Shown one piece after another: positions 1 through 64,000 of a DNA stretch of 64,000 nucleotides. The notes under the pieces were generated by a model. The model worked only from the letters and a program-made list of their open reading frames with translations, ran no database searches and was not told the DNA's origin. The stretch is taken from positions 1 to 64,000 of the forward strand of contig JANWUV010000009.1 of assembly GCA_025057975.1 (NCBI GenBank), in the 5' to 3' direction. Source of the DNA: Chloracidobacterium sp. Lineage in GTDB: Bacteria > Acidobacteriota > Blastocatellia > Chloracidobacteriales > Chloracidobacteriaceae. Position 1 is the first letter of the stretch. Each line of letters starts with the position of its first letter. The translations under genes and the position numbers were made by a program.

Positions 1-518
1 CTCTTGTCCCACCACCCGACATCAAAAGGGGTGACAAAGGCGTACCACGAACATGAAAAACCGAGTGGGAAATAAAGCAGGGCGATGCCCGGCGTTACGC
101 CATAGGTCTTAAGCCAGTTGACCGACGGGTAGTGGTACAGTCCGGTATCCCACTGCGTCACGGGTCCGGCCGCAAAGACGGCAAGAACGGCTAGTCCAAG
201 CGCGCCGATGAACCACAGCAACGGCGGAACGGCGGCAAAGTCAACCTTGGGCAACCACGTCCACTCCGGCGTCCGCCGTCGGCGATACAGCCACAGCCCC
301 GCTACGCCCAGCGCCGTCAGCCCCAGCGTCCGCCAAAACGTCAGCGGCATAACGAGCGCCAACGCCAGCCAGGCGTTCGACACGACGACAAAGCCCACCC
401 ATAGCGCCGCCATAATGCGGTCGCCGACGCGCGCAAATGTCCCCGGCGGAATCAGCCCGATCCCGACGGCGTAGGCGACAACCGCCATCAGCGCCCACAG
501 TACGAGCGTCAGCAGCAT
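1..518 (-). CDS. Polytopic membrane protein of polysaccharide locus (LIC_10190-like), 3' end outside window
   Basis: An open frame starts at ATG 518 and runs off the window edge, so only the first 172 codons are visible. The product is very hydrophobic: helices at about residues 1-20, 33-55, 58-72 and 90-115, separated by short Arg-rich loops. The stretch WDTGLYHYPSVNWLKTYG followed by a PGIALLYFPLGF-like segment resembles LIC_10190-type membrane proteins found beside glycosyltransferases. It lies 24 bases after the stop of the upstream GT4 gene in the same operon. A role in glycan assembly or lipid-linked sugar transfer is inferred from context; no reaction is shown by the sequence. Confidence 0.6.
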   Translation of the reverse strand, partial: MLLTLVLWALMAVVAYAVGIGLIPPGTFARVGDRIMAALWVGFVVVSNAWLALALVMPLTFWRTLGLTALGVAGLWLYRRRRTPEWTWLPKVDFAAVPPLLWFIGALGLAVLAVFAAGPVTQWDTGLYHYPSVNWLKTYGVTPGIALLYFPLGFSCSWYAFVTPFDVGWWDK

Positions 519-542
519 TGGTCTTTAGCCTGTCCTTTCCGT

Positions 543-1727
543 TTATTCCGCAAACCGTTCCGCTTGTAGCTCAAACAGGCGCTCCGCCACCCGCTGCGCG
601 TTGACCGCCCACGAATGATCAGCGCGGTAGTCCTCCCAGCGCGGCGTCGGCGGCGTCGCCCGCCATCGCTTCAGACCAGCGACCAGCGCATTGACATCGT
701 TCGGCGCGCACCATACCCCAAGTCCGTAGTCCGCCACCGCCCGCCGCAACGGCCCGTCGCCGCCCGCCGCCAAGCACGGAACGCGGTAATGCGCCGCGAG
801 CGCCAAGACGCCGCTGGCCGAGCGAAACGCGCGCGCGTAGGTCAGCACCATAACATCGGCCGCCGTCAATAGCTCAGCCGTTTCCTCCGGCGCAATGTCC
901 CCAATTCGCCAGCGGCAGCGTGCAGCCAGACCAAGTTCCGCCGCCAACGTCTGGTAATAAGCAACCGGCTTCTGCCCGGCCGACCGTACGTCGCCCGCAA
1001 CCAACAAGTGCGCGTCGGGAAAATCATCCCTTGTCTGCGCCAGCGCCCGCAGAAAGAGGTCGAGGTTTTTGCCGTCGCGGATGTTGCCGAACGCCAGAAA
1101 CAACGTCGCCGATTCGGGGATGCCCAACGCCCGCCGCGTTTCACTGCGCGACCGAGCCGGCGCGGGATAATCGTAAACGCCGTGCGGTACGACCGTGACG
1201 CGCGCCACGAACGCTTGCCCGCCCGTGTCAAGCGTCGTCGCTTCGTGGACAAACACTTCCCGGAGCGGCGCATAGGCCGCCGCCACCGACCACCGATGCC
1301 ACCAGCGCGGGCCGACGATGTAATCCCGAACCGGATCGTGAACGACCGCGCCAAACACAACGCCTTCACGCGCCAACTTGCACAGCCACGGCGACCACAC
1401 CGGTGCAAGGTACTCGCCAAATGACCCAATGAGAACCTGCTGAAAACCTTCGCGCCGAATGCAGGCCGCCAGTCGCCGGTAGTTCGTCAGCTTCACGTAG
1501 GCGAATCGCGTCGCCCGTTGCGCGCGCGTCGGCAAGGGTTGCGCCGGACGCAGCTCAAGGAGTTCCGGCCGGCGGTGATAGCGCGCGTCGGGACGTAGGG
1601 GATAGTTCGGCGTCGTCAGCAGATGCACCTCAATGCCGAGATCCGCCAGCGCGTTCGATTGCGCATGGGCGTAGTCGGCCGCGCCGCCGTAGCTTTCTTC
1701 AACAAAGTGCAGCAACCGGCGCGTCAT
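543..1727 (-). CDS. Glycosyltransferase family 4 (GT-B fold)
   Basis: 394 residues, the normal size for GT4. The N-terminal domain opens with RRLLHFVEESYGGAADY, the usual glycine-rich acceptor-side start. The C-terminal donor domain begins near residue 205 (FLAFGNIRDGKNLDLFLRAL) and includes the late segment AADVMVLTYARAFRSASGVLALA, which corresponds to the nucleotide-sugar binding E/ExxG region although the classic EAxxxG is degenerate. It should be a cytoplasmic retaining transferase adding a sugar to a lipid-linked glycan. Start ATG 1727 lies 7 bases after the SASA esterase stop. Donor and acceptor cannot be read from the sequence. Confidence 0.85.
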   Translation of the reverse strand: MTRRLLHFVEESYGGAADYAHAQSNALADLGIEVHLLTTPNYPLRPDARYHRRPELLELRPAQPLPTRAQRATRFAYVKLTNYRRLAACIRREGFQQVLIGSFGEYLAPVWSPWLCKLAREGVVFGAVVHDPVRDYIVGPRWWHRWSVAAAYAPLREVFVHEATTLDTGGQAFVARVTVVPHGVYDYPAPARSRSETRRALGIPESATLFLAFGNIRDGKNLDLFLRALAQTRDDFPDAHLLVAGDVRSAGQKPVAYYQTLAAELGLAARCRWRIGDIAPEETAELLTAADVMVLTYARAFRSASGVLALAAHYRVPCLAAGGDGPLRRAVADYGLGVWCAPNDVNALVAGLKRWRATPPTPRWEDYRADHSWAVNAQRVAERLFELQAERFAE

Positions 1728-1734
1728 GCGGGCG

Positions 1735-2841
1735 TCATGGCTCCGGGGGCAGGCGGAAAATTTCCGTCAGAATCGCCTGCGTCCAGCGTTGCGCGGCAGC
1801 GCGCGTACCGGCTTCGTTGAAGTGTACGCCGTCGGCTTGCCGCATATCGAGTTCAAGCTCGTCGGTGTCGGGACCTAGCCGCGCGAGGCCGCTTTCGCAG
1901 ACGCGGCGCTGTCCGGCGCGTGGGCCGTCGTAGCGCCGCCCGTCCTTGAACGACACCTGCGCGACCAACCAAGGCGGCGCGTCGCCGCCGGCCGCCTGCC
2001 GCGCCGCTTGGATGATGGCGCTGAGGTGCGCGGCGTACTCGTCCGCCGACATACCGGAATCGCTTTCGCCCTGATGCCATAAAACAGCCCGCGCGCCCTG
2101 CGGTTGGAGTCGGCGCAAGGTCGCGGCAAGGCGCGCAAAATTCGGCGTCCCCGGCAGCCACTCTCGAACGCTGCTGCCGCCTACAGCGAGGTTAATGAAG
2201 CCCGTCGGCGCGTTCAGGCGTTGCGTCAGCGCGTCGCCGACCAGCGGCCACACCGACCCGCCGCCGTTAGCGACCTGCGGATCGGCGCAGAGTTTCCACG
2301 TGATGCGCCCGTCGTCGCCGACTAGCCCGACGCGGACCAGCGGCGAGACGGACGAAAACAGAACGTCACAGCTCCCGGCGGCGTTGGACTGCCCAGCGAC
2401 GATGAACACCTCCCCAACACAGACTTCGCAGGTTTCAACATGGTTGAACGCCTTCAGCGGGCGCGGCTCGCCCACCCGCACGAACAGCCGGTGGCAGCCG
2501 GTCGGGAGCGTCAGCGCCCCCTGAAAACTCGTCCGCGACGCTGCGCCGAGCAATTGCCAGTCGTTTTCGCTGATGACCGGATCAGCGTCGTGGGCGACGG
2601 CGGCTTCCACCGTTCGCGCCAACCAACCAACGCGCCCGACGACCATCATCTGCGCCGCGCCGTCCGCCCGGCGCTGAACGACTTGGCCGGCGGCCGGAAA
2701 AGCGACCGCATGAATCCGCCGGTCGAGGTAAAGCGCCCGCCGCGCGCCGAACCAGTTGCCCCAAACGGCCGCCGCGCCCAGTCCGAGCCCGGCGATCAGT
2801 AGGAGCGCGACAATGACGGTTCCTGCGCGCAGTCGTCTCAC
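1735..2841 (-). CDS. SASA-domain (sialate O-acetylesterase-like) membrane-anchored esterase
   Basis: The start is taken as GTG 2841, because it makes a 4-base GTGA overlap with the stop of the upstream GT2 gene; longer starts would read antisense-like sequence over that gene. The 368-residue product opens with a basic stretch and one hydrophobic helix (about residues 8-28), so it is anchored with its catalytic domain outside. The SGNH/SASA signatures are visible: VFIVAGQSNAAG with the nucleophile serine, then INLAVGGSSVREW, then WHQGESD, and near the end DGVHFNEAGT with the Asp/His pair. The family removes O-acetyl groups from sugars, suggesting glycan deacetylation here. The substrate is inferred from the locus only. 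Confidence 0.8.
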   Translation of the reverse strand: MRRLRAGTVIVALLLIAGLGLGAAAVWGNWFGARRALYLDRRIHAVAFPAAGQVVQRRADGAAQMMVVGRVGWLARTVEAAVAHDADPVISENDWQLLGAASRTSFQGALTLPTGCHRLFVRVGEPRPLKAFNHVETCEVCVGEVFIVAGQSNAAGSCDVLFSSVSPLVRVGLVGDDGRITWKLCADPQVANGGGSVWPLVGDALTQRLNAPTGFINLAVGGSSVREWLPGTPNFARLAATLRRLQPQGARAVLWHQGESDSGMSADEYAAHLSAIIQAARQAAGGDAPPWLVAQVSFKDGRRYDGPRAGQRRVCESGLARLGPDTDELELDMRQADGVHFNEAGTRAAAQRWTQAILTEIFRLPPEP

Positions 2842-3899
2842 CACGGCGACACCCCCACTTGCCGCAGGCGCGCGCGGCAGGCTTGGCAACGGCGGCGGCC
2901 GGTCCACCAACCGCGCCAATAACCCCGTACGCCGGCCCACTTGACGGCGTACTCGAACCATATGACGCGCGGCCAGACCCACGCGCCGCCGGCCGCCGCA
3001 TAACGCGCCGCCGCTGGTCGCAGTCGCCACAGCCGCGCGCTGACCAGCATAGCGCCGATGACAAATAGTGAGCCGCCTACGAACGGCCACCGCCCCAGCC
3101 ATAACTCGATGAGTCCGATGCTTAGTCCCAGCAGCGGCGCAGCCGTTTCGGCGATGAGCCGGCCGCCAACCAACAGCCCATGCTTGCGCCAGATGTCGGC
3201 TTCGCCCGCGCCGAAAAAGTTGCGCTCGGCTTCGCGGCGGAAGCGCCGAAGCGTCGCCGGCCGCTCCCAGAAACAGCGCGGCGTCGGTGCAGCGGCGACG
3301 CGCTTTGTCGTCGCATGCAGCAAAAGCGCAAACACCATATCGTCAGCCGCCAGCGTCAGGTCTTCTGGGTAGCCGCCTAGCCGCTCCCACAGCGCCTTGC
3401 GATAGGCGATGGCGCGCGACGAAGCATGTGAATCCGGCCGCGCGCGTAGCGCATAGTCGGCGTGAAAAGCGAATTCGACGCGCGCCCAGTCGTCGTCAGG
3501 AAGGTCTTCGCGCCGGACGGCCCAACTCCCCATCACGGCATCCAGCGTCGGATCATCCAGCAGCGGCCGGACCAGGTCTTCAAGCCAGCGGTCGTCCCAC
3601 CGGCAGCCGACATCAGTGGACACAATCACGTCGTAGCGCGCACGCGCAATCGCCAAGTTGCGTCCGCGCGCCACATTGCAGCCGACTTCCTGTGCGACGA
3701 CCAGTTCGTAATCACGGCGCGGGCGGTACTCCTGTAGGAACGCCCACGTCCCGTCGCGCGAGCCGCCGTCCACGATGATGATTTCGCGCGGGCAGAGCGT
3801 CTGCGCTTCCATGGCTGCGAAAAACGCCTGACAACCGGCGAGGTCGTTGAGCACCGTCGTCACCAGCGACACCGGCGCGTAGCGAGCTTCCGTCGTCAT
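2838..3899 (-). CDS. Glycosyltransferase family 2 with C-terminal membrane helices
   Basis: 353 residues. The GT-A nucleotide-binding start is SLVTTVLNDLAGCQAFF, followed by EIIIVDGGSRDGTW and the metal-binding acidic motif in VIVSTDVGCRW near residue 100. A catalytic-region motif SSRAIAYRKALWERLGGYPEDL follows. The last 100 residues hold two or three hydrophobic segments (RLIAETAAPLLGLSIGLIELW and FVGGSLFVIGAML), consistent with membrane attachment. It starts three bases after the preceding gene's stop and overlaps the next gene by GTGA, so it is co-translated in the polysaccharide operon. The sugar transferred is unknown. Confidence 0.85.
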   Translation of the reverse strand: MTTEARYAPVSLVTTVLNDLAGCQAFFAAMEAQTLCPREIIIVDGGSRDGTWAFLQEYRPRRDYELVVAQEVGCNVARGRNLAIARARYDVIVSTDVGCRWDDRWLEDLVRPLLDDPTLDAVMGSWAVRREDLPDDDWARVEFAFHADYALRARPDSHASSRAIAYRKALWERLGGYPEDLTLAADDMVFALLLHATTKRVAAAPTPRCFWERPATLRRFRREAERNFFGAGEADIWRKHGLLVGGRLIAETAAPLLGLSIGLIELWLGRWPFVGGSLFVIGAMLVSARLWRLRPAAARYAAAGGAWVWPRVIWFEYAVKWAGVRGYWRGWWTGRRRCQACRARLRQVGVSPW

Positions 3900-3902
3900 C
3901 CC

Positions 3903-5039
3903 TCAGTCAAGTCGCCGACAAACAGCAACCCACAGCCGCATATTCGCTGCGACATTGCGGAAATAATCCCGGAGTGCCTCGCCCCACAGGAAGCCCTTTT
4001 GCTCACCTGCCCAAGCTTCAATGCGGTCGGCGAGTTCGAGCGCCGCTGCGCCGTAGTCGTCCGTCGGCGACAGCGGCGTTTCGAGCAGCGGCAGCATGTC
4101 GTCCAGCACAACCATCCCGGCCAGTTCGTTCCACAGGTCAACGTAGGGGTTGTGCGGCGTGCGGCGGTGCTCAACCACCGGCGATCCAAGGCGGACGCGA
4201 TGGCCGACCGCCTCGGCGCACATTTGCACAAAGTAGCCGCTGAAAATGTCCCCGAAGCGGTCAAGCTTCAGCCCGGCGAGCGACACGCCCATCTTGACGT
4301 AGTAATACGCCGGCAGCGCCGCCCGGAGAATCGCCGTGTTCTGCGTGTTGATGGGCGAGCGAACGCCGCGCCCCAGCAGGTAGCTCTCCGCAAAAGCTTC
4401 ACTTGCCGCGCAGCGCGTCACAAGGCGCGTCGCAGCGTCCACGTCGGGATCGCCCGACCACAGCCCGGCGTTGACGGCGACGCGCCCGGTTTCGGCTTCA
4501 TCCGTGACGGCGCTGCAATCGAGCGTCCGACGCGGGTAGGGAAAGCCGCGCGGATAGACCGTCTTGCCGCCGCCCAGCGGCGGACACGCGACCGTCATCA
4601 TCGAGCAGATGTTGAACCAGCCGTTGCAGCCGATCGCCACGCGGAGCGTTGCGTCGCGCCCGACGACGGCGTGTTCGCCGAGAAAATCCCAGTCATCTTT
4701 TGGGTAGTTGTCATCGTCAATGCTGATGATGGGGTCGCAGCCGTCGCGGTAGGCCATCAAAAAGCCGACGTTACGCCGGTTGTCGCTGCGCCACGGGATT
4801 TCAGCAGCGAGTTCAGGGAAGTCGGCGAGAAAAGCCCGCTGGTCGTCAGGTGCAAGAAACAGCCACGGCAGTCCGCGTTGGGCGTAGGCGCGCACCCGTT
4901 CAGCACAGGCGTCCGGCGTTGTTAGGTCGCCGACAACGTAAAACCGTACATCCTCAAGGCGGCCGCGCCGCCGGAAGTGCTCGTAGTAAGCGTCAATAAA
5001 CGCGCCGTCGTAAATCGTGGTGACGACGATGCCGAACAT
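3903..5039 (-). CDS. Reversibly-glycosylated-polypeptide-like (RGP/STELLO-type) glycosyltransferase-like protein
   Basis: The start is set at ATG 5039 (MFGIVVTTIYDGAF), because the frame upstream lies inside the previous membrane-protein gene. 378 residues. The recognisable core is NVGFLMAYRDGCDPIISIDDDNYP at about residues 95-120, where the DDDN acidic cluster resembles the DDD/DxD metal site of plant reversibly glycosylated polypeptides and related UDP-sugar binding proteins. Cys-Met-rich GCNGWFNICSMM follows. No signal peptide or membrane helix is seen. In a glycan operon it may be a transferase or a UDP-sugar mutase-like protein. The family assignment is moderate and the reaction is unproven. 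Confidence 0.55.
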   Translation of the reverse strand: MFGIVVTTIYDGAFIDAYYEHFRRRGRLEDVRFYVVGDLTTPDACAERVRAYAQRGLPWLFLAPDDQRAFLADFPELAAEIPWRSDNRRNVGFLMAYRDGCDPIISIDDDNYPKDDWDFLGEHAVVGRDATLRVAIGCNGWFNICSMMTVACPPLGGGKTVYPRGFPYPRRTLDCSAVTDEAETGRVAVNAGLWSGDPDVDAATRLVTRCAASEAFAESYLLGRGVRSPINTQNTAILRAALPAYYYVKMGVSLAGLKLDRFGDIFSGYFVQMCAEAVGHRVRLGSPVVEHRRTPHNPYVDLWNELAGMVVLDDMLPLLETPLSPTDDYGAAALELADRIEAWAGEQKGFLWGEALRDYFRNVAANMRLWVAVCRRLD

Positions 5040-6966
5040 GATTTTGGCTGTCCTCTGATGGCATGAAAGTGACTCGGCGAAGACGCCACGATAGCCGTTC
5101 ACCCTTGGGACGTAAACCGAGTTGTTCGGCCGGTACGGCGGCGTCGGCGACAAGCTGGACCTCAACGGCTTGGCGCGGCGCAATAGCCGGTATGTTGGCT
5201 TCCCACTGAAGCGGCTCACCCGGCCGAAGCGTTTGCTTGTGGAGCGTTCGACCATCCGCCAGACAGCGGATCGTCACCGGCGCGGGCGCTTCCGACGGGA
5301 GTTCGCCTTCAATGCGCAGGCTGCCCGGCTGGTGAACAAGCAGCGTCAGTTCGGGGCCGGCCCAGTCGTCCGTCCGCCACAGACCACCGTTGAGCGCAAA
5401 ACGTACAGGCGGGGCGGCGTCCAGCCGGTAGAGCGCATGTTCCATGACGACCGTTCGCCCAAGGTCGCGTCCCGGCACGAAATTGGGCATACGGAAGTTG
5501 TATTCGCCCACGGGCGTGAGACGCCAGCCAAGCGCCTGCAAACGGGGCAACAGCCGCGCCGTCGCGCAATCTTGAAATAGCCGGACATGCTTCCCGAAGG
5601 CGTGTTCATAGCGTCGCAGAGCAAGGTAGTCGCCCTGTGTCGGCGGGCGTAAGTCTTGGTTGGCGGGATCGCCGGCCAGCGCAAACGCGCCCGCGCCGGC
5701 GAGTGCGCCAAGCTGCGGACCGCCCAGCATTTTGACTTGGTTGTTTGCTTCAATTGGAACTTCAGCCTCCGCCACCTGTTCAGGGAAGAACAGCCGCGAA
5801 CCCGGCTCGCCCTGCCGAGCGTAGGTTTCAACGAACATCCCAAAGCCGCGCCAACAGGCGCGTTGTAGCCGCGCCGTCTGTGCAAAGCCGATGACGTTGA
5901 GCAGAAGCCACACAACGCCAACGACCGCCGCCGCTGTACGTTGCGGTTGGGACAGGCGCGTGAAGGCATCGGCGACCAGTATCAGTGCCGCCAGCCAGCA
6001 GGCATTGACCGGAATCAGGAAGTAGCCGCACGGCCATTTCCAGACGATCAGCAGCGCCAGCGCCGCCGTCCCCGAAAGAAACGCCGTCGCCGCCAGCAGC
6101 CAGCCGGCGTCGCGCCGCCGCGCTTTGTCCCGCTCCAGCGCCAACCCGACCATGACGGCCGCGCCGAGTAGGAACAGCTCAGAGTATTTTGTCAGGTACG
6201 TGTAGCCATTGAAGGCCATGCTGCGCAGCGACACGTCGGCCAACGTCAGGCGGTACACCGTCGGCTGAATGAGGTACTTCGACGGTAGCCAGTACGCGCC
6301 GACGAACACGGCGAACGCCGCCGCCGTCCACCAGAGAAGTCCGCGCCGTCGCCAGCTTCCCGCGACATAGCCGGACAAACCGATCAGGCACAACGTACCG
6401 AGCGCCACCAAGCCGCTTTCCTTGGACAACAGAGCCGCGGCCGCGCAGAAGCTTGCCGCACCAAGCCACAACGTCGCCCGCTGCGGTTGCTGGACGGCCT
6501 TGACGCCGAAGGTCAGCGCCCCCAACAGCCCCAGCGCTGACAACCAATCAGGCTTGTGCAAGGTGTAAACATTCTCCGCCAGTGGTGACTGGATCAAGAA
6601 CAGCGCCGGCAGAAGTGAGACAAGCAGTGTTCGCTTTTCCGTACGGCGGGTGAGCAGCTCAAGGAAAAGCACGAACGCCAACGTCAGTCCGGCTTGCAGG
6701 AGGTGATGCGCCGTTCGTGAGAGACCGAAAAGATGGAAGGCGAACGCCTGATAGAGCCAGTACGCCGGGCGGTAACGCTCGCCATCATTCCGGGCCAGGA
6801 GAATGTCCGTCAAACCGTAGTCTTTCGTGAGGACCCAGACGCGATGCTCATCCAGCAACGACCAGTGACGAGGTAAAGCGGAAGGCAGGATCAACAGGCA
6901 AAAAATTGGAACAGCGAGGAAAAGAGCAGAATGACTCGTGTCCCGATTGTTGTCCGGTGGATTCAT
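4993..6966 (-). CDS. Large polytopic membrane protein, GT39/GT-C-like
   Basis: ATG 6966 overlaps the upstream methyltransferase stop by ATGA, favouring this start. 657 residues: one signal-anchor helix (about 15-32), then an extracytoplasmic loop with DEHRVWVLTKDYG and RPAYWLYQAFAFHLFG, about ten further helices up to residue 385, and a C-terminal soluble domain of roughly 270 residues. The early acidic loop plus many helices recalls GT-C transferases of the dolichyl-phosphate-mannose-using type, but no decisive catalytic motif is evident. The last 15 codons (Arg/His-rich) overlap the start of the next gene by 47 bases, an unusually long overlap. A role in transfer or polymerisation on the outer side of the membrane is inferred. 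Confidence 0.6.
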   Translation of the reverse strand: MNPPDNNRDTSHSALFLAVPIFCLLILPSALPRHWSLLDEHRVWVLTKDYGLTDILLARNDGERYRPAYWLYQAFAFHLFGLSRTAHHLLQAGLTLAFVLFLELLTRRTEKRTLLVSLLPALFLIQSPLAENVYTLHKPDWLSALGLLGALTFGVKAVQQPQRATLWLGAASFCAAAALLSKESGLVALGTLCLIGLSGYVAGSWRRRGLLWWTAAAFAVFVGAYWLPSKYLIQPTVYRLTLADVSLRSMAFNGYTYLTKYSELFLLGAAVMVGLALERDKARRRDAGWLLAATAFLSGTAALALLIVWKWPCGYFLIPVNACWLAALILVADAFTRLSQPQRTAAAVVGVVWLLLNVIGFAQTARLQRACWRGFGMFVETYARQGEPGSRLFFPEQVAEAEVPIEANNQVKMLGGPQLGALAGAGAFALAGDPANQDLRPPTQGDYLALRRYEHAFGKHVRLFQDCATARLLPRLQALGWRLTPVGEYNFRMPNFVPGRDLGRTVVMEHALYRLDAAPPVRFALNGGLWRTDDWAGPELTLLVHQPGSLRIEGELPSEAPAPVTIRCLADGRTLHKQTLRPGEPLQWEANIPAIAPRQAVEVQLVADAAVPAEQLGLRPKGERLSWRLRRVTFMPSEDSQNHVRHRRHHDLRRRVY

Positions 6967-7706
6967 GCTTTCTCGGCGACAATCATATATTGACCGCCAA
7001 AAGGAAGTTTGGAAAACCAACGTTCAAACTTCAGCAGTTTTGAAAAACGTGGAGGAACATAGAGAAAGAAAGAAAGTTTTCTGACATGAAATCCAATGCG
7101 GCGAAGCCGTTGAACAGTTGAGAACGGCCACAGCAGAACGGCATCCCGGTCTATTTCCGCCCGCGACACCATGATCTGTGTGACTGGATTGATCGGATTA
7201 TGCTCAAACACATACAAGCGCCCACGAGGGCGAAGTCCGTTGTAGAGCGCCGCAAAGTAGGTTTCCCATTCAGATGGTGGAATATGATGAAAAACACAGA
7301 TCGCGGTGATCAGGTCGAAGTGATCGGGAAGAATTTGAGTAGGTTCGGTGACGTGCCGGAGATTATCGGTTGAGCACACCTGCGGCCACCGCTTGATGGC
7401 TTCATCAAGCATGCCGCGTGAGGCGTCGTAGCCGAACATCGTCCAACGAACCCCGCACGTCTGCAACAGGTGCATAAAGTCGCCCGTGCCACAGCCGAAA
7501 TCAAGATAGCAACAGTCGGGTTGATGTCGCGCATTCGGCTGAGCCTGTTCCAGATCGTCTAGGAATAAATCCGCCTTGACACGCAGGTAAGCCAACGCAT
7601 CACCGGCAAGTAAGCCTTTGATGGGGTCTTCCATGCCTCCGCTGTAGCCGGGCGCAAAGGCGTCAAACGTTGCGGGTCGCGGCGTGGCTTTGTCTGAGTG
7701 GTTCAT
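6963..7706 (-). CDS. Class I SAM-dependent methyltransferase
   Basis: The start is chosen at ATG 7706 (MNHSDKATP); the frame upstream lies in the 3' part of the preceding glycosyltransferase. 247 residues. Motif I is [15 protein letters not shown] (about residue 68), the second acidic strand is [14 protein letters not shown], and the post-motif segment is [14 protein letters not shown], all standard for class I Rossmann methyltransferases. The C-terminus ([22 protein letters not shown]) resembles methyltransferases that act on polyprenyl-linked glycans. It overlaps both neighbours (44 bases upstream, ATGA downstream). It likely methylates a sugar or aglycone of the exported polysaccharide; the target is inferred. 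Confidence 0.8.
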
Positions 7707-8655
7707 GGCTGGTTGATAGGACGCCGCCCACCTCCTGAACGGTGAACAGCGGCCGTCCTTTGACCTCCTCGTAGATGCGTCCGATGTATTCGCCAAGGAT
7801 GCCTAGGCAAATCAGTTGGACAGCGCCGAAGAAGAAGATGGCGGCGGTGATAATGGCGTAGCCGACCAACGTGGGCGACGGGTAGTAAATCCGCCAGTAA
7901 ATGACGAGCGCCACCATCAGCATAGCCAAACCGGCGGCGCTGAGTCCGAAGTACGTGGCCAACCGCAGCGGGGCGCGGGACAGCGACACAATGCCGTTGA
8001 CGGCGAGAGCAAAAGATTTGCGAAAAGTGTACTTGACTTCGCCGGCGAATCGCGGCTCGCGGTCGTACGCCACTTCCGTTTGCCGGAAACCAACCCACGC
8101 GCGCAGCCCGCGTAAGTATCGGTTACGTTCTGGCATAGCATTGAGAATGTCAACCACCCGCCGATCCATCAGGCAAAAGTCACCGGTGTCGGGGGGAATG
8201 TCCACTTCCGCCAAAATGCGGATGACGCGGTAGAACCAGTAGGCGAGAAACCGCTTAAGCCAGCGTTCCTGTTTGCGGCGCCGGCGGCGGGCGTAAACAA
8301 TGTGATAGCCTTCCCGCCACTTTTGCAGCATAGCGGCGATCACTTCTGGCGGGTCCTGCAAATCGGCGTCCATGACAATGACGGCTTGGCCGCTGGTGTA
8401 GTACAAACCGGCCGTCACGGCAATCTGGTGGCCAAAGTTTCGCGCCAGACTAACGTACCGAAAGCGCGCGTCTCTGGTGTGAATGTCCCGCATGATCTCC
8501 AAAGAACGATCCCGGCTGCCGTCGTCAACAAAAATCACTTCACTGTTTGGCGACAGCTGATTCAGGATGGCTTCCATTCTGCGGTGAATTTCCGGCAGGT
8601 TTTCCTCTTCATTATAGACCGGAATCACAACGGAACATTCGGGACGAACAGACAC
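7663..8655 (-). CDS. GtrB/DPM1-type family 2 glycosyltransferase with two C-terminal TM helices
   Basis: 330 residues. The start [23 protein letters not shown] is followed by [17 protein letters not shown], then [15 protein letters not shown] (DxD metal site, about residue 95) and a [11 protein letters not shown] acceptor-loop motif. Two strong helices lie at about 230-255 and 265-290, then [18 protein letters not shown], the signature C-terminus of GtrB/ArnC-like enzymes. These enzymes load a sugar from a nucleotide donor onto undecaprenyl phosphate at the inner face of the membrane. Polyprenyl-phosphate-sugar made here could feed the GT-C-like protein two genes downstream. Substrate identity is not visible. 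Confidence 0.9.
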
Positions 8656-8691
8656 GTCTTTTTCAGCTCGCTTCCAACAGGGTCATAGGCG

Positions 8692-9657
8692 TCATGCAGG
8701 CGCAAAGCGGCGTATCAGGGATGATATGTGGATATACCGTTTGAGTCCCATCCACCGACGCAGGCCCATAGCGAAAGTGGAAGCCCCGGCTAGGGAAAAG
8801 TATTGCTCCAGCCAGTGCTCGGCTTGTTCGAGCGCCGTTTGCGCCGTTGTCGGGTCGCCGACGCGCCGGGCTTGTTCGTACACGCTTGAATAAACGCGCA
8901 TCAGGGCGGCGGCTTGGCCGGGCGTCGGTTGGCGTTCCTGCTCGGCGAGCCACCGTAAGTTGTAGGTCGCCGCCAAGTCAAACTCCCGCAGCCGGCGAGC
9001 CGGGTCGTCAAACCGGTTGCGCGCCGTCGGCGTTTGCATCCGGTAGAACGCACCGGTCGCCGGACTAAAGACAACGGTACAGGTCATGACCAGTCGAAAC
9101 CAGAAGACGGCGTCCTCATTGGAAAGATGGTCGAGTTCTTCCGGCCAGAGATAATCGGCCGTGAGCTTTTCACGTTTGATGATGGCCGCGTGAACCGCCC
9201 ACGGGGGGAAGGCTACGGCAAGGTCGCGGAGGGCGGCAATCCCTTTGCCATAGCCCGCCGGACGCTGGACGACGACTTGGTGGGGGCGGTCGGCGCGATA
9301 TTCCCGCCAGCCGCCCGCGACGATCATCGCTTCGGGATGCCGTGCGGCTGTAGCCAGTTGTTGTTCGAGTTGGTCGGGCGCGAGCTGGTCGTCGGCGTCG
9401 AGGAACTGCACCCACTCGCCCTGCGCCAGCCCGACGCCGTAGTTGCGCGCCGCGCCGGGTCCCCGCCGTGGGGAAACGACGACGCGCAAGCGTGGGTCGT
9501 CAAAGGCGCGCGCCAAGTCCGCGCCGCCGTCCGTTGAGCCGTTGTCCACAATGAGCATTTCCCAGTCCGCGTACGTTTGCGCCAGCACGCTGCGGATGGT
9601 CTCCGCCACGTAGGCGGCCTTGTTGTAGAGCGGTACGACGATGGAAACGGCGGGCAA
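8692..9657 (-). CDS. Glycosyltransferase family 2
   Basis: 321 residues. It shows the GT-A start VSIVVPLYNKAAYVAETI, MLIVDNGSTDGGADLA, then GPGAARNYGVGLAQGEWVQFLDADDQLAP with the DADD metal-binding motif at about residue 90, and later SNEDAVFWFRLV, the usual catalytic-base region. It is soluble with no membrane helix. It sits 65 bases after the upstream GT4 gene and 36 before the GtrB-like gene, so these three appear co-transcribed but not overlapping. It is expected to add one sugar residue in the cytoplasm; linkage and donor are unknown. Confidence 0.87.
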   Translation of the reverse strand: MPAVSIVVPLYNKAAYVAETIRSVLAQTYADWEMLIVDNGSTDGGADLARAFDDPRLRVVVSPRRGPGAARNYGVGLAQGEWVQFLDADDQLAPDQLEQQLATAARHPEAMIVAGGWREYRADRPHQVVVQRPAGYGKGIAALRDLAVAFPPWAVHAAIIKREKLTADYLWPEELDHLSNEDAVFWFRLVMTCTVVFSPATGAFYRMQTPTARNRFDDPARRLREFDLAATYNLRWLAEQERQPTPGQAAALMRVYSSVYEQARRVGDPTTAQTALEQAEHWLEQYFSLAGASTFAMGLRRWMGLKRYIHISSLIRRFAPA

Positions 9658-9722
9658 GGCGAGTGGCTCGGCGCTCTGGCTTCGACGAATCGGTTACGGT
9701 GTGGTGAGACGGACGGCGCCGC

Positions 9723-10949
9723 TTACGGTCTCTCGTCTTTCCAAGCGCGCGCCTGTTGGTAAACCTCAAGGTAGCCTGCGACAACGTTTTCCCAGACAAA
9801 GCGGGAGGCAATGTGAAAACCACGCTCGCCAAGGTCGCGCCGCAGTCGCTCGTTCTGGAAGAGCAAGGATAAAGCTTCCGAGACATTGGCGGCGACCGCA
9901 GGGCTGTTTTCCACAAGGACGCCGCCCGGACTATCGCCGTTGATTTCCTCAAGGACGGGTATTCTTCTGGCGATGATGGGTTTTTTGTAGCGCCATGCCT
10001 CCATGTAAACGATACCGAACGACTCCCCTTCCGATGGGACACAGAGAACGTCACACGCCGCCAAGGCGTCATGCTTTTCATCTTCGTCCAACTTCCCCAG
10101 TTCCAAGATACGCTCCGCGTACGGCGCCGGCGCTTGGATTCGTTCCTCGTCGGTCGGGCCGGCGACAACCAGTACGGCGTCGGCCTGATGTCGTTTGAGG
10201 AAGTCAACGAATGCCTGAACAACAACCGGATACCCTTTGTCTTTCGAGCGCCTGCCAAGGAAGAGCACCATGAAGTTCGGGATGTTGTGTTTCTTCCTGA
10301 ATCGCGCTCCATCACCGTCGGTTCGATCCTCGAACCCGTGGAGAACGGTGATCTTCCGAGGATCAATGCCCTTGCTTTCAAGGAATCGCCGCTCGAAATG
10401 CGAATGCGCGATGAGGGCGTCGGCTTGGCGATACAGCTTGAGATCAACCGGATGGTCGCCCCACTGCCCCGGATGAACGCAGGGTTCGACGACGAACGGC
10501 TTTCCCAAATTTCTTGCGCTTGAAGCCGCTGCGAAGCCAAGCAGTTCAAGTCCTTGTCCAAGAAAATGCACGACATCAAAGGTTTCCACCGCTTTGCCGA
10601 TTTTGTTTTGATAGGTTTGGGCGAAGGGTTGTATGAGAAACCCCTCCATGCCTTCCTTGAAGAGCGTCTTGTAGAGAACATCCACGACGACGCCGAAGGA
10701 CCGACTGTGGCCGACAACCTGAACTTTGACGCCGCCGACTTCAAGCGTTTCGTCCAGCTGTGATCTGACAAGGTGGTTTCTGAGATCAAGTCTCGTCCGA
10801 GTGAAACGGGTGATGACTAGAAAATCATGTCCGTGTTTTTTGAGTTCGCGTCCAAGTTGGGCGGCCAGAACCTGTAGGCCGCCGGTGAGCGGAAAGAACT
10901 CGCGTGTGACTAAGGCAATTTTCATTGGAAACCTGACGGACGGCGTCAT
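9723..10949 (-). CDS. Glycosyltransferase family 4
   Basis: Two starts are plausible: ATG 10949, which overlaps the previous stop by ATGA as elsewhere in this operon and is used here, or ATG 10925 (MKIALVTREFFPLTGGLQ), the more usual GT4 N-terminus. About 400 residues. The acceptor domain carries PLTGGLQVLAAQLGREL; the donor domain starts near FMVLFLGRRSKDKGYPVVVQAF. The nucleotide-binding signature PSEGESFGIVYMEAWRYKKPIIA is near residue 310, the ExxxxxxxE-type motif of retaining GT4 enzymes. The local GC is somewhat lower than in neighbouring genes, which could mean a separate origin. Confidence 0.87.
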   Translation of the reverse strand: MTPSVRFPMKIALVTREFFPLTGGLQVLAAQLGRELKKHGHDFLVITRFTRTRLDLRNHLVRSQLDETLEVGGVKVQVVGHSRSFGVVVDVLYKTLFKEGMEGFLIQPFAQTYQNKIGKAVETFDVVHFLGQGLELLGFAAASSARNLGKPFVVEPCVHPGQWGDHPVDLKLYRQADALIAHSHFERRFLESKGIDPRKITVLHGFEDRTDGDGARFRKKHNIPNFMVLFLGRRSKDKGYPVVVQAFVDFLKRHQADAVLVVAGPTDEERIQAPAPYAERILELGKLDEDEKHDALAACDVLCVPSEGESFGIVYMEAWRYKKPIIARRIPVLEEINGDSPGGVLVENSPAVAANVSEALSLLFQNERLRRDLGERGFHIASRFVWENVVAGYLEVYQQARAWKDERP

Positions 10950-12181
10950 AGCGTCTCGGCGTCGGGTTGCGTCCGGCCTTCGTACGCCGCCATGCACCGC
11001 TGCGCTTGGGATTGGAGTCCATAGTCGGCGACGACCAGCCGGCGCGCTTGGCGTCCCATGGTCGCTCGTTCCGTATCGTTGTCCATCACCGACGCTATAG
11101 CGTCAGCTAGTCCGGCGATATTTTCCGGTTCAACCGTCAGACCGGTTTCGCCATGGCGGACAAGATCGGGCATACCGCCCACGTGAAAGCTGATGCACGG
11201 AACGCCGCAGGCCATCGCTTCCTGAAGCACAAGGCCAAAGGCTTCTTCACGCGCCGGACTGACAAACACATCGGCCGCCGAATAGACGCGGGCCTTGAGA
11301 TGGTCGTTGGTGATGCGACCTGCAAGTGTTGTTTGGCAGTCGAGCGCGGCGCAGCCGTCCGGCGGCGTATCCCCAAGCACCAGCAAGGTCAGGCGGCGGC
11401 GGTGGCTGTTTGGCAGTCGCCGGAGCGCCGCCAAGAGCAAGTCGCCGCCCTTGCGTGGATCATTGACATTCATTGCCGCGAACATCAACACGAACCGGTC
11501 GTCCGCGATGCCCAGCATTCGGCGGCAGTCTGATTTGTCATACGGGCAATAAACCTCCGTATCCAGCCCCGCCGGAATGCGATACACCGGCAAATCGCCA
11601 AGGAAGCCGGCTTTCGCCACGGCTTCCATCCACCGGCTCAAGACGATGACGCCGGTCAGTGTTTTGGCCAGCGACCACCGCTTGAGTCGCCATTCCAGCG
11701 CCGAGGTGTCAAATCGCATGGACGGATAGACTTTTGGGTACGGGCATCGTCCGCAGCCGGTTTTCCACCGCCCGCAGTCGGCGCTGTACGTGCAGTGCCC
11801 GGTCACGGCCCACATATCGTGCAGCGTCAGAAACGCCCGCTTGCCCCGTAGGAGTTTCGGCAGCGCCAAGTAGTTGAAGTAGCCGTGATGGAGGTTGTGC
11901 AGGTGAACGACATCCGCCGCCTGAAAGACCGGCTCGCGGGCGATGTCGAACGTACTGGTGATGAAAACATCGGGGAAGCGCAGCCACCGCCCCAGCCGCG
12001 CCAGTTGGTAATCGCGCCGGCGCCACGGCGGTAGTCGGTGAACCTCCGCCCCGCCGCTGCTGATGTGGGCCGCCATGACCTGTGAGTTGACGCCAAGCCG
12101 CCGCAGCCCTACGTGCAGCCGCCACATAGCGGTCGCCGCGCCTCCCAACTGGTCGAACTCGTTGATGTGCAGCACATTCAT
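10946..12181 (-). CDS. Glycosyltransferase family 4 (WcaC/WcaL-like)
   Basis: Start ATG 12181 overlaps the upstream stop by ATGA. 411 residues. The start MNVLHINEFDQLGGAATAMWRL and the block FLTLHDMWAVTGHCTYSADCGRW, with a cluster of cysteines (CGRWKTGCGRCPYP), are characteristic of a GT4 subgroup common in exopolysaccharide clusters. The donor domain has MFAAMNVNDPRKGGDLLLAAL and the late motif SPAREEAFGLVLQEAMACGVP, with the two glutamates that bind the nucleotide sugar. The product is a cytoplasmic retaining transferase. The four-cysteine cluster may bind zinc, which is inferred only from spacing. Confidence 0.88.
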   Translation of the reverse strand: MNVLHINEFDQLGGAATAMWRLHVGLRRLGVNSQVMAAHISSGGAEVHRLPPWRRRDYQLARLGRWLRFPDVFITSTFDIAREPVFQAADVVHLHNLHHGYFNYLALPKLLRGKRAFLTLHDMWAVTGHCTYSADCGRWKTGCGRCPYPKVYPSMRFDTSALEWRLKRWSLAKTLTGVIVLSRWMEAVAKAGFLGDLPVYRIPAGLDTEVYCPYDKSDCRRMLGIADDRFVLMFAAMNVNDPRKGGDLLLAALRRLPNSHRRRLTLLVLGDTPPDGCAALDCQTTLAGRITNDHLKARVYSAADVFVSPAREEAFGLVLQEAMACGVPCISFHVGGMPDLVRHGETGLTVEPENIAGLADAIASVMDNDTERATMGRQARRLVVADYGLQSQAQRCMAAYEGRTQPDAETL

Positions 12182-13197
12182 GCCGTCTGTGCTTTCCGCC
12201 ACCCATGCTTGAGCGGCCGTAGGGCGCGACGGACGCAGGCTTCACCCAGCCGGAGCGACCACAGCCCCGGCCGCCGTAGAGCCTGCCTCCACATCTCGGA
12301 CGCGCTTGGTGCATGTCCGGCGACAAGATGCGTCCATTTTTCGTCCAACATCCGATCGAGCCGCGCGGGATCGTAGCGTCTTCGGCGACGGTTGGCGGCG
12401 CGCATCCGTTCAAAAAGGTCGCCAATCCGCGGTAGAGGCGGGTCGGGCTGCGCCTCGTTGACAAAGACATATTCGAGCGCGGCCACGTCGGCGTCGTTTC
12501 CATAGCCCAGCAGAGATTCCAGTTGCCGCCGCAAAACCATGCGAGTTTCGGCAAGCTGCTTGGCGCGGCGCGTCAAGGTGATCTGTCCAGCGTGCACACG
12601 GTAGCGCAACACCACCTCCGGCAGGTTGGCGATAGGCTCTTCAAAAGCAACATCAACCCAGTAGGCGTAATCGTGCGCCACCTCAAACCGCTGTGCGCTA
12701 AAGCGCCGGCTTGCCGTTGTCGTTCTTCGGAGCAGGATGGTCGGCGTTGAGAGCGGACAAGCCGCCAGCAGATGCACCTTCAGGTCTTCCGGTTCATAAG
12801 GGAACCGCCGCGTTTCCGCATACGCCCCGAACGTTTCCACCCATCCTCCGCAGAGCGCGACGGCCGGGTTGGCTTCCAGAAAAGCGACCTGTTGTTCGAG
12901 GCGTTCCGGCAGGCTGATGTCGTCGCTGTCCATCAGGGCGATGTATTGACCGCGTGCTTCGGCAATCCCACGGTCAAGGGAGACGGCATGCCCAAGGTTG
13001 GTCTCATTTCGGAAATACCGAACGCGCCGGTCGTTGAAACTGCGCGCGACTTCCGGCGAGGCGTCGGTTGAAGCGTCGTCCACGATGATGAGTTCAAGGT
13101 CGTCGAGCGTCTGACCAAGGATGCTCGCCATCGCTTCCGCCAGAAAGTCTTCGCGGTTGTGAACGCATAGGACGACCGAGACCAACGGCTTCGTCAT
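12178..13197 (-). CDS. Glycosyltransferase family 2
   Basis: 339 residues starting at ATG 13197, overlapping the preceding stop by ATGA. The motifs are VSVVLCVHNREDFLAEAMASIL, LELIIVDDASTDASPEVA and QYIALMDSDDISLPERL (DSDD metal site, about residue 92), then VALCGGWVETFG. The C-terminal third is Arg-rich (ANRRRRRYDPARL and RRALRPLKHGWRKAQ), suggesting contact with the membrane surface or acidic lipid. It is part of the tightly coupled glycosyltransferase run. The sugar specificity cannot be read. Confidence 0.88.
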   Translation of the reverse strand: MTKPLVSVVLCVHNREDFLAEAMASILGQTLDDLELIIVDDASTDASPEVARSFNDRRVRYFRNETNLGHAVSLDRGIAEARGQYIALMDSDDISLPERLEQQVAFLEANPAVALCGGWVETFGAYAETRRFPYEPEDLKVHLLAACPLSTPTILLRRTTTASRRFSAQRFEVAHDYAYWVDVAFEEPIANLPEVVLRYRVHAGQITLTRRAKQLAETRMVLRRQLESLLGYGNDADVAALEYVFVNEAQPDPPLPRIGDLFERMRAANRRRRRYDPARLDRMLDEKWTHLVAGHAPSASEMWRQALRRPGLWSLRLGEACVRRALRPLKHGWRKAQTA

Positions 13198-14336
13198 GCG
13201 AACGCCTCCTGAAGCTTCTCGGCAAAGACGCCGGCCGGATCAGGTGGAATTTGGCGACGAATCGCTTCGGCGGCGCGTTCCCCCATCGCTTGCCAGTCGG
13301 CGCGGCACACGTAGGCGCGTTCAAGCGCTTCATCCAGCGACACGACATCCGGCGCGCGTGCGATAAAGCCGGTGACGCCTTCTTCCAGCAGTTCAGCGTT
13401 GCCGGGCACATTGGTGACGATCGCCGCCCGCCCGCACAGCATGGCTTCAATCAACGCCAGCGGCATCCCCTCGTGCCGCGACGGAAGAACCAGTGCGTGG
13501 TGGTGGCGCCAGAAGGCTTCGATGTTCTCGACGAAGCCGACAAAATGCGCGCTTTCAAGCTGCAAGTCGGCGGCGTAGCGTCGCAGCCACGCCTCCCACG
13601 GACCCGTACCGGCGAATGAAACAACGACCCGCCGCTTTCGCCACTTCGGTTGCGCCAGAACTTCGAGCAAGACTTCCTGCCCCTTGGCCGCCGGCTCCAT
13701 TCGCGCAACGCACCCCAGCCGGAGCGGGTGGTCTTCGGCCGGCCACGGCGGGCGGGCGTCGAAGGCGACGTTGAAGGGGTTGAAAACCACTTCGGCGTTG
13801 GAGAGCGTCCGGCCGATTTGTTTTTCAAGCAGTTGAAAATTCCCCTGCGAAACGAAATAGGCGCGACGCGCTTCCACAAACATGCGAGCGACGCGCTCAG
13901 CTAGCGCGTCCGAGGGCATCCAGAGCAGGCTGTTGGCTTGCGTAATCACCGCGTAGGGAACACCTAATCGCCGACACTCCTCGGCAAAAAACAGCGACCA
14001 TTCATCGAAGTTGGCACCCTGCGAGATGACGACGGCTTCCGGTTTGAGGCGTTCCAGCCACCGGCGGCAGTCAAGGTGAACCGGCGGCACATAGCCGCCG
14101 CCGGCCAGCCGGTGCGCCAAGCTGGTGAGTTTTTTGCGCCGGTCGAGGCGGCGGAAAACAACTTGTACGCCGGCGGCCTGCAAGTCGGCGATTTGTCGCG
14201 CCGGGGCCGGCCAGAACTTCACGCTGGCATGAACTTCGTGTCCCTCACGAAGCAGCCGCCGCGCCGCGCGGCTCCAGAGTTCCTCGCTCCCGCCCCACGG
14301 ACACCCTTCCATCGTGGAGACAAACGCCCACTTCAT
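13194..14336 (-). CDS. Glycosyltransferase family 4
   Basis: The start is ATG 14336 (MKWAFVSTMEGCPWGGSEELW), overlapping the upstream methyltransferase stop by ATGA; upstream in-frame sequence belongs to that gene in another frame. 380 residues. It shows a glycine-rich GSEELWSRAARRLL start, a central ITQANSLLWMPSDAL segment, donor-domain entry at LRLGCVARMEPAAKGQEVLLEVLA, and the signature LPSRHEGMPLALIEAMLCGRA with its two glutamates near residue 295. A soluble retaining transferase for the same polysaccharide is the likely role. Confidence 0.88.
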   Translation of the reverse strand: MKWAFVSTMEGCPWGGSEELWSRAARRLLREGHEVHASVKFWPAPARQIADLQAAGVQVVFRRLDRRKKLTSLAHRLAGGGYVPPVHLDCRRWLERLKPEAVVISQGANFDEWSLFFAEECRRLGVPYAVITQANSLLWMPSDALAERVARMFVEARRAYFVSQGNFQLLEKQIGRTLSNAEVVFNPFNVAFDARPPWPAEDHPLRLGCVARMEPAAKGQEVLLEVLAQPKWRKRRVVVSFAGTGPWEAWLRRYAADLQLESAHFVGFVENIEAFWRHHHALVLPSRHEGMPLALIEAMLCGRAAIVTNVPGNAELLEEGVTGFIARAPDVVSLDEALERAYVCRADWQAMGERAAEAIRRQIPPDPAGVFAEKLQEAFA

Positions 14337-15079
14337 TGTTTTTCCAAGACCACGACATTTGACAGGTAGAACGTGAAGCGGCTGTTCCAACTGACCCGCG
14401 CCTGCAACCAACCCGACATGAGTCCCCGCAGCATCAGGCGATGCGCCAACCAGTAGGCGCGGTTGACAAGTCGGTTGACGAGCGAGCGTCCGACAGGCTG
14501 TGGGTAACTGCTTGCCAGCAGCGTACCTAAGATGTCCCACCCATCTCCGGCGGCTTTCTGGAACTTGACCGTAAAGCCGTACTTGGCGGCGAAGTACTGA
14601 AAGGCGTAGGGCGTCGGCCGCCAGAAATCATGCGGCTCTAGATGCAGCATGTAAAAGTGCGGGCAGGTGATGAGGATGCGCGCGCCGGGATTGGTCAGCG
14701 CGGCGAAGTTGGCGAATGATGTTTCCCAGTCGGCGACGTGTTCCAGCACTTCAAGGCAGATGAGAAAGCGAAACGGCGCAGCCGACAACAGAGCTTCCGG
14801 CAACGGCTTGTCAATCTCGCAGATGAAATCCACCGCGCCTTCGGGATTCTGCTCGACATCAAGGCTATGGTACTGATACCCCTGTTGCTCAAGCCACGGG
14901 CGGAACGGTTGCCGTCCGCAGCCAACGTCCAGCGCCTTGCCGGGCGGTTGCGTGGAAGGCTGCGCGTAGGTTTGAAGCGCCTGCTCAATCTCCCGCCGCA
15001 ACAAGGGAACGATGAACGCCTCGTGGGGCGAAGTCGGCGTGTAATCGGGGCGTTGAATGTAGCTCCGGCGTTCAAGCAT
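14333..15079 (-). CDS. SAM-dependent methyltransferase
   Basis: The start is set at ATG 15079 (MLERRSYIQRPDYTPTSPHE); further upstream the frame is antisense-like sequence over the next gene. 248 residues. SAM-binding motif I is ALDVGCGRQPFRPWLE (about residue 50), followed by YHSLDVEQNPEGAVD, FLICLEVLEHVADWETSFANF and ARILITCPHFYMLHLEPHDFWRPTPYAF. The last block is typical of methyltransferases in O-antigen clusters. It lies 16 bases after the upstream GT4 gene and is coupled to the downstream GT4 gene. It probably caps or decorates a glycan. Confidence 0.8.
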   Translation of the reverse strand: MLERRSYIQRPDYTPTSPHEAFIVPLLRREIEQALQTYAQPSTQPPGKALDVGCGRQPFRPWLEQQGYQYHSLDVEQNPEGAVDFICEIDKPLPEALLSAAPFRFLICLEVLEHVADWETSFANFAALTNPGARILITCPHFYMLHLEPHDFWRPTPYAFQYFAAKYGFTVKFQKAAGDGWDILGTLLASSYPQPVGRSLVNRLVNRAYWLAHRLMLRGLMSGWLQARVSWNSRFTFYLSNVVVLEKQ

Positions 15080-15095
15080 AGGCAAGCAGAGGCGG

Positions 15096-16391
15096 TTACG
15101 TCCGACGCCGACGGAAGAGTCGCCCGACGGCCGCTTGCAGTTTGGCGCGTCCGACGCGGCTGTAGTACACCAACGGCGACGGCTCGCGCCACTGGTCTTC
15201 TTCAAGGTCAGGGTGGGGCGGCGGCAATCCCAACCGCCGCGTCCGCCGCCGCAGCAGAGGCCGTCCGTCATACGTTGCCGCTTGGCTGCGCTTTGTGAGC
15301 AAGTCAAGCCACCGGCTGAGGCAGTCGTCCAAGCTGTACCCCGCCGTGATGATGTGGCGGCGCGCGCCCTGCGACAGTCGCCGCCAGGTGTCCGGGGACG
15401 CCGCAAGGCTTTTCACGGCCGCGAGAAAACCGTCGGCGCGATCCGGCGTGATAACGCCCGTTCGGCCGTCGTCAATGAGTTCGCCGATACCGCTGCGCAT
15501 GGGCGTGCAAATCGGGACGAGTCCGGCCGCCATGGCTTCCATCAGGGCGATGGGCAGCCCTTCGTAGTCGGAAAGCAGCACAAAGACGTGATGCTCCGCC
15601 ATCAACGCTTGGATTCGCGCGTTGTCCACCAGCCCGACGTAGGCGACGCGCCCGCGTCCTTCCTCGGCAATGATGCGCTCGACGGCGGGGCGAGCGCGGC
15701 CGTCGCCGGCGATGGTGGCGGTGACGTTCGGGAGTTGCGCGGCGCGGCACAGGGCGCGCGTCACGTCCGAGATGCGCTTTTGTTCTTCTTCGAGGCGTCC
15801 GGCGTAGAGCAGACGCAACGGCTCGCCTTCCGTCCAGTGCGCCGTCGCGTCCGGGACGGGCACGCCGTACGGGATGCAGTGTACGCTCGTTTCGGAAGTT
15901 GCGCGCGGCTCGACGGCGCTGGTCAGGTAGCGCGAAACCGTCACCACGTCGGTCAGCCGGTAGTCCGGTTGGCCTGCGACAAACCGTTCCAGCAAGGCGC
16001 GATGGTAGGCGTCGTCGGAGTGGATGACGCCGATGGTCGGCAGTCCGGCCGGACGAAGCCAAGGCGAGGCGTACATCGCCGGTATGACGAAGTTCGACAC
16101 AAAGACCGTCGGCCGGAAGGCTGCAACCTGCGCCAGTATCCAGTGAATTTTCTTCTCGATGGTTTCCCAGTACGGAAAGGCGTCGAAGCCGATGCCCTGC
16201 TGATCGAGCCACCGGAGCAGAGGGTAGTCCTCCGGCAAGCGGTGAGACGGCGCTTCCGAGACAAGGACCAGCGCGCGTATTTCACAGTCTTGGGCCGTGA
16301 GAAAGGCGCTCCACCGCCGCAGCCAACTGTTTGGCCCGCCGGTGAAGTTGGGCGCATCAAAGGCGCAAACAAGAATACGCGCGCGTGGCAT
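15096..16391 (-). CDS. Glycosyltransferase family 4
   Basis: Start ATG 16391 is preferred over a TTG six bases upstream. 431 residues. The N-terminus is MPRARILVCAFDAPNFTGGPNSWLRR. The acceptor domain includes TIGVIHSDDAYHRALLERF, the donor domain opens at LRLLYAGRLEEEQKRISDVTRAL, and the nucleotide-sugar motif LLSDYEGLPIALMEAMAAGL is near residue 295. The first 17 codons have a degraded homologous copy about 1.1 kb upstream (17472-17528), beyond the toxin-antitoxin remnant, so this gene's 5' border has been rearranged. Function within the operon is sugar addition; specificity is unknown. Confidence 0.87.
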   Translation of the reverse strand: MPRARILVCAFDAPNFTGGPNSWLRRWSAFLTAQDCEIRALVLVSEAPSHRLPEDYPLLRWLDQQGIGFDAFPYWETIEKKIHWILAQVAAFRPTVFVSNFVIPAMYASPWLRPAGLPTIGVIHSDDAYHRALLERFVAGQPDYRLTDVVTVSRYLTSAVEPRATSETSVHCIPYGVPVPDATAHWTEGEPLRLLYAGRLEEEQKRISDVTRALCRAAQLPNVTATIAGDGRARPAVERIIAEEGRGRVAYVGLVDNARIQALMAEHHVFVLLSDYEGLPIALMEAMAAGLVPICTPMRSGIGELIDDGRTGVITPDRADGFLAAVKSLAASPDTWRRLSQGARRHIITAGYSLDDCLSRWLDLLTKRSQAATYDGRPLLRRRTRRLGLPPPHPDLEEDQWREPSPLVYYSRVGRAKLQAAVGRLFRRRRT

Positions 16392-16401
16392 CGTCAAAAG
16401 C
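16346..16401 (-). repeat. Direct repeat copy A (5' end of GT4 gene)
   Basis: This 56-base segment covers the first codons of the GT4 gene and aligns with 17472-17528 in the same orientation, with about seven substitutions and one inserted base. Between the copies lie the antitoxin and the broken PIN toxin. Most substitutions are third-position synonymous in the frame encoding ARILVCAFDAP, so both copies were once translated. Confidence 0.7.
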
Positions 16402-16687
16402 GGTACTCGCTGGTCAATAGCGGGCGGAACAATTAGCTCTCTTTCCGCGAAGGCGCGCCGTCGCGCGTGGATTGTGGCGCGCGATTCACTTCAACACCTC
16501 CACGTCAACTTCCTTGCAGACGGCCAACTGTGCGTCAGCCGTCACAAACGAGCCGCAGCCGTGTTCAATGGCGGTGGCAAGGTGTAAGGCGTCCGGCAAC
16601 TTGATCCCGGCATACTTTACCTGAATCCGCGCTGCGGAAGCGATTTCACATCGGGGTCTGCAAAAAAGACTTGATAACGAGCCGCTA

Positions 16688-16936
16688 GAGCAGTTTCCGA
16701 GACAACGTAGCGAGTTAGCCCGCTATTTGGAGTGCGGGGCGTTCCGCCGCTTTCCCGCGTGGCGGCTCGACGCCACGCGCCACGCCGGGAGGCGTGGCGG
16801 TTCCTTGTCCAAAGACATGCTGGGAAGCCGGCCGGCGCGTCAAGCCGCGCCGTCACAAAGCGGCGTCAAGCCGCCGCACTCCAAACCATTGACGCGACTC
16901 AACCGGGGTATCGCTACACCTTCTCGGAAATTACTC
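16688..16936. mobile_element. 249-bp MITE with 26-bp imperfect inverted repeats and TA target duplication
   Basis: The left end 16688-16713 (GAGCAGTTTCCGAGA, then GTAGCGA) and the right end 16911-16936 (reverse complement GAGTAATTTCCGAGA, then GTAGCGA) match at 20 of 26 positions. A TA dinucleotide sits immediately outside each end (16686-16687 and 16937-16938). TA duplication is the target pattern of IS630/Tc1-mariner transposases, so this is probably a non-autonomous derivative of such an element. No transposase is encoded. It has split the PIN gene, and its interior is an array of hairpins. Confidence 0.8.
16726..16885. repeat. Palindromic core of the MITE: 12-bp perfect inverted repeat enclosing four hairpins
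   Basis: TTTGGAGTGCGG at 16726-16737 is exactly inverted at 16874-16885. Inside are four consecutive perfect stem-loops: 16759-16776 (stem GTGGCG), 16779-16798 (stem GCCACGCC), 16834-16851 (stem GGCGCG) and 16860-16874 (stem GCGGC). Three of the loops contain a GGCTTGACGCC-like consensus in one or other orientation. The structure resembles a REP/BIME-type repeat nested in the transposable element. Confidence 0.75.
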
Positions 16937-17112
16937 TAAACTCGTATCGCCCCTTTTGAAAGGTCCGACTAAACACTCAGTCCTCGATACGTCGCCGACG
17001 ACCAATTCATCGCCGACGGCGTGTAGCTTAATGATCCGAGCAATGACCGGCGCTTCCCGCTTGGGATGACGTTCCACCAAATAGATGATGCAGTTGGTAT
17101 CGAAATAGACCT

Positions 17113-17403
17113 TCATGAATGCTCGATACCTTGCAAGCGTTCGAGTTCACGTTGGCCGGCTTCCCACGCTTCCCGCTCAAGTCGGGCCTCTTCCAGCGAT
17201 TGCTCTCCGCCATCCTCAGTCCCGCTTCGCGGGATAGCCCAAATGGCTTGCATTCTTTGCCAGAACGGGTCATCCGCCAGCGTTTCCGGTAAACGGCGCA
17301 AAATCACCTGTACCCTTCCCGACGGCAGATTTGGCTTTTCATTGAGTTGCAGCGTGCCATCCTCGTACAAAGTTCCTTGAACAACCGCTTCCGTTAGGCT
17401 CAT
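17113..17403 (-). CDS. Antitoxin of a PIN-toxin pair
   Basis: 96 residues. An N-terminal beta-rich part (VVQGTLYEDGTLQLNEKPNLPSG) is followed by RVQVILRRLPE and a charged helical tail rich in Glu and Arg (SLEEARLEREAWEAGQRELERL). This layout, and the ATGA overlap with the start of a PIN gene, match antitoxins often annotated only as hypothetical upstream of PIN toxins in cyanobacteria and acidobacteria. The beta part would bind the operator and the helical tail would cover the toxin active site. The gene looks intact although its toxin is broken, so it may now act only as a DNA-binding protein. The assignment rests on context and overall pattern. Confidence 0.65.
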   Translation of the reverse strand: MSLTEAVVQGTLYEDGTLQLNEKPNLPSGRVQVILRRLPETLADDPFWQRMQAIWAIPRSGTEDGGEQSLEEARLEREAWEAGQRELERLQGIEHS

Positions 17404-17471
17404 GCGCTTTCTCCCTGTTTTCCCGATTTTACACTCGCCGCCTGCCGTCCGCTTGGCCGGTTGCCGCCGAT

Positions 17472-17528
17472 AATTAGGCGCGTCAAAGGCGCAAACGAGA
17501 ATGCGCGCGCGTCGGCATTGTCACAAGC
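17472..17528 (-). pseudogene. Remnant of the 5' end of a second GT4 gene (direct repeat copy B)
   Basis: Just after the methyltransferase stop, the minus strand reads an ATG followed, after one extra base, by codons for RARILVCAFDAPNY, matching the start of the GT4 gene at 16391. The codon differences are synonymous (CGT/CGC, CTT/CTC, GAT/GAC, CCC/CCT, AAC/AAT). Homology ends after about 17 codons, where sequence leading to the antitoxin begins. It appears to be the stump of a paralogous glycosyltransferase gene replaced by the toxin-antitoxin module. Confidence 0.65.
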
Positions 17529-18460
17529 TACCGTCGTCGATAAATAACGATAACGTTGTGGTTTGGGCCGCTTTTGACCAAAATTTTCTCGATCCAGCTT
17601 CGGACGCGCCCAGTCGGGAACCGCTGGTAAAATCGCCACAGCAGCCAATCCCGCTTCCGAGCCAACAGCGGGCTGTGAAGCGTTGAAAACACGATGTAGT
17701 TCTCCCATTCCGACACCGGCTCCGCAACGCCAAGCAGGGCTTCCACGGTCAGCGGAAAGCAATTCGCCAGCGCCTTGAGCGATTTTTTGTCCCACAGTCC
17801 CATGTGATGGGGCGGAGCGTTGAGGGCGAAGTGCCGACCGAAGCGATGGGCGTAGTAAGCATCGCTGTTGGGAACGGCCAGCACCAGCCGTCCGCCTGGT
17901 CGCAGGCAATCCAGCGTTGCCGTGAGAAAGCCCCGAACATCAACAATATGTTCGAAGACGTGAAAGGCGCAGACCGCGTCGTACGCTTGGTGATGGGTCA
18001 CGGCGTGGCTCTCGATGGTCTCCAGCCGGGCATCGAGTCCGTCTGAGCGACACTGCGCAACCGCCGTTGTGTTGAGGTCCAAGCCCGTAGCCCTAACGCC
18101 GCGCGCCGCCAGCCGCTTCAGAAACAGCCCTTGCCCGCAGCCGATTTCGAGAACCTTGTCGCCGGGACGAATGTAGCGATCCGCCAGCGCGTGTTCCGGG
18201 CGGTCAGTGTAGTACCAGTCAAAGCGGGCAAGTTGGGCGTACAGGTCCTCGCGTCCGGCCAGCGTGAACGGGTGGTAAAACCGATAGCCCGTAACGGGGC
18301 AGGCGTAAATGCCGACGCTCGACAGTCCAGTGAAATAATCAGCTACGTCAATGCCGTAATCGCGCTGGTAGCTTTCGATAAGCCGCGCTGCTTCGAGCGA
18401 TTCAACGAGCCGGGCGGGAACGCCGGGAACGACCGGACTCATCACGGCTCCGTCGCTCAT
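17528..18460 (-). CDS. SAM-dependent methyltransferase (UbiG/Methyltransf_11/23-like)
   Basis: 310 residues, starting at ATG 18460 in ATGA overlap with the Wzt-like gene. The N-terminal segment precedes the Rossmann domain. Motif I is VLEIGCGQGLFLKRLAARG (about residue 105), then ATGLDLNTTAVAQCRSDG, DAVCAFHVFEHIVDVRGFL and LRPGGRLVLAVPNSDAYYAHR. The PPHHMGLWDKKSLKAL segment is common in methyltransferases that modify exported polysaccharides. Its coupling to a Wzt with a glycan-binding tail suggests it may methylate the terminal sugar that signals chain termination and export, as in known Wzt-linked O-antigen systems; this is inference from arrangement. Confidence 0.82.
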   Translation of the reverse strand: MSDGAVMSPVVPGVPARLVESLEAARLIESYQRDYGIDVADYFTGLSSVGIYACPVTGYRFYHPFTLAGREDLYAQLARFDWYYTDRPEHALADRYIRPGDKVLEIGCGQGLFLKRLAARGVRATGLDLNTTAVAQCRSDGLDARLETIESHAVTHHQAYDAVCAFHVFEHIVDVRGFLTATLDCLRPGGRLVLAVPNSDAYYAHRFGRHFALNAPPHHMGLWDKKSLKALANCFPLTVEALLGVAEPVSEWENYIVFSTLHSPLLARKRDWLLWRFYQRFPTGRVRSWIEKILVKSGPNHNVIVIYRRR

Positions 18461-19743
18461 GTCGCCGCCTCGACCGGCAACGGCAGCGACCAGACGGCGT
18501 CTTCAACATAGACCGCTTCGCCTATCTGTCGCTCATACTCTGCGCGGGGCTGTTCCAACATGGAGACCTCAAAGGCGAGAATCCCGGAAAGCTTTTCAAT
18601 AATCTGATTCGAGCGCCGATTCGCCAGCCACGTTGTCACTGTGTAGCGCCCCATGTAGAGCCGCGGCTGCGGAAGCCGGCATTCAATCTGATATTCGCCT
18701 TGCTCCAGCGGGCCAAAGTCGTAGTCGGCTTTCGTCACCGGGTTGACGTAGTGACAGTGGATGACTGGTCGCTCCTGATCGTCCATGATTTGAAAGGTGA
18801 AAGCGAAGTGACGGCTTGGCTCGTCAAGGCGCAGGCTGAAACGGAACGCCAGCGGATGCCCCCAGTCGTGTTGTCCGTGAGGCGCGGAGGTGACGACGCT
18901 TGCCCGCGCGATGTGGCTGTGACGCGGCGGCGGGTTGGCGACATAGCTTGACACCGTATCGGTTGTAAGGCGCTGGAGCCGCTCGTACTCCCGAATTGCG
19001 CCCGCCGTATGCCCGTCATAAGCAATTTGCCCCTCCGATAAAACGAGGCAGCTTGTTGTCAACCGCCGTATGGCTTGCATGCTGTGGCTGACAAACAAGA
19101 CCGTCCGCCCGTGTTGGGCAATGTTTTCCATTTTGCCGAGACACTTTTTCTGAAAGCCGGAGTCGCCGACGGCCAGCACTTCGTCCACGATGAGAATGTC
19201 CGTCTCCAGATGCGCGGCGACAGCAAAGGCCAGCCGCATGTACATCCCACTGGAATAAAACCGTACCGGCGTGTCGAGAAATCGCTCGACTTCGGCAAAG
19301 GCGACGATTTCATCAAACTTGCGCGCAATTTCCGCGCGCCGCATGCCGAGAATCGCGCCGTTGAGGAAGATGTTTTCGCGGCCGGTGAGTTCCGGATGAA
19401 ACCCTGTACCGACTTCCAGCAGCGAGCCAACCCTACCATGGATTTCCACTTTACCGGTTGTCGGCTCGGTAATCCGCGAGAGGATTTTGAGCAGCGTGCT
19501 TTTTCCCGCGCCGTTACGCCCAATGACGCCGACGGCCTCGCCCCGCTTGATGTCGAACGACACGTCGCGCAGCGCCCAGAACAAAGTCTCTTCGCTGGAA
19601 GCTATGGTGCATTCTCGGCGACGAAACAGTGACATCAACACATCGCTGATAGACTCGCGCAGCGACCGAAAGGGGCCGCGATTACCGCCGCCAATGCGGT
19701 ACTGCTTGCCTAAGTCCATAACGCGAATAGCAATATCACTCAC
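18457..19743 (-). CDS. Polysaccharide ABC exporter ATPase with C-terminal glycan-binding domain (Wzt-like)
   Basis: The start is taken as GTG 19743 (VSDIAIRVMDLGKQYRI), five bases after the DUF433 stop; a TTG farther up would overlap that gene. 428 residues. The ATPase domain (about 1-250) has Walker A GVIGRNGAGKSTLL, the signature YSSGMYMRLAFAVA, Walker B ILIVDEVLAVGD and H-loop VLFVSHSMQAI. The remaining 170 residues form a beta-rich Wzt_C-type domain (for example FTFQIMDDQERPVIHCHYVNPV and YMGRYTVTTWLANRR), which in Wzt proteins recognises the non-reducing end of the finished glycan. It should pair with the permease encoded just upstream to export undecaprenyl-linked polysaccharide. Confidence 0.9.
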   Translation of the reverse strand: MSDIAIRVMDLGKQYRIGGGNRGPFRSLRESISDVLMSLFRRRECTIASSEETLFWALRDVSFDIKRGEAVGVIGRNGAGKSTLLKILSRITEPTTGKVEIHGRVGSLLEVGTGFHPELTGRENIFLNGAILGMRRAEIARKFDEIVAFAEVERFLDTPVRFYSSGMYMRLAFAVAAHLETDILIVDEVLAVGDSGFQKKCLGKMENIAQHGRTVLFVSHSMQAIRRLTTSCLVLSEGQIAYDGHTAGAIREYERLQRLTTDTVSSYVANPPPRHSHIARASVVTSAPHGQHDWGHPLAFRFSLRLDEPSRHFAFTFQIMDDQERPVIHCHYVNPVTKADYDFGPLEQGEYQIECRLPQPRLYMGRYTVTTWLANRRSNQIIEKLSGILAFEVSMLEQPRAEYERQIGEAVYVEDAVWSLPLPVEAAT

Positions 19744-19748
19744 GGCTA

Positions 19749-19937
19749 CTATTTTTTCAAACGCAGGCAAGCCAGAATGTCGTCCCGCGACAGCCCCGGG
19801 TACTCAGCGCACAGCTGTTCTTCACTCCAGCCTTGCGCCATTAAGTCGAGGATAAACTCCACCGCCAGCCGTGTTCCCCGAACAACCGGCTTGCCGCCCA
19901 GAATGTCGGTGTCAATCACAATCCGCTCTTCAGTCAT
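19749..19937 (-). CDS. DUF433 antitoxin-like protein, apparently without its toxin
   Basis: Start ATG 19937 (MTEERIVIDTDILGGKPVVRGTR) is preceded by a GGAGACGGA ribosome-binding stretch; an upstream ATG at 19967 is possible. 62 residues. The whole DUF433 helix-turn-helix pattern is present: LGGKPVVRGTRLAVEFILDLMAQG and WSEEQLCAEYPGLSRDDILACL. DUF433 proteins are normally followed by a DUF5615 PIN-like toxin gene; here the next gene is the Wzt-like ATPase. It is therefore either an orphan antitoxin or a small regulator captured inside the exporter operon. Confidence 0.8.
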   Translation of the reverse strand: MTEERIVIDTDILGGKPVVRGTRLAVEFILDLMAQGWSEEQLCAEYPGLSRDDILACLRLKK

Positions 19938-20051
19938 ATCCGTCTCCGTGAGTTTCGCCGACGGCAAAACCGACGACGCGCCTTCTGCAAACCGAACCGA
20001 CTCGCCGCTTTTTCGTCGGTTTCCACTTCGCCGGATGTTCTACGCCATGCG

Positions 20052-20936
20052 TCACACGCGGTCGGCGAAGGTCTTCTCCATCCGCCGGAAGTAAAACGCC
20101 CCGGTCATCAAGATGACCAGCGCCGCCGCAACCGAAGCCAAAAACGGCAACCCTGGCGGCGTCCCCGCGCCCAACAACGCCCACCGAAAACCGTCCACCA
20201 CGCCGCTCATCGGATTGAGATTGTACAGCGTCCGCCACCGCTCCGGGACAAGACTGCCCGGATAGACAATCGGCGTCAAAAACATCCACAACTGCGTCAG
20301 AAACGGCATCACGTGCCGTACGTCGCGGTACTCCACGTTGAGCGCCGACGCCCACAGCCCAACCCCCAGCGCCGTCACAACCGCCAACAAGACAAACCCC
20401 GGCAGCCAGACAATGCGCCAATCCGGGACAACGCTGTAGTACAACAACATCGGAACCAAAATCACGCAGGCGACGGCCAAATCCACCAACCCCCCAAGAA
20501 CGCTCGCCAGCGGAATGACCAAGCGGGGGAAGTACACTTTGGCGATCAAGTGCGCGCTGTTGACCAGACTAGTCGACGCTTGCCCCAGCGCGTTGGCGAA
20601 AAACGTCCACGGAATCAGCGCCGCCAACGCAAACAATGGATACGGTACGCCGTCCGACGGGATGCCCGCCAGCCGCCCGAAGAAAACGCTGAAGACCAGC
20701 ATCGTAAACAACGGCTGCAAAATCGCCCACGCCGCGCCCAAGACGGTTTGCTTGTAGCGTACCTTTACGTCGCGCCAAATGAGGAAGTACAGCAGCTCGC
20801 GGTATTCCCACAACTCGCTGAACTTGACAGCGACCCAGCCGCGCGTCGGCTCAATCCGAATGGTCGGGACGGCGGGCGTCCGCGCCGCCTCTGTGTCTGA
20901 ACCAACCGGTTTTTCCAGCGAAGCCGTGGATGCCAT
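20052..20936 (-). CDS. ABC-2 type polysaccharide exporter permease (Wzm/TagG-like)
   Basis: The start is chosen at ATG 20936 (MASTASLEKPVGSDTEAARTP); upstream in-frame sequence overlaps a decayed PIN fragment. 294 residues with six predicted helices. The family pattern is clear: ELLYFLIWRDVKVRYKQTVLGAAWAILQPL before the first helix, then LFALAALIPWTFFANALGQASTSLVNSAHLIAKVYFPR, and NVEYRDVRHVMPFLTQLWMFLTPIVYP near the end. It forms the channel for glycan export across the inner membrane with the ATPase encoded downstream. The two subunit genes are separated by the small DUF433 gene, which is unusual. Confidence 0.9.
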   Translation of the reverse strand: MASTASLEKPVGSDTEAARTPAVPTIRIEPTRGWVAVKFSELWEYRELLYFLIWRDVKVRYKQTVLGAAWAILQPLFTMLVFSVFFGRLAGIPSDGVPYPLFALAALIPWTFFANALGQASTSLVNSAHLIAKVYFPRLVIPLASVLGGLVDLAVACVILVPMLLYYSVVPDWRIVWLPGFVLLAVVTALGVGLWASALNVEYRDVRHVMPFLTQLWMFLTPIVYPGSLVPERWRTLYNLNPMSGVVDGFRWALLGAGTPPGLPFLASVAAALVILMTGAFYFRRMEKTFADRV

Positions 20937-20949
20937 ACGTGACGCCACT

Positions 20950-21147
20950 TTACCTACGCCAAAACCTCGACGGCAATAGCGGTACGGCGCCCCACAGTTG
21001 CACATCGTTCGTCAAAAACAGCCCGCAACCGTGTTCAGCCGCCGTAGCTAAGCGCTTCGCACCCAAGGTTTGGACGTTGAGCGACGCTCGAATCCGAACT
21101 GCTCGTTCCTGCGCCGCAGTATCGCACTGGCAATCCAAGTTAGCCAC
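20950..21147 (-). pseudogene. Remnant of a PIN-domain toxin (C-terminal part only)
   Basis: The frame encodes about 65 residues, including AVRIRASLNVQTLGAKRLATAAEHGCGLFLTNDVQL, which lines up with the last third of PIN proteins (usual form LKxPDAIHLATAxxxGCxxFLTND). The conserved Asp of the PDA/I motif is replaced (LGAKR), and the N-terminal half with the first catalytic residues is missing. The upstream sequence abuts the 3' end of mnmE. It is a decayed fragment rather than a functional gene. Confidence 0.6.
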
Positions 21148-21176
21148 CCTCCAGCCAAGATTATCTCCGTTACTTG

Positions 21177-22568
21177 TTACTTGCCGATGCAGAAGGTGGC
21201 GAACACGCGGTCGAAAATGTCCTCAATGCTCGTTTCGCCGGTGATGTCGCCCAACGCCTGCAACGCCCGATGTAAATCCGCCAGCGGTACTTCCTCGGAA
21301 AAGCCCTGTTCCAGCAAGGCTCGCGCTCGACCCAGCGCCGCCGCCGCTTCACTGAGCGCCGCCGCATGGCGGGCGTCCGTGATGAGCCAATCGTGACCGG
21401 CGTCGAGCGTTCGCCCAACAGCGATTTGTTGAATGACTGTCTTAAGCTCGTCGAGACCGGCCCGCGTGTGCGCCGAAACGCCAACGACCGGTAAGTCGAG
21501 GCGGCACCGGCGTAGCATCGCCTCAAACGGCTCCGTCGCCCGAACCAAATCAATTTTGTTGACAACGCATACGCCGCGCCGGTCGCGTAGGTGCTCCAAC
21601 ACGCGCACCTCATCCGGGTGCGGGCCGGCGGCGGCATCGCCGACAAAAAGCACTACGTCGGCGTCAGCCAGGGCGCTGTAACTGCGTTCAACACCCATCC
21701 GCTCCACAATGTCCGAGGTGTCCCGAATGCCGGCGGTGTCCATCAACCGTACGGGCAGGTCGCCAATGGTCGCCGTTTCCTGCAAAATGTCGCGCGTCGT
21801 CCCAGCAATGTCGGTCACAATCGCTCGGTCGGCGTCCAGCAGGGCGTTGAACAGGCTGGACTTGCCGACGTTGGGCCGCCCAACGACGGCCAGCGACACG
21901 CCTTCCCGTACAACTCGCCCGGCGTGGTACGTGGCCGCTAACGCGCTCAACTCAGCTTCAAGCTTGGCGAGGTCGCCGGCCAGCGCCGACCGCGAGCGGG
22001 TGTCCAGTTGCTCCTCGACGAACTCCACGGCCGACTCAAGATGGACAATCGTCGTCAAAAGCTGCTCTTTGAACGGTTGCAGGCGCGTGGAGAGCGCGCC
22101 GCGCATCTGCTGCGCCGCCAAGCGGGCTTGGTACGCCGTCTGTGCCGCAATCAGGTCGCGCAAACCTTCGGCCTGCGCCAAATCAAGCCGCCCATGGCGG
22201 ACGGCGCGCAACGTGAATTCGCCCGGCCGAGCTGCCCGTGCGCCTTCGCGCAACGCACAGGCAATGATGCGCCGCAGAATGACTGGCGATCCGTGAGCGT
22301 GCAACTCCACCACGTCTTCGCCGGTAAACGAGCGCGGCGCACGGAAGTAAATCGCTAGCCCGTCATCAATCGTCTCGTCGGCGGCCTCGTCATAGAAAAA
22401 ACCGCGCAGTGGGCGAAACGGATGCGCCGCCAACGACCGCCGCCCACGAAACAAAACCGCGCCGATGGCCAAGGCGCGGTCGCCGCTGAGACGAACAATC
22501 CCAATCCCACCCCGGCCGGGCGGCGTCGCAATCGCTGCGATGGTGTCCTGCCAGTCGTATGTCGGCAT
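21177..22568 (-). CDS. mnmE: tRNA modification GTPase MnmE (TrmE)
   Basis: 463 residues, full length. The N-terminal formyl-THF-binding domain has DTIAAIATPPGRGGIGIVRLSGDRA. The central helical domain leads to an inserted G domain near residues 220-375: G1 VVGRPNVGKSSLFNALL, G2/G3 VTDIAGTTRDILQE and MDTAGIRDTSD, G4 VVNKIDLV. The C-terminus ends FCIGK, with the invariant cysteine. With MnmG it builds the 5-carboxymethylaminomethyl group on wobble U34 of certain tRNAs. The TesA-like gene ends 19 bases upstream on the same strand, so the two may share a transcript. Confidence 0.96.
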   Translation of the reverse strand: MPTYDWQDTIAAIATPPGRGGIGIVRLSGDRALAIGAVLFRGRRSLAAHPFRPLRGFFYDEAADETIDDGLAIYFRAPRSFTGEDVVELHAHGSPVILRRIIACALREGARAARPGEFTLRAVRHGRLDLAQAEGLRDLIAAQTAYQARLAAQQMRGALSTRLQPFKEQLLTTIVHLESAVEFVEEQLDTRSRSALAGDLAKLEAELSALAATYHAGRVVREGVSLAVVGRPNVGKSSLFNALLDADRAIVTDIAGTTRDILQETATIGDLPVRLMDTAGIRDTSDIVERMGVERSYSALADADVVLFVGDAAAGPHPDEVRVLEHLRDRRGVCVVNKIDLVRATEPFEAMLRRCRLDLPVVGVSAHTRAGLDELKTVIQQIAVGRTLDAGHDWLITDARHAAALSEAAAALGRARALLEQGFSEEVPLADLHRALQALGDITGETSIEDIFDRVFATFCIGK

Positions 22569-22587
22569 TGTGAATCAAACAAACAGG

Positions 22588-23304
22588 CTACCGTTGGGCT
22601 TGGGAAGATGTTGCCGCCGCCCGACGAGCGACCGGCTCAAGCACCTTCCACACGTTGTCGGCGACGATCCGTGCGCCTGCTTCGTTCGGATGGATGCCGT
22701 CGCTCTGGTTAAGGTCTTCTTTGCCGAGGACGCCTTCGAGTAGCGAGGGAATAAAGGGTAGATTGTACTGTTTGGCTAGCTTGGTATAGACCGCCTCAAA
22801 GCGCGCCCCATAGTCGGGGCCTGCTTGCTGCGGCGCTTTGAGGCCGGCCAGAATGACCGTGGCGCCGCGCGCCTGTGAGCGTTCAATGATGGCACGTAGG
22901 TTAGCTTCCAACTGCGTTAGCGGCAAACCCCGCAGTCCGTCATTGGCACCAAGCGCGACAACAACAATGCGAACATCTCCCTCCAGCGACCAACTCAGCC
23001 GTTCCAACCCGCCGGCTGACGTGTCCCCCGATACGCCAGCGTTGACGACTTGGTAGTTCAACCCGGCGGCGTCGAGTTTGCTTTGGAGCAACTCCGGGTA
23101 GCTCGCTTCTCGGCGGAGCCCATAACCGGCCGTGAGACTGTCCCCCAAAAACAGGATGCGCGGTCGAGCCAAGCGAGATGCCTCTTCGGAAGCCGGCGCA
23201 ATGACCGGTAGTGGTTCGGCAAGATCAGGGTTGGCGCGTCCACAACCAACTCCAGCTAAAACGCCCGCCAGCAACCAAACCGCCCAAATCCGTTGTGTCG
23301 CCAT
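22588..23304 (-). CDS. tesA: SGNH-family lysophospholipase/arylesterase, lipoprotein (TesA-like)
   Basis: Start ATG 23304 (MATQRIWAVWLLAGVLAGVGC) gives a lipoprotein signal with lipobox Cys21; a longer frame would overlap the divergent gene. 238 residues. SGNH blocks: ILFLGDSLTAGYGL (nucleophile Ser), VVVALGANDGLRGL (Asn) and DGIHPNEAGARI (Asp-His). The family hydrolyses thioesters and esters, including acyl-CoA and lysophospholipids, in the periplasm. The divergent neighbour is a LolD/YbbA-like ATPase, matching the widespread tesA-ybbA pairing. The lipid anchor, instead of a cleaved signal, is the only unusual feature. Confidence 0.88.
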   Translation of the reverse strand: MATQRIWAVWLLAGVLAGVGCGRANPDLAEPLPVIAPASEEASRLARPRILFLGDSLTAGYGLRREASYPELLQSKLDAAGLNYQVVNAGVSGDTSAGGLERLSWSLEGDVRIVVVALGANDGLRGLPLTQLEANLRAIIERSQARGATVILAGLKAPQQAGPDYGARFEAVYTKLAKQYNLPFIPSLLEGVLGKEDLNQSDGIHPNEAGARIVADNVWKVLEPVARRAAATSSQAQR

Positions 23305-23360
23305 AGGAAAACGCCTATAACGCTTGTCCTGCCGATTCGCAACCCGATTGGCTGCGCCAA

Positions 23361-24059
23361 ATGATTGAATTGAAGCGAGTCTCAAAGCAAGCGACAAGCG
23401 GCAACAGTACCCTGACTATTCTCCACCCGCTTGACCTGACGATTCCCGCCGGACAGTTCGCCGCCGTTTTGGGGCCATCCGGGAGCGGAAAATCCACCCT
23501 GCTGGGACTCATCGCCGGGCTGGATGCGCCAACCACAGGAGAAGTTATCCTCGCCGGTACCTCGATTACACGCCTCAGCGAAGACGCCTTGGCGGCTTTT
23601 CGAAGCCGTACCATCGGGTTCATTTTTCAAGCTTTCCATCTCGTTCCGACGGCGACAGCGCTGGAAAACGTCCAGATTCCGATGGAAATCGTCGGTCGGC
23701 GTGACGCCAAACGACGCGCAAAAGCTTTGCTGGCGGCGGTTGGGCTGAGCGACCGCGCCCACCACTACCCAGCGCAGCTTTCAGGCGGCGAGCAGCAGCG
23801 CGTCGCCATCGCCCGCGCCTTCGCCAACGAGCCGCCAATCCTTCTAGCGGACGAGCCGACCGGCAACCTTGATTACACCAATGGGATGCGCGTTTTTGAG
23901 CTGCTGCGCCGACTCAACCGCGAGGCGGGAACGACCCTGGTGATGGTGACACACAACGAAGAACTGGCACGCGCCGCCGACCGAGCCATTACGTTACGCG
24001 ATGGACGGGTTGTCCTAGACAACGTAAGCGTTTCCGTTGAGCCGTTGCCGTCCAGTTAG
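23361..24059 (+). CDS. LolD/YbbA-like ABC transporter ATP-binding protein
   Basis: 232 residues. Walker [20 protein letters not shown], the Q-loop in [20 protein letters not shown], signature [20 protein letters not shown], Walker [13 protein letters not shown] and H-loop [10 protein letters not shown] are all intact. The FQAFHL and PTGNLD forms mark the MacB/LolD/YbbA group. It is divergent from the TesA-like gene with 56 bases between them. In E. coli ybbA is followed by a large permease gene, ybbP; no permease follows here, so the partner must be elsewhere. Likely function is release or transport of a lipid or lipoprotein substrate. Confidence 0.88.
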
Positions 24060-24133
24060 GGCAGGTCTGTTTGGAGGCGTGCGCCAACCGCCAACTGCGT
24101 CGGCCTCTGCACTGCCTTCGCGCAGAGTGTACC

Positions 24134-25060
24134 CTAACCGCCGTTGATTTCTGTTGTTCGCACCAAGTTGACAAACGCCTGCGCCGCCCGCGACAGCGGC
24201 GACTGTCGCCGATAAACGACGCGCAGTTTGCGCGCCAAACGCATCTCGCGAATGGGCATCGCCGCTAACTGCCCACGCGCCGTTTCAGCCGCCACACACA
24301 AACGCGGCAGGATACTGACACCGACCCCAGACTCCACCATTCGTTTGATGGCCTCGATCGACGGCAATTCTACCGCAATTCGCAACGGCGTCCGGTGACG
24401 GGCGAAGGCTTCGATAACTTGTAGCCGGTACCGCGACACAACGTTGTGAGCGATGAATGTTTCCTGTCCTAGTTCGCGGATGGAGACGACGGAACGGCCA
24501 GCCAAAGCGTGGTGCGGCGCCGTTACGAGAGCGACTGCATCCGTGGCGACGATCAATGACCGCAGACCACTGTCCGGCGGCGCAAAGCTGACAACGCCTA
24601 GCTCCACGCCGTGGCGTAGGATTTCGGAGGGCACCTCACTCGCGCGGCAACGCTTGACCTCGACGTGAACCGCCGGGTAGGCCCGAATGAAGCGCTCCAG
24701 CCACGGCAAAATGTACGTAACGGTTTGCTCGTTCGCCCCAATAACCAATCGCCCGGCGGTCAGTTCGTCCAGTTGACGCAGCGCCTGCGTCGTTTCGTTG
24801 CGGAGGTCGAGCAGGCGTCGCGCATAGTCGTAGAGCAGACGGCCGGCAGCGGTGGGGATGACGCCCTTCGCATTGCGGTCAAGCAGCGCCGTTCCCAGCT
24901 CATGTTCCAGCTTCTTGATGGTCTGGCTCACCGCCGCCTGCGTCCGCGCCAACCGCCGTGCCGCCCGCGAAAAGTGCCTTTCTTCGACGACCGCCGTGAA
25001 AACTTCAAGGTGAGACAAATCCACGGTTGCCAATCCGTTTCCGCCTGACGGAAATTCCAT
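24134..25060 (-). CDS. LysR-family transcriptional regulator
   Basis: 308 residues. The N-terminal winged helix reads LSHLEVFTAVVEERHFSRAARRLARTQAAVSQTIKKLEHELGTALLDR (residues about 16-63), the canonical LysR HTH. The effector-binding domain (about 100-300) has GRLVIGANEQTVTYILPWLERF and ESGVGVSILPRLCV. It is divergent from the receiver-domain gene with a 219-base gap that holds AT-rich candidate promoter sequence, and convergent with the ABC ATPase gene. No metabolic neighbour reveals the effector; some features recall CysB/CbbR-type members, but no specific assignment is justified. Confidence 0.88.
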   Translation of the reverse strand: MEFPSGGNGLATVDLSHLEVFTAVVEERHFSRAARRLARTQAAVSQTIKKLEHELGTALLDRNAKGVIPTAAGRLLYDYARRLLDLRNETTQALRQLDELTAGRLVIGANEQTVTYILPWLERFIRAYPAVHVEVKRCRASEVPSEILRHGVELGVVSFAPPDSGLRSLIVATDAVALVTAPHHALAGRSVVSIRELGQETFIAHNVVSRYRLQVIEAFARHRTPLRIAVELPSIEAIKRMVESGVGVSILPRLCVAAETARGQLAAMPIREMRLARKLRVVYRRQSPLSRAAQAFVNLVRTTEINGG

Positions 25061-25279
25061 TCGACCGAATTGTTTCGGCGATATACCTCAAGGTGGACAG
25101 CCAGAAGGCGAATGTGAGAGTATTTTCAATCCGAAAGGCGTAAAATTTCAGCCCCACCGGTATGAGGTTCTTTGGCGGTGCTCGTTCCGGCGCAACCGGC
25201 CGGCGCGAAGCCGAGTGACTTTTGCGTTCGATGATCTTGATGCGCCGGCCTGGCTCCGGTGCTGCGTAGTTTCAGGGTT

Positions 25280-25651
25280 ATGTCTTCACACACGATTCTG
25301 ATTGTAGATGATGAGTCGTATATCCGCGACTTGCTCGTTTCCGTGCTAAGCCTTGAGTACAAAGTACTGACGGCTGAAGACGGCGTCGAAGCCCTTGAGA
25401 CATACATGCAGCACCGAAACGTGATTCAGTGTGTCATCACTGACTTGTTCATGCCACGCATGGACGGCGAAGAGTTGATCGAACGTCTCCACGAAGCACG
25501 GCCTGACCTACCGATTATCCTCATCACAGCCCTCCAGGATGACGCGCGCCTAAACCGGCTTCGCGACTGGCCGAATGTGACGGTAATGCCGAAGCCTTTC
25601 AACCTCGGGCAGTTGCGGAACACCCTCCGCCAGAACGTCGCCGCCCGGTGA
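25280..25651 (+). CDS. Single-domain response regulator (CheY-like receiver)
   Basis: Start ATG 25280 (MSSHTILIVDDESYIRDLLVSVL) is chosen over a non-ATG start 21 bases upstream. 123 residues, only a receiver domain. The acidic pair is VDDE, the phosphoacceptor is Asp55 in CVITDLFMPRMDG, the switch Thr is in IILITALQDD and the Lys in TVMPKPFNLGQL. With no output domain it works by protein-protein contact, for instance in a phosphorelay. No kinase gene is adjacent; a hybrid kinase lies about 19 kb away in the window but there is no evidence that they pair. It is convergent with dnaJ. Confidence 0.9.
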   Translation: MSSHTILIVDDESYIRDLLVSVLSLEYKVLTAEDGVEALETYMQHRNVIQCVITDLFMPRMDGEELIERLHEARPDLPIILITALQDDARLNRLRDWPNVTVMPKPFNLGQLRNTLRQNVAAR

Positions 25652-25696
25652 AACCGCCGGGTGCAGGCGACCGGACGGCGTGCCAGCGTCGCGGCT

Positions 25697-26830
25697 TCAA
25701 CCGCCGAAGATGGCGTCCTTCACGCGGTCGAAAAAACCCTTTTCTTCAGGCTTGCGCGTCGCTTTGCGCCCGTCGCCGCCGGGGCGCAAGGCGGCGAACT
25801 CCTCAAGCAGTCGGCGCTGTTCACGGGTCAGGTTGGTCGGTGTGACCACATTGACGATGACGAAGAGATCGCCGACTTCCCCAGACAGCGTTGGCATGCC
25901 CTTACCGCGCAGGCGGAAGGCCGTCCCGGTTTGCGTCCCTTCAGGAATCTTCAGCATGGCGTACCCATCTAGGGTCGGCACTTCAATATCAGCCCCAAGC
26001 GCCGCTTCCACAAAGTCAATGGAAACTTGGCACAGCAGGTTGTTGTCCTGCCGCTCGAAAATCTCGTGTTCCCGGATGTGGATAACCACCTGCAAGTCGC
26101 CTGGCGGACCGCCGCCAACGCCAGCTTCCCCCTCGCCTGCGACGCGGAGGCGCATACCATTGTCCACCCCGGCCGGCACTTTGATTTCGATGCGTTTTTC
26201 ACGCCGGACGCGCCCTTCGCCACGGCAGGTACGGCATGGGTTTCGAATAATCCGCCCGACGCCATGGCACTGGGGACAGGTCCGAGTGACGCTAAAAAAG
26301 CCCTGTTGATACCGAACTTGGCCGAGGCCGCCGCAGGTTGGGCAGGTTTCCGGCGTCGTGCCAGCGGCGGCGCCGCTGCCGCCGCAGTCATCGCAGGTTT
26401 CTAAACGTGGTACGCGAATCTGCGTCGTCACGCCCTTGGCGGCTTCTTCCAGCGTCAGTTCTAGGTCGTAGCGCAAGTCAGCTCCGCGCTGCACCTGACT
26501 ACGGCGGCCGCCACCTCCAAAACCAAACCCGAAGAGGTCGCCAAGGATATCTTCAAAGTTTTGAAAGCCGGCAAACCCGCTGAAACCGCCGGCTGCCGCC
26601 GCACCGACGCCAGCGTGGCCGAAGCGGTCATACCGTGCGCGCTGTTCGGGGTCAGAAAGCACGGCGTAGGCCTCAGCGGCTTCCTTAAACTTCTCCTCAG
26701 CCGCCTTGTCGCCGGGGTTTTTGTCCGGGTGGTACTTCATCGCCAGGCGACGGTACGCTTTTTTGATGTCCGTCTCGGTCGCGTTCCGCGCAACGCCTAG
26801 CACTTCATAGTAATCCCGCTTACTTGCCAT
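25697..26830 (-). CDS. dnaJ: Chaperone DnaJ
   Basis: Start ATG 26830 ([19 protein letters not shown]); an upstream extension is not conserved in the family. 377 residues: J domain 1-70 with the HPD tripeptide in [11 protein letters not shown]; Gly/Phe-rich linker about 75-125 ([25 protein letters not shown]); four CxxCxGxG zinc repeats at about 145-215 ([32 protein letters not shown]); then the C-terminal substrate domain. It stimulates DnaK ATPase and delivers unfolded clients. It is the last gene of the hrcA-grpE-dnaK-dnaJ run, 128 bases after dnaK. Confidence 0.97.
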
Positions 26831-26958
26831 GCCCTCATCCTTCCGAAACCGAGCCAAGGTTGCGTACGACGGCCTCCCGCCGAGCGCTCGCACACTACCA
26901 ACTGGCGGCACGAGCGTGACGGCAAGTCCGCCCTAGGCTCTACCATCACCGCCGATCG

Positions 26959-28821
26959 TTATTCCGTCAACATCTTTACGCCGCCGGTTTCCGGTGGCGG
27001 CGGCGCATCGCTCGCCGGCGTATTGAACATGGCATTGGTGATAATCTGAGCGACATTTTCGAGCGCTTCAAGCCACTGCTTGAGCACCGCCGCATCTTGG
27101 ATGTTGAGGACTTCCTTTGCGCCGGTGATCGTTTCACGTACCAGTTCCTGCTCTTCCGCCGGCAGCATCCAGCCGAATTCGCCGAAAGAACGCTGCGTGT
27201 TTTGTAGCAAGCCTTCGAGACGGCTTTGCATGAGCAGCAACTCCTTTAACCGGCGGTCGCTTTCGGCGTTGCGTTGGGCTTCCGCGATGAGGTTGGCGAT
27301 TTCGCCCGGCGACAACCCCGACGACGGCGTAACGCGCATGTTTTGCTCAAGCCCAGTGGCTTTGTCACGCGCCGACACCTTTACGATGCCGTCAGCGTCA
27401 ATCTCAAACGAAACTTCGATTTGCGGGACGCCGCGCGGCGCTGGCGGAATGCCGACCAGTTCAAATCGTCCCAGCGAACGATTGCCTTTGGCGATTTCAC
27501 GTTCGCCCTGCAGGACATGAATTTCGACGCAGGACTGGTTGTCGACAACGGTCGTAAAGGTCAGCGACTTGCGGACAGGAATGGTGGTGTTTCGCTCAAC
27601 GATTTTCTGGAATAGGCCGCCGCGCACCTCAATGCCTAGCGAGAGCGGAATCACATCCAGCAGCACCAAGTCTTTGACTTGTCCAGTGAAGACGCCGCCC
27701 TGAATCGCTGCGCCAATTGCCACGACCTCATCCGGGTTGATGCTCGCGTTGGGTTCGCGCCCGAAAATCTTCCTGACGCACTCGTGAATAATCGGCGAGC
27801 GCGTTTGTCCGCCAACCAGCAACACTTGGTCAATATCTTCGGGTTTGAGGCGTGCGTCCCACAGCGCCTTCTGGCACGGCTCGACCGTCCGTTCAACCAA
27901 ATCCCTGACCAGTTCCTCAAACTTGGCGCGGGTGAGAGTAAGATTGAGGTGCTTCGGGCCCGTTGCTGGGTCGGCGGCGATGAACGGTAGGTTGATGTTG
28001 GCTTCGAGCGTCGAAGACAGCTCGCACTTGGCGCGCTCCGCCGCTTCCTTTAGGCGTTGGAGCGCCAGCCGGTCGGTGCGTAGGTCAATGCCTGTTTCGC
28101 GTAGGAATTCCTGAATCAGCCAGTCAATGATGCGTTGGTCGAAGTCTTCTCCGCCGAGGAAAGAGTCGCCGCAGGTCGAGAGTACTTCAAACACGCCGTC
28201 GTTCATTTCAAGCACCGACACGTCAAACGTGCCGCCGCCCAAGTCATAGACGGCAATTCGTTCGGACTCCCGCTTGCCGACGCCGTACGCCAGCGCCGCC
28301 GCCGTCGGCTCATTGATGATGCGCTGCACATTCAGCCCTGCAATCTTACCGGCGTCCTTGGTCGCCTGCCGCTGGAAGTCGTCAAAGTAAGCCGGGACGG
28401 TAATGATGGCTTCTTCCACCGGTTCACCGAGGAAGTCTTCGGCGGCGGCTTTCAGGCGCTGCAGGATAATGGCGGAGATTTCGGGCGGGCTGTAAGCGCG
28501 GCCCTGCGCCCGCACCCAGGCGTCACCGTTGGAGGACTCGCAAATCTCGTACGGGCAGATTTCCCGCGCGCGCTGGACTTCAGGCGAGTTGAACTTGCGG
28601 CCAATGAGTCGCTTGACGGCATAGATGGTATTGGCAGCGTTGGTGATCGCCTGCCGACGCGCGATTTGCCCAACCAGTCGTTCACCTTTGTCTGTAAAGC
28701 CAACAACTGACGGCGTTGTGCGTCCTCCCTCCTTGTTAGGGATGATCTGCGTCGTTCCACCTTCCATCACGGCGACGCAGCAGTTGGTTGTCCCAAGGTC
28801 TATGCCGATTACTTTACCCAT
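26959..28821 (-). CDS. dnaK: Chaperone DnaK (Hsp70)
   Basis: 620 residues. The nucleotide-binding domain starts [21 protein letters not shown]; phosphate loops [18 protein letters not shown] and [13 protein letters not shown] are intact, as is the linker [18 protein letters not shown]. The substrate-binding domain follows, with a lid rich in charged helix. The C-terminus ends GGVKMLTE and lacks the common EEVD-like or long Gly-rich tail. ATP-driven folding in the cytoplasm with DnaJ and GrpE as cofactors. It lies between grpE and dnaJ in a conserved order; there are 96 bases upstream to grpE. Confidence 0.97.
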
Positions 28822-28917
28822 GGCGTCAGTCTAGGCATGTCCACCCGACATGCACAGGGGATTGCTCTTGTTTGTCCCAACCCGTTTGCAAGGCCTTTCC
28901 TGCGGAGTCTATCAGCG

Positions 28918-29889
28918 TCAGGAAACAGCCGGGCGGACGGCGACACGCACCATCGCCGGGCGCAACAGCCGGTCGCCGACTCTGTACCCGCGTTTGAGTT
29001 CCGCCAGTATTGTATTGGGTTTGTACTCGTCTGTTTCGTCTGTGGCAATCGCTTCGTGAACGTTTGGATCAAAAACTTCACCAACCGCTGCAATGGGTTG
29101 GACGCCAAAGCCAGCAAGGTCATCCATGAGCCGCCGTTGGATCAGTTCGACGCCAGCTAAGAAGTCGGCGAGGCTACCGCCCTCGGCGCGCCCCGTTTGC
29201 AGCGCGCGTTCCAGATTGTCAAGTACGTCCAGCATCTTGAGCAACACAGCGTGTTTGCTGCGCTCCGCCGCCTCCGCTTTCTCGCGTTCAGCGCGCTTGC
29301 GGTAATTGTCAAACTCGAACATCAAGCGCTGGAGTTGTTGTTGCATCGCCGCTTTCTCGCTGGTGGCCTTGGCCAACTGCTCCTTAACGAGTTCGACATG
29401 GCGTCGCGCCGAGTTGGTTTGTTCGCGGGCGCGTTCTAGGTCTTCCTGCAGACTGGCCAAATCCATCAACAGCCGAATGGTTTCATCTTCCGAGAGGCCT
29501 TTGCGTGGGCCGCCGGATGTACTCTCCGCAACAACCGGTTGATCCGACTCAGCCGCCGGTAAGGTGTGTGGTGAAGTGTCGGCGGGCGAGGGAGACGCCT
29601 CGCCGGCTGACTCTTCGGCGGAATCGGAGAGCGGCGCGGCGGCTCCCATTTCGGTCTCATAGGGAGTCGCTGCTGAAGCTGCTGGCGTTTCACCAGCCGC
29701 AAGGGGGGCGGCGGTGAAGAAAGCGTCCCCGCCGCCGGACGAGAGGGATGAGGTAAACGGCGGGGAAGGGCGGCGGCTTGGCGAAGCTTCCGATAGCGCG
29801 GCGTCCGTTGGCAGTTCGATCTCAACCGTGCGCCGCTTTGGCGGCGCCACGTCAAGCTGTGGCATTACATTCCCGGCGGGCGTATTCAC
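28918..29889 (-). CDS. grpE: Nucleotide exchange factor GrpE with long disordered N-terminus
   Basis: The start is GTG 29889, preceded by a clear AGGAGG eight bases upstream. 323 residues, about 120 more than typical GrpE. Residues 1-130 are low-complexity Ser/Pro/Ala/Glu sequence with a TVEIELPTDAAL motif. The long coiled coil is about 135-215 (EDLERAREQTNSARRHVELV and FEFDNYRKRAEREKAEAAER). The beta domain closes with PNVHEAIATDETDEYKPNTI and LLRPAMVRVAV. It drives ADP release from DnaK. The N-terminal extension's role is unknown; thermosensing or solubility are possibilities. Confidence 0.94.
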   Translation of the reverse strand: MNTPAGNVMPQLDVAPPKRRTVEIELPTDAALSEASPSRRPSPPFTSSLSSGGGDAFFTAAPLAAGETPAASAATPYETEMGAAAPLSDSAEESAGEASPSPADTSPHTLPAAESDQPVVAESTSGGPRKGLSEDETIRLLMDLASLQEDLERAREQTNSARRHVELVKEQLAKATSEKAAMQQQLQRLMFEFDNYRKRAEREKAEAAERSKHAVLLKMLDVLDNLERALQTGRAEGGSLADFLAGVELIQRRLMDDLAGFGVQPIAAVGEVFDPNVHEAIATDETDEYKPNTILAELKRGYRVGDRLLRPAMVRVAVRPAVS

Positions 29890-30009
29890 CGTGATGTCCT
29901 CCTAAAACAGCTCGCCAGAAAAGTATGTCCGGCGTTGGGCTGGGACGCTGTAACACTAGGCAGGGAGTGGGAAACCCGTACGGTCACAGGCGACTAACCG
30001 GCGAAGGAT

Positions 30010-31155
30010 TCACCCAGTGAGGTGTACAACTTGGATGCGACCACCGGCTTGTCCCACCAGCGTAGGCGGAAAGGGCGCAGGGGCGGTGTCGTTCAAAAGC
30101 TGATCAAATATCTTGGCCATATACCCAACCAGCCGCATAACGCGCCCGTACTTCATTCGCACTGGCCCAACGACCGTAAGGCTTCCAACTGAATCATGCC
30201 GATAGTGGTATGGAGCCGTGACGATGGCACAATCCCGCAGACCGGGTACGTGATGCTCCATACCGATTTGCACCACCACGCCGCCAGTTGTTTCCGCCTG
30301 CGCCAAGCAGGCGTTGAGGATTTTCACCAGCCGCCCTTTTTCCTCAAACATCCGAAAGAGGGCGCGCATCCGGGCTGTGTCCGCAAATTCCGGCGCGTCA
30401 AGGATGTTGGCCGTACCGTCCACATACACGTCAGCTTCGGAAGCATCGGCGTCGAGATCACGGTTGCATAGCACCAGCGCGTTTTTGAGCAACCGGTCGT
30501 AAAGATGTTTTTCTTCCGACATGCGCTTGAGCAACTCAAGGCGAATGTCAGACAAAGTGCGCCCAGCGAAGTGTTCATTCAGGTAGTGCGCTGTCCGGCT
30601 AAGTTCGGCCGGGGCAAGGTCTTCATCTACCCGGACGACAAAGTTGCGAACGAGTCCAGTGCGTGAGACTGTGACGACCAGCACGCGGCGTGCTTCCAGC
30701 CGAATAAACTCAATATGTTGCAGAATGTCGCGTGACAGGGGGGGCGACAGAACAATCCCAACGTACGACGACAAGTTGGACAGGACGTGGGAAGCGCGGG
30801 CGAGGACGTCTTCTCCAGTGACGTTGGGGTCGGAAAACAGGCTACGTTGGATGATTTCCTCATCCGTCCGCGATGGGCGAGCGTCAAAGTTGGCGACCAG
30901 CGTATCTACGTAGTAGCGGTAGCCTTGATCGGTGGGAATGCGCCCAGCTGATGTATGGGGTTGGGTGACATACCCTTGCTCTTCCAAATCCGCCATGATG
31001 TTGCGGATCGAGGCTGGGCTGAGCTTTTGCCCAATTTGCTTGGAGAGCGTCCGCGAGCCGATGGGTTCACCAGTGGCAATGTGAAGGCGTACGAGCGTCA
31101 ACAACAGCTCGTGGCTACGTTCGTCCAGTTTGTGAACCGCCCGCCTTTTGCCCAT
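30010..31155 (-). CDS. hrcA: Heat-inducible transcription repressor HrcA
   Basis: 381 residues. The N-terminal winged helix has the family signature GSRTLSKQIGQKLSPASIRNIMADLEEQGYVTQPHTSAGRIPTDQGYRYYVD at about residues 38-90. The GAF-like and dimerisation parts follow (EFIRLEARRVLVVTV, VVQIGMEHHVPGLRDCAIV and GSLTVVGPVRMKYGRVM). HrcA normally represses the dnaK and groE operons by binding CIRCE (TTAGCACTC-N9-GAGTGCTAA). It leads the operon, 120 bases before grpE. No full CIRCE was found in any of the intergenic gaps here, so the operator may be divergent. Confidence 0.95.
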   Translation of the reverse strand: MGKRRAVHKLDERSHELLLTLVRLHIATGEPIGSRTLSKQIGQKLSPASIRNIMADLEEQGYVTQPHTSAGRIPTDQGYRYYVDTLVANFDARPSRTDEEIIQRSLFSDPNVTGEDVLARASHVLSNLSSYVGIVLSPPLSRDILQHIEFIRLEARRVLVVTVSRTGLVRNFVVRVDEDLAPAELSRTAHYLNEHFAGRTLSDIRLELLKRMSEEKHLYDRLLKNALVLCNRDLDADASEADVYVDGTANILDAPEFADTARMRALFRMFEEKGRLVKILNACLAQAETTGGVVVQIGMEHHVPGLRDCAIVTAPYHYRHDSVGSLTVVGPVRMKYGRVMRLVGYMAKIFDQLLNDTAPAPFPPTLVGQAGGRIQVVHLTG

Positions 31156-31185
31156 AAACTGTTGTTTTTCTTAGCACAAAAATGT

Positions 31186-31221
31186 CACAGCAAGATAGCA
31201 TCGGTCAAAAAAACGTGTCAA
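31186..31221 (-). promoter_or_regulatory. Candidate sigma-70-type promoter of the hrcA heat-shock operon
   Basis: On the minus strand TTGACA (31221-31216) is separated by 18 bases from TATCTT (31197-31192), about 35 bases before the hrcA ATG. Just downstream, 31169-31190 contains TGTGACA and the half-site GTGCTAA, which matches only one arm of CIRCE. It is therefore a housekeeping-type promoter with at most a degenerate HrcA site. Confidence 0.55.
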
Positions 31222-31349
31222 GCCAGCCACGGCGCAGCGCGTCAGACGGTCGCCTTGTTTTTCGGAGAAGGGGGGCGTACGGCGCATACCATGCAAGAGT
31301 GGAGGCAAGGCTAAAGGTTCAGGTGCAGCCGTCTGCTCCCTGTCACACC

Positions 31350-31790
31350 TCAGTTCAGCAGCGGATTGGGGTGGTGGTCGGACGGCGGCGTCAGGCGTCC
31401 AACCCGCAAGATCGTCTCGCAAAACAAGCGCGAGTCAAGCAGCGTCTGCACAACGTACTCCCCAGCCTGCGGAAAATGCAGGTTCAGAAAAAACGTCACG
31501 TTCGTGTTGAAGCCCTGCGCCGGCAGGCTCAGGCGCGACGGCGTCGAAACGGCGAGCGTTTCACGGCGTCCGGGAGAAAGGATGCGGACTTCCGACAGGT
31601 ACTCGCCCGTCCCGCGCCAGTGATTGCACACCGCCATACGCACCAGTCCGAAGGGGATTTCCGGGGCGTAGATTTCCTGAAACACCCCCATAAAGCTGAG
31701 CTTGTTGCCGACTTCGAGACGTACGTCGTCGCACAGGATTTGGTAGACGAGTTCGATGGTTTTGGCGTGGTTGGAGCTGACGGTGGGCAT
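31350..31790 (-). CDS. DUF6941-family protein
   Basis: The start is set at ATG 31790 (MPTVSSNHAKTIELVYQIL); an in-frame start at 31829 is possible but weaker. 146 residues. The family pattern is visible: ELVYQILCDDVRLEVGNKLSFMGVFQEIYAPEIP, then RMAVCNHWRGTGEYLSEVRILSP, and a beta-rich end FFLNLHFPQAGEYVVQTLLDSRLF. It looks like a beta-sandwich soluble protein. Members are widespread but their function is unknown. It is followed on the same strand by hrcA about 190 bases downstream. No further role can be stated. Confidence 0.7.
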   Translation of the reverse strand: MPTVSSNHAKTIELVYQILCDDVRLEVGNKLSFMGVFQEIYAPEIPFGLVRMAVCNHWRGTGEYLSEVRILSPGRRETLAVSTPSRLSLPAQGFNTNVTFFLNLHFPQAGEYVVQTLLDSRLFCETILRVGRLTPPSDHHPNPLLN

Positions 31791-32109
31791 GGCGGAGCAT
31801 GTCCTTCCAAGTGACTTGCGCCGGGACATCCGGGCCGGCGCTGACGCCCTAGGACGTGTTATGCACGATGTAAGGAAAGGATGTAAACCTCGTACCTGTC
31901 AACGGAAAGCATAATTTGGAGCGCTGCGACGATGTTGGGCGTTTTTCCTAAACCCCTATGCACTTTCACTATAGACCGTCCTGACGGCGCTTCATCCTTC
32001 AAAAGCCCACCAATGTAGGTGGGCTATGGCCGGTGCAGCGGCCGTTGGCCGGATGCTTTCCGGCGAGCGGTGGCTTGACGCGCCTAACCGGCTGGAAGAG
32101 CATCGCCCC
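31791..32109. other. Intergenic region between divergent DUF6941 and EamA genes
   Basis: 319 bases without a convincing gene. On the minus strand TTGACA at 31896-31901 could be a -35 for the DUF6941 gene, but no good -10 follows. On the plus strand TATAGA near 31971 could be a -10 for the transporter. A perfect hairpin (32004-32025) lies 85 bases before the transporter start. Isolated stretches resembling the MITE core (31915-31930 and 32071-32084) are too short to call. Confidence 0.4.
32004..32025 (+). repeat. Perfect 8-bp stem-loop upstream of EamA transporter
   Basis: AGCCCACC (32004-32011) and GGTGGGCT (32018-32025) enclose a six-base loop. No U-run follows, so it is not a standard intrinsic terminator. 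It could be an operator or an mRNA leader structure. Confidence 0.5.
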
Positions 32110-33027
32110 ATGCAACGCGAACGATTCATCGGCGCGGCCTGTGTCATCGCAGCCGCAGCCCTATGGAGTCTAGGCGGCGTCGGCATCAAAACGGCACAAA
32201 CAAATCCCTTCGCCATCGCTGGTTTTCGGAGCTTCTTCGCGTTGTTTGTTCTGGTCGCGGTGTTGCTGTGGCGGATGCAACGCGAGGGCTTCCAAGCAAG
32301 TGATACGCTGCGGCGGCGCTACGTGTGGTGGGGAGCGGCCGGCTACGCGCTGACCATGGTTTCCTTCACCTGGGCCAACAAGCTGACGACGGCCGCCAAC
32401 GCGATTCTGCTGCAGTACACGGCGCCAATTTTCGTCGCTCTGTTGGCGCGACCGCTGCTCAATGAGCCGATCACCCGCCGCGACCGCTGGGCCATCGGCG
32501 GCTGTTTATTCGGCATGGCGTGGTTCTTCTTCGGTAAGTTGAGTTGGGCAGGGATGGCCGGCAACCTGCTGGCGATTGTCGCCGGGATCGGCTTCGCCGC
32601 CATCGCCCTCTGTCTGCGCGCCGACGCCCGGACGCAACCGCCGGCGGGCGGTTCGCCGCCGTCCAGCCTTGTCCTCATCGCGCTCGGCAACGCCTTAGCC
32701 GCCGTGCTGTGCGCGCCTGCGATGCTTGCCGCGTTGCCTCTGCCATCGTCAACGTTGGGACTACTGGCCGGGTTGGGCGTCCTCCAGATCGGCGTCGCCT
32801 ACGTGTTTTTTGCGATGGGCGTCAGTCGCGTTTCGGCGCTGGAAAGTACGCTGTTGGCGATGCTGGAGCCAATCCTGAATCCAGTCTGGGTGGCGTTGGC
32901 GACGGGCGAACGTCCGGCGGCGACGGCCGTACTAGGTGGAGCCATGGTCATCGGCGTCATCATCTGGCGGCAACTGGAGCGACCAGCCGCCGCCCAAGCC
33001 GAGGCGTCCGCAAACCGTTCGGCCTAG
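32110..33027 (+). CDS. EamA/DMT-superfamily transporter
   Basis: Start ATG 32110 (MQRERFIGAACVIAAAALWSLGG) with GGAAGAG upstream; a longer in-frame start at 32026 lacks a ribosome-binding site and would include the hairpin. 305 residues with ten predicted helices in two EamA repeats: the first opens ALWSLGGVGIKTAQTNPFAIAGFR, the second covers about residues 155-290. Characteristic TWANKLTTAANAILLQYTAPIFVALLARPLL and SALESTLLAMLEPILNPVW segments end each repeat. Family members export amino acids, nucleosides or other metabolites; this one's substrate is unknown. The C-terminal tail is Ala-rich. Confidence 0.88.
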   Translation: MQRERFIGAACVIAAAALWSLGGVGIKTAQTNPFAIAGFRSFFALFVLVAVLLWRMQREGFQASDTLRRRYVWWGAAGYALTMVSFTWANKLTTAANAILLQYTAPIFVALLARPLLNEPITRRDRWAIGGCLFGMAWFFFGKLSWAGMAGNLLAIVAGIGFAAIALCLRADARTQPPAGGSPPSSLVLIALGNALAAVLCAPAMLAALPLPSSTLGLLAGLGVLQIGVAYVFFAMGVSRVSALESTLLAMLEPILNPVWVALATGERPAATAVLGGAMVIGVIIWRQLERPAAAQAEASANRSA

Positions 33028-33029
33028 AA

Positions 33030-33077
33030 GCACTATATGTCGTTGATACGGCACGCATAAAACGCTATTCATAGCGC
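33030..33077 (+). promoter_or_regulatory. Pair of NrdR boxes overlapping the nrdJ promoter
   Basis: CACTATATGTCGTT (33031-33044) matches 11 of 14 core positions of the NrdR-box consensus ACACTATATATAGTGT. CGCTATTCATAGCG (33063-33076) is a perfect palindrome of the same type. The two centres are 32 bases apart, three helical turns, as is usual for NrdR pairs. A promoter, TTGATA (33043-33048)-17 bases-TATTCA (33066-33071), is embedded between and in the boxes, so repressor binding would block it. Confidence 0.65.
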
Positions 33078-33110
33078 ACACAAGCATTACAAGCCTACAG
33101 GCAGGAAACT

Positions 33111-35507
33111 ATGCATACCGCTGTTATTCTCGAAAAGGTCTCCCCGTCTGTTGAACGCCGGGTGATTGTCAAACGCGACGGGCGTACGGTGGGCTGGGAC
33201 CCGGAGCGCATCGTCCGCGCGATTTCGTTGGCTTTCTACGCCGTTCGGCACAACAACGCGCCCAACCCCTTCAGCAACGACCGTGAAGCCCGCTACGGCC
33301 TGAGCGAAGAAGACCATGCCGAAGTGCTCCGCATCACGAACATGGTCATCAACAACGTTGATCTGCGCTTCCACCGGGGCGAAAACCCCACTGTCGAACA
33401 GGTGCAAGACATCGTTGAGATGATGATTGCCGGCGCTGGTCATTTCGACGTAGCGAAAAGCTACGTGCTCTATCGGGCAAAGAAAGCCGAAGCGCGTATC
33501 CACAAGCATGTGGAGAACGGTCTCGCCGATTACATCGCCGTCAGCCGGTACACCCGTTACCGCGAAGATTTGGGACGACGTGAACTGTGGCCGGAAGCCG
33601 TTGCGCGCGTCTTCGAGATGCACCGAGCGCATTTTCGCGCTGTCCTCGACCGTTCCGTCCCCGAACTTGGGCTCACCGTCGGTGAGCTGATTGATCAGGC
33701 CGAGCGGGATGTCCGCGACCGCCGGGCGCTACCTTCAATGCGTTCGCTGCAGTTCGGCGGCAAGGCCATTGAGGTTAATCACGCCCGGATGTACAATTGC
33801 TGCTTCGGCCACATTGACCACCCCCGTAAGTTCGCCGAAGCGACGTGGCTCCTGTTGTCAGGAACGGGTGTCGGATTTTCCGTTCAGAAACACCACGTCG
33901 CTAAGCTGCCGCCGCTCCCCCTGCGGAAAAGCATCGACGAGCTGCCGGTGGTTCACTTCACGATTCCCGATAGTATTGAAGGCTGGGCGGATGCGGTGGA
34001 TCAGCTCATCCACAGTTACTATGCGGGTGTCTATGTTGAGTTCAACTACTCGCAGATTCGACCGAAAGGCAGCCTGCTACGCACGTCGGGCGGACGCGCG
34101 CCGGGACATCTCCCGCTCAAGCGGGCGTTGGAAGCCATGCGCGGCGTGTTGGATCGGGCGGTAGGCCGGAAGCTCAAGCCAATCGAGGCGTACGACATTT
34201 TGATGTACGCCGCGAGCGCCGTCATTTCGGGCGGCGTCCGCCGCAGCGCCACCATCGCGCTGTTCAGCGCCGACGACGAGGAAATGACCAACGCCAAGAC
34301 CGGTGATTGGTTTGTCGCTCATCCGCAGCGGCAGTTTTCCAACAACAGTGCTGTCCTTGTCCGCCGCGAGGCTTCCCGCGAGCAGTTCCAAGCCTTGTTC
34401 AACGCTGTCAAACAGTTCGGCGAACCCGGTTTCTACTTCACCGAGAACACGGAGTATGGCGCCAACCCGTGTGTTGAGATTGGTCTCATGCCGGTGATGA
34501 CGGTGGACGAGCCGACCCTGGCCAAACTCCGGGCGCTGGGCTACGACCAACCGCTAAAAGTCGGCGATACCGTTTCGGGCTGGCAGCACTGCAACCTCTC
34601 CACCATCAACGGCCGCGCGTGCCGAACCCCGGAAGACTTCTACGCGCTGTGTCGCACGGCCGCGGTCATCGGGACGTTGCAGGCGGCGTACACCGACATG
34701 CCCTACTTAGGGCCTGTGACGCGCGTCATCAACGAACGTGAAGCGCTGCTTGGCGTCTCGATTTGCGGCGTCATGGACAACCCCACCGTCCTGCTCGACC
34801 CGGCCGTTCTGCGGCGCGGCGCGGACATCGCCAAGGCGACGAATGCGGCGCTGGCGAAGGTCATCGGCATCAATCGCGCCGCGCGCGTCACCTGCGTCAA
34901 GCCGGAAGGGACGGCGTCGCTGCTGCTGGGTACGGCGAGCGGCATCCATCCTCACCATGCCAAACGCTATTTCCGGCGCGTCCAAGCCGCACGCACCGAG
35001 GTGGTTTACCAGTTCTTCCGCCGGTACAACCCGCACATGACCGAGGTGTACGGCATGAAGGCGGACACCACCGACGTGATCACGTTCCCCGTTGAAGCGC
35101 CCGAAGGCGCGATCACGAAGAAAGACCTCAGCGCGACGAAGTTTTTGGAGATTGTGAAGCTGGTGCAGGAAAACTGGGTCAAGCCCGGTACGGCGCACGA
35201 GGACTACAATCCGGGGCTGTACCACAACGTCTCGAACACGGTCGTCGTCCGGCCGCATGAGTGGGACGCCGTCGCGGACTACATCTGGGAAAACCGCGAT
35301 TATTTCACCGGCATTTCGATTCTGCCCGCCAGCGGCGACAAGGATTACCCGCAAGCGCCGCTTGAAGAAGTGACGACGCCGCAGGACATCGCGCGCTGGA
35401 ACGCCCTGAAGTACAACCCGGTGGACTATGCCGCGCTCAACGAGGCGGCGGACTACACCAGTTTCAGGGATGTCGTCGCGTGCGCCGGTGGGCGGTGCGA
35501 CATCTGA
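33111..35507 (+). CDS. nrdJ: Adenosylcobalamin-dependent ribonucleoside-triphosphate reductase (class II)
   Basis: 798 residues. An N-terminal ATP-cone (about 15-130, RRVIVKRDGRTVGWDPERIVRAI) precedes the barrel. Catalytic features are visible: Cys230/231 in YNCCFGHID, the N452-C454-E456 triad in GANPCVEIGLMP with thiyl Cys454, the second redox cysteine in SGWQHCNLSTING, and the C-terminal relay pair Cys791/Cys796 in CAGGRCDI. Sequence style (GGVRRSATIALFS and TCVKPEGTASLLLG) matches the RTPR-like class II group. It makes deoxynucleotides independently of oxygen using B12. A GGA-type ribosome site precedes ATG 33111, and NrdR boxes lie upstream. Confidence 0.93.
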   Translation: MHTAVILEKVSPSVERRVIVKRDGRTVGWDPERIVRAISLAFYAVRHNNAPNPFSNDREARYGLSEEDHAEVLRITNMVINNVDLRFHRGENPTVEQVQDIVEMMIAGAGHFDVAKSYVLYRAKKAEARIHKHVENGLADYIAVSRYTRYREDLGRRELWPEAVARVFEMHRAHFRAVLDRSVPELGLTVGELIDQAERDVRDRRALPSMRSLQFGGKAIEVNHARMYNCCFGHIDHPRKFAEATWLLLSGTGVGFSVQKHHVAKLPPLPLRKSIDELPVVHFTIPDSIEGWADAVDQLIHSYYAGVYVEFNYSQIRPKGSLLRTSGGRAPGHLPLKRALEAMRGVLDRAVGRKLKPIEAYDILMYAASAVISGGVRRSATIALFSADDEEMTNAKTGDWFVAHPQRQFSNNSAVLVRREASREQFQALFNAVKQFGEPGFYFTENTEYGANPCVEIGLMPVMTVDEPTLAKLRALGYDQPLKVGDTVSGWQHCNLSTINGRACRTPEDFYALCRTAAVIGTLQAAYTDMPYLGPVTRVINEREALLGVSICGVMDNPTVLLDPAVLRRGADIAKATNAALAKVIGINRAARVTCVKPEGTASLLLGTASGIHPHHAKRYFRRVQAARTEVVYQFFRRYNPHMTEVYGMKADTTDVITFPVEAPEGAITKKDLSATKFLEIVKLVQENWVKPGTAHEDYNPGLYHNVSNTVVVRPHEWDAVADYIWENRDYFTGISILPASGDKDYPQAPLEEVTTPQDIARWNALKYNPVDYAALNEAADYTSFRDVVACAGGRCDI

Positions 35508-35529
35508 GCCGGGCACTGCGACGCCTGCC

Positions 35530-36507
35530 ATGGACGACCCCGCCGTTGCAAACTTGGTCGCCGATTGGCTCGCTGGCCGCCAGCTGGCGGACGCCGAAGC
35601 CGACGCCCTGCTGGCCCGTTTGACGCCCGACGCCGCAACCTATGAGCAGTTCACGGCGCTGATTGCGGCCGTCGCGTCCACCGCCGTCCCGCCGCCGGCC
35701 GTGGACGGCGACATTCTGGATTGCTGCGGGACGGGCGGCGGTGGGCGTCCGCGTTTCAACGTCTCCACGACGGTCGCTTTCGTCCTGTCCGCTGGCGGCG
35801 TGCGGGTTGTGAAGTTCGGCAATCGCGCCGCCACGAGCGCAAGTGGGAGTTTTGATCTGCTCGAACGATTGGGCGTGCCGGTCGAGTACCCGTTGGAACA
35901 GCTGCCCGCCTTACTGGAAGCGACGAATCTGGCGTTTCTCTATGCGCCGCAGTGCTACCCGGCGCTCAAGGCAGCGGCGGCGGCGCGACGACGGTTCGGG
36001 CGACCGACGCTTTTCAACTACATTGGGCCGCTGCTGCATCCGCTGCGACCGACGCGCCGGCTGGTCGGCGTCTCGCATCCGCGCATGCAGGCGTTTACGG
36101 CGCAGTGGTTGGCGAATGATGGGCGGACGCAGCGCGCGTTGGTCGTGCGCGGCGAGGGGGACTGTGATGAACTCACGCCGCTGGGAACGTCCGTCATCTA
36201 CGATGTCGCGCCGCAGTGCGTCAGGAAGTGTCCGTGGGCGTCCGAAGAGGCGCTTGAGCCGGTGATGGAAGACATCCCAACCGGCGCGCCGGAAGCCAAC
36301 CTGACGCTGTTCCGGCGGATTGTGGCGGGCGTGGATACCACTTCGACGGCTTACCATAGCGTTCGGCTCAATGCCGGGCTGGGCTTTGTCGCCGCCGGAC
36401 GGGCGGCGACCTTGGCGGAAGGGGCGGCGCTGGCCGCCGACTTGCTGGCGAGCGGGATTGTCCGGCGACAGGTCGAAACGTTTCTGGCGTACCTGCGTGA
36501 CGCCTAA
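35530..36507 (+). CDS. trpD: Anthranilate phosphoribosyltransferase (TrpD)
   Basis: Start ATG 35530 (MDDPAVANLVADWLAGRQL), 22 bases after nrdJ; longer starts overlap nrdJ. 325 residues. The PRPP-binding GTGGGGRPRFNVSTTVAFVL and VVKFGNRAATSASGSFDLLERLG motifs and the anthranilate-site PTLFNYIGPLLHPLRP block are present. Residues differ from the common versions (KHGNRxxSSxxG, NLLGPLxNP), so it is a divergent member, and a TrpD2-like paralogue cannot be fully excluded. It transfers phosphoribose to anthranilate, step two of tryptophan synthesis. It is convergent with trpG across only 10 bases, with trpE beyond. Confidence 0.86.
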   Translation: MDDPAVANLVADWLAGRQLADAEADALLARLTPDAATYEQFTALIAAVASTAVPPPAVDGDILDCCGTGGGGRPRFNVSTTVAFVLSAGGVRVVKFGNRAATSASGSFDLLERLGVPVEYPLEQLPALLEATNLAFLYAPQCYPALKAAAAARRRFGRPTLFNYIGPLLHPLRPTRRLVGVSHPRMQAFTAQWLANDGRTQRALVVRGEGDCDELTPLGTSVIYDVAPQCVRKCPWASEEALEPVMEDIPTGAPEANLTLFRRIVAGVDTTSTAYHSVRLNAGLGFVAAGRAATLAEGAALAADLLASGIVRRQVETFLAYLRDA

Positions 36508-36517
36508 TGTCGCTGGT

Positions 36518-37108
36518 TCACCCGCCAAGCCGCAGGAAGTTGGCGAGCAGCCGCGCGCCGTCCGGCGTCCCGATGGACTCCGGGTGGAACTGCACGCCGT
36601 ACACCGGCAGCTCCCGGTGCGCCACCGCCATAATGAGGCCGTCGGCGACAGTGCGCGCCGTGATGGTCAAACAGTCCGGCAGCGTCGCTTCGTCCGCGAT
36701 GAGCGAATGGTAGCGCATCGCCGAAAAGCGTTCCGGCAGACCGGCGAAAAGCGGCGAAGGCGCGGTCAAGATGACTTCGGAAGTTTTCCCGTGAACGATG
36801 CGCGGCGCGCGGATGACGCGCCCGCCGTACGCTGCCGCAATCCCCTGATGACCCAAACAGACGCCCAAGATGGGGACGGCGAGCGTCGCGGCGGCGGTGA
36901 GCACGTCCCAACACACGCCGAAGTCGCGCGGGTTGTCGGGACGCCCCGGCCCCGGCGACAACACGATGCGCGTCGGCCGCCACCCGCGCAAAGTCGCCAA
37001 ATCCACCGCATCGTTGCGGACGACGACGACTTCCTCGGTCGTCTGCATCTGGAGCATTTGGTAGAGGTTGAACGTGAACGAATCGTAGTTGTCAATGATG
37101 ACCAGCAT
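36518..37108 (-). CDS. trpG: Anthranilate/aminodeoxychorismate synthase glutaminase subunit (TrpG/PabA)
   Basis: 196 residues, typical. It starts MLVIIDNYDSFTFNLYQML; oxyanion block SPGPGRPDNP; nucleophile Cys in ILGVCLGHQGIAAAYGG; catalytic His-Glu in YGVQFHPESIGTPDG. It produces ammonia from glutamine for the synthase component. It lies 26 bases after trpE on the same strand, so with aroF it forms an aroF-trpE-trpG operon. Such proteins may serve both the anthranilate and p-aminobenzoate synthases. Confidence 0.95.
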   Translation of the reverse strand: MLVIIDNYDSFTFNLYQMLQMQTTEEVVVVRNDAVDLATLRGWRPTRIVLSPGPGRPDNPRDFGVCWDVLTAAATLAVPILGVCLGHQGIAAAYGGRVIRAPRIVHGKTSEVILTAPSPLFAGLPERFSAMRYHSLIADEATLPDCLTITARTVADGLIMAVAHRELPVYGVQFHPESIGTPDGARLLANFLRLGG

Positions 37109-37134
37109 GGCGTTGAGCGCGGTTGCGGAAGGTG

Positions 37135-38610
37135 TCAGCTGCCGTCAAGCGGCTGTCGTGGTTCGAGCGTTGCTTCAGCGGCTTCAGCTAGGTGCAGCGC
37201 CGTGATAACGCTGCGCGCTTTGTTGCGTGTTTCGTCGGCTTCGAGTTGCGGCTGCGAGTCGAACACGACCCCGGCTCCGGCGTTGACGTGCGCGACGCCG
37301 TCTTGAATCAGCGCGGAGCGAATGGCGATGGCGCTGTCGGCGTGGCCGGCGAAGTCAATGTAGCCCACCATCCCGGCGTAGAGACCGCGCCGTTCAGGTT
37401 CAAGCTGCGCCAGCAGTTCCATGGCGCGGATTTTCGGCGCGCCCGTCACCGTCCCGCGCGGGAAGCAACTGCGCATGGCGTCAAACGCCGTTAGTCCCGA
37501 CCGCAAACGTCCGGCGACATCCGTGGCGAGGTGCATGACGTGCGTGTAGCGTACCAGCCGTGCTATCTCGCCGACCGTGACCGTCCCGATTTCGGCGATG
37601 CGCCCGACATCGTTGCGGGCCAAATCAACCAGCATGCGGTGTTCGGCGAGTTCTTTTTCGTCGGCGCGCAACGTCGCGGCCAGTCGCTCGTCCTCTTCGG
37701 GCGTCGCGCCGCGCGGCCGCGTCCCGGCCAGCGCGCGCAGCGTCACCACGCCGTCCCGCACCGTGACGAAGGTTTCCGGCGACGATCCGACGTAGGTAAA
37801 GCCGGGCGCGTCCGTGTAACGCCCAAACTTCAGGCAGTAGGCGTAAGGGGAGGGATTGAGCGCCACCAGCGCGCGATAAATGGTGAACGGCGCGGCCGTC
37901 GTCCGCCGCGAAAAACGCCGCGACGGGACAATCTGGAACACTTCGCCATCGGTGATGTAGGCGCGGCATTGTTCGACCAGCCGTGCAAAGGCCGCGTCGT
38001 CCAGCGTCGTCTCGACGCCGGCGAAGACATCGCGCCCGCGCAGAGCGTCGGCGGCGTCGCGCAGCGGCGGCAGCGGCGCTCGGCGGCGAACGCGGTCGTA
38101 CACCTGTTCAACCATGGCGTCGCCGCCGTAGGAGACGATGTGCAGCTTGCGGTACAGGTGGTCGAACACAACAAACGTGTCGTAGAGACCGAAGCAACCG
38201 TCCGGCGCGGCGTAGGGCGCCGCCGACTGTACGGGGACGCCGGCGAGCGTCGCCGTCGCGCCGTAGCCCAGATAGCCGACGAAACCGCCGTAAAACGGCA
38301 GCGTCGGCGGAAGCGACCGGCGCTGGTCGGCGACCAAGGCGCTTTCCCGGTCAAGCAGTTCGCTAAGAAACCGCAGCGGATCGTCGGTTTGGGTGTGGCG
38401 TTCGGTTCGGCGGTGGAGGTCGTGAACCGTCACGCGGCGGCCGTGAAACGCCGCCACCAAACGCGGCTCGACGCCGATGATAGAATACCGCGCCAGACGC
38501 GCGTCGCCTTCCGCGCTTTCCAGCAGGAACGCCACATCCGAGGCGGCGGCCAGTTCATTGTAGAGCGCCGCCGGGGTCACGGCGTCGGAAAGAACCGTCA
38601 GACAACTCAT
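37135..38610 (-). CDS. trpE: Anthranilate synthase component I (TrpE)
   Basis: 491 residues, the usual size. N-terminal allosteric domain with DVAFLLESAEGDARLARYSIIGVEP, the LLES Trp-feedback element. Chorismate-binding domain with YITDGEVFQIVPSRRFSR, SPETFV, LAGTRPRGATPEEDE, ELAEHRMLVDLARNDVGRI, YTHVMHLATDVAGRL, FPRGTVTGAPKIRAMEL and ADSAIAIRSAL. With TrpG it converts chorismate to anthranilate. The start overlaps the aroF stop by ATGA, so it is translationally coupled and covered by the upstream attenuator. The intact LLES-type motif suggests the enzyme is also inhibited by tryptophan. Confidence 0.95.
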   Translation of the reverse strand: MSCLTVLSDAVTPAALYNELAAASDVAFLLESAEGDARLARYSIIGVEPRLVAAFHGRRVTVHDLHRRTERHTQTDDPLRFLSELLDRESALVADQRRSLPPTLPFYGGFVGYLGYGATATLAGVPVQSAAPYAAPDGCFGLYDTFVVFDHLYRKLHIVSYGGDAMVEQVYDRVRRRAPLPPLRDAADALRGRDVFAGVETTLDDAAFARLVEQCRAYITDGEVFQIVPSRRFSRRTTAAPFTIYRALVALNPSPYAYCLKFGRYTDAPGFTYVGSSPETFVTVRDGVVTLRALAGTRPRGATPEEDERLAATLRADEKELAEHRMLVDLARNDVGRIAEIGTVTVGEIARLVRYTHVMHLATDVAGRLRSGLTAFDAMRSCFPRGTVTGAPKIRAMELLAQLEPERRGLYAGMVGYIDFAGHADSAIAIRSALIQDGVAHVNAGAGVVFDSQPQLEADETRNKARSVITALHLAEAAEATLEPRQPLDGS

Positions 38611-39437
38611 GCCGCGCGCTCCATTCGGTAGGGCAGGTGGCGTCCCACCGCCTGCGCGACGGCTGCCGCTTCGGCAACAAGCTGCGCCAACTCGTCAAGG
38701 GACAGCGCCTGCGCCGCGTCGGAGACGGACTGTTCCGGTACTGGGTGGCATTCCACGATGAGGCCGTCGGCACCGACGGCGACCGCCGCCCGCGCGGCCG
38801 GTAGAACCAAATCCCGGCGTCCGGTGGCGTGGCTGGGATCCACAATGACCGGCAGGTGCGTCAGGCGCTTGAGCAGGGCGACGGCACCAAGGTCGAGGAC
38901 GTTGCGCGTCGCCGGATCAAAGCTCCGAATTCCGCGTTCGCAGAGGATGACCTGCGGGTTGCCGCCCGCAAGGATGTACTCTGCCGCGCCAAGGAATTCT
39001 TCGATGGTGGCGGCCAGCCCGCGCTTGAGAAGCACCGGCTTGCGTACCTGTCCCAGCGCCTTCAGCAGTTCAAAGTTTTGCATGTTGCGCGAGCCGACCT
39101 GAAAGCAGTCGAACACGTCGTAGGCGCGTTCGAGGTGGGCGACTGACATAACTTCGCTGACGACGCCGAGGCCGTAGTCCCGTTTCACGGCGTTGAGGAG
39201 TTCCAGCCCTTCCTCCTGAAGACCCTGAAAGCTGTAGGGCGACGTACGGGGCTTATAGACGCCGGCCCGCAGCAGCCGGACGCCAAGCGCGGTGAGGGTT
39301 TCGGCGACGGTGCGGAGTTGCGTCTCGGATTCGGCGGCGCAGGGGCCGGCGATGACGGCGAGCGGCTGTTCCCCGATAGGGACGCCTGCGATGGAAACCG
39401 TGGTGTGGTGGGACGGAGAACTTCGGCGAGCAAGCAT
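38607..39437 (-). CDS. aroF: 3-deoxy-7-phosphoheptulonate synthase, type I-beta (DAHP synthase)
   Basis: 276 residues from ATG 39437, with GAGGAA nine bases upstream. Motifs of the short KDO8P-synthase-like type: [45 protein letters not shown] and [17 protein letters not shown], followed by a [22 protein letters not shown] close. There is no fused ACT or chorismate-mutase domain, so allosteric control is not evident in the protein. It condenses phosphoenolpyruvate and erythrose-4-phosphate, the entry to aromatic synthesis. Placement at the head of trpE-trpG behind the leader peptide makes aromatic supply and tryptophan synthesis respond together. Confidence 0.95.
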
Positions 39438-39469
39438 CGTGGCGGTTCCTCACAGTTGAAAAAGTGACC

Positions 39470-39512
39470 AAAAGCAAAACCGCCGACCTCCCAGCTTGGG
39501 AAGGTCGGCGGC
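39470..39512 (-). terminator. Intrinsic terminator of the aro/trp attenuator
   Basis: On the transcript (minus strand) the arms GCCGCCGACCT and AGGTCGGCGG, extended by CCC/GGG across a one-base bulge, enclose a short loop. They are followed at once by TTTTGCTTTT (39479-39470). It ends 32 bases before the aroF start. The terminator's 5' arm contains CCTTCCC, complementary to GGGAAGG inside the leader ORF (39584-39578), a possible antiterminator partner. Confidence 0.85.
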
Positions 39513-39539
39513 TCTGAAGAAAGCTGGCGGAGCGTTGGT

Positions 39540-39638
39540 TTAGTCGTCAATCGCGCGCGCCGGCCGGCCGGCCGAAGCCTTCCCGATGAGGCTCCACCAG
39601 TACCAATAGCCGCTAAACGTAAAGTTGCGCGCGTGCAT
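39540..39638 (-). CDS. Aromatic/tryptophan leader peptide (attenuator ORF)
   Basis: A 32-codon ORF from ATG 39638 to TAA 39540, ending 28 bases before the terminator hairpin. It encodes Phe at codons 6 and 8, then Tyr-Trp-Tyr-Trp-Trp at codons 11-15, an extreme concentration of aromatic residues in a short peptide. Next comes a very GC-rich stretch (GGCCGGCC repeats) able to fold on itself. The layout of leader ORF, strong hairpin, U-run, then aroF-trpE-trpG is the classical ribosome-mediated attenuator. Scarcity of charged tRNA-Trp (perhaps also Tyr or Phe) would stall the ribosome and favour an alternative fold that lets polymerase through. Confidence 0.85.
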   Translation of the reverse strand: MHARNFTFSGYWYWWSLIGKASAGRPARAIDD

Positions 39639-39700
39639 ACAAGAACGAGAAACGAATAAGTTGTGGTGACCTTAGCGTTTCGGACGCTCGGACGCAAGCC

Positions 39701-40735
39701 CTATGTGAGGCCGAGGGCGTCGCGCGTCGCCTGATAGACCATTTCCGGCGTCAGTCCGGTCATACAGCGGTGGTCAATCGGGCAGTCCTTGAGCAGGCAG
39801 GGCGCACATGGAACAAGCCGCCGGATGATCCGGGCTGTCGGCGAGAAGGGTGAAATCTGGTTGGGATCGGTTGGGCCGAAGATTGTCACCAACGGACGAT
39901 CCAGCGCCGCCGCGACGTAGGCCGGACCCGTATCGTTGCTAACGACGACGGCGCAGCGGGACAGCAGCGCCACGCTTTCACGCAAGGCGAGTTCGCCGGC
40001 CAAGACGACGGCGCGTTCGGGACGGCGCATGGCGCTGCGGATGGCGTCGCACAACGGGCGTTCGTTGGAAGCACCGAGGAGAAACAGTTGCAGGTCGGGG
40101 TGGTCGGCCAGTCGGTCGAGGAGCGCCGTAAACGACGCGGGCGGCCACTGCTTGGCGCGGCTGTTGGCGGCACCGGGGACGACGGCGACGGGGCGGCCGT
40201 TTCGCCCTACGTTTGGCAGCTTGGCGTCGAGCGCGGCGTAGGCGGACGGTGCGACCGGCAGCCGGTAGTCAAGCGATGCGTAGTTGACCTGCGTCGCGCC
40301 GGTCAGCCGTGTCTCCAACTGCGCAACAAGGTCGAGGTAGTAGTAGATCTGGTGTTTGCGTCGCGTCGCCGCCGTGACGGGGAAGGCGTCGGTGAGGAGG
40401 ACGCCGCGCGCTTCGGTGGCGAAGCCGATGCGGCGCGGGATGCGTGCGGCGAACGTCATCGCGGCGGCTTCAAAGGCGTTTTGGAAAAGAACGGCCGCGT
40501 CAAAGCGGCCGGCGCGCAGTTTGGCGACGCCGGAGAGGAAGGACGCCTGTCGGTTGTCGTACGGCAGCAGGTCGTCGGCCAGCGGCGTATCGGCGAAGAG
40601 GTCGGCGACCCATGGGCGTACCATGAGCGTCAGATGCGCGTTGGGGAAGAGGCGGCGCAGTTCGCGCAGCGCGGGCAAGGTCATCATGCTGTCGCCGACC
40701 CAGTTGACGCCGCGCACCAACAGCCGGTGAATCAT
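39701..40735 (-). CDS. Lipopolysaccharide heptosyltransferase (GT9, WaaF-like)
   Basis: The start is set at ATG 40735 (MIHRLLVRGVNWVGDSMMTLPAL). 344 residues. The GT9 hallmarks are RGVNWVGDSMMTLPALRELRRLFPNA, PRRIGFATEARGVLLTDAFP, VVPGAANSRAKQWPPASFTALLDRL, VVSNDTGPAYVAAALDRPLVTIFGPTDPNQISPF, and a late cysteine cluster VPCAPCLLKDCPIDHRCM. WaaF/heptosyltransferase II proteins add heptose from ADP-heptose to inner-core lipopolysaccharide at the cytoplasmic membrane face. It lies just upstream of the attenuator leader on the same strand, but function is unrelated to aro/trp. No other LPS core gene is adjacent. Confidence 0.88.
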   Translation of the reverse strand: MIHRLLVRGVNWVGDSMMTLPALRELRRLFPNAHLTLMVRPWVADLFADTPLADDLLPYDNRQASFLSGVAKLRAGRFDAAVLFQNAFEAAAMTFAARIPRRIGFATEARGVLLTDAFPVTAATRRKHQIYYYLDLVAQLETRLTGATQVNYASLDYRLPVAPSAYAALDAKLPNVGRNGRPVAVVPGAANSRAKQWPPASFTALLDRLADHPDLQLFLLGASNERPLCDAIRSAMRRPERAVVLAGELALRESVALLSRCAVVVSNDTGPAYVAAALDRPLVTIFGPTDPNQISPFSPTARIIRRLVPCAPCLLKDCPIDHRCMTGLTPEMVYQATRDALGLT

Positions 40736-40871
40736 GGCTCTCAGTCCATTCTTGCTGAAGGCGTAATCAAGCTCCAACTGGGGACACCGCACCGGGTGTA
40801 CGGCCTCCAAGACGGCTTGAAGTTTTTTCGTTGCGATCCTGCTGCGGGCCGGCGGCTCCCACACCTAGGCT

Positions 40872-42797
40872 TTACGGCGCGAGGTTAACCCGGACGCCCG
40901 ACGCATGCCGCGCGTTCCGGTGAATCCAGTGCGTTGCGCGCTGAAAGTCGCTGTCGCGCGCCTGAAAGATGTTTTCCAGAAAAACCTGTGGGTTGCGATC
41001 CACTAGGGGAAACCACGTGCTCTGTACCTGCACCATGATGCGGTGTCCGGGCTTGAAGCAGTGATCCACGTCTTGCAGCGCGAAGGCGATCCGCTCGACT
41101 CGCCCGGGCCGGAGTGGCGTAGGACGTTCAAAGCTGTTCCGAAACTTCGCCCGCATGACTTCGGCGCGGACGAGCATCTGGTAGCCGCCCAAGTGAACGC
41201 CCGGCGGCAGCCCTTCGGGGTCCGGGGTGTCGTCGGGGAACACGTCAATAAGCTTGACGATGAAATCGGCGTCCGTACCGGTGGTTGTCACGAAAAGCTC
41301 TGCCTCCAGCGGCCCTGTCAGCGTCACCGGCGCAGTGAGCGGCTCGGTCACGTAGGTCAACACATCGGGTCGCGCCGCCGCAAACCGCTGGTCTTCGACC
41401 ATGTAAGTGATGCCGCGCCGGTTTGTGATCTGGTTCGTGTACGGCACGGGCGTGCGCGGGTCGCTCAGGTAGTCGTCCGCGCCGGACGGCGCGGTGGGCG
41501 GCTCAAACGCCAGACGACCGTCGGCGTGGAAGTACAGTTTGGCCGGCTTGAGACCGGCCGGAGGATACTGCGCGTAACGTCGCCATTCATTCGAGCCGGT
41601 TTGGAAGATGTAGGCTTCGGGCAGCTGCGGGTCGGGCGCATCCTTGAGGTAATGGGCGAAGAACTTGGCTTCGATTTCGCGGCGGTAAAACTCAGCCGTC
41701 GGCTGCCCAAAGTCAATAACTCCAAGGCGGCGGCCGTCGCTGCGCGCCCAGCCGCCGTGCGACCACGGCCCTATCACGAGCATGTTGCGGACGTTTGGGT
41801 TGCGCCGCTCGGTGCTGGCGTAGAGCTTGAGCGGCCCGTACAGGTCTTCGGCGTCAAACCAGCCGCCGACGAAGAGCACCGCCGGGGCGACGCGGTTCAT
41901 GTGGGGAACGAGGTTGCGCGACTGCCAGAAGGCGTCGTAGTTCGGGTGCGCGGCCATCTCGGTCCAGAACCGGATACTGCCTTTGAAGTAGCGTTCCTCG
42001 ATGTTGCGCAGCGAGCCGACATCAAGGAAAAACCGGTAGGCGTCGGGCGTCGGGAAGCGGAAGCCGGGCGGAGATTTGGTGGTCGGTTCCGGGCGCGCTT
42101 GACCGAACGATGAAAAAAACGTGAACGAGTCAATGAGAAAGAACGCGCCGTTGTGGTGCATGTCGTCGCCGATGAACCAGTCGGCGATGGGGGCTTGCGG
42201 CGAGACGGCTTTGAGCGCCGGGTGCGCGTCAATCATGCCGGCGGCGGCGTAGAAGCCCGGATAGGAAATGCCCCACATGCCGACGCGCCCGTTGTGGTTT
42301 GGGACGTTCTTGAGGAGCCACTCGATGGTGTCGTAGGTGTCGGAGGCTTCGTCAATCTCCTGTCCGCGCTTGTTGGGGTTGTGCGGGCGCATGTTGACGA
42401 ACTCGCCTTCCGACATGTAGCGCCCCCGTACGTCTTGAAACACGAAGATGTAACCGTCGCGCATCATTTCATCCGACGGCCCGATCCGCTGCCGGTAGCC
42501 CTCGCCGTAGGGCGCGCAACTGTAGGGCGTCCGGTTGAGCATGATGGGGTAGGGGCGGGAGGTGTCGCGCGGCGCGTAGATGCTCGTAAAGAGCTTGACG
42601 CCGTCACGCATCGGGATAGCGACTTCGGTTTTGGTGTAGTGCGCGGCGACATCAAAACCGTCGGAAGTGGTTGTTTGTGGTACGGTAGCTGTATACCCCA
42701 ACCGTACAGCTGACAGGTTGGAGGCCAAACCGCTGATCAGTGCGAAGCTGATGATGAGTATCCACGGCGTCCATTGCCGCCGGACTGAGGGTGACAT
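40872..42797 (-). CDS. CocE/NonD-family secreted alpha/beta hydrolase (X-Pro dipeptidyl-peptidase S15-like)
   Basis: 641 residues from ATG 42797, with a signal sequence (WTPWILIISFALISGLASNLSA). The catalytic domain begins EVAIPMRDGVKLFTSIYAPRD; the nucleophile motif is VGMWGISYPGFYAAAGMID (GxSYxG), the acidic and histidine parts are near VLFVGGWFDAEDLYGPL and VIGPWSHGGWARSDG. The C-terminal jelly-roll (about 430-641) starts near VTLTGPLEAELFVTTTGTDADFIVKLIDVFPDD, as in CocE. Hydrolyses an acyl, ester or Xaa-Pro bond outside the cytoplasm. Substrate not determinable. A TTGACA at 42908-42903 may be its -35. Confidence 0.9.
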   Translation of the reverse strand: MSPSVRRQWTPWILIISFALISGLASNLSAVRLGYTATVPQTTTSDGFDVAAHYTKTEVAIPMRDGVKLFTSIYAPRDTSRPYPIMLNRTPYSCAPYGEGYRQRIGPSDEMMRDGYIFVFQDVRGRYMSEGEFVNMRPHNPNKRGQEIDEASDTYDTIEWLLKNVPNHNGRVGMWGISYPGFYAAAGMIDAHPALKAVSPQAPIADWFIGDDMHHNGAFFLIDSFTFFSSFGQARPEPTTKSPPGFRFPTPDAYRFFLDVGSLRNIEERYFKGSIRFWTEMAAHPNYDAFWQSRNLVPHMNRVAPAVLFVGGWFDAEDLYGPLKLYASTERRNPNVRNMLVIGPWSHGGWARSDGRRLGVIDFGQPTAEFYRREIEAKFFAHYLKDAPDPQLPEAYIFQTGSNEWRRYAQYPPAGLKPAKLYFHADGRLAFEPPTAPSGADDYLSDPRTPVPYTNQITNRRGITYMVEDQRFAAARPDVLTYVTEPLTAPVTLTGPLEAELFVTTTGTDADFIVKLIDVFPDDTPDPEGLPPGVHLGGYQMLVRAEVMRAKFRNSFERPTPLRPGRVERIAFALQDVDHCFKPGHRIMVQVQSTWFPLVDRNPQVFLENIFQARDSDFQRATHWIHRNARHASGVRVNLAP

Positions 42798-42910
42798 AAC
42801 GATAAAGCTCCTTACTGGTCGCCTTCACAAACAACCTGCTTTACAAGCTATTTACCGCCGAGGAAATCCTTCGGAAGGGCCTAGGCAGTAGTGAAAGAGT
42901 CTTGTCAACC

Positions 42911-42935
42911 CAAAAACGACGGCGCTGCGCCGCCT
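42911..42935 (-). terminator. Intrinsic terminator downstream of the DUF2256 gene
   Basis: On the minus strand GGCGGCGCAGCGCCGTC forms a compact GC hairpin followed by GTTTTTG, about 30 bases after the DUF2256 stop. It should end that transcript before the promoter of the hydrolase gene. Confidence 0.55.
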
Positions 42936-42965
42936 AGCGTGGTTTCACGTAAGTTCCCCCGTCTC

Positions 42966-43148
42966 TCACGCTTTGGGCGACTTCGCGAAAATAGTTCCTG
43001 CGTTTGGCGCGTCATGCTTGCGTCCGGCGCAGGCCTTTGAGCAATACACGACATGCTCCCAATCCCTGCGCCATTTTTTGCGCCACGTAAACGGTCGTCC
43101 GCATACCGGACAAATTTTCTCCGGCAGGTGAGGCTTTTTGTGCGTCAT
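42966..43148 (-). CDS. DUF2256 zinc-ribbon protein
   Basis: 60 residues. The family pattern is unmistakable: [33 protein letters not shown], with two Cys pairs (CPVC and CSKAC) for one zinc. DUF2256 genes are often next to cryptochrome/photolyase genes, but here the neighbours are a TPR lipoprotein-like gene 11 bases upstream and a hydrolase downstream. Function is unknown. Basic and aromatic residues between the Cys pairs would suit nucleic-acid binding, which is only a guess. Confidence 0.88.
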
Positions 43149-43159
43149 GGCTGCAGCGT

Positions 43160-44422
43160 TTATTCTTCCACTGTAGGCGCGGTAGTGTCTGGCGTAGCCA
43201 GGGTGTAGGGCTTTTTCAGGTGGGCTTGAGCCCGTGCGTGAGCGTCGAAGACGTTGCGCCGCCGAAGAACCGCCTGATAGGCGGCAACCGCCTCGGCGCG
43301 GCGGCCGGCGGCGTCATGCGCCTCACCCAGCCGCAACTGCGCCAGCGTCACCAAATCGGGGTTTGCGCCAGTCAATGTTGTGACGGCGCGCAGGTGCGGC
43401 AGGGCGGCGTCAATGCGCCCAACGGTGATGAGGACATCCGCGAGTTGATAATGAATGGCGTCTCGGTAAGCGCTGGCGGACGGCTCCCGGACCAGTTGCT
43501 CAAAAAGCGCGATGCCCTCATCCGTTCGCCCCAGACGCACCAAGGTGTCCGCCAGTTCGAGGCGCGCTACATAGTTGGCCGGATACTGGCGCGCAAAAGC
43601 TTCCAGATAGGGGAGCGCCTCCGCGTATCGTTTCTCGCGTTTGTAGAGCGCGATCAACAGAAGTCGTGCTACTTCACGCGCCGTACGCCCTTCGTCGGCG
43701 ACTTTGACAACCAATGCAAGCCCGCGCTTCTTCGAACCGCGAACACCGCCCAGCGCCGCAAGGATTTTGACCGGCAGCGGCAACGACCCCATGACGTAGT
43801 TGTACAGCCCGATGGAAAGGTTGGCGTCGGTGTAGTCGGGGGCAAGTTTGAGCACCTCGCGATGCAGGGCGACCGCCTGGTTGCTGTGACTAAGCGCCGC
43901 GAGAAAGGCGCGGGTGATGGTGGCTTCATAAGCCCCAAGCAGACCATGGGCTGCGCCTTTGTAGTACAAGGCCACCGTATCGCGCGGGTTGGTTTTGAGC
44001 CGGGCGTCGGCGACTCGTATGACCAGCGCAATGGCTTCTCGGTAGCGTTGATCGAAATCACGGTCGAAGATTTCTGTCGTATCGGCGAAAAAGGACGTTC
44101 CGGCGTATGTCGTGGCCTGTAGGCGGCGTAGCCGGTAGAGTTTCTCAGCCCACATACAGTTGGCGATGTCGAGGTAGCCGGCCGGGTGGGTTGGGTCGAG
44201 CCGGGTGAGTTCTTCAAACGCGGCGCGCGCACGGCGGTAGTCAAGGTTGTAGAGTGCGTCAAAACCGGCGGCGCGCAAACGCTCAAAGGCCTCCGATGCG
44301 GCAGTGGGCGGCGTCTCAACCTCCAAGAGCCGCACCGACGACGCCGAAACCGGCCCTTGCCCAACCCAAAACAGCCAACCAAGTAGGCCTAAGCACCAAA
44401 GCGACGGCTGCAAACAACGCAT
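43160..44422 (-). CDS. Secreted TPR-repeat protein
   Basis: Start ATG 44422 ([23 protein letters not shown]) gives a signal peptide cleaved near residue 27; a longer frame overlaps the divergent kinase region. 420 residues. Helical TPR units are visible from about residue 45 ([27 protein letters not shown]), through [73 protein letters not shown] and [17 protein letters not shown] arrays hold partner proteins, so a periplasmic scaffold role is likely. No enzymatic motif is seen. It lies 11 bases before the DUF2256 start and probably shares its transcript. Confidence 0.82.
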
Positions 44423-44501
44423 GACAGGCGACCTCCACAGGCCAACATTCGCTCCCATGCCGGGGCATGTTACTATCACTCGTCAATTTTTTCCGCCCGC
44501 T

Positions 44502-45929
44502 ATGTCATCAGACTCGCCTCTTACGATCTTGGTTGTTGAGGATGACGCCGCTCAGCGACGACTGCTCAAACTCTTTTTAGAGCAACATGGGTATCGTGTT
44601 TTGAGCGCGGCCGGCGTTGCGGAAGCTTTGGCGTACGGGCGGGATGGATTGCCGGATGCGTTGTTGCTCGATGCTATGCTCCCTGACGGCTCTGGAATGG
44701 AGGTCTGTCGCCAAATCCGGCTTCTACCGGCTGGTGAAACGTTGCCGATTTTGCTGATGACCGCCTATGACTTTGAATCGGCTCTCGACGAAGCTTTTGC
44801 GGCCGGCGCGACGGATTTCATCGCCAAACCCATCAATCTTCAGGTGCTTGCTCGTCGCCTGCACCATCTGATTCGTTCGGCGCAAAGCGAAGTCAGACGC
44901 CGTGCGCAGGAGCGACAGTATCGCACGCTGGTGGAAGCCCTGCCGGATATGGTTGTTCGTGGGCGGCGCGACGGCGTGTTGACCTATCTCAAGCCCGGTG
45001 AAACTTGTCCACCGGAGATGTTCGAACTGACGCTGAACCACGACACGCAGATAGCCGACGTCCTGCCTCCGGAGGGCGCCGCCGCGATTCAAAAAGCCAT
45101 CGAGTGCTTGCGAGGCGAATCCCAGCAGGTTGTTGAATATCGCGCGCAGTGTCAGGGGAGATGGTGTGATTTCGAAGCGCGGGTCATTCCAGATGGAGAC
45201 GAAGCGTTTGTAGCGATTATCCGGGATGTCACGGAGCGCAAAACGACGGAACGCCTGCGCGAAGACTTCACGGCGATGGTGGCGCACGACATCCGCTCGC
45301 CCCTGACGGCGATGCAGATGGCGCTGGACTTTTTCGAGCAGCGTGACGCCTACACCGACGCTACGCTCCGGGAAATGATGACGGTCGCCCGGCAAGGTCT
45401 CGACAAAGTCTTGCGCTTAGCCGGCGATCTTCTGGAACTGTTCCGCGCCAACCAGACCGGTATGACGTTGCTGAAAGGCGTCGTGTTTCCAAACCTGCTG
45501 TTGCGACGCTGCCTGAACGAAATCGCCCTTCAGGCGCAAAACAAGGGCATTACATTGGCGGTGGAGCTGCCTGAGGACTTGCCCCCGTTTGTCGGCGACG
45601 GCCCGAAACTGGAGCGGGTGTTTTCCAATCTGCTCTCCAACGCCGTCAAGTTCACTCCGGAGGGCGGGCGCATCACGGTGTGCGGCGCGACGGACGGCGG
45701 GTGGGTCGTTGTAAGCATCGCCGACACCGGGCCCGGCATCCCGCCGGAATTTCAGGCGGCGATATTTGAACCCTACCGTCAGAGAGCCAGGCGCAGCAGC
45801 CTTGGTTTTGGTCTGGGCCTTGCCATTGTCAAGCGGATTGTGACGGCGCACCGTGGCAGTATCGCCGTGGAAAGTGTGGTGGGGCAGGGAACAACCTTTA
45901 CGGTGCGCCTGCCCCTGCAACTTGGCTAA
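44502..45929 (+). CDS. Receiver-PAS-histidine kinase (hybrid-type, receiver at N-terminus)
   Basis: Start ATG 44502 (MSSDSPLTILVVEDDAAQRRLLKLFLEQHG); the open frame extends upstream over the TPR gene's 5' end without support. 475 residues: receiver 1-125 with Asp57 in LLLDAMLPDGSGMEV and Lys in FIAKPINLQ; PAS-like region about 140-240 (RTLVEALPDMVVRG and VAIIRDVTERKTTERL); HisKA with H-box His262 in MVAHDIRSPLTAMQ; HATPase with N-box VFSNLLSNAVKFTPEGG and G-boxes VSIADTGPGIPPEFQ and GFGLGLAIVKRIV. It has no membrane helix, so it senses an intracellular signal or is itself controlled by another kinase. It converges with the TonB gene, overlapping by four bases. Confidence 0.92.
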   Translation: MSSDSPLTILVVEDDAAQRRLLKLFLEQHGYRVLSAAGVAEALAYGRDGLPDALLLDAMLPDGSGMEVCRQIRLLPAGETLPILLMTAYDFESALDEAFAAGATDFIAKPINLQVLARRLHHLIRSAQSEVRRRAQERQYRTLVEALPDMVVRGRRDGVLTYLKPGETCPPEMFELTLNHDTQIADVLPPEGAAAIQKAIECLRGESQQVVEYRAQCQGRWCDFEARVIPDGDEAFVAIIRDVTERKTTERLREDFTAMVAHDIRSPLTAMQMALDFFEQRDAYTDATLREMMTVARQGLDKVLRLAGDLLELFRANQTGMTLLKGVVFPNLLLRRCLNEIALQAQNKGITLAVELPEDLPPFVGDGPKLERVFSNLLSNAVKFTPEGGRITVCGATDGGWVVVSIADTGPGIPPEFQAAIFEPYRQRARRSSLGFGLGLAIVKRIVTAHRGSIAVESVVGQGTTFTVRLPLQLG

Positions 45930-48900
45930 AACTGAAACTTCATGGCGAATTGCATCTGCCGTGGTGGGACGGCCGTCGCTACGGCGCGGCCGAAAGCCGG
46001 GGCTTCCAGAATGCGCACCGGCGTCCCAAAGTGGCTGCGGTTGAAGAGATTGAACGCCTCCACGCGCAGCAGCAGTGCGTACCGTTCCGAGAAGGCGAAG
46101 CGTTTGGTGACGGCGGCGTCCACCAACGCCACGCCCGGCGCGCGAAATGTATTCCGTCCGACGACGCCCTCGCCCGGTTGCGTCAGGCTAAAGGCCGTCA
46201 ATGAAAGCGGATTCACGCCGGGCGCAAGGGCCAGCCGCTGCGCCCCACGGTTGCGTACAATCAAACCCTGCGTCGTCGCTAGCCGGTCGGTGCGGTTGCC
46301 GTCGCGGTTGGTGTCCAGTCCCGTAATGACCGTGAAGGGCTGTCCGGTCTGGAGCGTCACAATCCCCGACACCTGAAAGCCTCCCAGCCAGCGGTTGGAC
46401 GCCCCCCACGGCAGGTCGTACTGCACGGCTGTTGTAAACCGATGCCGGATGTCAAATGAGGCGCTGCCGCGCTCCAAGCGGGTGATGTTGGGAAGGTCCA
46501 ACTCGCTCTGCGACCGATTGGCGTTGCCAGCGGTATCAAAGAGGTCGGAAATGCTGTCAATCGCATGCGACCACGTGTAGGCTGACTGGAACGCCAGTCC
46601 GGAGGCGTACCGCTGCCGAACGCTGATTTGGAGGGCGTGGTAGGTGGCGTCCGTGTCCGTTGAAAACCCTGAAATCGCGCCGGCGCGGTTGTCGTTGCGG
46701 CGCTGAAGAACGATGACTTCGTCAAACGGCCGTCCCGGCCCAGCCTGAACATAGTAAAGCGGCGTCAGCGGCCCGCCGTTGGGCGTGCCGGGACGAATGA
46801 TGTTCCCACCGAATGTGCCGACATACGCTACCGTCGCCGTCAATCGGTCGGCAATGACCTGCTCGATAGAGAGCGACACCTGCTGTACCCGCGCCACCTG
46901 CATGTTGCGGCGCGGCAGGGTGAAAGCCAGCGCGAAATTCCGGCGGTCAAACAAGTCGCCCAGAAACACAGCCGGTGAGCCGACAATGATTGGTACGCAG
47001 CCTGCCGCTGTCGGCGATGAGGTTTGCTCACTCGTCGCAGCGGGCAGTCCCGGCACGCGCCCGCCGCAGGTACCGCCGCCGGACGGCCCCAAGAAGATCG
47101 CCGGATTGGAGCGCAAAATGTCGGGGAAAACAATTCCTGACCGGAAATTGGCCTGCGTGCTATTGGGAAACAGGTTGCGCGACTGTCCGACGATCGTCAG
47201 GGGGATGATGTCAAAAAACATGCCGTATCCGGCGCGCACCGCCGTACGACCGTCCCCGAAAACATCCCACGCCAACCCGGCGCGGCCGGCGACGTTGGTG
47301 CGCGCCGGGTCATATATACCGCGCCGTCCGTTAACGAATGCCCGGTAGTTGTTCAGCGCCGCAAAGAACGCTGCGGTGCGGGGTTGGTCAGTCGGCGCGA
47401 CGGGGAAGTCTTCCGGACGGACGGCGAGCCGGCGGCGCAACCGTCCGTCGGCGGTTTCCGGCACGGTGTTAAGCTCATACCGACCGCCGCCCCGGACGAC
47501 GACGCGCGAACCGAGCCGTAGCGTCTCGCTCACAAAAACGTTGTACTCCGTCGTTTGCAAGCCCAAAGTGGAGTTTGGGTCCTGCACGAATGTCTGCCGG
47601 ATGTCAGACGGCAATCCCAGGCCAACAAAGTCAATCCCGCTGGCGTAACGTGGCGAGCCGGTAGGCGTGATGACAATGTTCGGCGCAAAGCTTAGCGTCA
47701 GCCGGTAGTTGAGATCGGCGAAGCTGTTGGAGCGAATCACGCGGATGTCCGCGCCGGCTTTGAGCGTTCCGGGGCCGTGATTCCAGATGAAAGTATCCGC
47801 GACGTGGATGGTGTTGGTGACGCGCCCCTGCGGGAAAATACTCGGATCAACGCCGATGCTGCTGTAGGGTAGGGCGACCACACGCCCCACCGGGCCGCTG
47901 CGGCCATCGGGACGCCCGTCGCCGGTCAGGTCCACGCCAATCGAGCGGGTTTGGAAGATGAATGGACTGCTCGGAAGTTCGTCAAAGCCCAACCGTTGGC
48001 GGCCGTAGGAGAGTCGCAGCTGGTTTGAGAATTGGTCGGAGAAGCGCGTTGTGAAATCCAGCGCGACGTTGTGGGTTCGCGTATGCGAGTCCACCCCGGA
48101 GTTGATGGCGTCGCCGACGTTGGGAAGGCGTCCCCGGTCGTCGCTGAGGTTGTAGCGCGCCGTGAAGAGCGTCGGGCGGCCGAACGGCTCAAACTGGTAG
48201 TCGCTGCGGATGGAAAACAGCGTTGCTGCGCTGTTGCCCGCCAAAAACTGCGTCAGCGTGTTGCCGCCGTGCGGCCCAAGGGGATTGTTCGGCAGCGGGT
48301 AGAGGTCAAGTAAATCGCGTCCAAGCAGGCTTTGAGGCTGGCCAATTGCCAGCGCCGCCGCGCGTTCAGCAGCAGTGGGCACGGCGAAATGCGTCGCCTG
48401 CGTACGATTGACGCCGATGCGTTCAAAAGCCGTGAAGAAGTGCCAGCGGTTGCGCCGCAGTGGCCCGCCCAGCGTTCCCCCTGACTGGTGACGAGTAAAA
48501 GCTGGTTTGCCGATTCGCACCGAACCGGCGCGGAAGTCAAACGGATCGCGTGCGTTTAGCCGCGCGTCGTTGAAAAACGAATAAAAGTTGCCATGAAACT
48601 CATTTTCGCCGGTGCGCGACACGACATTGATTTGTCCGCCGCCGTTGCGCCCGCTTTCGGCGTCGGCCAGCAGCGTCGTGATCTGAAACTCACGCAAGCT
48701 TTCAATCGTCTGGGGAGCGGTCGCTACGTAGCCGCGTCGCCGGCCGCCGACTTCCTGATCGTTGTTATCCGCGCCGTCAATCGTGAAGTTGTTGCCGCGC
48801 GCCCGGACGCCATTGACCACAAAATCGCCGCCGCCCACGTTCGGGCCAATGCCAGGGCCGCTCACGCCGAAGAAGGCCGGGGGCGGGGCGACGCCCGGCG

Positions 48901-49462
48901 ATAGCAGCGCAAAGGTGTCAAAGTTGCGTATCCCGCGCAGAGGCAGGGCCAAAATAAACTCTGCCGTGGCGCTCCCGCGCAATGCAGGGTCGGCGATATT
49001 CGCCTGCGTCGTCCCCGGCGTAGGCGGCGGCGGCGCGCCCGGCGTTGGCGTCGGGGCCGGCGGCGCAGGCGCAGGCGCCGTCGGCGGCTCTAGGATAATG
49101 GGTGGCGGTTGGATGATTTTCTCGCGGTTAACTTCTACAACGAAGTTTTCGATGGCGTTCTCGCGGAACCCCTCGGCTTGCGCACGGATGTCATACAGGC
49201 CCGGCAAAATTAGGTCAAAACGATAGACGCCGTTGGCGTCGGTGCGCGCCGTCCGGGTCAGGCCGTTGAGTTTGTTGATAATGCGAACAATAGCGCCGGA
49301 CACCGGCGTGGCGTCGCGCTGAATGACCGTACCGAGAATGGTGCCGGTGGTGGTTTGGGCTTGCGCCGGCTCACCCTGCCACAAGCTGAAAAGTTGCAGC
49401 ATGAGCCACAATCCGACTAACAGCCGGATGGACGCTCGGCGTTGCGGTGCGCTTAGGTTCAT
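45926..49462 (-). CDS. TonB-dependent receptor with N-terminal carboxypeptidase-regulatory-like domain (Oar-like)
   Basis: Start ATG 49462, with GAGGAATT nine bases upstream. 1178 residues. Signal peptide about 1-38; CarboxypepD_reg-like domain about 40-120 (GTILGTVIQRDATPVSGAIVRIIN and YDIRAQAEGFRENAIENFVVEV); Pro-rich linker (APAPAPPAPTPTPGAPPPPTP) 130-155; plug about 165-270 (FVVNGVRARGNNFTIDGADNNDQEVGG); beta-barrel to the end, closing on an aromatic residue (QMQFAMKFQF). The Oar-like form is typical of Acidobacteria and Bacteroidetes outer membranes and imports large ligands or anchors surface structures. The ligand is unknown; the convergent kinase and nearby YbjN-like gene are not obviously linked. 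Confidence 0.9.
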   Translation of the reverse strand: MNLSAPQRRASIRLLVGLWLMLQLFSLWQGEPAQAQTTTGTILGTVIQRDATPVSGAIVRIINKLNGLTRTARTDANGVYRFDLILPGLYDIRAQAEGFRENAIENFVVEVNREKIIQPPPIILEPPTAPAPAPPAPTPTPGAPPPPTPGTTQANIADPALRGSATAEFILALPLRGIRNFDTFALLSPGVAPPPAFFGVSGPGIGPNVGGGDFVVNGVRARGNNFTIDGADNNDQEVGGRRRGYVATAPQTIESLREFQITTLLADAESGRNGGGQINVVSRTGENEFHGNFYSFFNDARLNARDPFDFRAGSVRIGKPAFTRHQSGGTLGGPLRRNRWHFFTAFERIGVNRTQATHFAVPTAAERAAALAIGQPQSLLGRDLLDLYPLPNNPLGPHGGNTLTQFLAGNSAATLFSIRSDYQFEPFGRPTLFTARYNLSDDRGRLPNVGDAINSGVDSHTRTHNVALDFTTRFSDQFSNQLRLSYGRQRLGFDELPSSPFIFQTRSIGVDLTGDGRPDGRSGPVGRVVALPYSSIGVDPSIFPQGRVTNTIHVADTFIWNHGPGTLKAGADIRVIRSNSFADLNYRLTLSFAPNIVITPTGSPRYASGIDFVGLGLPSDIRQTFVQDPNSTLGLQTTEYNVFVSETLRLGSRVVVRGGGRYELNTVPETADGRLRRRLAVRPEDFPVAPTDQPRTAAFFAALNNYRAFVNGRRGIYDPARTNVAGRAGLAWDVFGDGRTAVRAGYGMFFDIIPLTIVGQSRNLFPNSTQANFRSGIVFPDILRSNPAIFLGPSGGGTCGGRVPGLPAATSEQTSSPTAAGCVPIIVGSPAVFLGDLFDRRNFALAFTLPRRNMQVARVQQVSLSIEQVIADRLTATVAYVGTFGGNIIRPGTPNGGPLTPLYYVQAGPGRPFDEVIVLQRRNDNRAGAISGFSTDTDATYHALQISVRQRYASGLAFQSAYTWSHAIDSISDLFDTAGNANRSQSELDLPNITRLERGSASFDIRHRFTTAVQYDLPWGASNRWLGGFQVSGIVTLQTGQPFTVITGLDTNRDGNRTDRLATTQGLIVRNRGAQRLALAPGVNPLSLTAFSLTQPGEGVVGRNTFRAPGVALVDAAVTKRFAFSERYALLLRVEAFNLFNRSHFGTPVRILEAPAFGRAVATAVPPRQMQFAMKFQF

Positions 49463-49754
49463 TGGCAATTCCTCGGCTCAAATAACAAAGTATGTGTGTG
49501 AAAACTTTCAGGAGCTTGATGGAACAACTGAATCCAACTCATATATGCGCTTCATAGGGAACGCATGACGCGCAGCCTTGTCAACCATCTTCTTGTGCGG
49601 TTCGGGACGACCACCTATGATGCAGCGTCCCACTGTCCGGCGGCTTTATCATTGGCTGGCGTGGGCGGGTCGCCGCTTGTGGACTAGCTCGGTCGTCCGG
49701 CTATTGTTTGCCTTCAGCTCTGTCATGCCCAATGACGAGAAAGGATGTTTTTCG

Positions 49755-50288
49755 ATGACCCACGATAACTTTTCCCGGTTTGTTTTCCACAAACCGATGG
49801 TTGTTCGTTACGGCTTGGTCGGGATGTTGCTGATTGGCCTGCTAGTGCCGGCGCTCCAAACGCCGGCGGCTGTTAGCATGCAGTTTCCAACGGTGCAACC
49901 AACGGTGCAACAGCAGGAAGTCTTTGACACGATGACGACGACGCGCGTCGAGCGCATTCTGCGTTCGTTTACCGACGTGCAGTGGCGTGAGTTGGACAAC
50001 AACGACTACCTCATCCAGCTCAGCGACGGGCTGAAAATACGCCTAGTCAAACGCGACAAGAGCTTGATGCTATCAGCCGCCTGGGGCGGTCAGCGTATGA
50101 CGCTGAGCCGTATCAACGAGTGGAATCGGGCCAAGCGGTTCGCTAAAGCCTACCTTGATGACGAAAACGACCCCGTTCTGGAAAGTGACTATGAACTCAC
50201 CGGCGGCGTGACGGAGCAAAACATCAAAGAGTGGATGAAAACCTTCGTGTACTTCGCCAAGGAGTTTCAGAAGTACATGAATGAGTAA
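49755..50288 (+). CDS. Secreted YbjN-like protein
   Basis: Start ATG 49755 (MTHDNFSRFVFHKPMVVRYGLVG) is chosen as it gives a clean signal sequence; in-frame starts farther up (to 49578) lack a ribosome-binding site. 177 residues with a leader helix ending near QTPAAVS. The mature part resembles YbjN-type sensory-transduction-regulator domains: TTTRVERILRSFTDVQWRELDNNDYLIQLSDGLKIRLVKRDKSLMLSAAW, then SRINEWNRAKRFAKAYLDDENDPVLESDYEL and VYFAKEFQKYM. YbjN folds are type III secretion chaperone-like and usually bind proteins. A periplasmic version is uncommon. It reads away from the TonB receptor. Confidence 0.75.
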   Translation: MTHDNFSRFVFHKPMVVRYGLVGMLLIGLLVPALQTPAAVSMQFPTVQPTVQQQEVFDTMTTTRVERILRSFTDVQWRELDNNDYLIQLSDGLKIRLVKRDKSLMLSAAWGGQRMTLSRINEWNRAKRFAKAYLDDENDPVLESDYELTGGVTEQNIKEWMKTFVYFAKEFQKYMNE

Positions 50289-50407
50289 CAACTGGTGTCG
50301 GCTGTCTCTGCTGAGTGAAGGCGTCTGCTGGTTGATTGTCCATTGGTGAGCGCCTTCCGTTGGTTTTGCATCCCGGCCTGTGCCGTAAACAACCCAACGC
50401 CAATCCG

Positions 50408-51223
50408 ATGCTTGCGCCCGACCCTGAACTACCGCCGCTCAAGTTGCTTTCGGTTGTCATCCCTGCGCGGGATGAAGCCGAATGCATTCGCTCGACGATC
50501 GAGCATTTGCACGTCGAACTGCGCCTCAACAACATCCCCCATGAGATTATTGTTGTGGACGACGGCAGTACGGACGCCACGTGGGAGGTTCTTCAGGCCG
50601 CTTGCGCCGACATTCCGACACTCCGGCCGGTGCGCAACCTTGGTGAACATGGCTTCGGCCGCGCCGTCACCTGTGGTTTCGAGCACATGAGGGGCGACGC
50701 CGTGGTGATTATGATGGCCGACGAATCGGACGACTGCCGCGATGTCGTTCGGTACTGGCGTGAACTCAATCGGGGCTACGAGTGCGTTTTTGGCAGCCGG
50801 TTCATTAAGGGTGGCGGTACGATTGACTATCCCATCGTGAAGTTGATCCTCAACCGGCTGGCGAACACCTTTTTGCGTGTGTTGTTTGGCATTCGACTCA
50901 ACGATACGACAAACGCTTTCAAAGCGTACCGCCGCGAGGTCATCGAAGGTTGCCGCCCGTTCCTTTCGCCGCACTTCAACCTGACGGTTGAATTACCGCT
51001 CAAGGCGATTGTTCGGGGTTACACGTGGACGGTGGTTCCGATTACGTGGCGCAATCGGCGAACCGGTTTAGCCAAGCTCAAAATCAAGGAAATGGGCAGC
51101 CGGTACTTTTTCATTTGCTGCTACGTATGGCTGGAAAAGTACTTCAGTCGCGGCGACTATCGGCGTAAACCGAAACTGGCGGCTCAACCCTCCGCTGTAG
51201 AAACCGAGAAGGCGGTTCACTAG
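50408..51223 (+). CDS. Dolichol-phosphate-mannose-synthase-like family 2 glycosyltransferase
   Basis: Start ATG 50408 (MLAPDPELPPLKLLSVVIPARDE); a TTG 72 bases upstream is less likely. 271 residues. GT-A motifs: LSVVIPARDEAECIRSTIEHL, EIIVVDDGSTDATWEVL, GDAVVIMMADESDDCRDVVRYW (acidic metal site modified to ADESDD) and GSRFIKGGGTIDYP. The acceptor block LNDTTNAFKAYRREVIEG and the close YTWTVVPITWRNRRTGLAKLKIKEMGSRYF match DPM1-like enzymes using polyprenyl phosphate. It lacks C-terminal membrane helices. It stands outside the main glycan locus. Confidence 0.85.
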   Translation: MLAPDPELPPLKLLSVVIPARDEAECIRSTIEHLHVELRLNNIPHEIIVVDDGSTDATWEVLQAACADIPTLRPVRNLGEHGFGRAVTCGFEHMRGDAVVIMMADESDDCRDVVRYWRELNRGYECVFGSRFIKGGGTIDYPIVKLILNRLANTFLRVLFGIRLNDTTNAFKAYRREVIEGCRPFLSPHFNLTVELPLKAIVRGYTWTVVPITWRNRRTGLAKLKIKEMGSRYFFICCYVWLEKYFSRGDYRRKPKLAAQPSAVETEKAVH

Positions 51224-51310
51224 GACGAGCTCCCACCATGAGGCGACCAAGACGCCATCGGGGTGTGGCGTCCGGCGTCGGTCAGCCGAAGACGCACAGC
51301 ACCATCCTTT

Positions 51311-52666
51311 TTACTTGCGCTCCCTAAACTGCTCGTAAAGCTCGGTGTGTCGGCTTGTCAACTGCGCTGGGCGGCCGTCAATGAAGGCGTACTTGACGCG
51401 CGTCCGCGGTTCGAGCAGGTCACCGTCTGCGACGACGACGTTGGCTATTTTCCCAACGTCGAGCGAACCGAGCCGGTCGCTCACCCCAAGAATCTCGGCT
51501 GGCGAAAGCGTCACGGCGCGCAGGGCCTCCTTTGGATCAAGCCCAAAAGCGGCCGCCATGCCCGCATGATACGGCAGGTCGCGCACATGCGCGCCGTTGT
51601 CACCCGTCGAAATGCAAAACTTTACGCCCGCCCGGTGCAGCTTTGCTGCGTTTTCGTAGAGTACGTCGTAGGGGTCGTCTTCACGCGCTGGCAAATCTAG
51701 GACGCCGGTGAGGATGACTGGAACCTGCTTGGCTTTGAGTTCTTCAGCGCACATCCAAGCGTCATTGCCGCCGACAATGATCGGACGCAAGCCCATGTCT
51801 TCGGCGAATGCTAAGACGGCGCGAATGTCCTGCGCTCGGTCGGCGCGAAAAAAGACCGGCGTTTCCCGGCGCAGCGTCGGGATGAGGCTCTCATACACGA
51901 CATTCGTCGCCGGACGCGGAATCTTTGGGTCGGCGGCGGCGGCTTCTTTAGCGCGCAGGTAATCGGCTGCTTCTCGCAGCACTTGGCGTAGTTCTTCGAC
52001 GCGCCGGTCGCGTGTGGCGATCGCTTCCGCCAAGTTGGCTGGGGGTGGCTGGCGAAACGCCCCGAACGGTCCGCCGCCACCTAGATTCAGACGCGGAAAG
52101 TTGACGACGAGGCCCAGCGACGGAACGACCGCCATTTCCTGCGGCGACGTGCCGTAGAGATTGATAAGCGCCGCTTGCCCGCAAATCACGCCACCGTCGG
52201 GCATCGTCGCCACTGTTGTAATCCCGTTGTAGCGCGTGACGCGCACATGAGCGCTGTGCGGGTTGACGGCGACCAGCGCCCGCGCGTTGGGGTTGTAGTC
52301 ACCTACTTCGCCCTGATCCACCGTCGCCGCCACGGCCGGAATTTCCACCAGTCCCAGCGAAGTTGCGGCGTCAATCATCCCCGGATAAACCGTTAGACCC
52401 CGGCCGTCAATGATCTGCGCCCCGGCGGGGATCGCCGCCGGGGCACCGACGGCCGCAATCTTGCCGTCCCGAATGACCAGCGTTCCGCGTTCAATGACCT
52501 CGCCGCTGACTGTGACGAGCCGCGCATCCCGAATGGCGACCGTCGCGCGCGGCGCGATGTCCAGCTTCTGCTGTGCGGAAGCGCCTGAAACCAACCCGCC
52601 GAGGACAAGCGCCCCGATCCCGCCCCGGACGGCCCGAGGTAACCGAGCTAACCACTCCACACACAT
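51311..52666 (-). CDS. Secreted amidohydrolase-like protein lacking the metal-binding residues
   Basis: 451 residues with a signal peptide (GGIGALVLGGLVSGASAQQ). The amidohydrolase layout is present: VAIRDARLVTVSGEVIERGTLVIRDGKIAAVG, then GRGLTVYPGMIDAATSLGLVEI, where the canonical PGLIDxHxH histidines are Ala and Ser. Later ligands are also gone (VFFRADRAQDIRAV instead of a His, PIIVGGNDAW, ISTGDNGAHVRD in place of the Asp loop). The C-terminal EILGVSDRLGSLDVGKIANVVVADGDLLEPRT is conserved. It is therefore probably a non-catalytic partner. It lies 4 bases after the intact amidohydrolase gene on the same strand, hence co-expressed. Confidence 0.82.
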   Translation of the reverse strand: MCVEWLARLPRAVRGGIGALVLGGLVSGASAQQKLDIAPRATVAIRDARLVTVSGEVIERGTLVIRDGKIAAVGAPAAIPAGAQIIDGRGLTVYPGMIDAATSLGLVEIPAVAATVDQGEVGDYNPNARALVAVNPHSAHVRVTRYNGITTVATMPDGGVICGQAALINLYGTSPQEMAVVPSLGLVVNFPRLNLGGGGPFGAFRQPPPANLAEAIATRDRRVEELRQVLREAADYLRAKEAAAADPKIPRPATNVVYESLIPTLRRETPVFFRADRAQDIRAVLAFAEDMGLRPIIVGGNDAWMCAEELKAKQVPVILTGVLDLPAREDDPYDVLYENAAKLHRAGVKFCISTGDNGAHVRDLPYHAGMAAAFGLDPKEALRAVTLSPAEILGVSDRLGSLDVGKIANVVVADGDLLEPRTRVKYAFIDGRPAQLTSRHTELYEQFRERK

Positions 52667-52670
52667 CGTC

Positions 52671-54092
52671 TTACTCCTTCGTCATCTGCAGACAGTTGTC
52701 GCCCAGGCGGTAGGCCGGACGCCGTCGCGCCGGGACCGGCGGCGGCGCGCCGCCCGCCTGCGGACGATTCACCTCAGCGGCTTCGAGTTCGGCGCGCTCT
52801 TTTGCCAGTTCCGCACGCCGCGCCAAGTCGGTTTGACGGTCGAAGAAGATTTCGCCGTCCACAAATGTCGTCTCGACGCGCGCATAGACGCTCAACGGAT
52901 GCGCCGTCCAAATGGCCAAATCGGCGTCCTTGCCGACTTCAAGTGAACCGACGCGCCGGTCAATCCCAAGCTGGATCGCCGGATTGATGGTGATGAGCCG
53001 CAAGGCTTCGTTTTCGGTCAGGTCGCCGTACTTCATCACCCGCGCCGCCTCCATATTGAGCCGCCGCGCGCGGCCGTCGTCGTCCGAGTTGAGCGAGACG
53101 AGGACGCCGGCGCGCATCATCAGCGCCGCGTCATGCGGAATGGCGTCGTAGGCCTCCACTTTGTATGACCAGAAATCCGCAAAGGCCGACGCGCCGGCGC
53201 CGTGCTTGGCGATCTCACGCGCGACTTTGTAGCCCTCTAGCGCGTGCTGAAGCGTCCGCACCCGAAAGCCGAACTCCTCGGCCAAGTTCATCAGCATGAG
53301 AATTTCTTCGGCGCGGTAGCAGTGCGCATGAACGTACCGCTTGCCTTCTAGCACCTCGACCAGCGGCTCAAGCTGCAAGTCACGCTTGGGCGGCGGGACG
53401 TTTTCACCCCGCGCCTTGGCCGCCGCATACTCGTCCCACTGCCGCTTGTAGTCCCGTGCCCGCACGAAGGCGTCTCGAATCGTTTCCTCAACGCCCATGC
53501 GCGAGTTGGGGTAGCGCTGAGTCTGACCTGGAAAGCGGAAGTTCGATCGCTTGGGGTTCTCGCCCAGCGCGAACTTGATGCCAGGCGGGGCGTCGGGGAA
53601 GAGAAACTCCTCAATGGGCCGGCCGTACTTAATTTTGACGACCTGATTTTGTCCGCCAATAGGGTTAGCCGAGCCGTGCAACAGGTTGAGCGCCGTTACC
53701 CCGCCAGCTAGCGCGCGGTAGAGGTCAACATCGTTCGGATTGAGGACGTCGCGGATGCGACACATCGAAGTCACCGACAGCGAGCCTTCGTTGACCGCGT
53801 CAATCATCGAGTGTGAGTGGCAGTCAATGATGCCCGGCAGCACGTACTTGCCCGTGGCGTCAATGACGCGCGCGCCATCGGGAGCGGTCAGTCCCTTGCC
53901 GATTTTGGCGATTTTGCCGTTTTCAATCAGCAGGTCGCTGTTTTCGAGCGTGCCTTTCGTGACCGTCAGCAGCGTCGCATTTTTGATGAGCGTTGCTTTG
54001 GACCTCTGCTGCGCCCACAGCCCGGTCGGGCAAAACGCCACAACCAGAGCCGAGGCGAACGCCAAGCGCCGGATAAGCAAACAGAATGTCAT
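52671..54092 (-). CDS. Secreted metal-dependent amidohydrolase (imidazolonepropionase-like)
   Basis: 473 residues, signal peptide ([15 protein letters not shown]). The active-site set is complete: [17 protein letters not shown] with His92 and His94; [22 protein letters not shown] with a further His; [18 protein letters not shown]; and [17 protein letters not shown] with the Asp. The product closes with [29 protein letters not shown]. Amidohydrolases cleave cyclic amides, peptides or similar bonds in the periplasm; the substrate is unknown. A degenerate paralogue follows after 4 bases, and a second degenerate paralogue lies upstream, suggesting a mixed oligomer. Confidence 0.88.
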
Positions 54093-54176
54093 CGCTTTCA
54101 GACTCCTTTTTCACGCAAGCTTGACGGCGGCCCGCCGCCGACGTTGGACAAGCCTTACTGCGGCGGCGCGGCGAAG

Positions 54177-54590
54177 TTAGAACCTTTCACCTCGGCGGAA
54201 TTCGCGCGTCAGTTCGCGCGCCGGCCGAATCCCAAACCTTTCACCGAGAATCAGCGCGCCGCGGCCACGCCGGTCGTAAAGTTCTTCAATATCGGCCAAG
54301 TAGGCGTCAATGAGCGCGTGGTCAATCGCCTGCGGAAAAACGGCGTAGCCTAGGTCGCGCCATGACCGCAGCGCATCGCCGAAGGCGGCGCGTTCTGCAG
54401 TAGGCAACGCGGCAATGTACCCTTCGACATCCGCTGCAGAACGGTCTCTCCAACGCAGCGTCGCCGGGTCAAAATCCAACACCTGCGGCGTTGAAAGCGC
54501 TCCGGCCTCGGCGGCCGCCGCAAACGTGAGGGACAGCTCGGCCGCCGGGCGTCGTCTTGAAAATGCGCGTAGAAACGACCAGAACTTCAT
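54177..54590 (-). pseudogene. Truncated phytanoyl-CoA dioxygenase-like fragment
   Basis: 137 residues. The second half, ALRSWRDLGYAVFPQAIDHALIDAYLADIEELYDRRG, matches the start of PhyH-family non-haem iron oxygenases (GYvvlpgvid.elid pattern). The reading frame stops shortly after, before any iron-binding HxD...H residues. No continuation is found in the other frames before the next gene. It sits between two amidohydrolase genes, 27 bases after the upstream stop. It may be a decayed gene or a short protein using only the N-terminal part; a pseudogene is more likely. Confidence 0.5.
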
Positions 54591-54617
54591 ACCGTTTCGC
54601 CCGCCGGGCGCATCCAG

Positions 54618-56621
54618 TTACCGAGGGCGTGTTCCGGTAAAGGCGGCTGTTCCTTGGGGCGATGTCACCGAACCCTCAAGGCTGTCGCCGTTGCCGACGC
54701 CGCTAAGTTGCAGTTCGAAGCTACGCCCGCCGAAATCCACTCGTGCTGTCGCCTCCATCCGATTGCCAGTGACTTTGCCGCCGCTCAGTTCAACGTTGCC
54801 CAGCGGTCCCAGCGCCAGCGTTCCGTTTAGGTCGGTTCCGCTCTGGCGCAGCGTCAGCGTCGCCGGGAAGCTCTGCGAGCCGAACGAAACCGTCAGACTC
54901 CATGTGCCGGTGAAGTCAAAAACAGACGCCCCAGCATTTTCGGCTGCGGTGTTTGCGGGCGGCGGCGCGGCGCTGCGCTTGAAAACAAGCTCTGGTTCGG
55001 CGCGGCCGTCCACCACAAAGCCGCCGCGTAGTTCGTCGCTGTGGTATTTGCCGGTAAACGTCGCCGTTTTGGTCGCTCCGTCGCGCGGGAGGTCAGCGAC
55101 GAAGCGGATGGTCGACAGCGAGGCGTCGTCATCGAGACCCAAGCGCAGCTCGCGCAACTCAAAGTCTTTGTCGCCGATCCGAGCTTTACCTTTGAGTTCC
55201 CCGTTCTCACGGGTGAACGTCAGCTTAATGTCTTTGGCTTCCCAAGCGCCGACAACTTCGACGGGGGCGATGTTTGAGCCGCGCAAGTTCATCATCACGC
55301 CGTCAATGAAGACAAAGGCCATTTTGCGCTTGGCGTCAAAGAGGTCACCCCGCACGGCAATGAGGTTGGCGACTTTACCAACTTCGAGTGTGCCAAGCCG
55401 GTCGGCCAAGCCGAAGATTTCCGCCGGCCGGATGGTCAACGCCCGCAGCGCCTCATCGGCCGGAAGTCCGTTGTCTATGGCTTTCTTGACGTTGGAAAGC
55501 GCATCGGCCGGGGCGAGTCCGCCAGTTTGGAAGGCGAAAGGCACACCGGCGGTGTGGAGCACGGCGGCCGTCTTGAGCGCCGCCACGCGCGCCCGTAGGA
55601 GCGACAGCGGTTCTGGGTCGGCTTCCGGCGAGAAAGCCGTATTCCGCTTCGGGAAGTTCAACGACAGCAGCACCGTCGCTTTGGCCGCCTTGAGGCGGTC
55701 GGCGACTTTGTCCGCTTCGCGCGCACCGGCAATGATGGGTCGCAGGTTGAATTCCTGAGCGAAGTCGAGCGCGCGAATGATTTCGCGTTCGGTATCGGCG
55801 TGAAAGACCACTGGCATCTCGCGGTTGAGCGCCGGAAGCAACGCTTCGAGCGAAGGGTCGTCGGTTGGGCGCTTCATACCGCGCGGGTTGGCGCGATAGG
55901 CCGCCCAGTGCGCTTGGTACTGTTGTGCGTCCAAAAACGCCTGCCGCACCATTGAAAAGACGCCCATTAGTGAGTTCGGATAGCGGTCGCCGGCGACAAC
56001 GCGAAAGGTGATGTGTAGCGCCACTGGCGTGTGGATGACCATCTCGCGGGGGGTGTCCCCTGCCAGGGCGATGACCGCCGACCGTCCCATCACGATGCCG
56101 TCGCGCGGGATAGTAAGCGCTGTGGTGAAGCCGGCCTGCCGAGCCGGTTCTAGACCATCGCCATTAGGACGCACCAGTTCGGCGGCGAGCAGCTCCGGTT
56201 GGAAACCGGCTGGTCGGGTTGAGTTGACGAGACCGCCGACGGGGACGGCGGGCGGCGGCGCGTTAGGCGCGGCCCGGACAACGCCGGTCGGCGGCGCTGC
56301 CGGCGCGGGGGCGGCCTGAAAGCCGACGTGGCTTACGGCGTCCATCAGGCCGGGATAGACGGTGAGGCCTGTTCCATCCAGTTGGCGTGCATCAGCCGGC
56401 GGCTTGACATCCGCGCCGACGGCGACGATGAGACCGTTGCGGACAACAATTGTCCCCCGTTCGATGGGCGGCTTCGCAACGGGAATCAAGCGGGCGTTAA
56501 CGATGGCGTAGGCGCGTGGGCGCGGCACATCGCCCGGTCGCTCGGATTGGGCAAACGCGGATGTTTGCAACGCGCCGCCAAGCAGCAGGCAAAGCAGAAC
56601 CGGAAGCGTGGCTTTGATCAT
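54618..56621 (-). CDS. Secreted amidohydrolase-like protein with C-terminal beta domain, metal site degenerate
   Basis: 667 residues, signal peptide (LLCLLLGGALQTSAFAQ). Amidohydrolase part about 30-455: AIVNARLIPVAKPPIERGTIVVRNGLIVAVGAD, then LTVYPGLMDAVSHVGF, in which the first His of HxH is lost; FHADTEREIIRALDFAQEF keeps a His, but IIAGAREAD and FQTGGLAPAD lack the next His and the Asp. The last 200 residues are two beta-rich repeats (IKLTFTRENGELKGKARIGDKDFEL and FTGTWSLTVSFGSQSFPATLTLRQSGTDLNG), a likely binding module. It is probably a non-catalytic or altered relative of the middle amidohydrolase. ATG 56621 overlaps a small upstream ORF by ATGA. Confidence 0.82.
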   Translation of the reverse strand: MIKATLPVLLCLLLGGALQTSAFAQSERPGDVPRPRAYAIVNARLIPVAKPPIERGTIVVRNGLIVAVGADVKPPADARQLDGTGLTVYPGLMDAVSHVGFQAAPAPAAPPTGVVRAAPNAPPPAVPVGGLVNSTRPAGFQPELLAAELVRPNGDGLEPARQAGFTTALTIPRDGIVMGRSAVIALAGDTPREMVIHTPVALHITFRVVAGDRYPNSLMGVFSMVRQAFLDAQQYQAHWAAYRANPRGMKRPTDDPSLEALLPALNREMPVVFHADTEREIIRALDFAQEFNLRPIIAGAREADKVADRLKAAKATVLLSLNFPKRNTAFSPEADPEPLSLLRARVAALKTAAVLHTAGVPFAFQTGGLAPADALSNVKKAIDNGLPADEALRALTIRPAEIFGLADRLGTLEVGKVANLIAVRGDLFDAKRKMAFVFIDGVMMNLRGSNIAPVEVVGAWEAKDIKLTFTRENGELKGKARIGDKDFELRELRLGLDDDASLSTIRFVADLPRDGATKTATFTGKYHSDELRGGFVVDGRAEPELVFKRSAAPPPANTAAENAGASVFDFTGTWSLTVSFGSQSFPATLTLRQSGTDLNGTLALGPLGNVELSGGKVTGNRMEATARVDFGGRSFELQLSGVGNGDSLEGSVTSPQGTAAFTGTRPR

Positions 56622-56749
56622 TGAACGACTACGACCTGAGCACAGGAAAACGCTTTGGGGGTGCAGTCCGCCGTCCCGTCGAAGGCTAAGACGGTGTGGG
56701 GAACACGAAGTATGGCGTAGGACTCGCCGTTCGACCAGATGGAAAACAT
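56618..56749 (-). CDS. Possible small ORF (43 aa) coupled to the amidohydrolase gene
   Basis: ATG 56749 with AGGTG seven bases upstream opens a 43-codon frame whose TGA overlaps the amidohydrolase ATG as ATGA. The peptide starts MFSIWSNGESYAILRVPH and ends AQVVVVQ. It has no recognisable family. The overlap style is used often in this genome, but the ORF is short and may be a leader for translational coupling or chance. Confidence 0.3.
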   Translation of the reverse strand: MFSIWSNGESYAILRVPHTVLAFDGTADCTPKAFSCAQVVVVQ

Positions 56750-56849
56750 TTTTTTACACCTGCGTCGCCCGCCTGCCCTAGGCAACGTATGCCGCCCGAC
56801 AAAGGCCGCTTGCCGCGACCAAGGAGGCGTGGTGGAGAGTTGGCGGTAG

Positions 56850-57743
56850 TCACAGCGGCAAGTATTTCCCGATGATCGCAGCTAGCCGCCGCCGAGTTTC
56901 GGGGAAAACCAAATCCGGGCGCGTCATGATGGCGTTTTTGAGCGCCGAAGCATAGGGCGAGGTTGGGTTGTCGGCGGCCAGCCGGCGCAGCGTCCCCCGG
57001 ACAATGCGCTGCGCCGTGGCGACGTTGCGGTTGAGGAAGTCAATGACCATTTCGGCTGTGACATCGGCGTGGCCTTCGTGCCAGCAATCGTAATCCGTCA
57101 CCATGGCCAGCGTCGCATAGCTCATTTCGGCTTCGCGGGCGAGCTTGGCTTCCTGTAGGTTCGTCATGCCGATGACCGACATCCCCCATTGGCGATAAAC
57201 GTTGGACTCGGCGCGGGTTGAGAATGCTGGGCCTTCCATGCACAGGTACGTCCCGCCCCGGTGGACCCGAACGTTGTCTAGTTCGCGGGCGGCGGCTTCG
57301 AGATAATCACATAGGAGCGAGCAAACTGGGTCAGCGAAGGTCACATGCGCCACGATGCCGTCGCCGAAGAAGGTGGATTCCTGCGTCCGCCCGCGCGTTC
57401 GGTCAAAAAACTGGTCGGGAATGACGACATCGAGCGGTTTGAGTTCTTCTTTGAGCGAGCCGACCGCGGAGATTGAGATAATGAACTCGACGCCGAGCAT
57501 TTTGAGGGCGTAAATGTTGGCGCGGAACGGTAGTTCCGACGGCAGCAGTAGATGTCCGCGTCCGTGGCGCGGTAGAAACGCCACTGGTACGCCGTCAAGC
57601 CGGCCGGTGATGATCGCATCCGAGGGCTTCCCAAATGGCGTATCCATAAACAACTCTTCCGTTCCCTCAAAACCCTCCATGCGATAGAAACCACTACCGC
57701 CGATGACGGCATACTTGATGGGCGATGCAGGTAACGTGGTCAT
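56850..57743 (-). CDS. mtnP: S-methyl-5'-thioadenosine phosphorylase
   Basis: The start is set at ATG 57743 (MTTLPASPIKYAVIGGSGFY); a longer frame overlaps the divergent gene's upstream region. 297 residues. Family motifs: IGGSGFYRMEGFEG, FLPRHGRGHLLLPSELPFRANIYALK, CMEGPAFSTRAESNVYRQWGMSVIGMTNLQEAKLAREAEM and MVTDYDCWHEGH. The last two distinguish MTA phosphorylase from purine nucleoside phosphorylase. It splits methylthioadenosine, a by-product of polyamine synthesis and other SAM-consuming pathways, to adenine and methylthioribose-1-phosphate. The many SAM-dependent genes nearby do not themselves make MTA. Confidence 0.93.
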   Translation of the reverse strand: MTTLPASPIKYAVIGGSGFYRMEGFEGTEELFMDTPFGKPSDAIITGRLDGVPVAFLPRHGRGHLLLPSELPFRANIYALKMLGVEFIISISAVGSLKEELKPLDVVIPDQFFDRTRGRTQESTFFGDGIVAHVTFADPVCSLLCDYLEAAARELDNVRVHRGGTYLCMEGPAFSTRAESNVYRQWGMSVIGMTNLQEAKLAREAEMSYATLAMVTDYDCWHEGHADVTAEMVIDFLNRNVATAQRIVRGTLRRLAADNPTSPYASALKNAIMTRPDLVFPETRRRLAAIIGKYLPL

Positions 57744-57834
57744 ACGGGCGTCTTCGTACTCCGAACAAAAATCACGAAGTGAGTCATACGATACCACTCA
57801 GGTCGGCGGCGTCGAAGTCGGTTCATCCGCTCTG

Positions 57835-58845
57835 GTGAGCGGCGGCGAGCCGGCATCTTGGCACATTTTGGATCGCCGGATTGCTTATCTGGCGCGGTCG
57901 TGCGGGTTGATTCAGGGTGACTTTGCCCTAATGACGCCGGACGGCGCGGCGGTTGACGATCAACACCCTGCGCCGGATGAGTTGAACTGCTGGCCGGCGC
58001 GCTTTCTGACGGCTGTGGCGCAAGAAGACAACGCGGCATTTGTCCGGCGGTATGCAGCGACATTCGTCACAGACCCAGACGCCACGCCGCCGAAGGTCGG
58101 ACTGTTTGACCGTCTGGCGGAGGTTCCGTCGTTGGCTGCCTACGACGGCGTTCTCGGCCGGTGGTTAGACGCGGCGGATATCATTCACGTCGGCGATTTG
58201 ATGGCGGTGATGCGTCAACAAGGTGGGCGGCCGCTGTTGCTGACAATGGCGGATGTCCATCCGTCGCTGGCCGTTTCGCGGTGGTGTTTGGTGACGGACG
58301 CCGGTCGGCGCAAACGGTTCGAGCCGTTTTTGCGGTTGCTGCGGACACTGGGCGTCGAGGATTTTGATCCGCTCACCATGCAGTGTCGGGTGCTGGAGCT
58401 ACGGGAGCGATTGCGTGAGGTCCAGCTTGAGTCCGAACGCGCCCTGTCCGCTCAGGCGACTGAGTTTGAACGCCGTCTGCACGCGGCGCTTCAGAAGAAG
58501 GACCACGAGGTAGCGGAGGTGTGGCGCGCAAAGGACGCCGAAATTGCCGATTTGAGCGCCCGGCTGGCGGAGCGGGAACAAACGCTGCATGCCAAAAGCA
58601 ACGAAGTTCTGCATTTACGGCAGCGACTAGCGGAAGTGGAGCGGCAGCTTGAGGCGGCTTCCGCTGATCGCCGCCGTGTCGAGGCGCAGTGGCGACAGGT
58701 GGAGGCAGAATGCCGCCAACTGGAGCAACGACTCCAGCAAGCGGAAGCGGAACGCCGCGAGGTTGAGACGCAACTTGGAAACGTTCTCCGTTCGCGTTCG
58801 TGGCGAATCACAGCCCCACTCCGCCGTCTGTTCGGAGGGCGATGA
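57835..58845 (+). CDS. Coiled-coil protein with C-terminal membrane-proximal RSWRITAPLR motif
   Basis: The start is uncertain. GTG 57835 (VSGGEPASWHILDRRIAYLARSCG) avoids the divergent mtnP 5' region; ATG 57703 is in frame, but the intervening codons look like antisense and promoter sequence. 336 residues. The globular N-terminal half has DNAAFVRRYAATFVTDPDATPPKVGLFDRL. Residues about 190-310 are a long coiled coil (ERLREVQLESERALSAQATEFERRLHAALQKKDHEVAEVW, then RQRLAEVERQLEAA). The end SRSWRITAPLRRLFGGR is the motif found at the ends of coiled-coil regions in polysaccharide glycosyltransferases and methyltransferases. A scaffold for glycan enzymes is plausible, not shown. Confidence 0.7.
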   Translation: MSGGEPASWHILDRRIAYLARSCGLIQGDFALMTPDGAAVDDQHPAPDELNCWPARFLTAVAQEDNAAFVRRYAATFVTDPDATPPKVGLFDRLAEVPSLAAYDGVLGRWLDAADIIHVGDLMAVMRQQGGRPLLLTMADVHPSLAVSRWCLVTDAGRRKRFEPFLRLLRTLGVEDFDPLTMQCRVLELRERLREVQLESERALSAQATEFERRLHAALQKKDHEVAEVWRAKDAEIADLSARLAEREQTLHAKSNEVLHLRQRLAEVERQLEAASADRRRVEAQWRQVEAECRQLEQRLQQAEAERREVETQLGNVLRSRSWRITAPLRRLFGGR

Positions 58846-58897
58846 CACCGGGAGCGGCCCTGCGCCGAAAACGCGCCCTGAAACGGGCTTTGGCCGT

Positions 58898-61800
58898 TCA
58901 CTCATCCCGGCCGTTTCGCTCGCCCCGCCGGAGCGCCAGCAGGCGCGGCAAACGCTGGGTCCCGCCGTAGCCGGGAATCAAATTGAGCCGGATTTCAGGT
59001 TGCCCAAACACGGCTGTCGGCTCGCTCACCGTGTAGTGGCACGCCATCTGAAACTCATTGCCGCCGCCTAAAGCGACACCGTTCACCGCCGCAATGACCG
59101 GCTTGGACATGCGCTCGATTTTGCCGAAGACCAGATGCGCATTGTTCGGCAGCGGCAGCGCCTCAGCGACTGTTTTGAAGTCAAGCAACTGCTTGATGTC
59201 CGCGCCAGCGACAAATGAGCGCGTCCCCTCGCCTGTAAAGATGACGACCTTGACATCATCGCGCCGTTCGAGGTGCTCAACGACGGTGATGAGTTCGTCC
59301 AGCGCGCGCTCATTGAGAGCGTTGACCGGCGGGTTGGTGATGGTTACCAACGCAAGGCGCTGCGCCGCTTGCCCGTCTTTGGGTGGTATAACATCGAAAT
59401 ACTGCACGCGCACGTAGCGGTAGGTCTCGAAGACGCGGCTTGCCTCGCGCAGGCGTGTTTTTTCGCGCCAAGCCCTAATCTTAGCCGCCAACTCGTCCAG
59501 CACTTCAGGGTTGCGCAGCGTCGTCGTGTCGCCCAGTGGTTCGTCAAACAGCAGATTCTTCAAAAACCGCCGCATGTACTTCCCGCTGCGCGTTTCGGGA
59601 AAGGCGCTAACCGGAATGTAGTCCGACGGGACGGCCGTCAGACCCTTTTCCTGCCGAACCAGCTCCGACAATCGGCGTTCGTCATCTGTTGTCAGCTTGC
59701 GTCCTTCAGCCGTCAGGATGAAGGCGACCGGCGTTTGGCCTTTTTCCCGGTGCGGCGCGCCGATGACGATGACGTTCCCGACGACCGAGTTGGGGTTCAG
59801 CTGCTTGTCGCGCAGGATTGCGCCCTCGATTTCCTCTGTGCCAAGGCGGTGGCCGCTGACGTTGATAACATCGTCGGAGCGTCCGTGCAGGCTAAAGCTT
59901 CCGTCGGCATACTTCCGCGCAAAATCGCCCTGGGTATAGGTGAGCGTCCCGGCCCATTTCGTCCAGTAGAGTTTCCGGTAGCGCTCGAAGTCGCCGCGCC
60001 ACGTCGGCGCAACGGCGGCGATTTCCACGCCGTCGCCGACGACGGTCGTCGTAACGGCGAAGTTTTCTGTGTCGCCCCAGACAGTTCGCGCCAGATATGG
60101 GTACGGCTGCGTGATGACGATTTCGCCTTTTTCCTCAATCTCAGCCGGCCGATGCCGGACGGCTGTACCGTTGTCGTCCGTTGCTTCCGCCACCCACACA
60201 TCGCCTATCACCCATGGCAGCGGGTAAGTGTGGGCGTCCGGGCGGAGCGGGAAGTCGTCATTGCCGTAAAAGTGCGTCCAGACGATGCCGCCGTGTTCCG
60301 TCGCCCAGTAGGAGTTGATGTATCGCCGACACAGCAACTCCATGCCGAACTGCTGAACGGCTGGTGAGGTCGGCTCGGCGCAGAACGTCGCCACATGCAG
60401 CGACGAAACATCGTACCGCTCCACGTCGGCGCGGTTCTGTGGGTCGGTCATGATCGTTTTGAGAAAGGTCGAGCCAGCTTTGAAGATGTTGACCCGGTAA
60501 CGCTCAATGATGGAAGCGAAGCGTCCGGCGTTGGGAAACACCGGCGAGCCTTCGGCGACGACGCTGGTGACGCGCGTCGTCAGCGCCGCCGAAATCAGGT
60601 AACTCTGTCCCGTAATCCAACCCGGATCGGCGATGACGTACATCACGTCACCCGGCCGTGCGTCAAACGACACTTTCATCGTATGGGCGATCCCGGCAAC
60701 ATACCCGCCATGAACGTGGACGACGCCTTTGGGTTTGCCCGTGCTGCCGGACGTGTAGATGAAAAACAGCGGAAACTCGGACGACACTGGTAGTGGGCGC
60801 GAATGCGTGTAGAGGACACTGACCAAATCCGCTGTGGGCAAACTGAGCAAATCCTCCTCTGTCTCAACGGCGAAGCCGCGCGCACGCGCCGTCGCCAGCA
60901 GCCGCTGCGAGGCTTCAGCCAGCAAGTCATGCGCCCAGCGGTCGCGCTCCGCCCGCCAGACAATCTCCTGCCCAGTATGCTTGACGACCACGACGGCTTC
61001 GACGCGCGCTGGCGTTGTGACCAACGCTTTGGCGATGGCGGTGCGGATCATGGACTTTGCTTTGGCCGACAGCATGCGCAGTTCGCTGAGCCCCACCCCG
61101 ACGCCGCGCATGGCGTCGGCGCGTTCTACGGTGATGTCACCTACGACGGCGTCGCGTACCGCCCGGCAAATATGCTCAATGACCGAGTCATGAAAATGTT
61201 CGCCCAACCAGCCGAAGGTGGATTTTTCGGTGAGGGTTTCGAGCGTGTCGCGGACGATCTCCAGGACGTCGGCGACGGGGACGTAATCATCCAGCGCCTT
61301 GTCGGTGTAGGCTTCTTTGTAAGGCACAATCTGCGCGTTGCGGTAGCCGCCGTCCGACGTGATAACGACCTTCGCGCCGGAGTCGTGAATGCGGTCGCTA
61401 AGCGTTTTCGCCGAAAACCCGCCGAAGACGGGCGTGTAAATGACGCCGAGCCGCTTGGCCGCCTCGGTGAAGTAAATTTGCTCCATGATGTTGGGGAGAT
61501 TGATGGCGATGCGGTCGCCAGCACGCAGTCCCAGCCCCTGCAGCGCTAGCGCAGCCTTGACCGTTTCCAGCAGCAGGCGCTTGCGCGTGACGGGGAAGGA
61601 AACCACTGGGCCGCCGCGCCCGTTGTCAAGGGATTGATCCCAGCGGTCGCCTTCGAAGTAAAACGCAACTTCATCGCCGTGGCCGGCAAGGACATGGCGA
61701 TCCACTTCGTTGAAGCAGGCGTTGGTGAGGCCGCCGACGAACCAGCGATAATACGGCGCTTCCGTCTCGTCGAAGGCTTGCGCCCACGGCGTGAAGTCGG

Positions 61801-62038
61801 CTGCGTCACAGGTCACGGGCGCTCCGGTTCGGTAGTCGTAGCCTGTCCAGCGTGCGGCGGTTTCGTCATAGGTCAGCCATGCCGCCCGTGCAGCGTCGAA
61901 CCAGTGAATTTCACGCCGCGCAATCGCGCCATGAAAAGCGCCCGGATTCTGAAGGCAGGCGTCGCGTTGCGCTTGCCAGTCGGCGCGGGTGCGGATTGGG
62001 TTGACGGTGGGACGGCTCGAAGGTGTGGGTGCGCTCAT
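58898..62038 (-). CDS. Propionyl-CoA synthase, truncated within the enoyl-CoA hydratase domain
   Basis: 1046 residues. Acyl-CoA synthetase part about 1-850: FIYTSGSTGKPKGVVHVHGGYVAGIAHTMK, SYWATEHGGIVWTHFYGNDDFPLRPDAHTYPLPWVIGDVW, FSLHGRSDDVINVSGHRLGTEEIEGAI and catalytic Lys820 in ETRSGKYMRRFLKNLLF, with an inserted region about 290-390. A hydratase domain follows (RLALVTITNPPVNALNERALDELI, RSFVAGADIKQLLDF, Glu995 in GGGNEFQMACHY, Glu1015 in GQPEIRLNLIPGYGGTQRLPRLL) and then the ORF stops. Known trifunctional propionyl-CoA synthases (about 1800 aa) continue through the rest of the hydratase into an enoyl-CoA reductase. That part is missing, and a plus-strand gene ends 52 bases away. Confidence 0.85.
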   Translation of the reverse strand: MSAPTPSSRPTVNPIRTRADWQAQRDACLQNPGAFHGAIARREIHWFDAARAAWLTYDETAARWTGYDYRTGAPVTCDAADFTPWAQAFDETEAPYYRWFVGGLTNACFNEVDRHVLAGHGDEVAFYFEGDRWDQSLDNGRGGPVVSFPVTRKRLLLETVKAALALQGLGLRAGDRIAINLPNIMEQIYFTEAAKRLGVIYTPVFGGFSAKTLSDRIHDSGAKVVITSDGGYRNAQIVPYKEAYTDKALDDYVPVADVLEIVRDTLETLTEKSTFGWLGEHFHDSVIEHICRAVRDAVVGDITVERADAMRGVGVGLSELRMLSAKAKSMIRTAIAKALVTTPARVEAVVVVKHTGQEIVWRAERDRWAHDLLAEASQRLLATARARGFAVETEEDLLSLPTADLVSVLYTHSRPLPVSSEFPLFFIYTSGSTGKPKGVVHVHGGYVAGIAHTMKVSFDARPGDVMYVIADPGWITGQSYLISAALTTRVTSVVAEGSPVFPNAGRFASIIERYRVNIFKAGSTFLKTIMTDPQNRADVERYDVSSLHVATFCAEPTSPAVQQFGMELLCRRYINSYWATEHGGIVWTHFYGNDDFPLRPDAHTYPLPWVIGDVWVAEATDDNGTAVRHRPAEIEEKGEIVITQPYPYLARTVWGDTENFAVTTTVVGDGVEIAAVAPTWRGDFERYRKLYWTKWAGTLTYTQGDFARKYADGSFSLHGRSDDVINVSGHRLGTEEIEGAILRDKQLNPNSVVGNVIVIGAPHREKGQTPVAFILTAEGRKLTTDDERRLSELVRQEKGLTAVPSDYIPVSAFPETRSGKYMRRFLKNLLFDEPLGDTTTLRNPEVLDELAAKIRAWREKTRLREASRVFETYRYVRVQYFDVIPPKDGQAAQRLALVTITNPPVNALNERALDELITVVEHLERRDDVKVVIFTGEGTRSFVAGADIKQLLDFKTVAEALPLPNNAHLVFGKIERMSKPVIAAVNGVALGGGNEFQMACHYTVSEPTAVFGQPEIRLNLIPGYGGTQRLPRLLALRRGERNGRDE

Positions 62039-62140
62039 AGGCCGACGACTCTCCTACGTGAAAAGCTGCTTACCGACAAACCGCTTGTTGCGGAAACCAC
62101 GCGACCGGCGGCGGGAGCGTTCCCGGCTGAGGCGGCGTGG

Positions 62141-62920
62141 CTAAATGAGTTCGGCGAAAGACTCCGCTTGCCGGTTGAACGTGAATTGCCCGCCGTAGAA
62201 AACGGCGACAGCGAAGACAAATAGCCACAGCAAGCGGCGTGGGTCGGGGACTTCGCCATAATAGAAGATTTGCTGGTAGCCATAAAAAAGCCCGACCAGC
62301 GGATTATGTTCTACAATCCAGCGCGCTCGTTCCGGAATCGCCCTCAGCGGATACATAATCGGCATCATAAAGAACAGGATGGTGATGATGTGGCCGAGCA
62401 GGTGTTGGGTGTCGCGAAAGGTGACGCTGAGGGCTGAAAGGGCCATCGTCAGACCACACAGCAGCAGCGTCTGGATGATGACCAGTATGGGGAAAACCAG
62501 AAGGCCCCACCCCACGGGCAGCTTGAAAAACAGCAGCAACATCAGGAGCAACGGCAAGGACAGCAGGTAGTTGACCATACCGGCCAGCACCGGTACGAGC
62601 GGCAGCACCGGCGTCGGGAAAATGGTTTTCCCCACGTAGGACGCGCCTTCCAGAATGGAGGTCGAGCCTTGCAGCAGGGCCGTCGAGAACCAGATCCAGG
62701 GCAGCAGGCCGCTCAGGATGAACGCCGGGTAGGCCGGCGCATTGACTTGGAGGAAGTACCCGAACACCACGCTGTAGGTCAGCATCAGCAGCAGCGGGTT
62801 GAGGAACGTCCAGAAAAAGCCGAGAAAGGAACCCTTGTAGCGGCCGCGCAAGTCGCGCAGCACGAGCGAGTAGAGCAACCAGCCGTGGTCGCGGAAGATC
62901 GTCAGACGCATCCGCGACAT
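62141..62920 (-). CDS. ABC-2 type transporter permease (Wzm/TagG-like)
   Basis: Start ATG 62920 (MSRMRLTIFRDHGWLLYSLVLRDLRGRYKG); an in-frame TTG 18 bases upstream is possible. 259 residues with six helices. Family motifs: LVLRDLRGRYKGSFLGFFWTFLNPLLLMLTYSVVF, FILSGLLPWIWFSTALLQGSTSILEGASYVGKTIFP and TFRDTQHLLGHIITILFFMMPIMYP. It exports a polysaccharide or a glycolipid across the inner membrane together with an ATPase. No ATPase gene is adjacent: the upstream gene is aconitase and the downstream gene is the propionyl-CoA synthase, so it must use a distant partner or it is a leftover of a larger transporter operon. Confidence 0.86.
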   Translation of the reverse strand: MSRMRLTIFRDHGWLLYSLVLRDLRGRYKGSFLGFFWTFLNPLLLMLTYSVVFGYFLQVNAPAYPAFILSGLLPWIWFSTALLQGSTSILEGASYVGKTIFPTPVLPLVPVLAGMVNYLLSLPLLLMLLLFFKLPVGWGLLVFPILVIIQTLLLCGLTMALSALSVTFRDTQHLLGHIITILFFMMPIMYPLRAIPERARWIVEHNPLVGLFYGYQQIFYYGEVPDPRRLLWLFVFAVAVFYGGQFTFNRQAESFAELI

Positions 62921-63047
62921 ATCGCGTAGGTTTTGCAAGTAACGTTAGCCCTCCGACTTTTGCTTGAAACGCTTCTGAAAAGTTATTCCTACCTGTGGTC
63001 AAGCGAAGGCTGGAATAGCGACTCACCACAAAGCAGGGTGTCTACGC

Positions 63048-64000
63048 CTAGGCGTCATTCAGCAACATTTGCCGCAGGACGTAGGGCAGGATGCCGCCGT
63101 GCCGGTAATAGTCAATCTCCACTGGTGTGTCCAGTCGGAGTTGAACTGGGACGCGCTCGACATCGCCATTCACCCGCTCGATGACCAACGTGACGGTCTG
63201 GCGCGGCGCAACGCCTTCCGCCAGTCCAACCAGCGCGTAGGTTTCCGTTCCATCCAGCCCGAGAGACTGCGCGGTCACGCCGTCGGTGAACTGACACGGC
63301 AAAACGCCCATGCCGACCAAGTTGCTGCGGTGAATCCGCTCGAAGCTTTCCGCCACGACGACGCGCACGCCCAGCAGCGCCGTTCCTTTGGCAGCCCAGT
63401 CGCGCGAACTGCCCGTGCCGTATTCCTTCCCGGCGAACACAAACAGCGGCGTCTGGGTTTCGGCGTAGCGCATTGCTGCGTCATAGATTGGCATGCGCTC
63501 GCCGCTCGGCTGGTGGACTGTAACGCCGCCCTCTGTCCCCGGCAGCATAAGGTTTTTGATGCGAACGTTGGCGAACGTCCCGCGCATCATGACCTCATGG
63601 TTGCCGCGCCGCGCGCCGTAGCTGTTGAAGTCGGCGACGGCGACGTTCCGCTCCTGCAAATACCGGCCGGCCGGCGAAGTCGGTTTGATGCTGCCCGCCG
63701 GGGAAATATGGTCGGTCGTGACTGAATCGCCAAAGATGGCCAGCGCCCGCCCGCCGTGAATGTCAGCGAATGTCTTGGTCGCAAGGCTGAAGTCGGCGAA
63801 AAACGGCGGCTCCTGAATGTAGGTTGAATCCGGCCGCCACTCGTACACCTGTCCGGCGACAGAGGGGATGGCGTTCCACAGCGGATGGTTTTCGGTGAAG
63901 TCGGCGTAGAGTCGCCGGTAGGTGTCGCGGTCAAAAGCGGCGTCCATGACGGCGGCGAGTTCGTCGGTCGTCGGCCACACGTCGCGCAGATACACAGGCT
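63048..64000 (-). CDS. acnA: Aconitate hydratase (AcnA-type), 3' part
   Basis: The reading frame continues past the window edge, so only the last 317 codons are seen. Conserved C-terminal signatures: [110 protein letters not shown] and the final [19 protein letters not shown]. This is the swivelling domain of the AcnA/IRP family. It interconverts citrate and isocitrate in the TCA cycle through a 4Fe-4S cluster; the cluster cysteines lie outside the window. It is followed by 127 bases before the permease start. Confidence 0.96.

Follow-up and report, generated by a model that had tools for sequence, protein, structure and literature searches.

The window, which is the whole 64,000-nucleotide stretch of Chloracidobacterium DNA under analysis, carries on its minus strand the 3′ end of a heptosyltransferase-like gene (stop codon at 39701), followed by a short open reading frame (ORF) with an aromatic codon cluster, a hairpin with a T tract, and then aroF, trpE and trpG (Table 1). 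The ORF had been described in the original prediction as a 32-codon leader with Phe6 and Phe8 upstream of the cluster Tyr11-Trp12-Tyr13-Trp14-Trp15, and both its coordinates and its residues are correct. In a six-frame translation of the window, five consecutive aromatic residues occur only once, as YWYWW (0.1 expected from mononucleotide shuffles), and the leader RNA folds better than shuffled sequence (z −2.4). The aroF and trpE genes overlap by 4 bases and trpE is separated from trpG by 26 bases, so the three genes very likely form a single transcript. The AroF protein is 91–92% identical to Chloracidobacterium MAG records. The N-terminal part of the PRK08673 family that is missing from it is a regulatory domain in relatives. 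Since AroF is devoid of this domain, control of its expression may outweigh feedback inhibition.

Table 1. Features of the aroF-trpE-trpG locus and the second DAHP synthase of the same genome.
Feature	Position	Strand	Remarks
Candidate promoter TTGCGT-N17-TAAGGT	39669-39697	minus	Putative; just past the stop codon of the upstream gene
Leader peptide ORF MHARNFTFSGYWYWWSLIGKASAGRPARAIDD, 32 codons	39638-39540	minus	Tyr11-Trp12-Tyr13-Trp14-Trp15
Segment 1 (protector) GGTGGAGCCT	39598-39589	minus	Codons 14-17; predicted partner 39580-39570 in segment 2; centroid, individual and consensus folds
Segment 2 (antiterminator strand) GGGAAGGCTTCGGCCGG	39584-39568	minus	Codons 19-24; predicted from stall-constrained folding and synonymous-codon control
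Segment 3, terminator 5′ arm GCCGCCGACCTTCCC	39512-39498	minus	Individual and consensus folds
Intrinsic terminator with T tract	39516-39470	minus	Present in all 9 leader-bearing family members
aroF, type I-beta DAHP synthase without N-terminal regulatory domain	39437-38607	minus	PRK08673/TIGR01361; match from PRK08673 model position 72
trpE, anthranilate synthase component I	38610-37135	minus	NCBIfam/Pfam
trpG, anthranilate synthase component II	37108-36518	minus	NCBIfam/Pfam
Second DAHP synthase of the window's genome	L112 (G000:C1:73698-74579)		Type I-alpha, TIGR00034

A sequence scan ahead of the window leader yielded no consensus promoter site, and the candidate listed in Table 1 is weak when taken alone. 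Similar promoter-like sites are found at the same position across the genus. Ahead of the leaders of G007 and G009 (two further genera of the family) and G055 (another family of the same class), the corresponding sites read TTGACA-N17-TAAGGT, TTGACA-N18-TATATC and TTGACA-N18-TATAAC, respectively. No Shine-Dalgarno sequence is evident in the region directly ahead of the leader ORF (39639–39660), and a pyrimidine-rich stretch lies there, ahead of the start codon, across the genus. The terminator stem (39516–39475) is composed of 18 pairs, and its T-rich tail reaches 39470. The predicted spacings of 28 bases between ORF and terminator and 32 bases between terminator and aroF were reproduced on remeasuring: the leader stop codon lies ∼27–28 bases from the G+C core of the stem (23 from the outermost pair), and 32 bases separate the end of the T tract from the aroF ATG (39437). 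An additional hairpin (39526–39561), which spans the leader stop codon and is kept in the genus, one of its pairs showing a compensatory change, is perhaps a pause site or barrier.

Within the ORF, the sequence GGGAAGG (39584–39578) is complementary to CCTTCCC (39504–39498) in the 5′ arm of the terminator. In ribosome-free folds, segment 2 is masked by the Trp-codon segment through the GGTGGAGCCT:AGGCTTCGGCC hairpin, and GGGAAGG together with the following CTTCGGCCGG is likely the antiterminator strand. The original prediction had suspected the GGGAAGG:CCTTCCC pairing but left the true antiterminator open; this is now largely answered, as segment 2 starts at GGGAAGG and the Trp codons mask it when no ribosome is present. 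The contiguous GGGAAGG:CCTTCCC match in the window is within chance for G+C-rich sequence (p 0.59 in shuffles, 6 bp counted). A test for contiguous complements combined over 74 leaders gave p 9e-17, a value that overstates the case because these leaders are related sequences. As the short match in the window is unremarkable, the case depends on the whole leader set.

The dependence of this pairing on the position of a stalled ribosome was analyzed with two folding models. In the first, only the ribosome-free RNA up to the end of the terminator 5′ arm was folded; pairing between arm and leader was 0.84–0.99 for stalls at codons 12–15 across the genus and fell right after codon 15. In the second, RNA on either side of the ribosome could pair and the footprint was varied. 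The peak was located at codons 13–14 in G000 (the genome of the window), G002, G003 and G004, at codons 12–14 in G006 and, within the cluster, at codon 14 in G001. Stalls near codons 5–9 scored high as well in G000, G006 and G001 (codon 7), and not in other genus members. The effect of stalling was weaker in G007, and the expected peak was absent in G055 under the second model. Stalled-ribosome folding had been put forward as a check with the original prediction, and in the genus, pairing of the terminator 5′ arm proves strongest for stalls near Trp14. When no ribosome was modeled, the arm pairing was still 0.79 in the window species, which may therefore have a high basal read-through; the other family members tested gave 0.20–0.47. 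As a control, each leader was subjected to 200 random synonymous recodings, and those reaching the observed arm pairing were counted. This level was reached by 1/200 recodings for the window, 2/200 for G004 and 3/200 for G001; the outcome was less clear for G003 (8/200), G009 (16/200), G006 (18/200) and G002 (26/200), and G007 did not pass (113/200).

The leader ORF and terminator precede aroF in all seven genomes of the genus and also in G007 and G009, so the Trp/Tyr cluster and hairpin are kept in the relatives with which a comparison had been proposed. Altogether the leader was found in nine of the 10 family genomes searched, and a weaker match was obtained in G055; the tenth family genome (G008) is a fragmented assembly and yielded no close aroF. 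In the genus leaders, Phe6, Phe8, Tyr11, Trp12 and Trp14 are invariant, Tyr13 is replaced by His in one genome and Trp15 by Arg in two. Three clustered Trp codons with Tyr are present in all leaders, including that of G055, except for two genus members with only two Trp. The leader peptides of G007 (MSMTFSVAQKWQYKAWWIRTNGLPRLCTQLKR) and G009 (MNTQFFTAQYWWYYWFSPPVACPIVST), each with its own terminator, are strongly diverged and share little with the genus beyond the aromatic cluster (MSMTFSVAQKWQYKAWWIRTNG.. and MNTQFFTAQYWWYYWFSPP..). The G055 leader MTTTNYNSRTINAAWYWWSVNVGGCVVWREM (MTTTNYNSRTINAAWYWWSVN..) also heads aroF-trpE-trpG. A covariance model built from the nine family leaders recovers all nine and, weakly, G055 (E 1e-6). 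Two matches of covariance model R3, in G037 and G022, were rejected because the terminators there have no accompanying aromatic ORF. Segment 2 differs between genera in step with the terminator arm, GGGAAGG:CCTTCCC of the genus being replaced by GGCCTGC:GCAGGCC in G007 and G009; judged from these sequences, the predicted pairing is maintained across genera while the sequence changes. Covariation inside the genus is thin, with one pair changed on both sides in the consensus fold. The trpE gene follows aroF in every genus genome whose contig continues. In G007, G009 and G055, trpE and trpG come next after aroF and are succeeded, judging by translated starts, by apparent further trp genes; the genus has a shorter unit, and in the window trpD lies convergent to it (35428–36507).

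We conclude with considerable confidence that the window element is a classical ribosome-mediated transcription attenuator of aroF-trpE-trpG, and the proposal of such combined control is well supported by comparison and folding. Clustered codons for amino acids of the pathway lie in a short ORF (Y-W-Y-W-W, with at least three Trp also in G007, G009 and G055), an intrinsic terminator is located between this ORF and the first structural gene, the structural genes aroF, trpE and trpG all serve that pathway, and folding favors the antiterminator at control-codon stalls in the window and the genus, more weakly in G007 and not in G055. RNA polymerase would start just ahead of the leader ORF. With ample charged tRNA-Trp, and possibly tRNA-Tyr, the translating ribosome would clear codons 11–15, segment 1 would pair with its partner in segment 2, and segment 3 would be left free, so that the terminator would form and aroF-trpE-trpG would not be transcribed. 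With Trp in short supply, the ribosome would halt at codons 12–15 and cover segment 1; segment 2 would then pair with the terminator 5′ arm, and the polymerase would continue into aroF-trpE-trpG. Most likely, then, the modeled switch would turn on the first aromatic step and the tryptophan branch upon Trp shortage.

The hairpin could in principle do no more than terminate the heptosyltransferase-like gene, which has the same orientation and whose end lies ∼185 bases ahead of the stem, with an accidental ORF that is preceded by no Shine-Dalgarno sequence. This we regard as extremely improbable, since the aromatic cluster and its site before the antiterminator strand are kept in three genera whose peptides have diverged, the stretch separating the leader from the upstream gene has promoter-like sites, and the five-aromatic run is unique in the window. 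T-box elements, riboswitches, TRAP-like proteins and TnaC-like arrest peptides that sense free Trp control Trp genes in other bacteria. Such a mechanism is nevertheless very unlikely here: the region has no convincing match to any Rfam family even at a low threshold, the conserved part is a run of Trp codons just before the antiterminator strand, as stalling at hungry codons requires, and the peptide outside the cluster is unconserved between genera, unlike an arrest peptide. The region is likewise unmatched by the Rfam Trp_leader family at the gathering threshold and up to E 10.

Within the attenuation mechanism, our best reading is that mainly Trp is sensed, with Tyr possible and Phe unlikely. 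The broader proposal that all three amino acids are sensed stands for Trp, which is present in every relative and at the folding peak, and in part for Tyr, which lies in the cluster, but it is unlikely for Phe, whose codons are located farther upstream and vary between genera. A sensor that would respond equally when any of the three aromatic amino acids is scarce, and so gate the chorismate supply for all three, seems doubtful to us. Phe6, Phe8, Tyr11 and Tyr13 do accompany the three Trp codons, Tyr is found within the cluster in nearly all relatives, Tyr13 stalls antiterminate about as much as Trp stalls in the folding of several genomes, and DAHP synthase leaders elsewhere mix all three aromatics. 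However, stalls at Phe6/Phe8 reach only 0.2–0.6 in G001, G002, G003 and G004 (0.78–0.98 in G000 and G006), and Phe is missing from the G055 leader and lies outside the cluster in G007. In Corynebacterium glutamicum, the aroR leader with Phe-Tyr-Phe precedes aroF and responds to Phe according to the account of Neshat 2014 given in PMC11802643, and Tyr availability has no effect despite the Tyr codon (PMC11802643), so the presence of a codon alone is no proof of sensing. Regulation of all chorismate supply is further disfavored by the second DAHP synthase (Table 1). No comparable leader was found at the loci of this enzyme, trpB or pheA in the genome of the window, and the aroF leader therefore does not govern all entry into the pathway. 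The idea of one leader for aromatic entry and the tryptophan branch thus fits the operon structure but is limited by this second, leaderless enzyme.

Attenuation by leader peptides is already known for trp operons and for a DAHP synthase operon. Like the Escherichia coli trpL attenuator and the actinobacterial trp attenuators (PMC1262725), the window element combines a short ORF containing Trp codons with pairings that exclude one another and an intrinsic terminator ahead of trp genes; unlike them, it has a DAHP synthase as the first gene, Tyr alternating with Trp, and an antiterminator strand that is part of the ORF instead of following it. Like C. glutamicum aroR, it is an aromatic-codon leader that would act on a DAHP synthase operon by ribosome-mediated attenuation. 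It differs in that Trp dominates the leader and trpE-trpG share the operon, whereas C. glutamicum trpEGDCFBA has a separate leader of its own. The window leader also falls outside an aroR type defined by Phe/Tyr control codons, as its cluster is Trp/Tyr and Phe lies outside. The uORFC-13-1 motif before aroF in Acholeplasma, reported with Phe codon(s) and with no trp genes mentioned (PMC8632094), is similar in its uORF and terminator ahead of aroF, and differs in phylum and codons.

Among 107 type I-beta aroF loci, which were picked as close relatives of the window AroF and are not a random sample, 51 have an aromatic leader with a terminator upstream. The background was 39 matches among 445 control genes, ∼27 of which were aroF genes; this leaves about a dozen among ∼420, mostly with scattered aromatics, and the comparison with 51/107 is a rough one. 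Some score-6 matches upstream of aroF (L016 at −491, L036 and L081) look accidental. Most sampled cyanobacterial aroF loci have two leaders in series, ∼340 bases (e.g. MFATNSYFYFWYGQVRPE) and ∼180 bases (e.g. MTLFSNWYYGFYFWPRRSSG) upstream. Each has its own terminator, as seen in L006–L031 (e.g. L010, ∼3660–3945). The antiterminator helix of the first leader has 5 pairs changed on both sides (22 cells, 92.8% of cells paired), with a covariation score matched by 0/500 shuffles, and that of the second has 2 such pairs (6 cells). Under strict filters, the first-leader model matches 20 of 146 cyanobacterial genomes, so at that sensitivity this leader is far from universal. Single leaders were found at Acidobacteriaceae, Peregrinibacteria and Desulfobacterales aroF loci. 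A Phe-rich leader (..YDFGRFFFSFRSVRPVA) with a terminator is located ∼470–700 bases upstream of the aroF match in L056, L061, L066, L069 and L071 (Desulfobacterales/Deltaproteobacteria MAGs). In L093, MNEAQPRMKHSMNYRSYIALNDEAGCWQAFYFSFSSPKERVAR and a terminator lie upstream of a gene at ∼403 that is prephenate-dehydratase-like (weak match, first 25 residues).

The leaders of cyanobacterial and other type I-beta aroF genes (L006–L031, L040–L047 and L056–L071) resemble that of the window in their aromatic-rich ORF, an antiterminator strand directly after the cluster and a terminator before aroF. In contrast to the window leader, they are Phe/Tyr-rich, occur in tandem in cyanobacteria and, where flanks were tested, are not accompanied by trpE. 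The leaders richest in Trp are those of aroF genes with trpE behind them (mean 2.75 W), and the cyanobacterial clusters are rich in Phe and Tyr. On balance, we lean towards the view that control of type I-beta DAHP synthases by aromatic leaders is ancient and widespread, spanning several phyla (Acidobacteriota, Cyanobacteria, Desulfobacterales and candidate phyla), with a codon mix that tracks the operon, Trp-rich with trpE-trpG and otherwise mixed or Phe-rich, and that the tandem cyanobacterial pair may be a two-step gate on aromatic entry.

A search of the open-access literature, beyond which earlier reports are possible, did not return a combined aroF-trpE-trpG operon headed by a single Trp/Tyr leader, conservation of such an arrangement in Acidobacteriota or the tandem cyanobacterial leaders. 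In summary, a device of classical type appears here to be conserved in a little-explored phylum and to have tandem relatives in cyanobacteria. A 2016 paper stated that there were no reliable data on attenuation in cyanobacteria (PMC4833913), and it is in this group that tandem attenuators of the leader-peptide type are suggested by our comparison.
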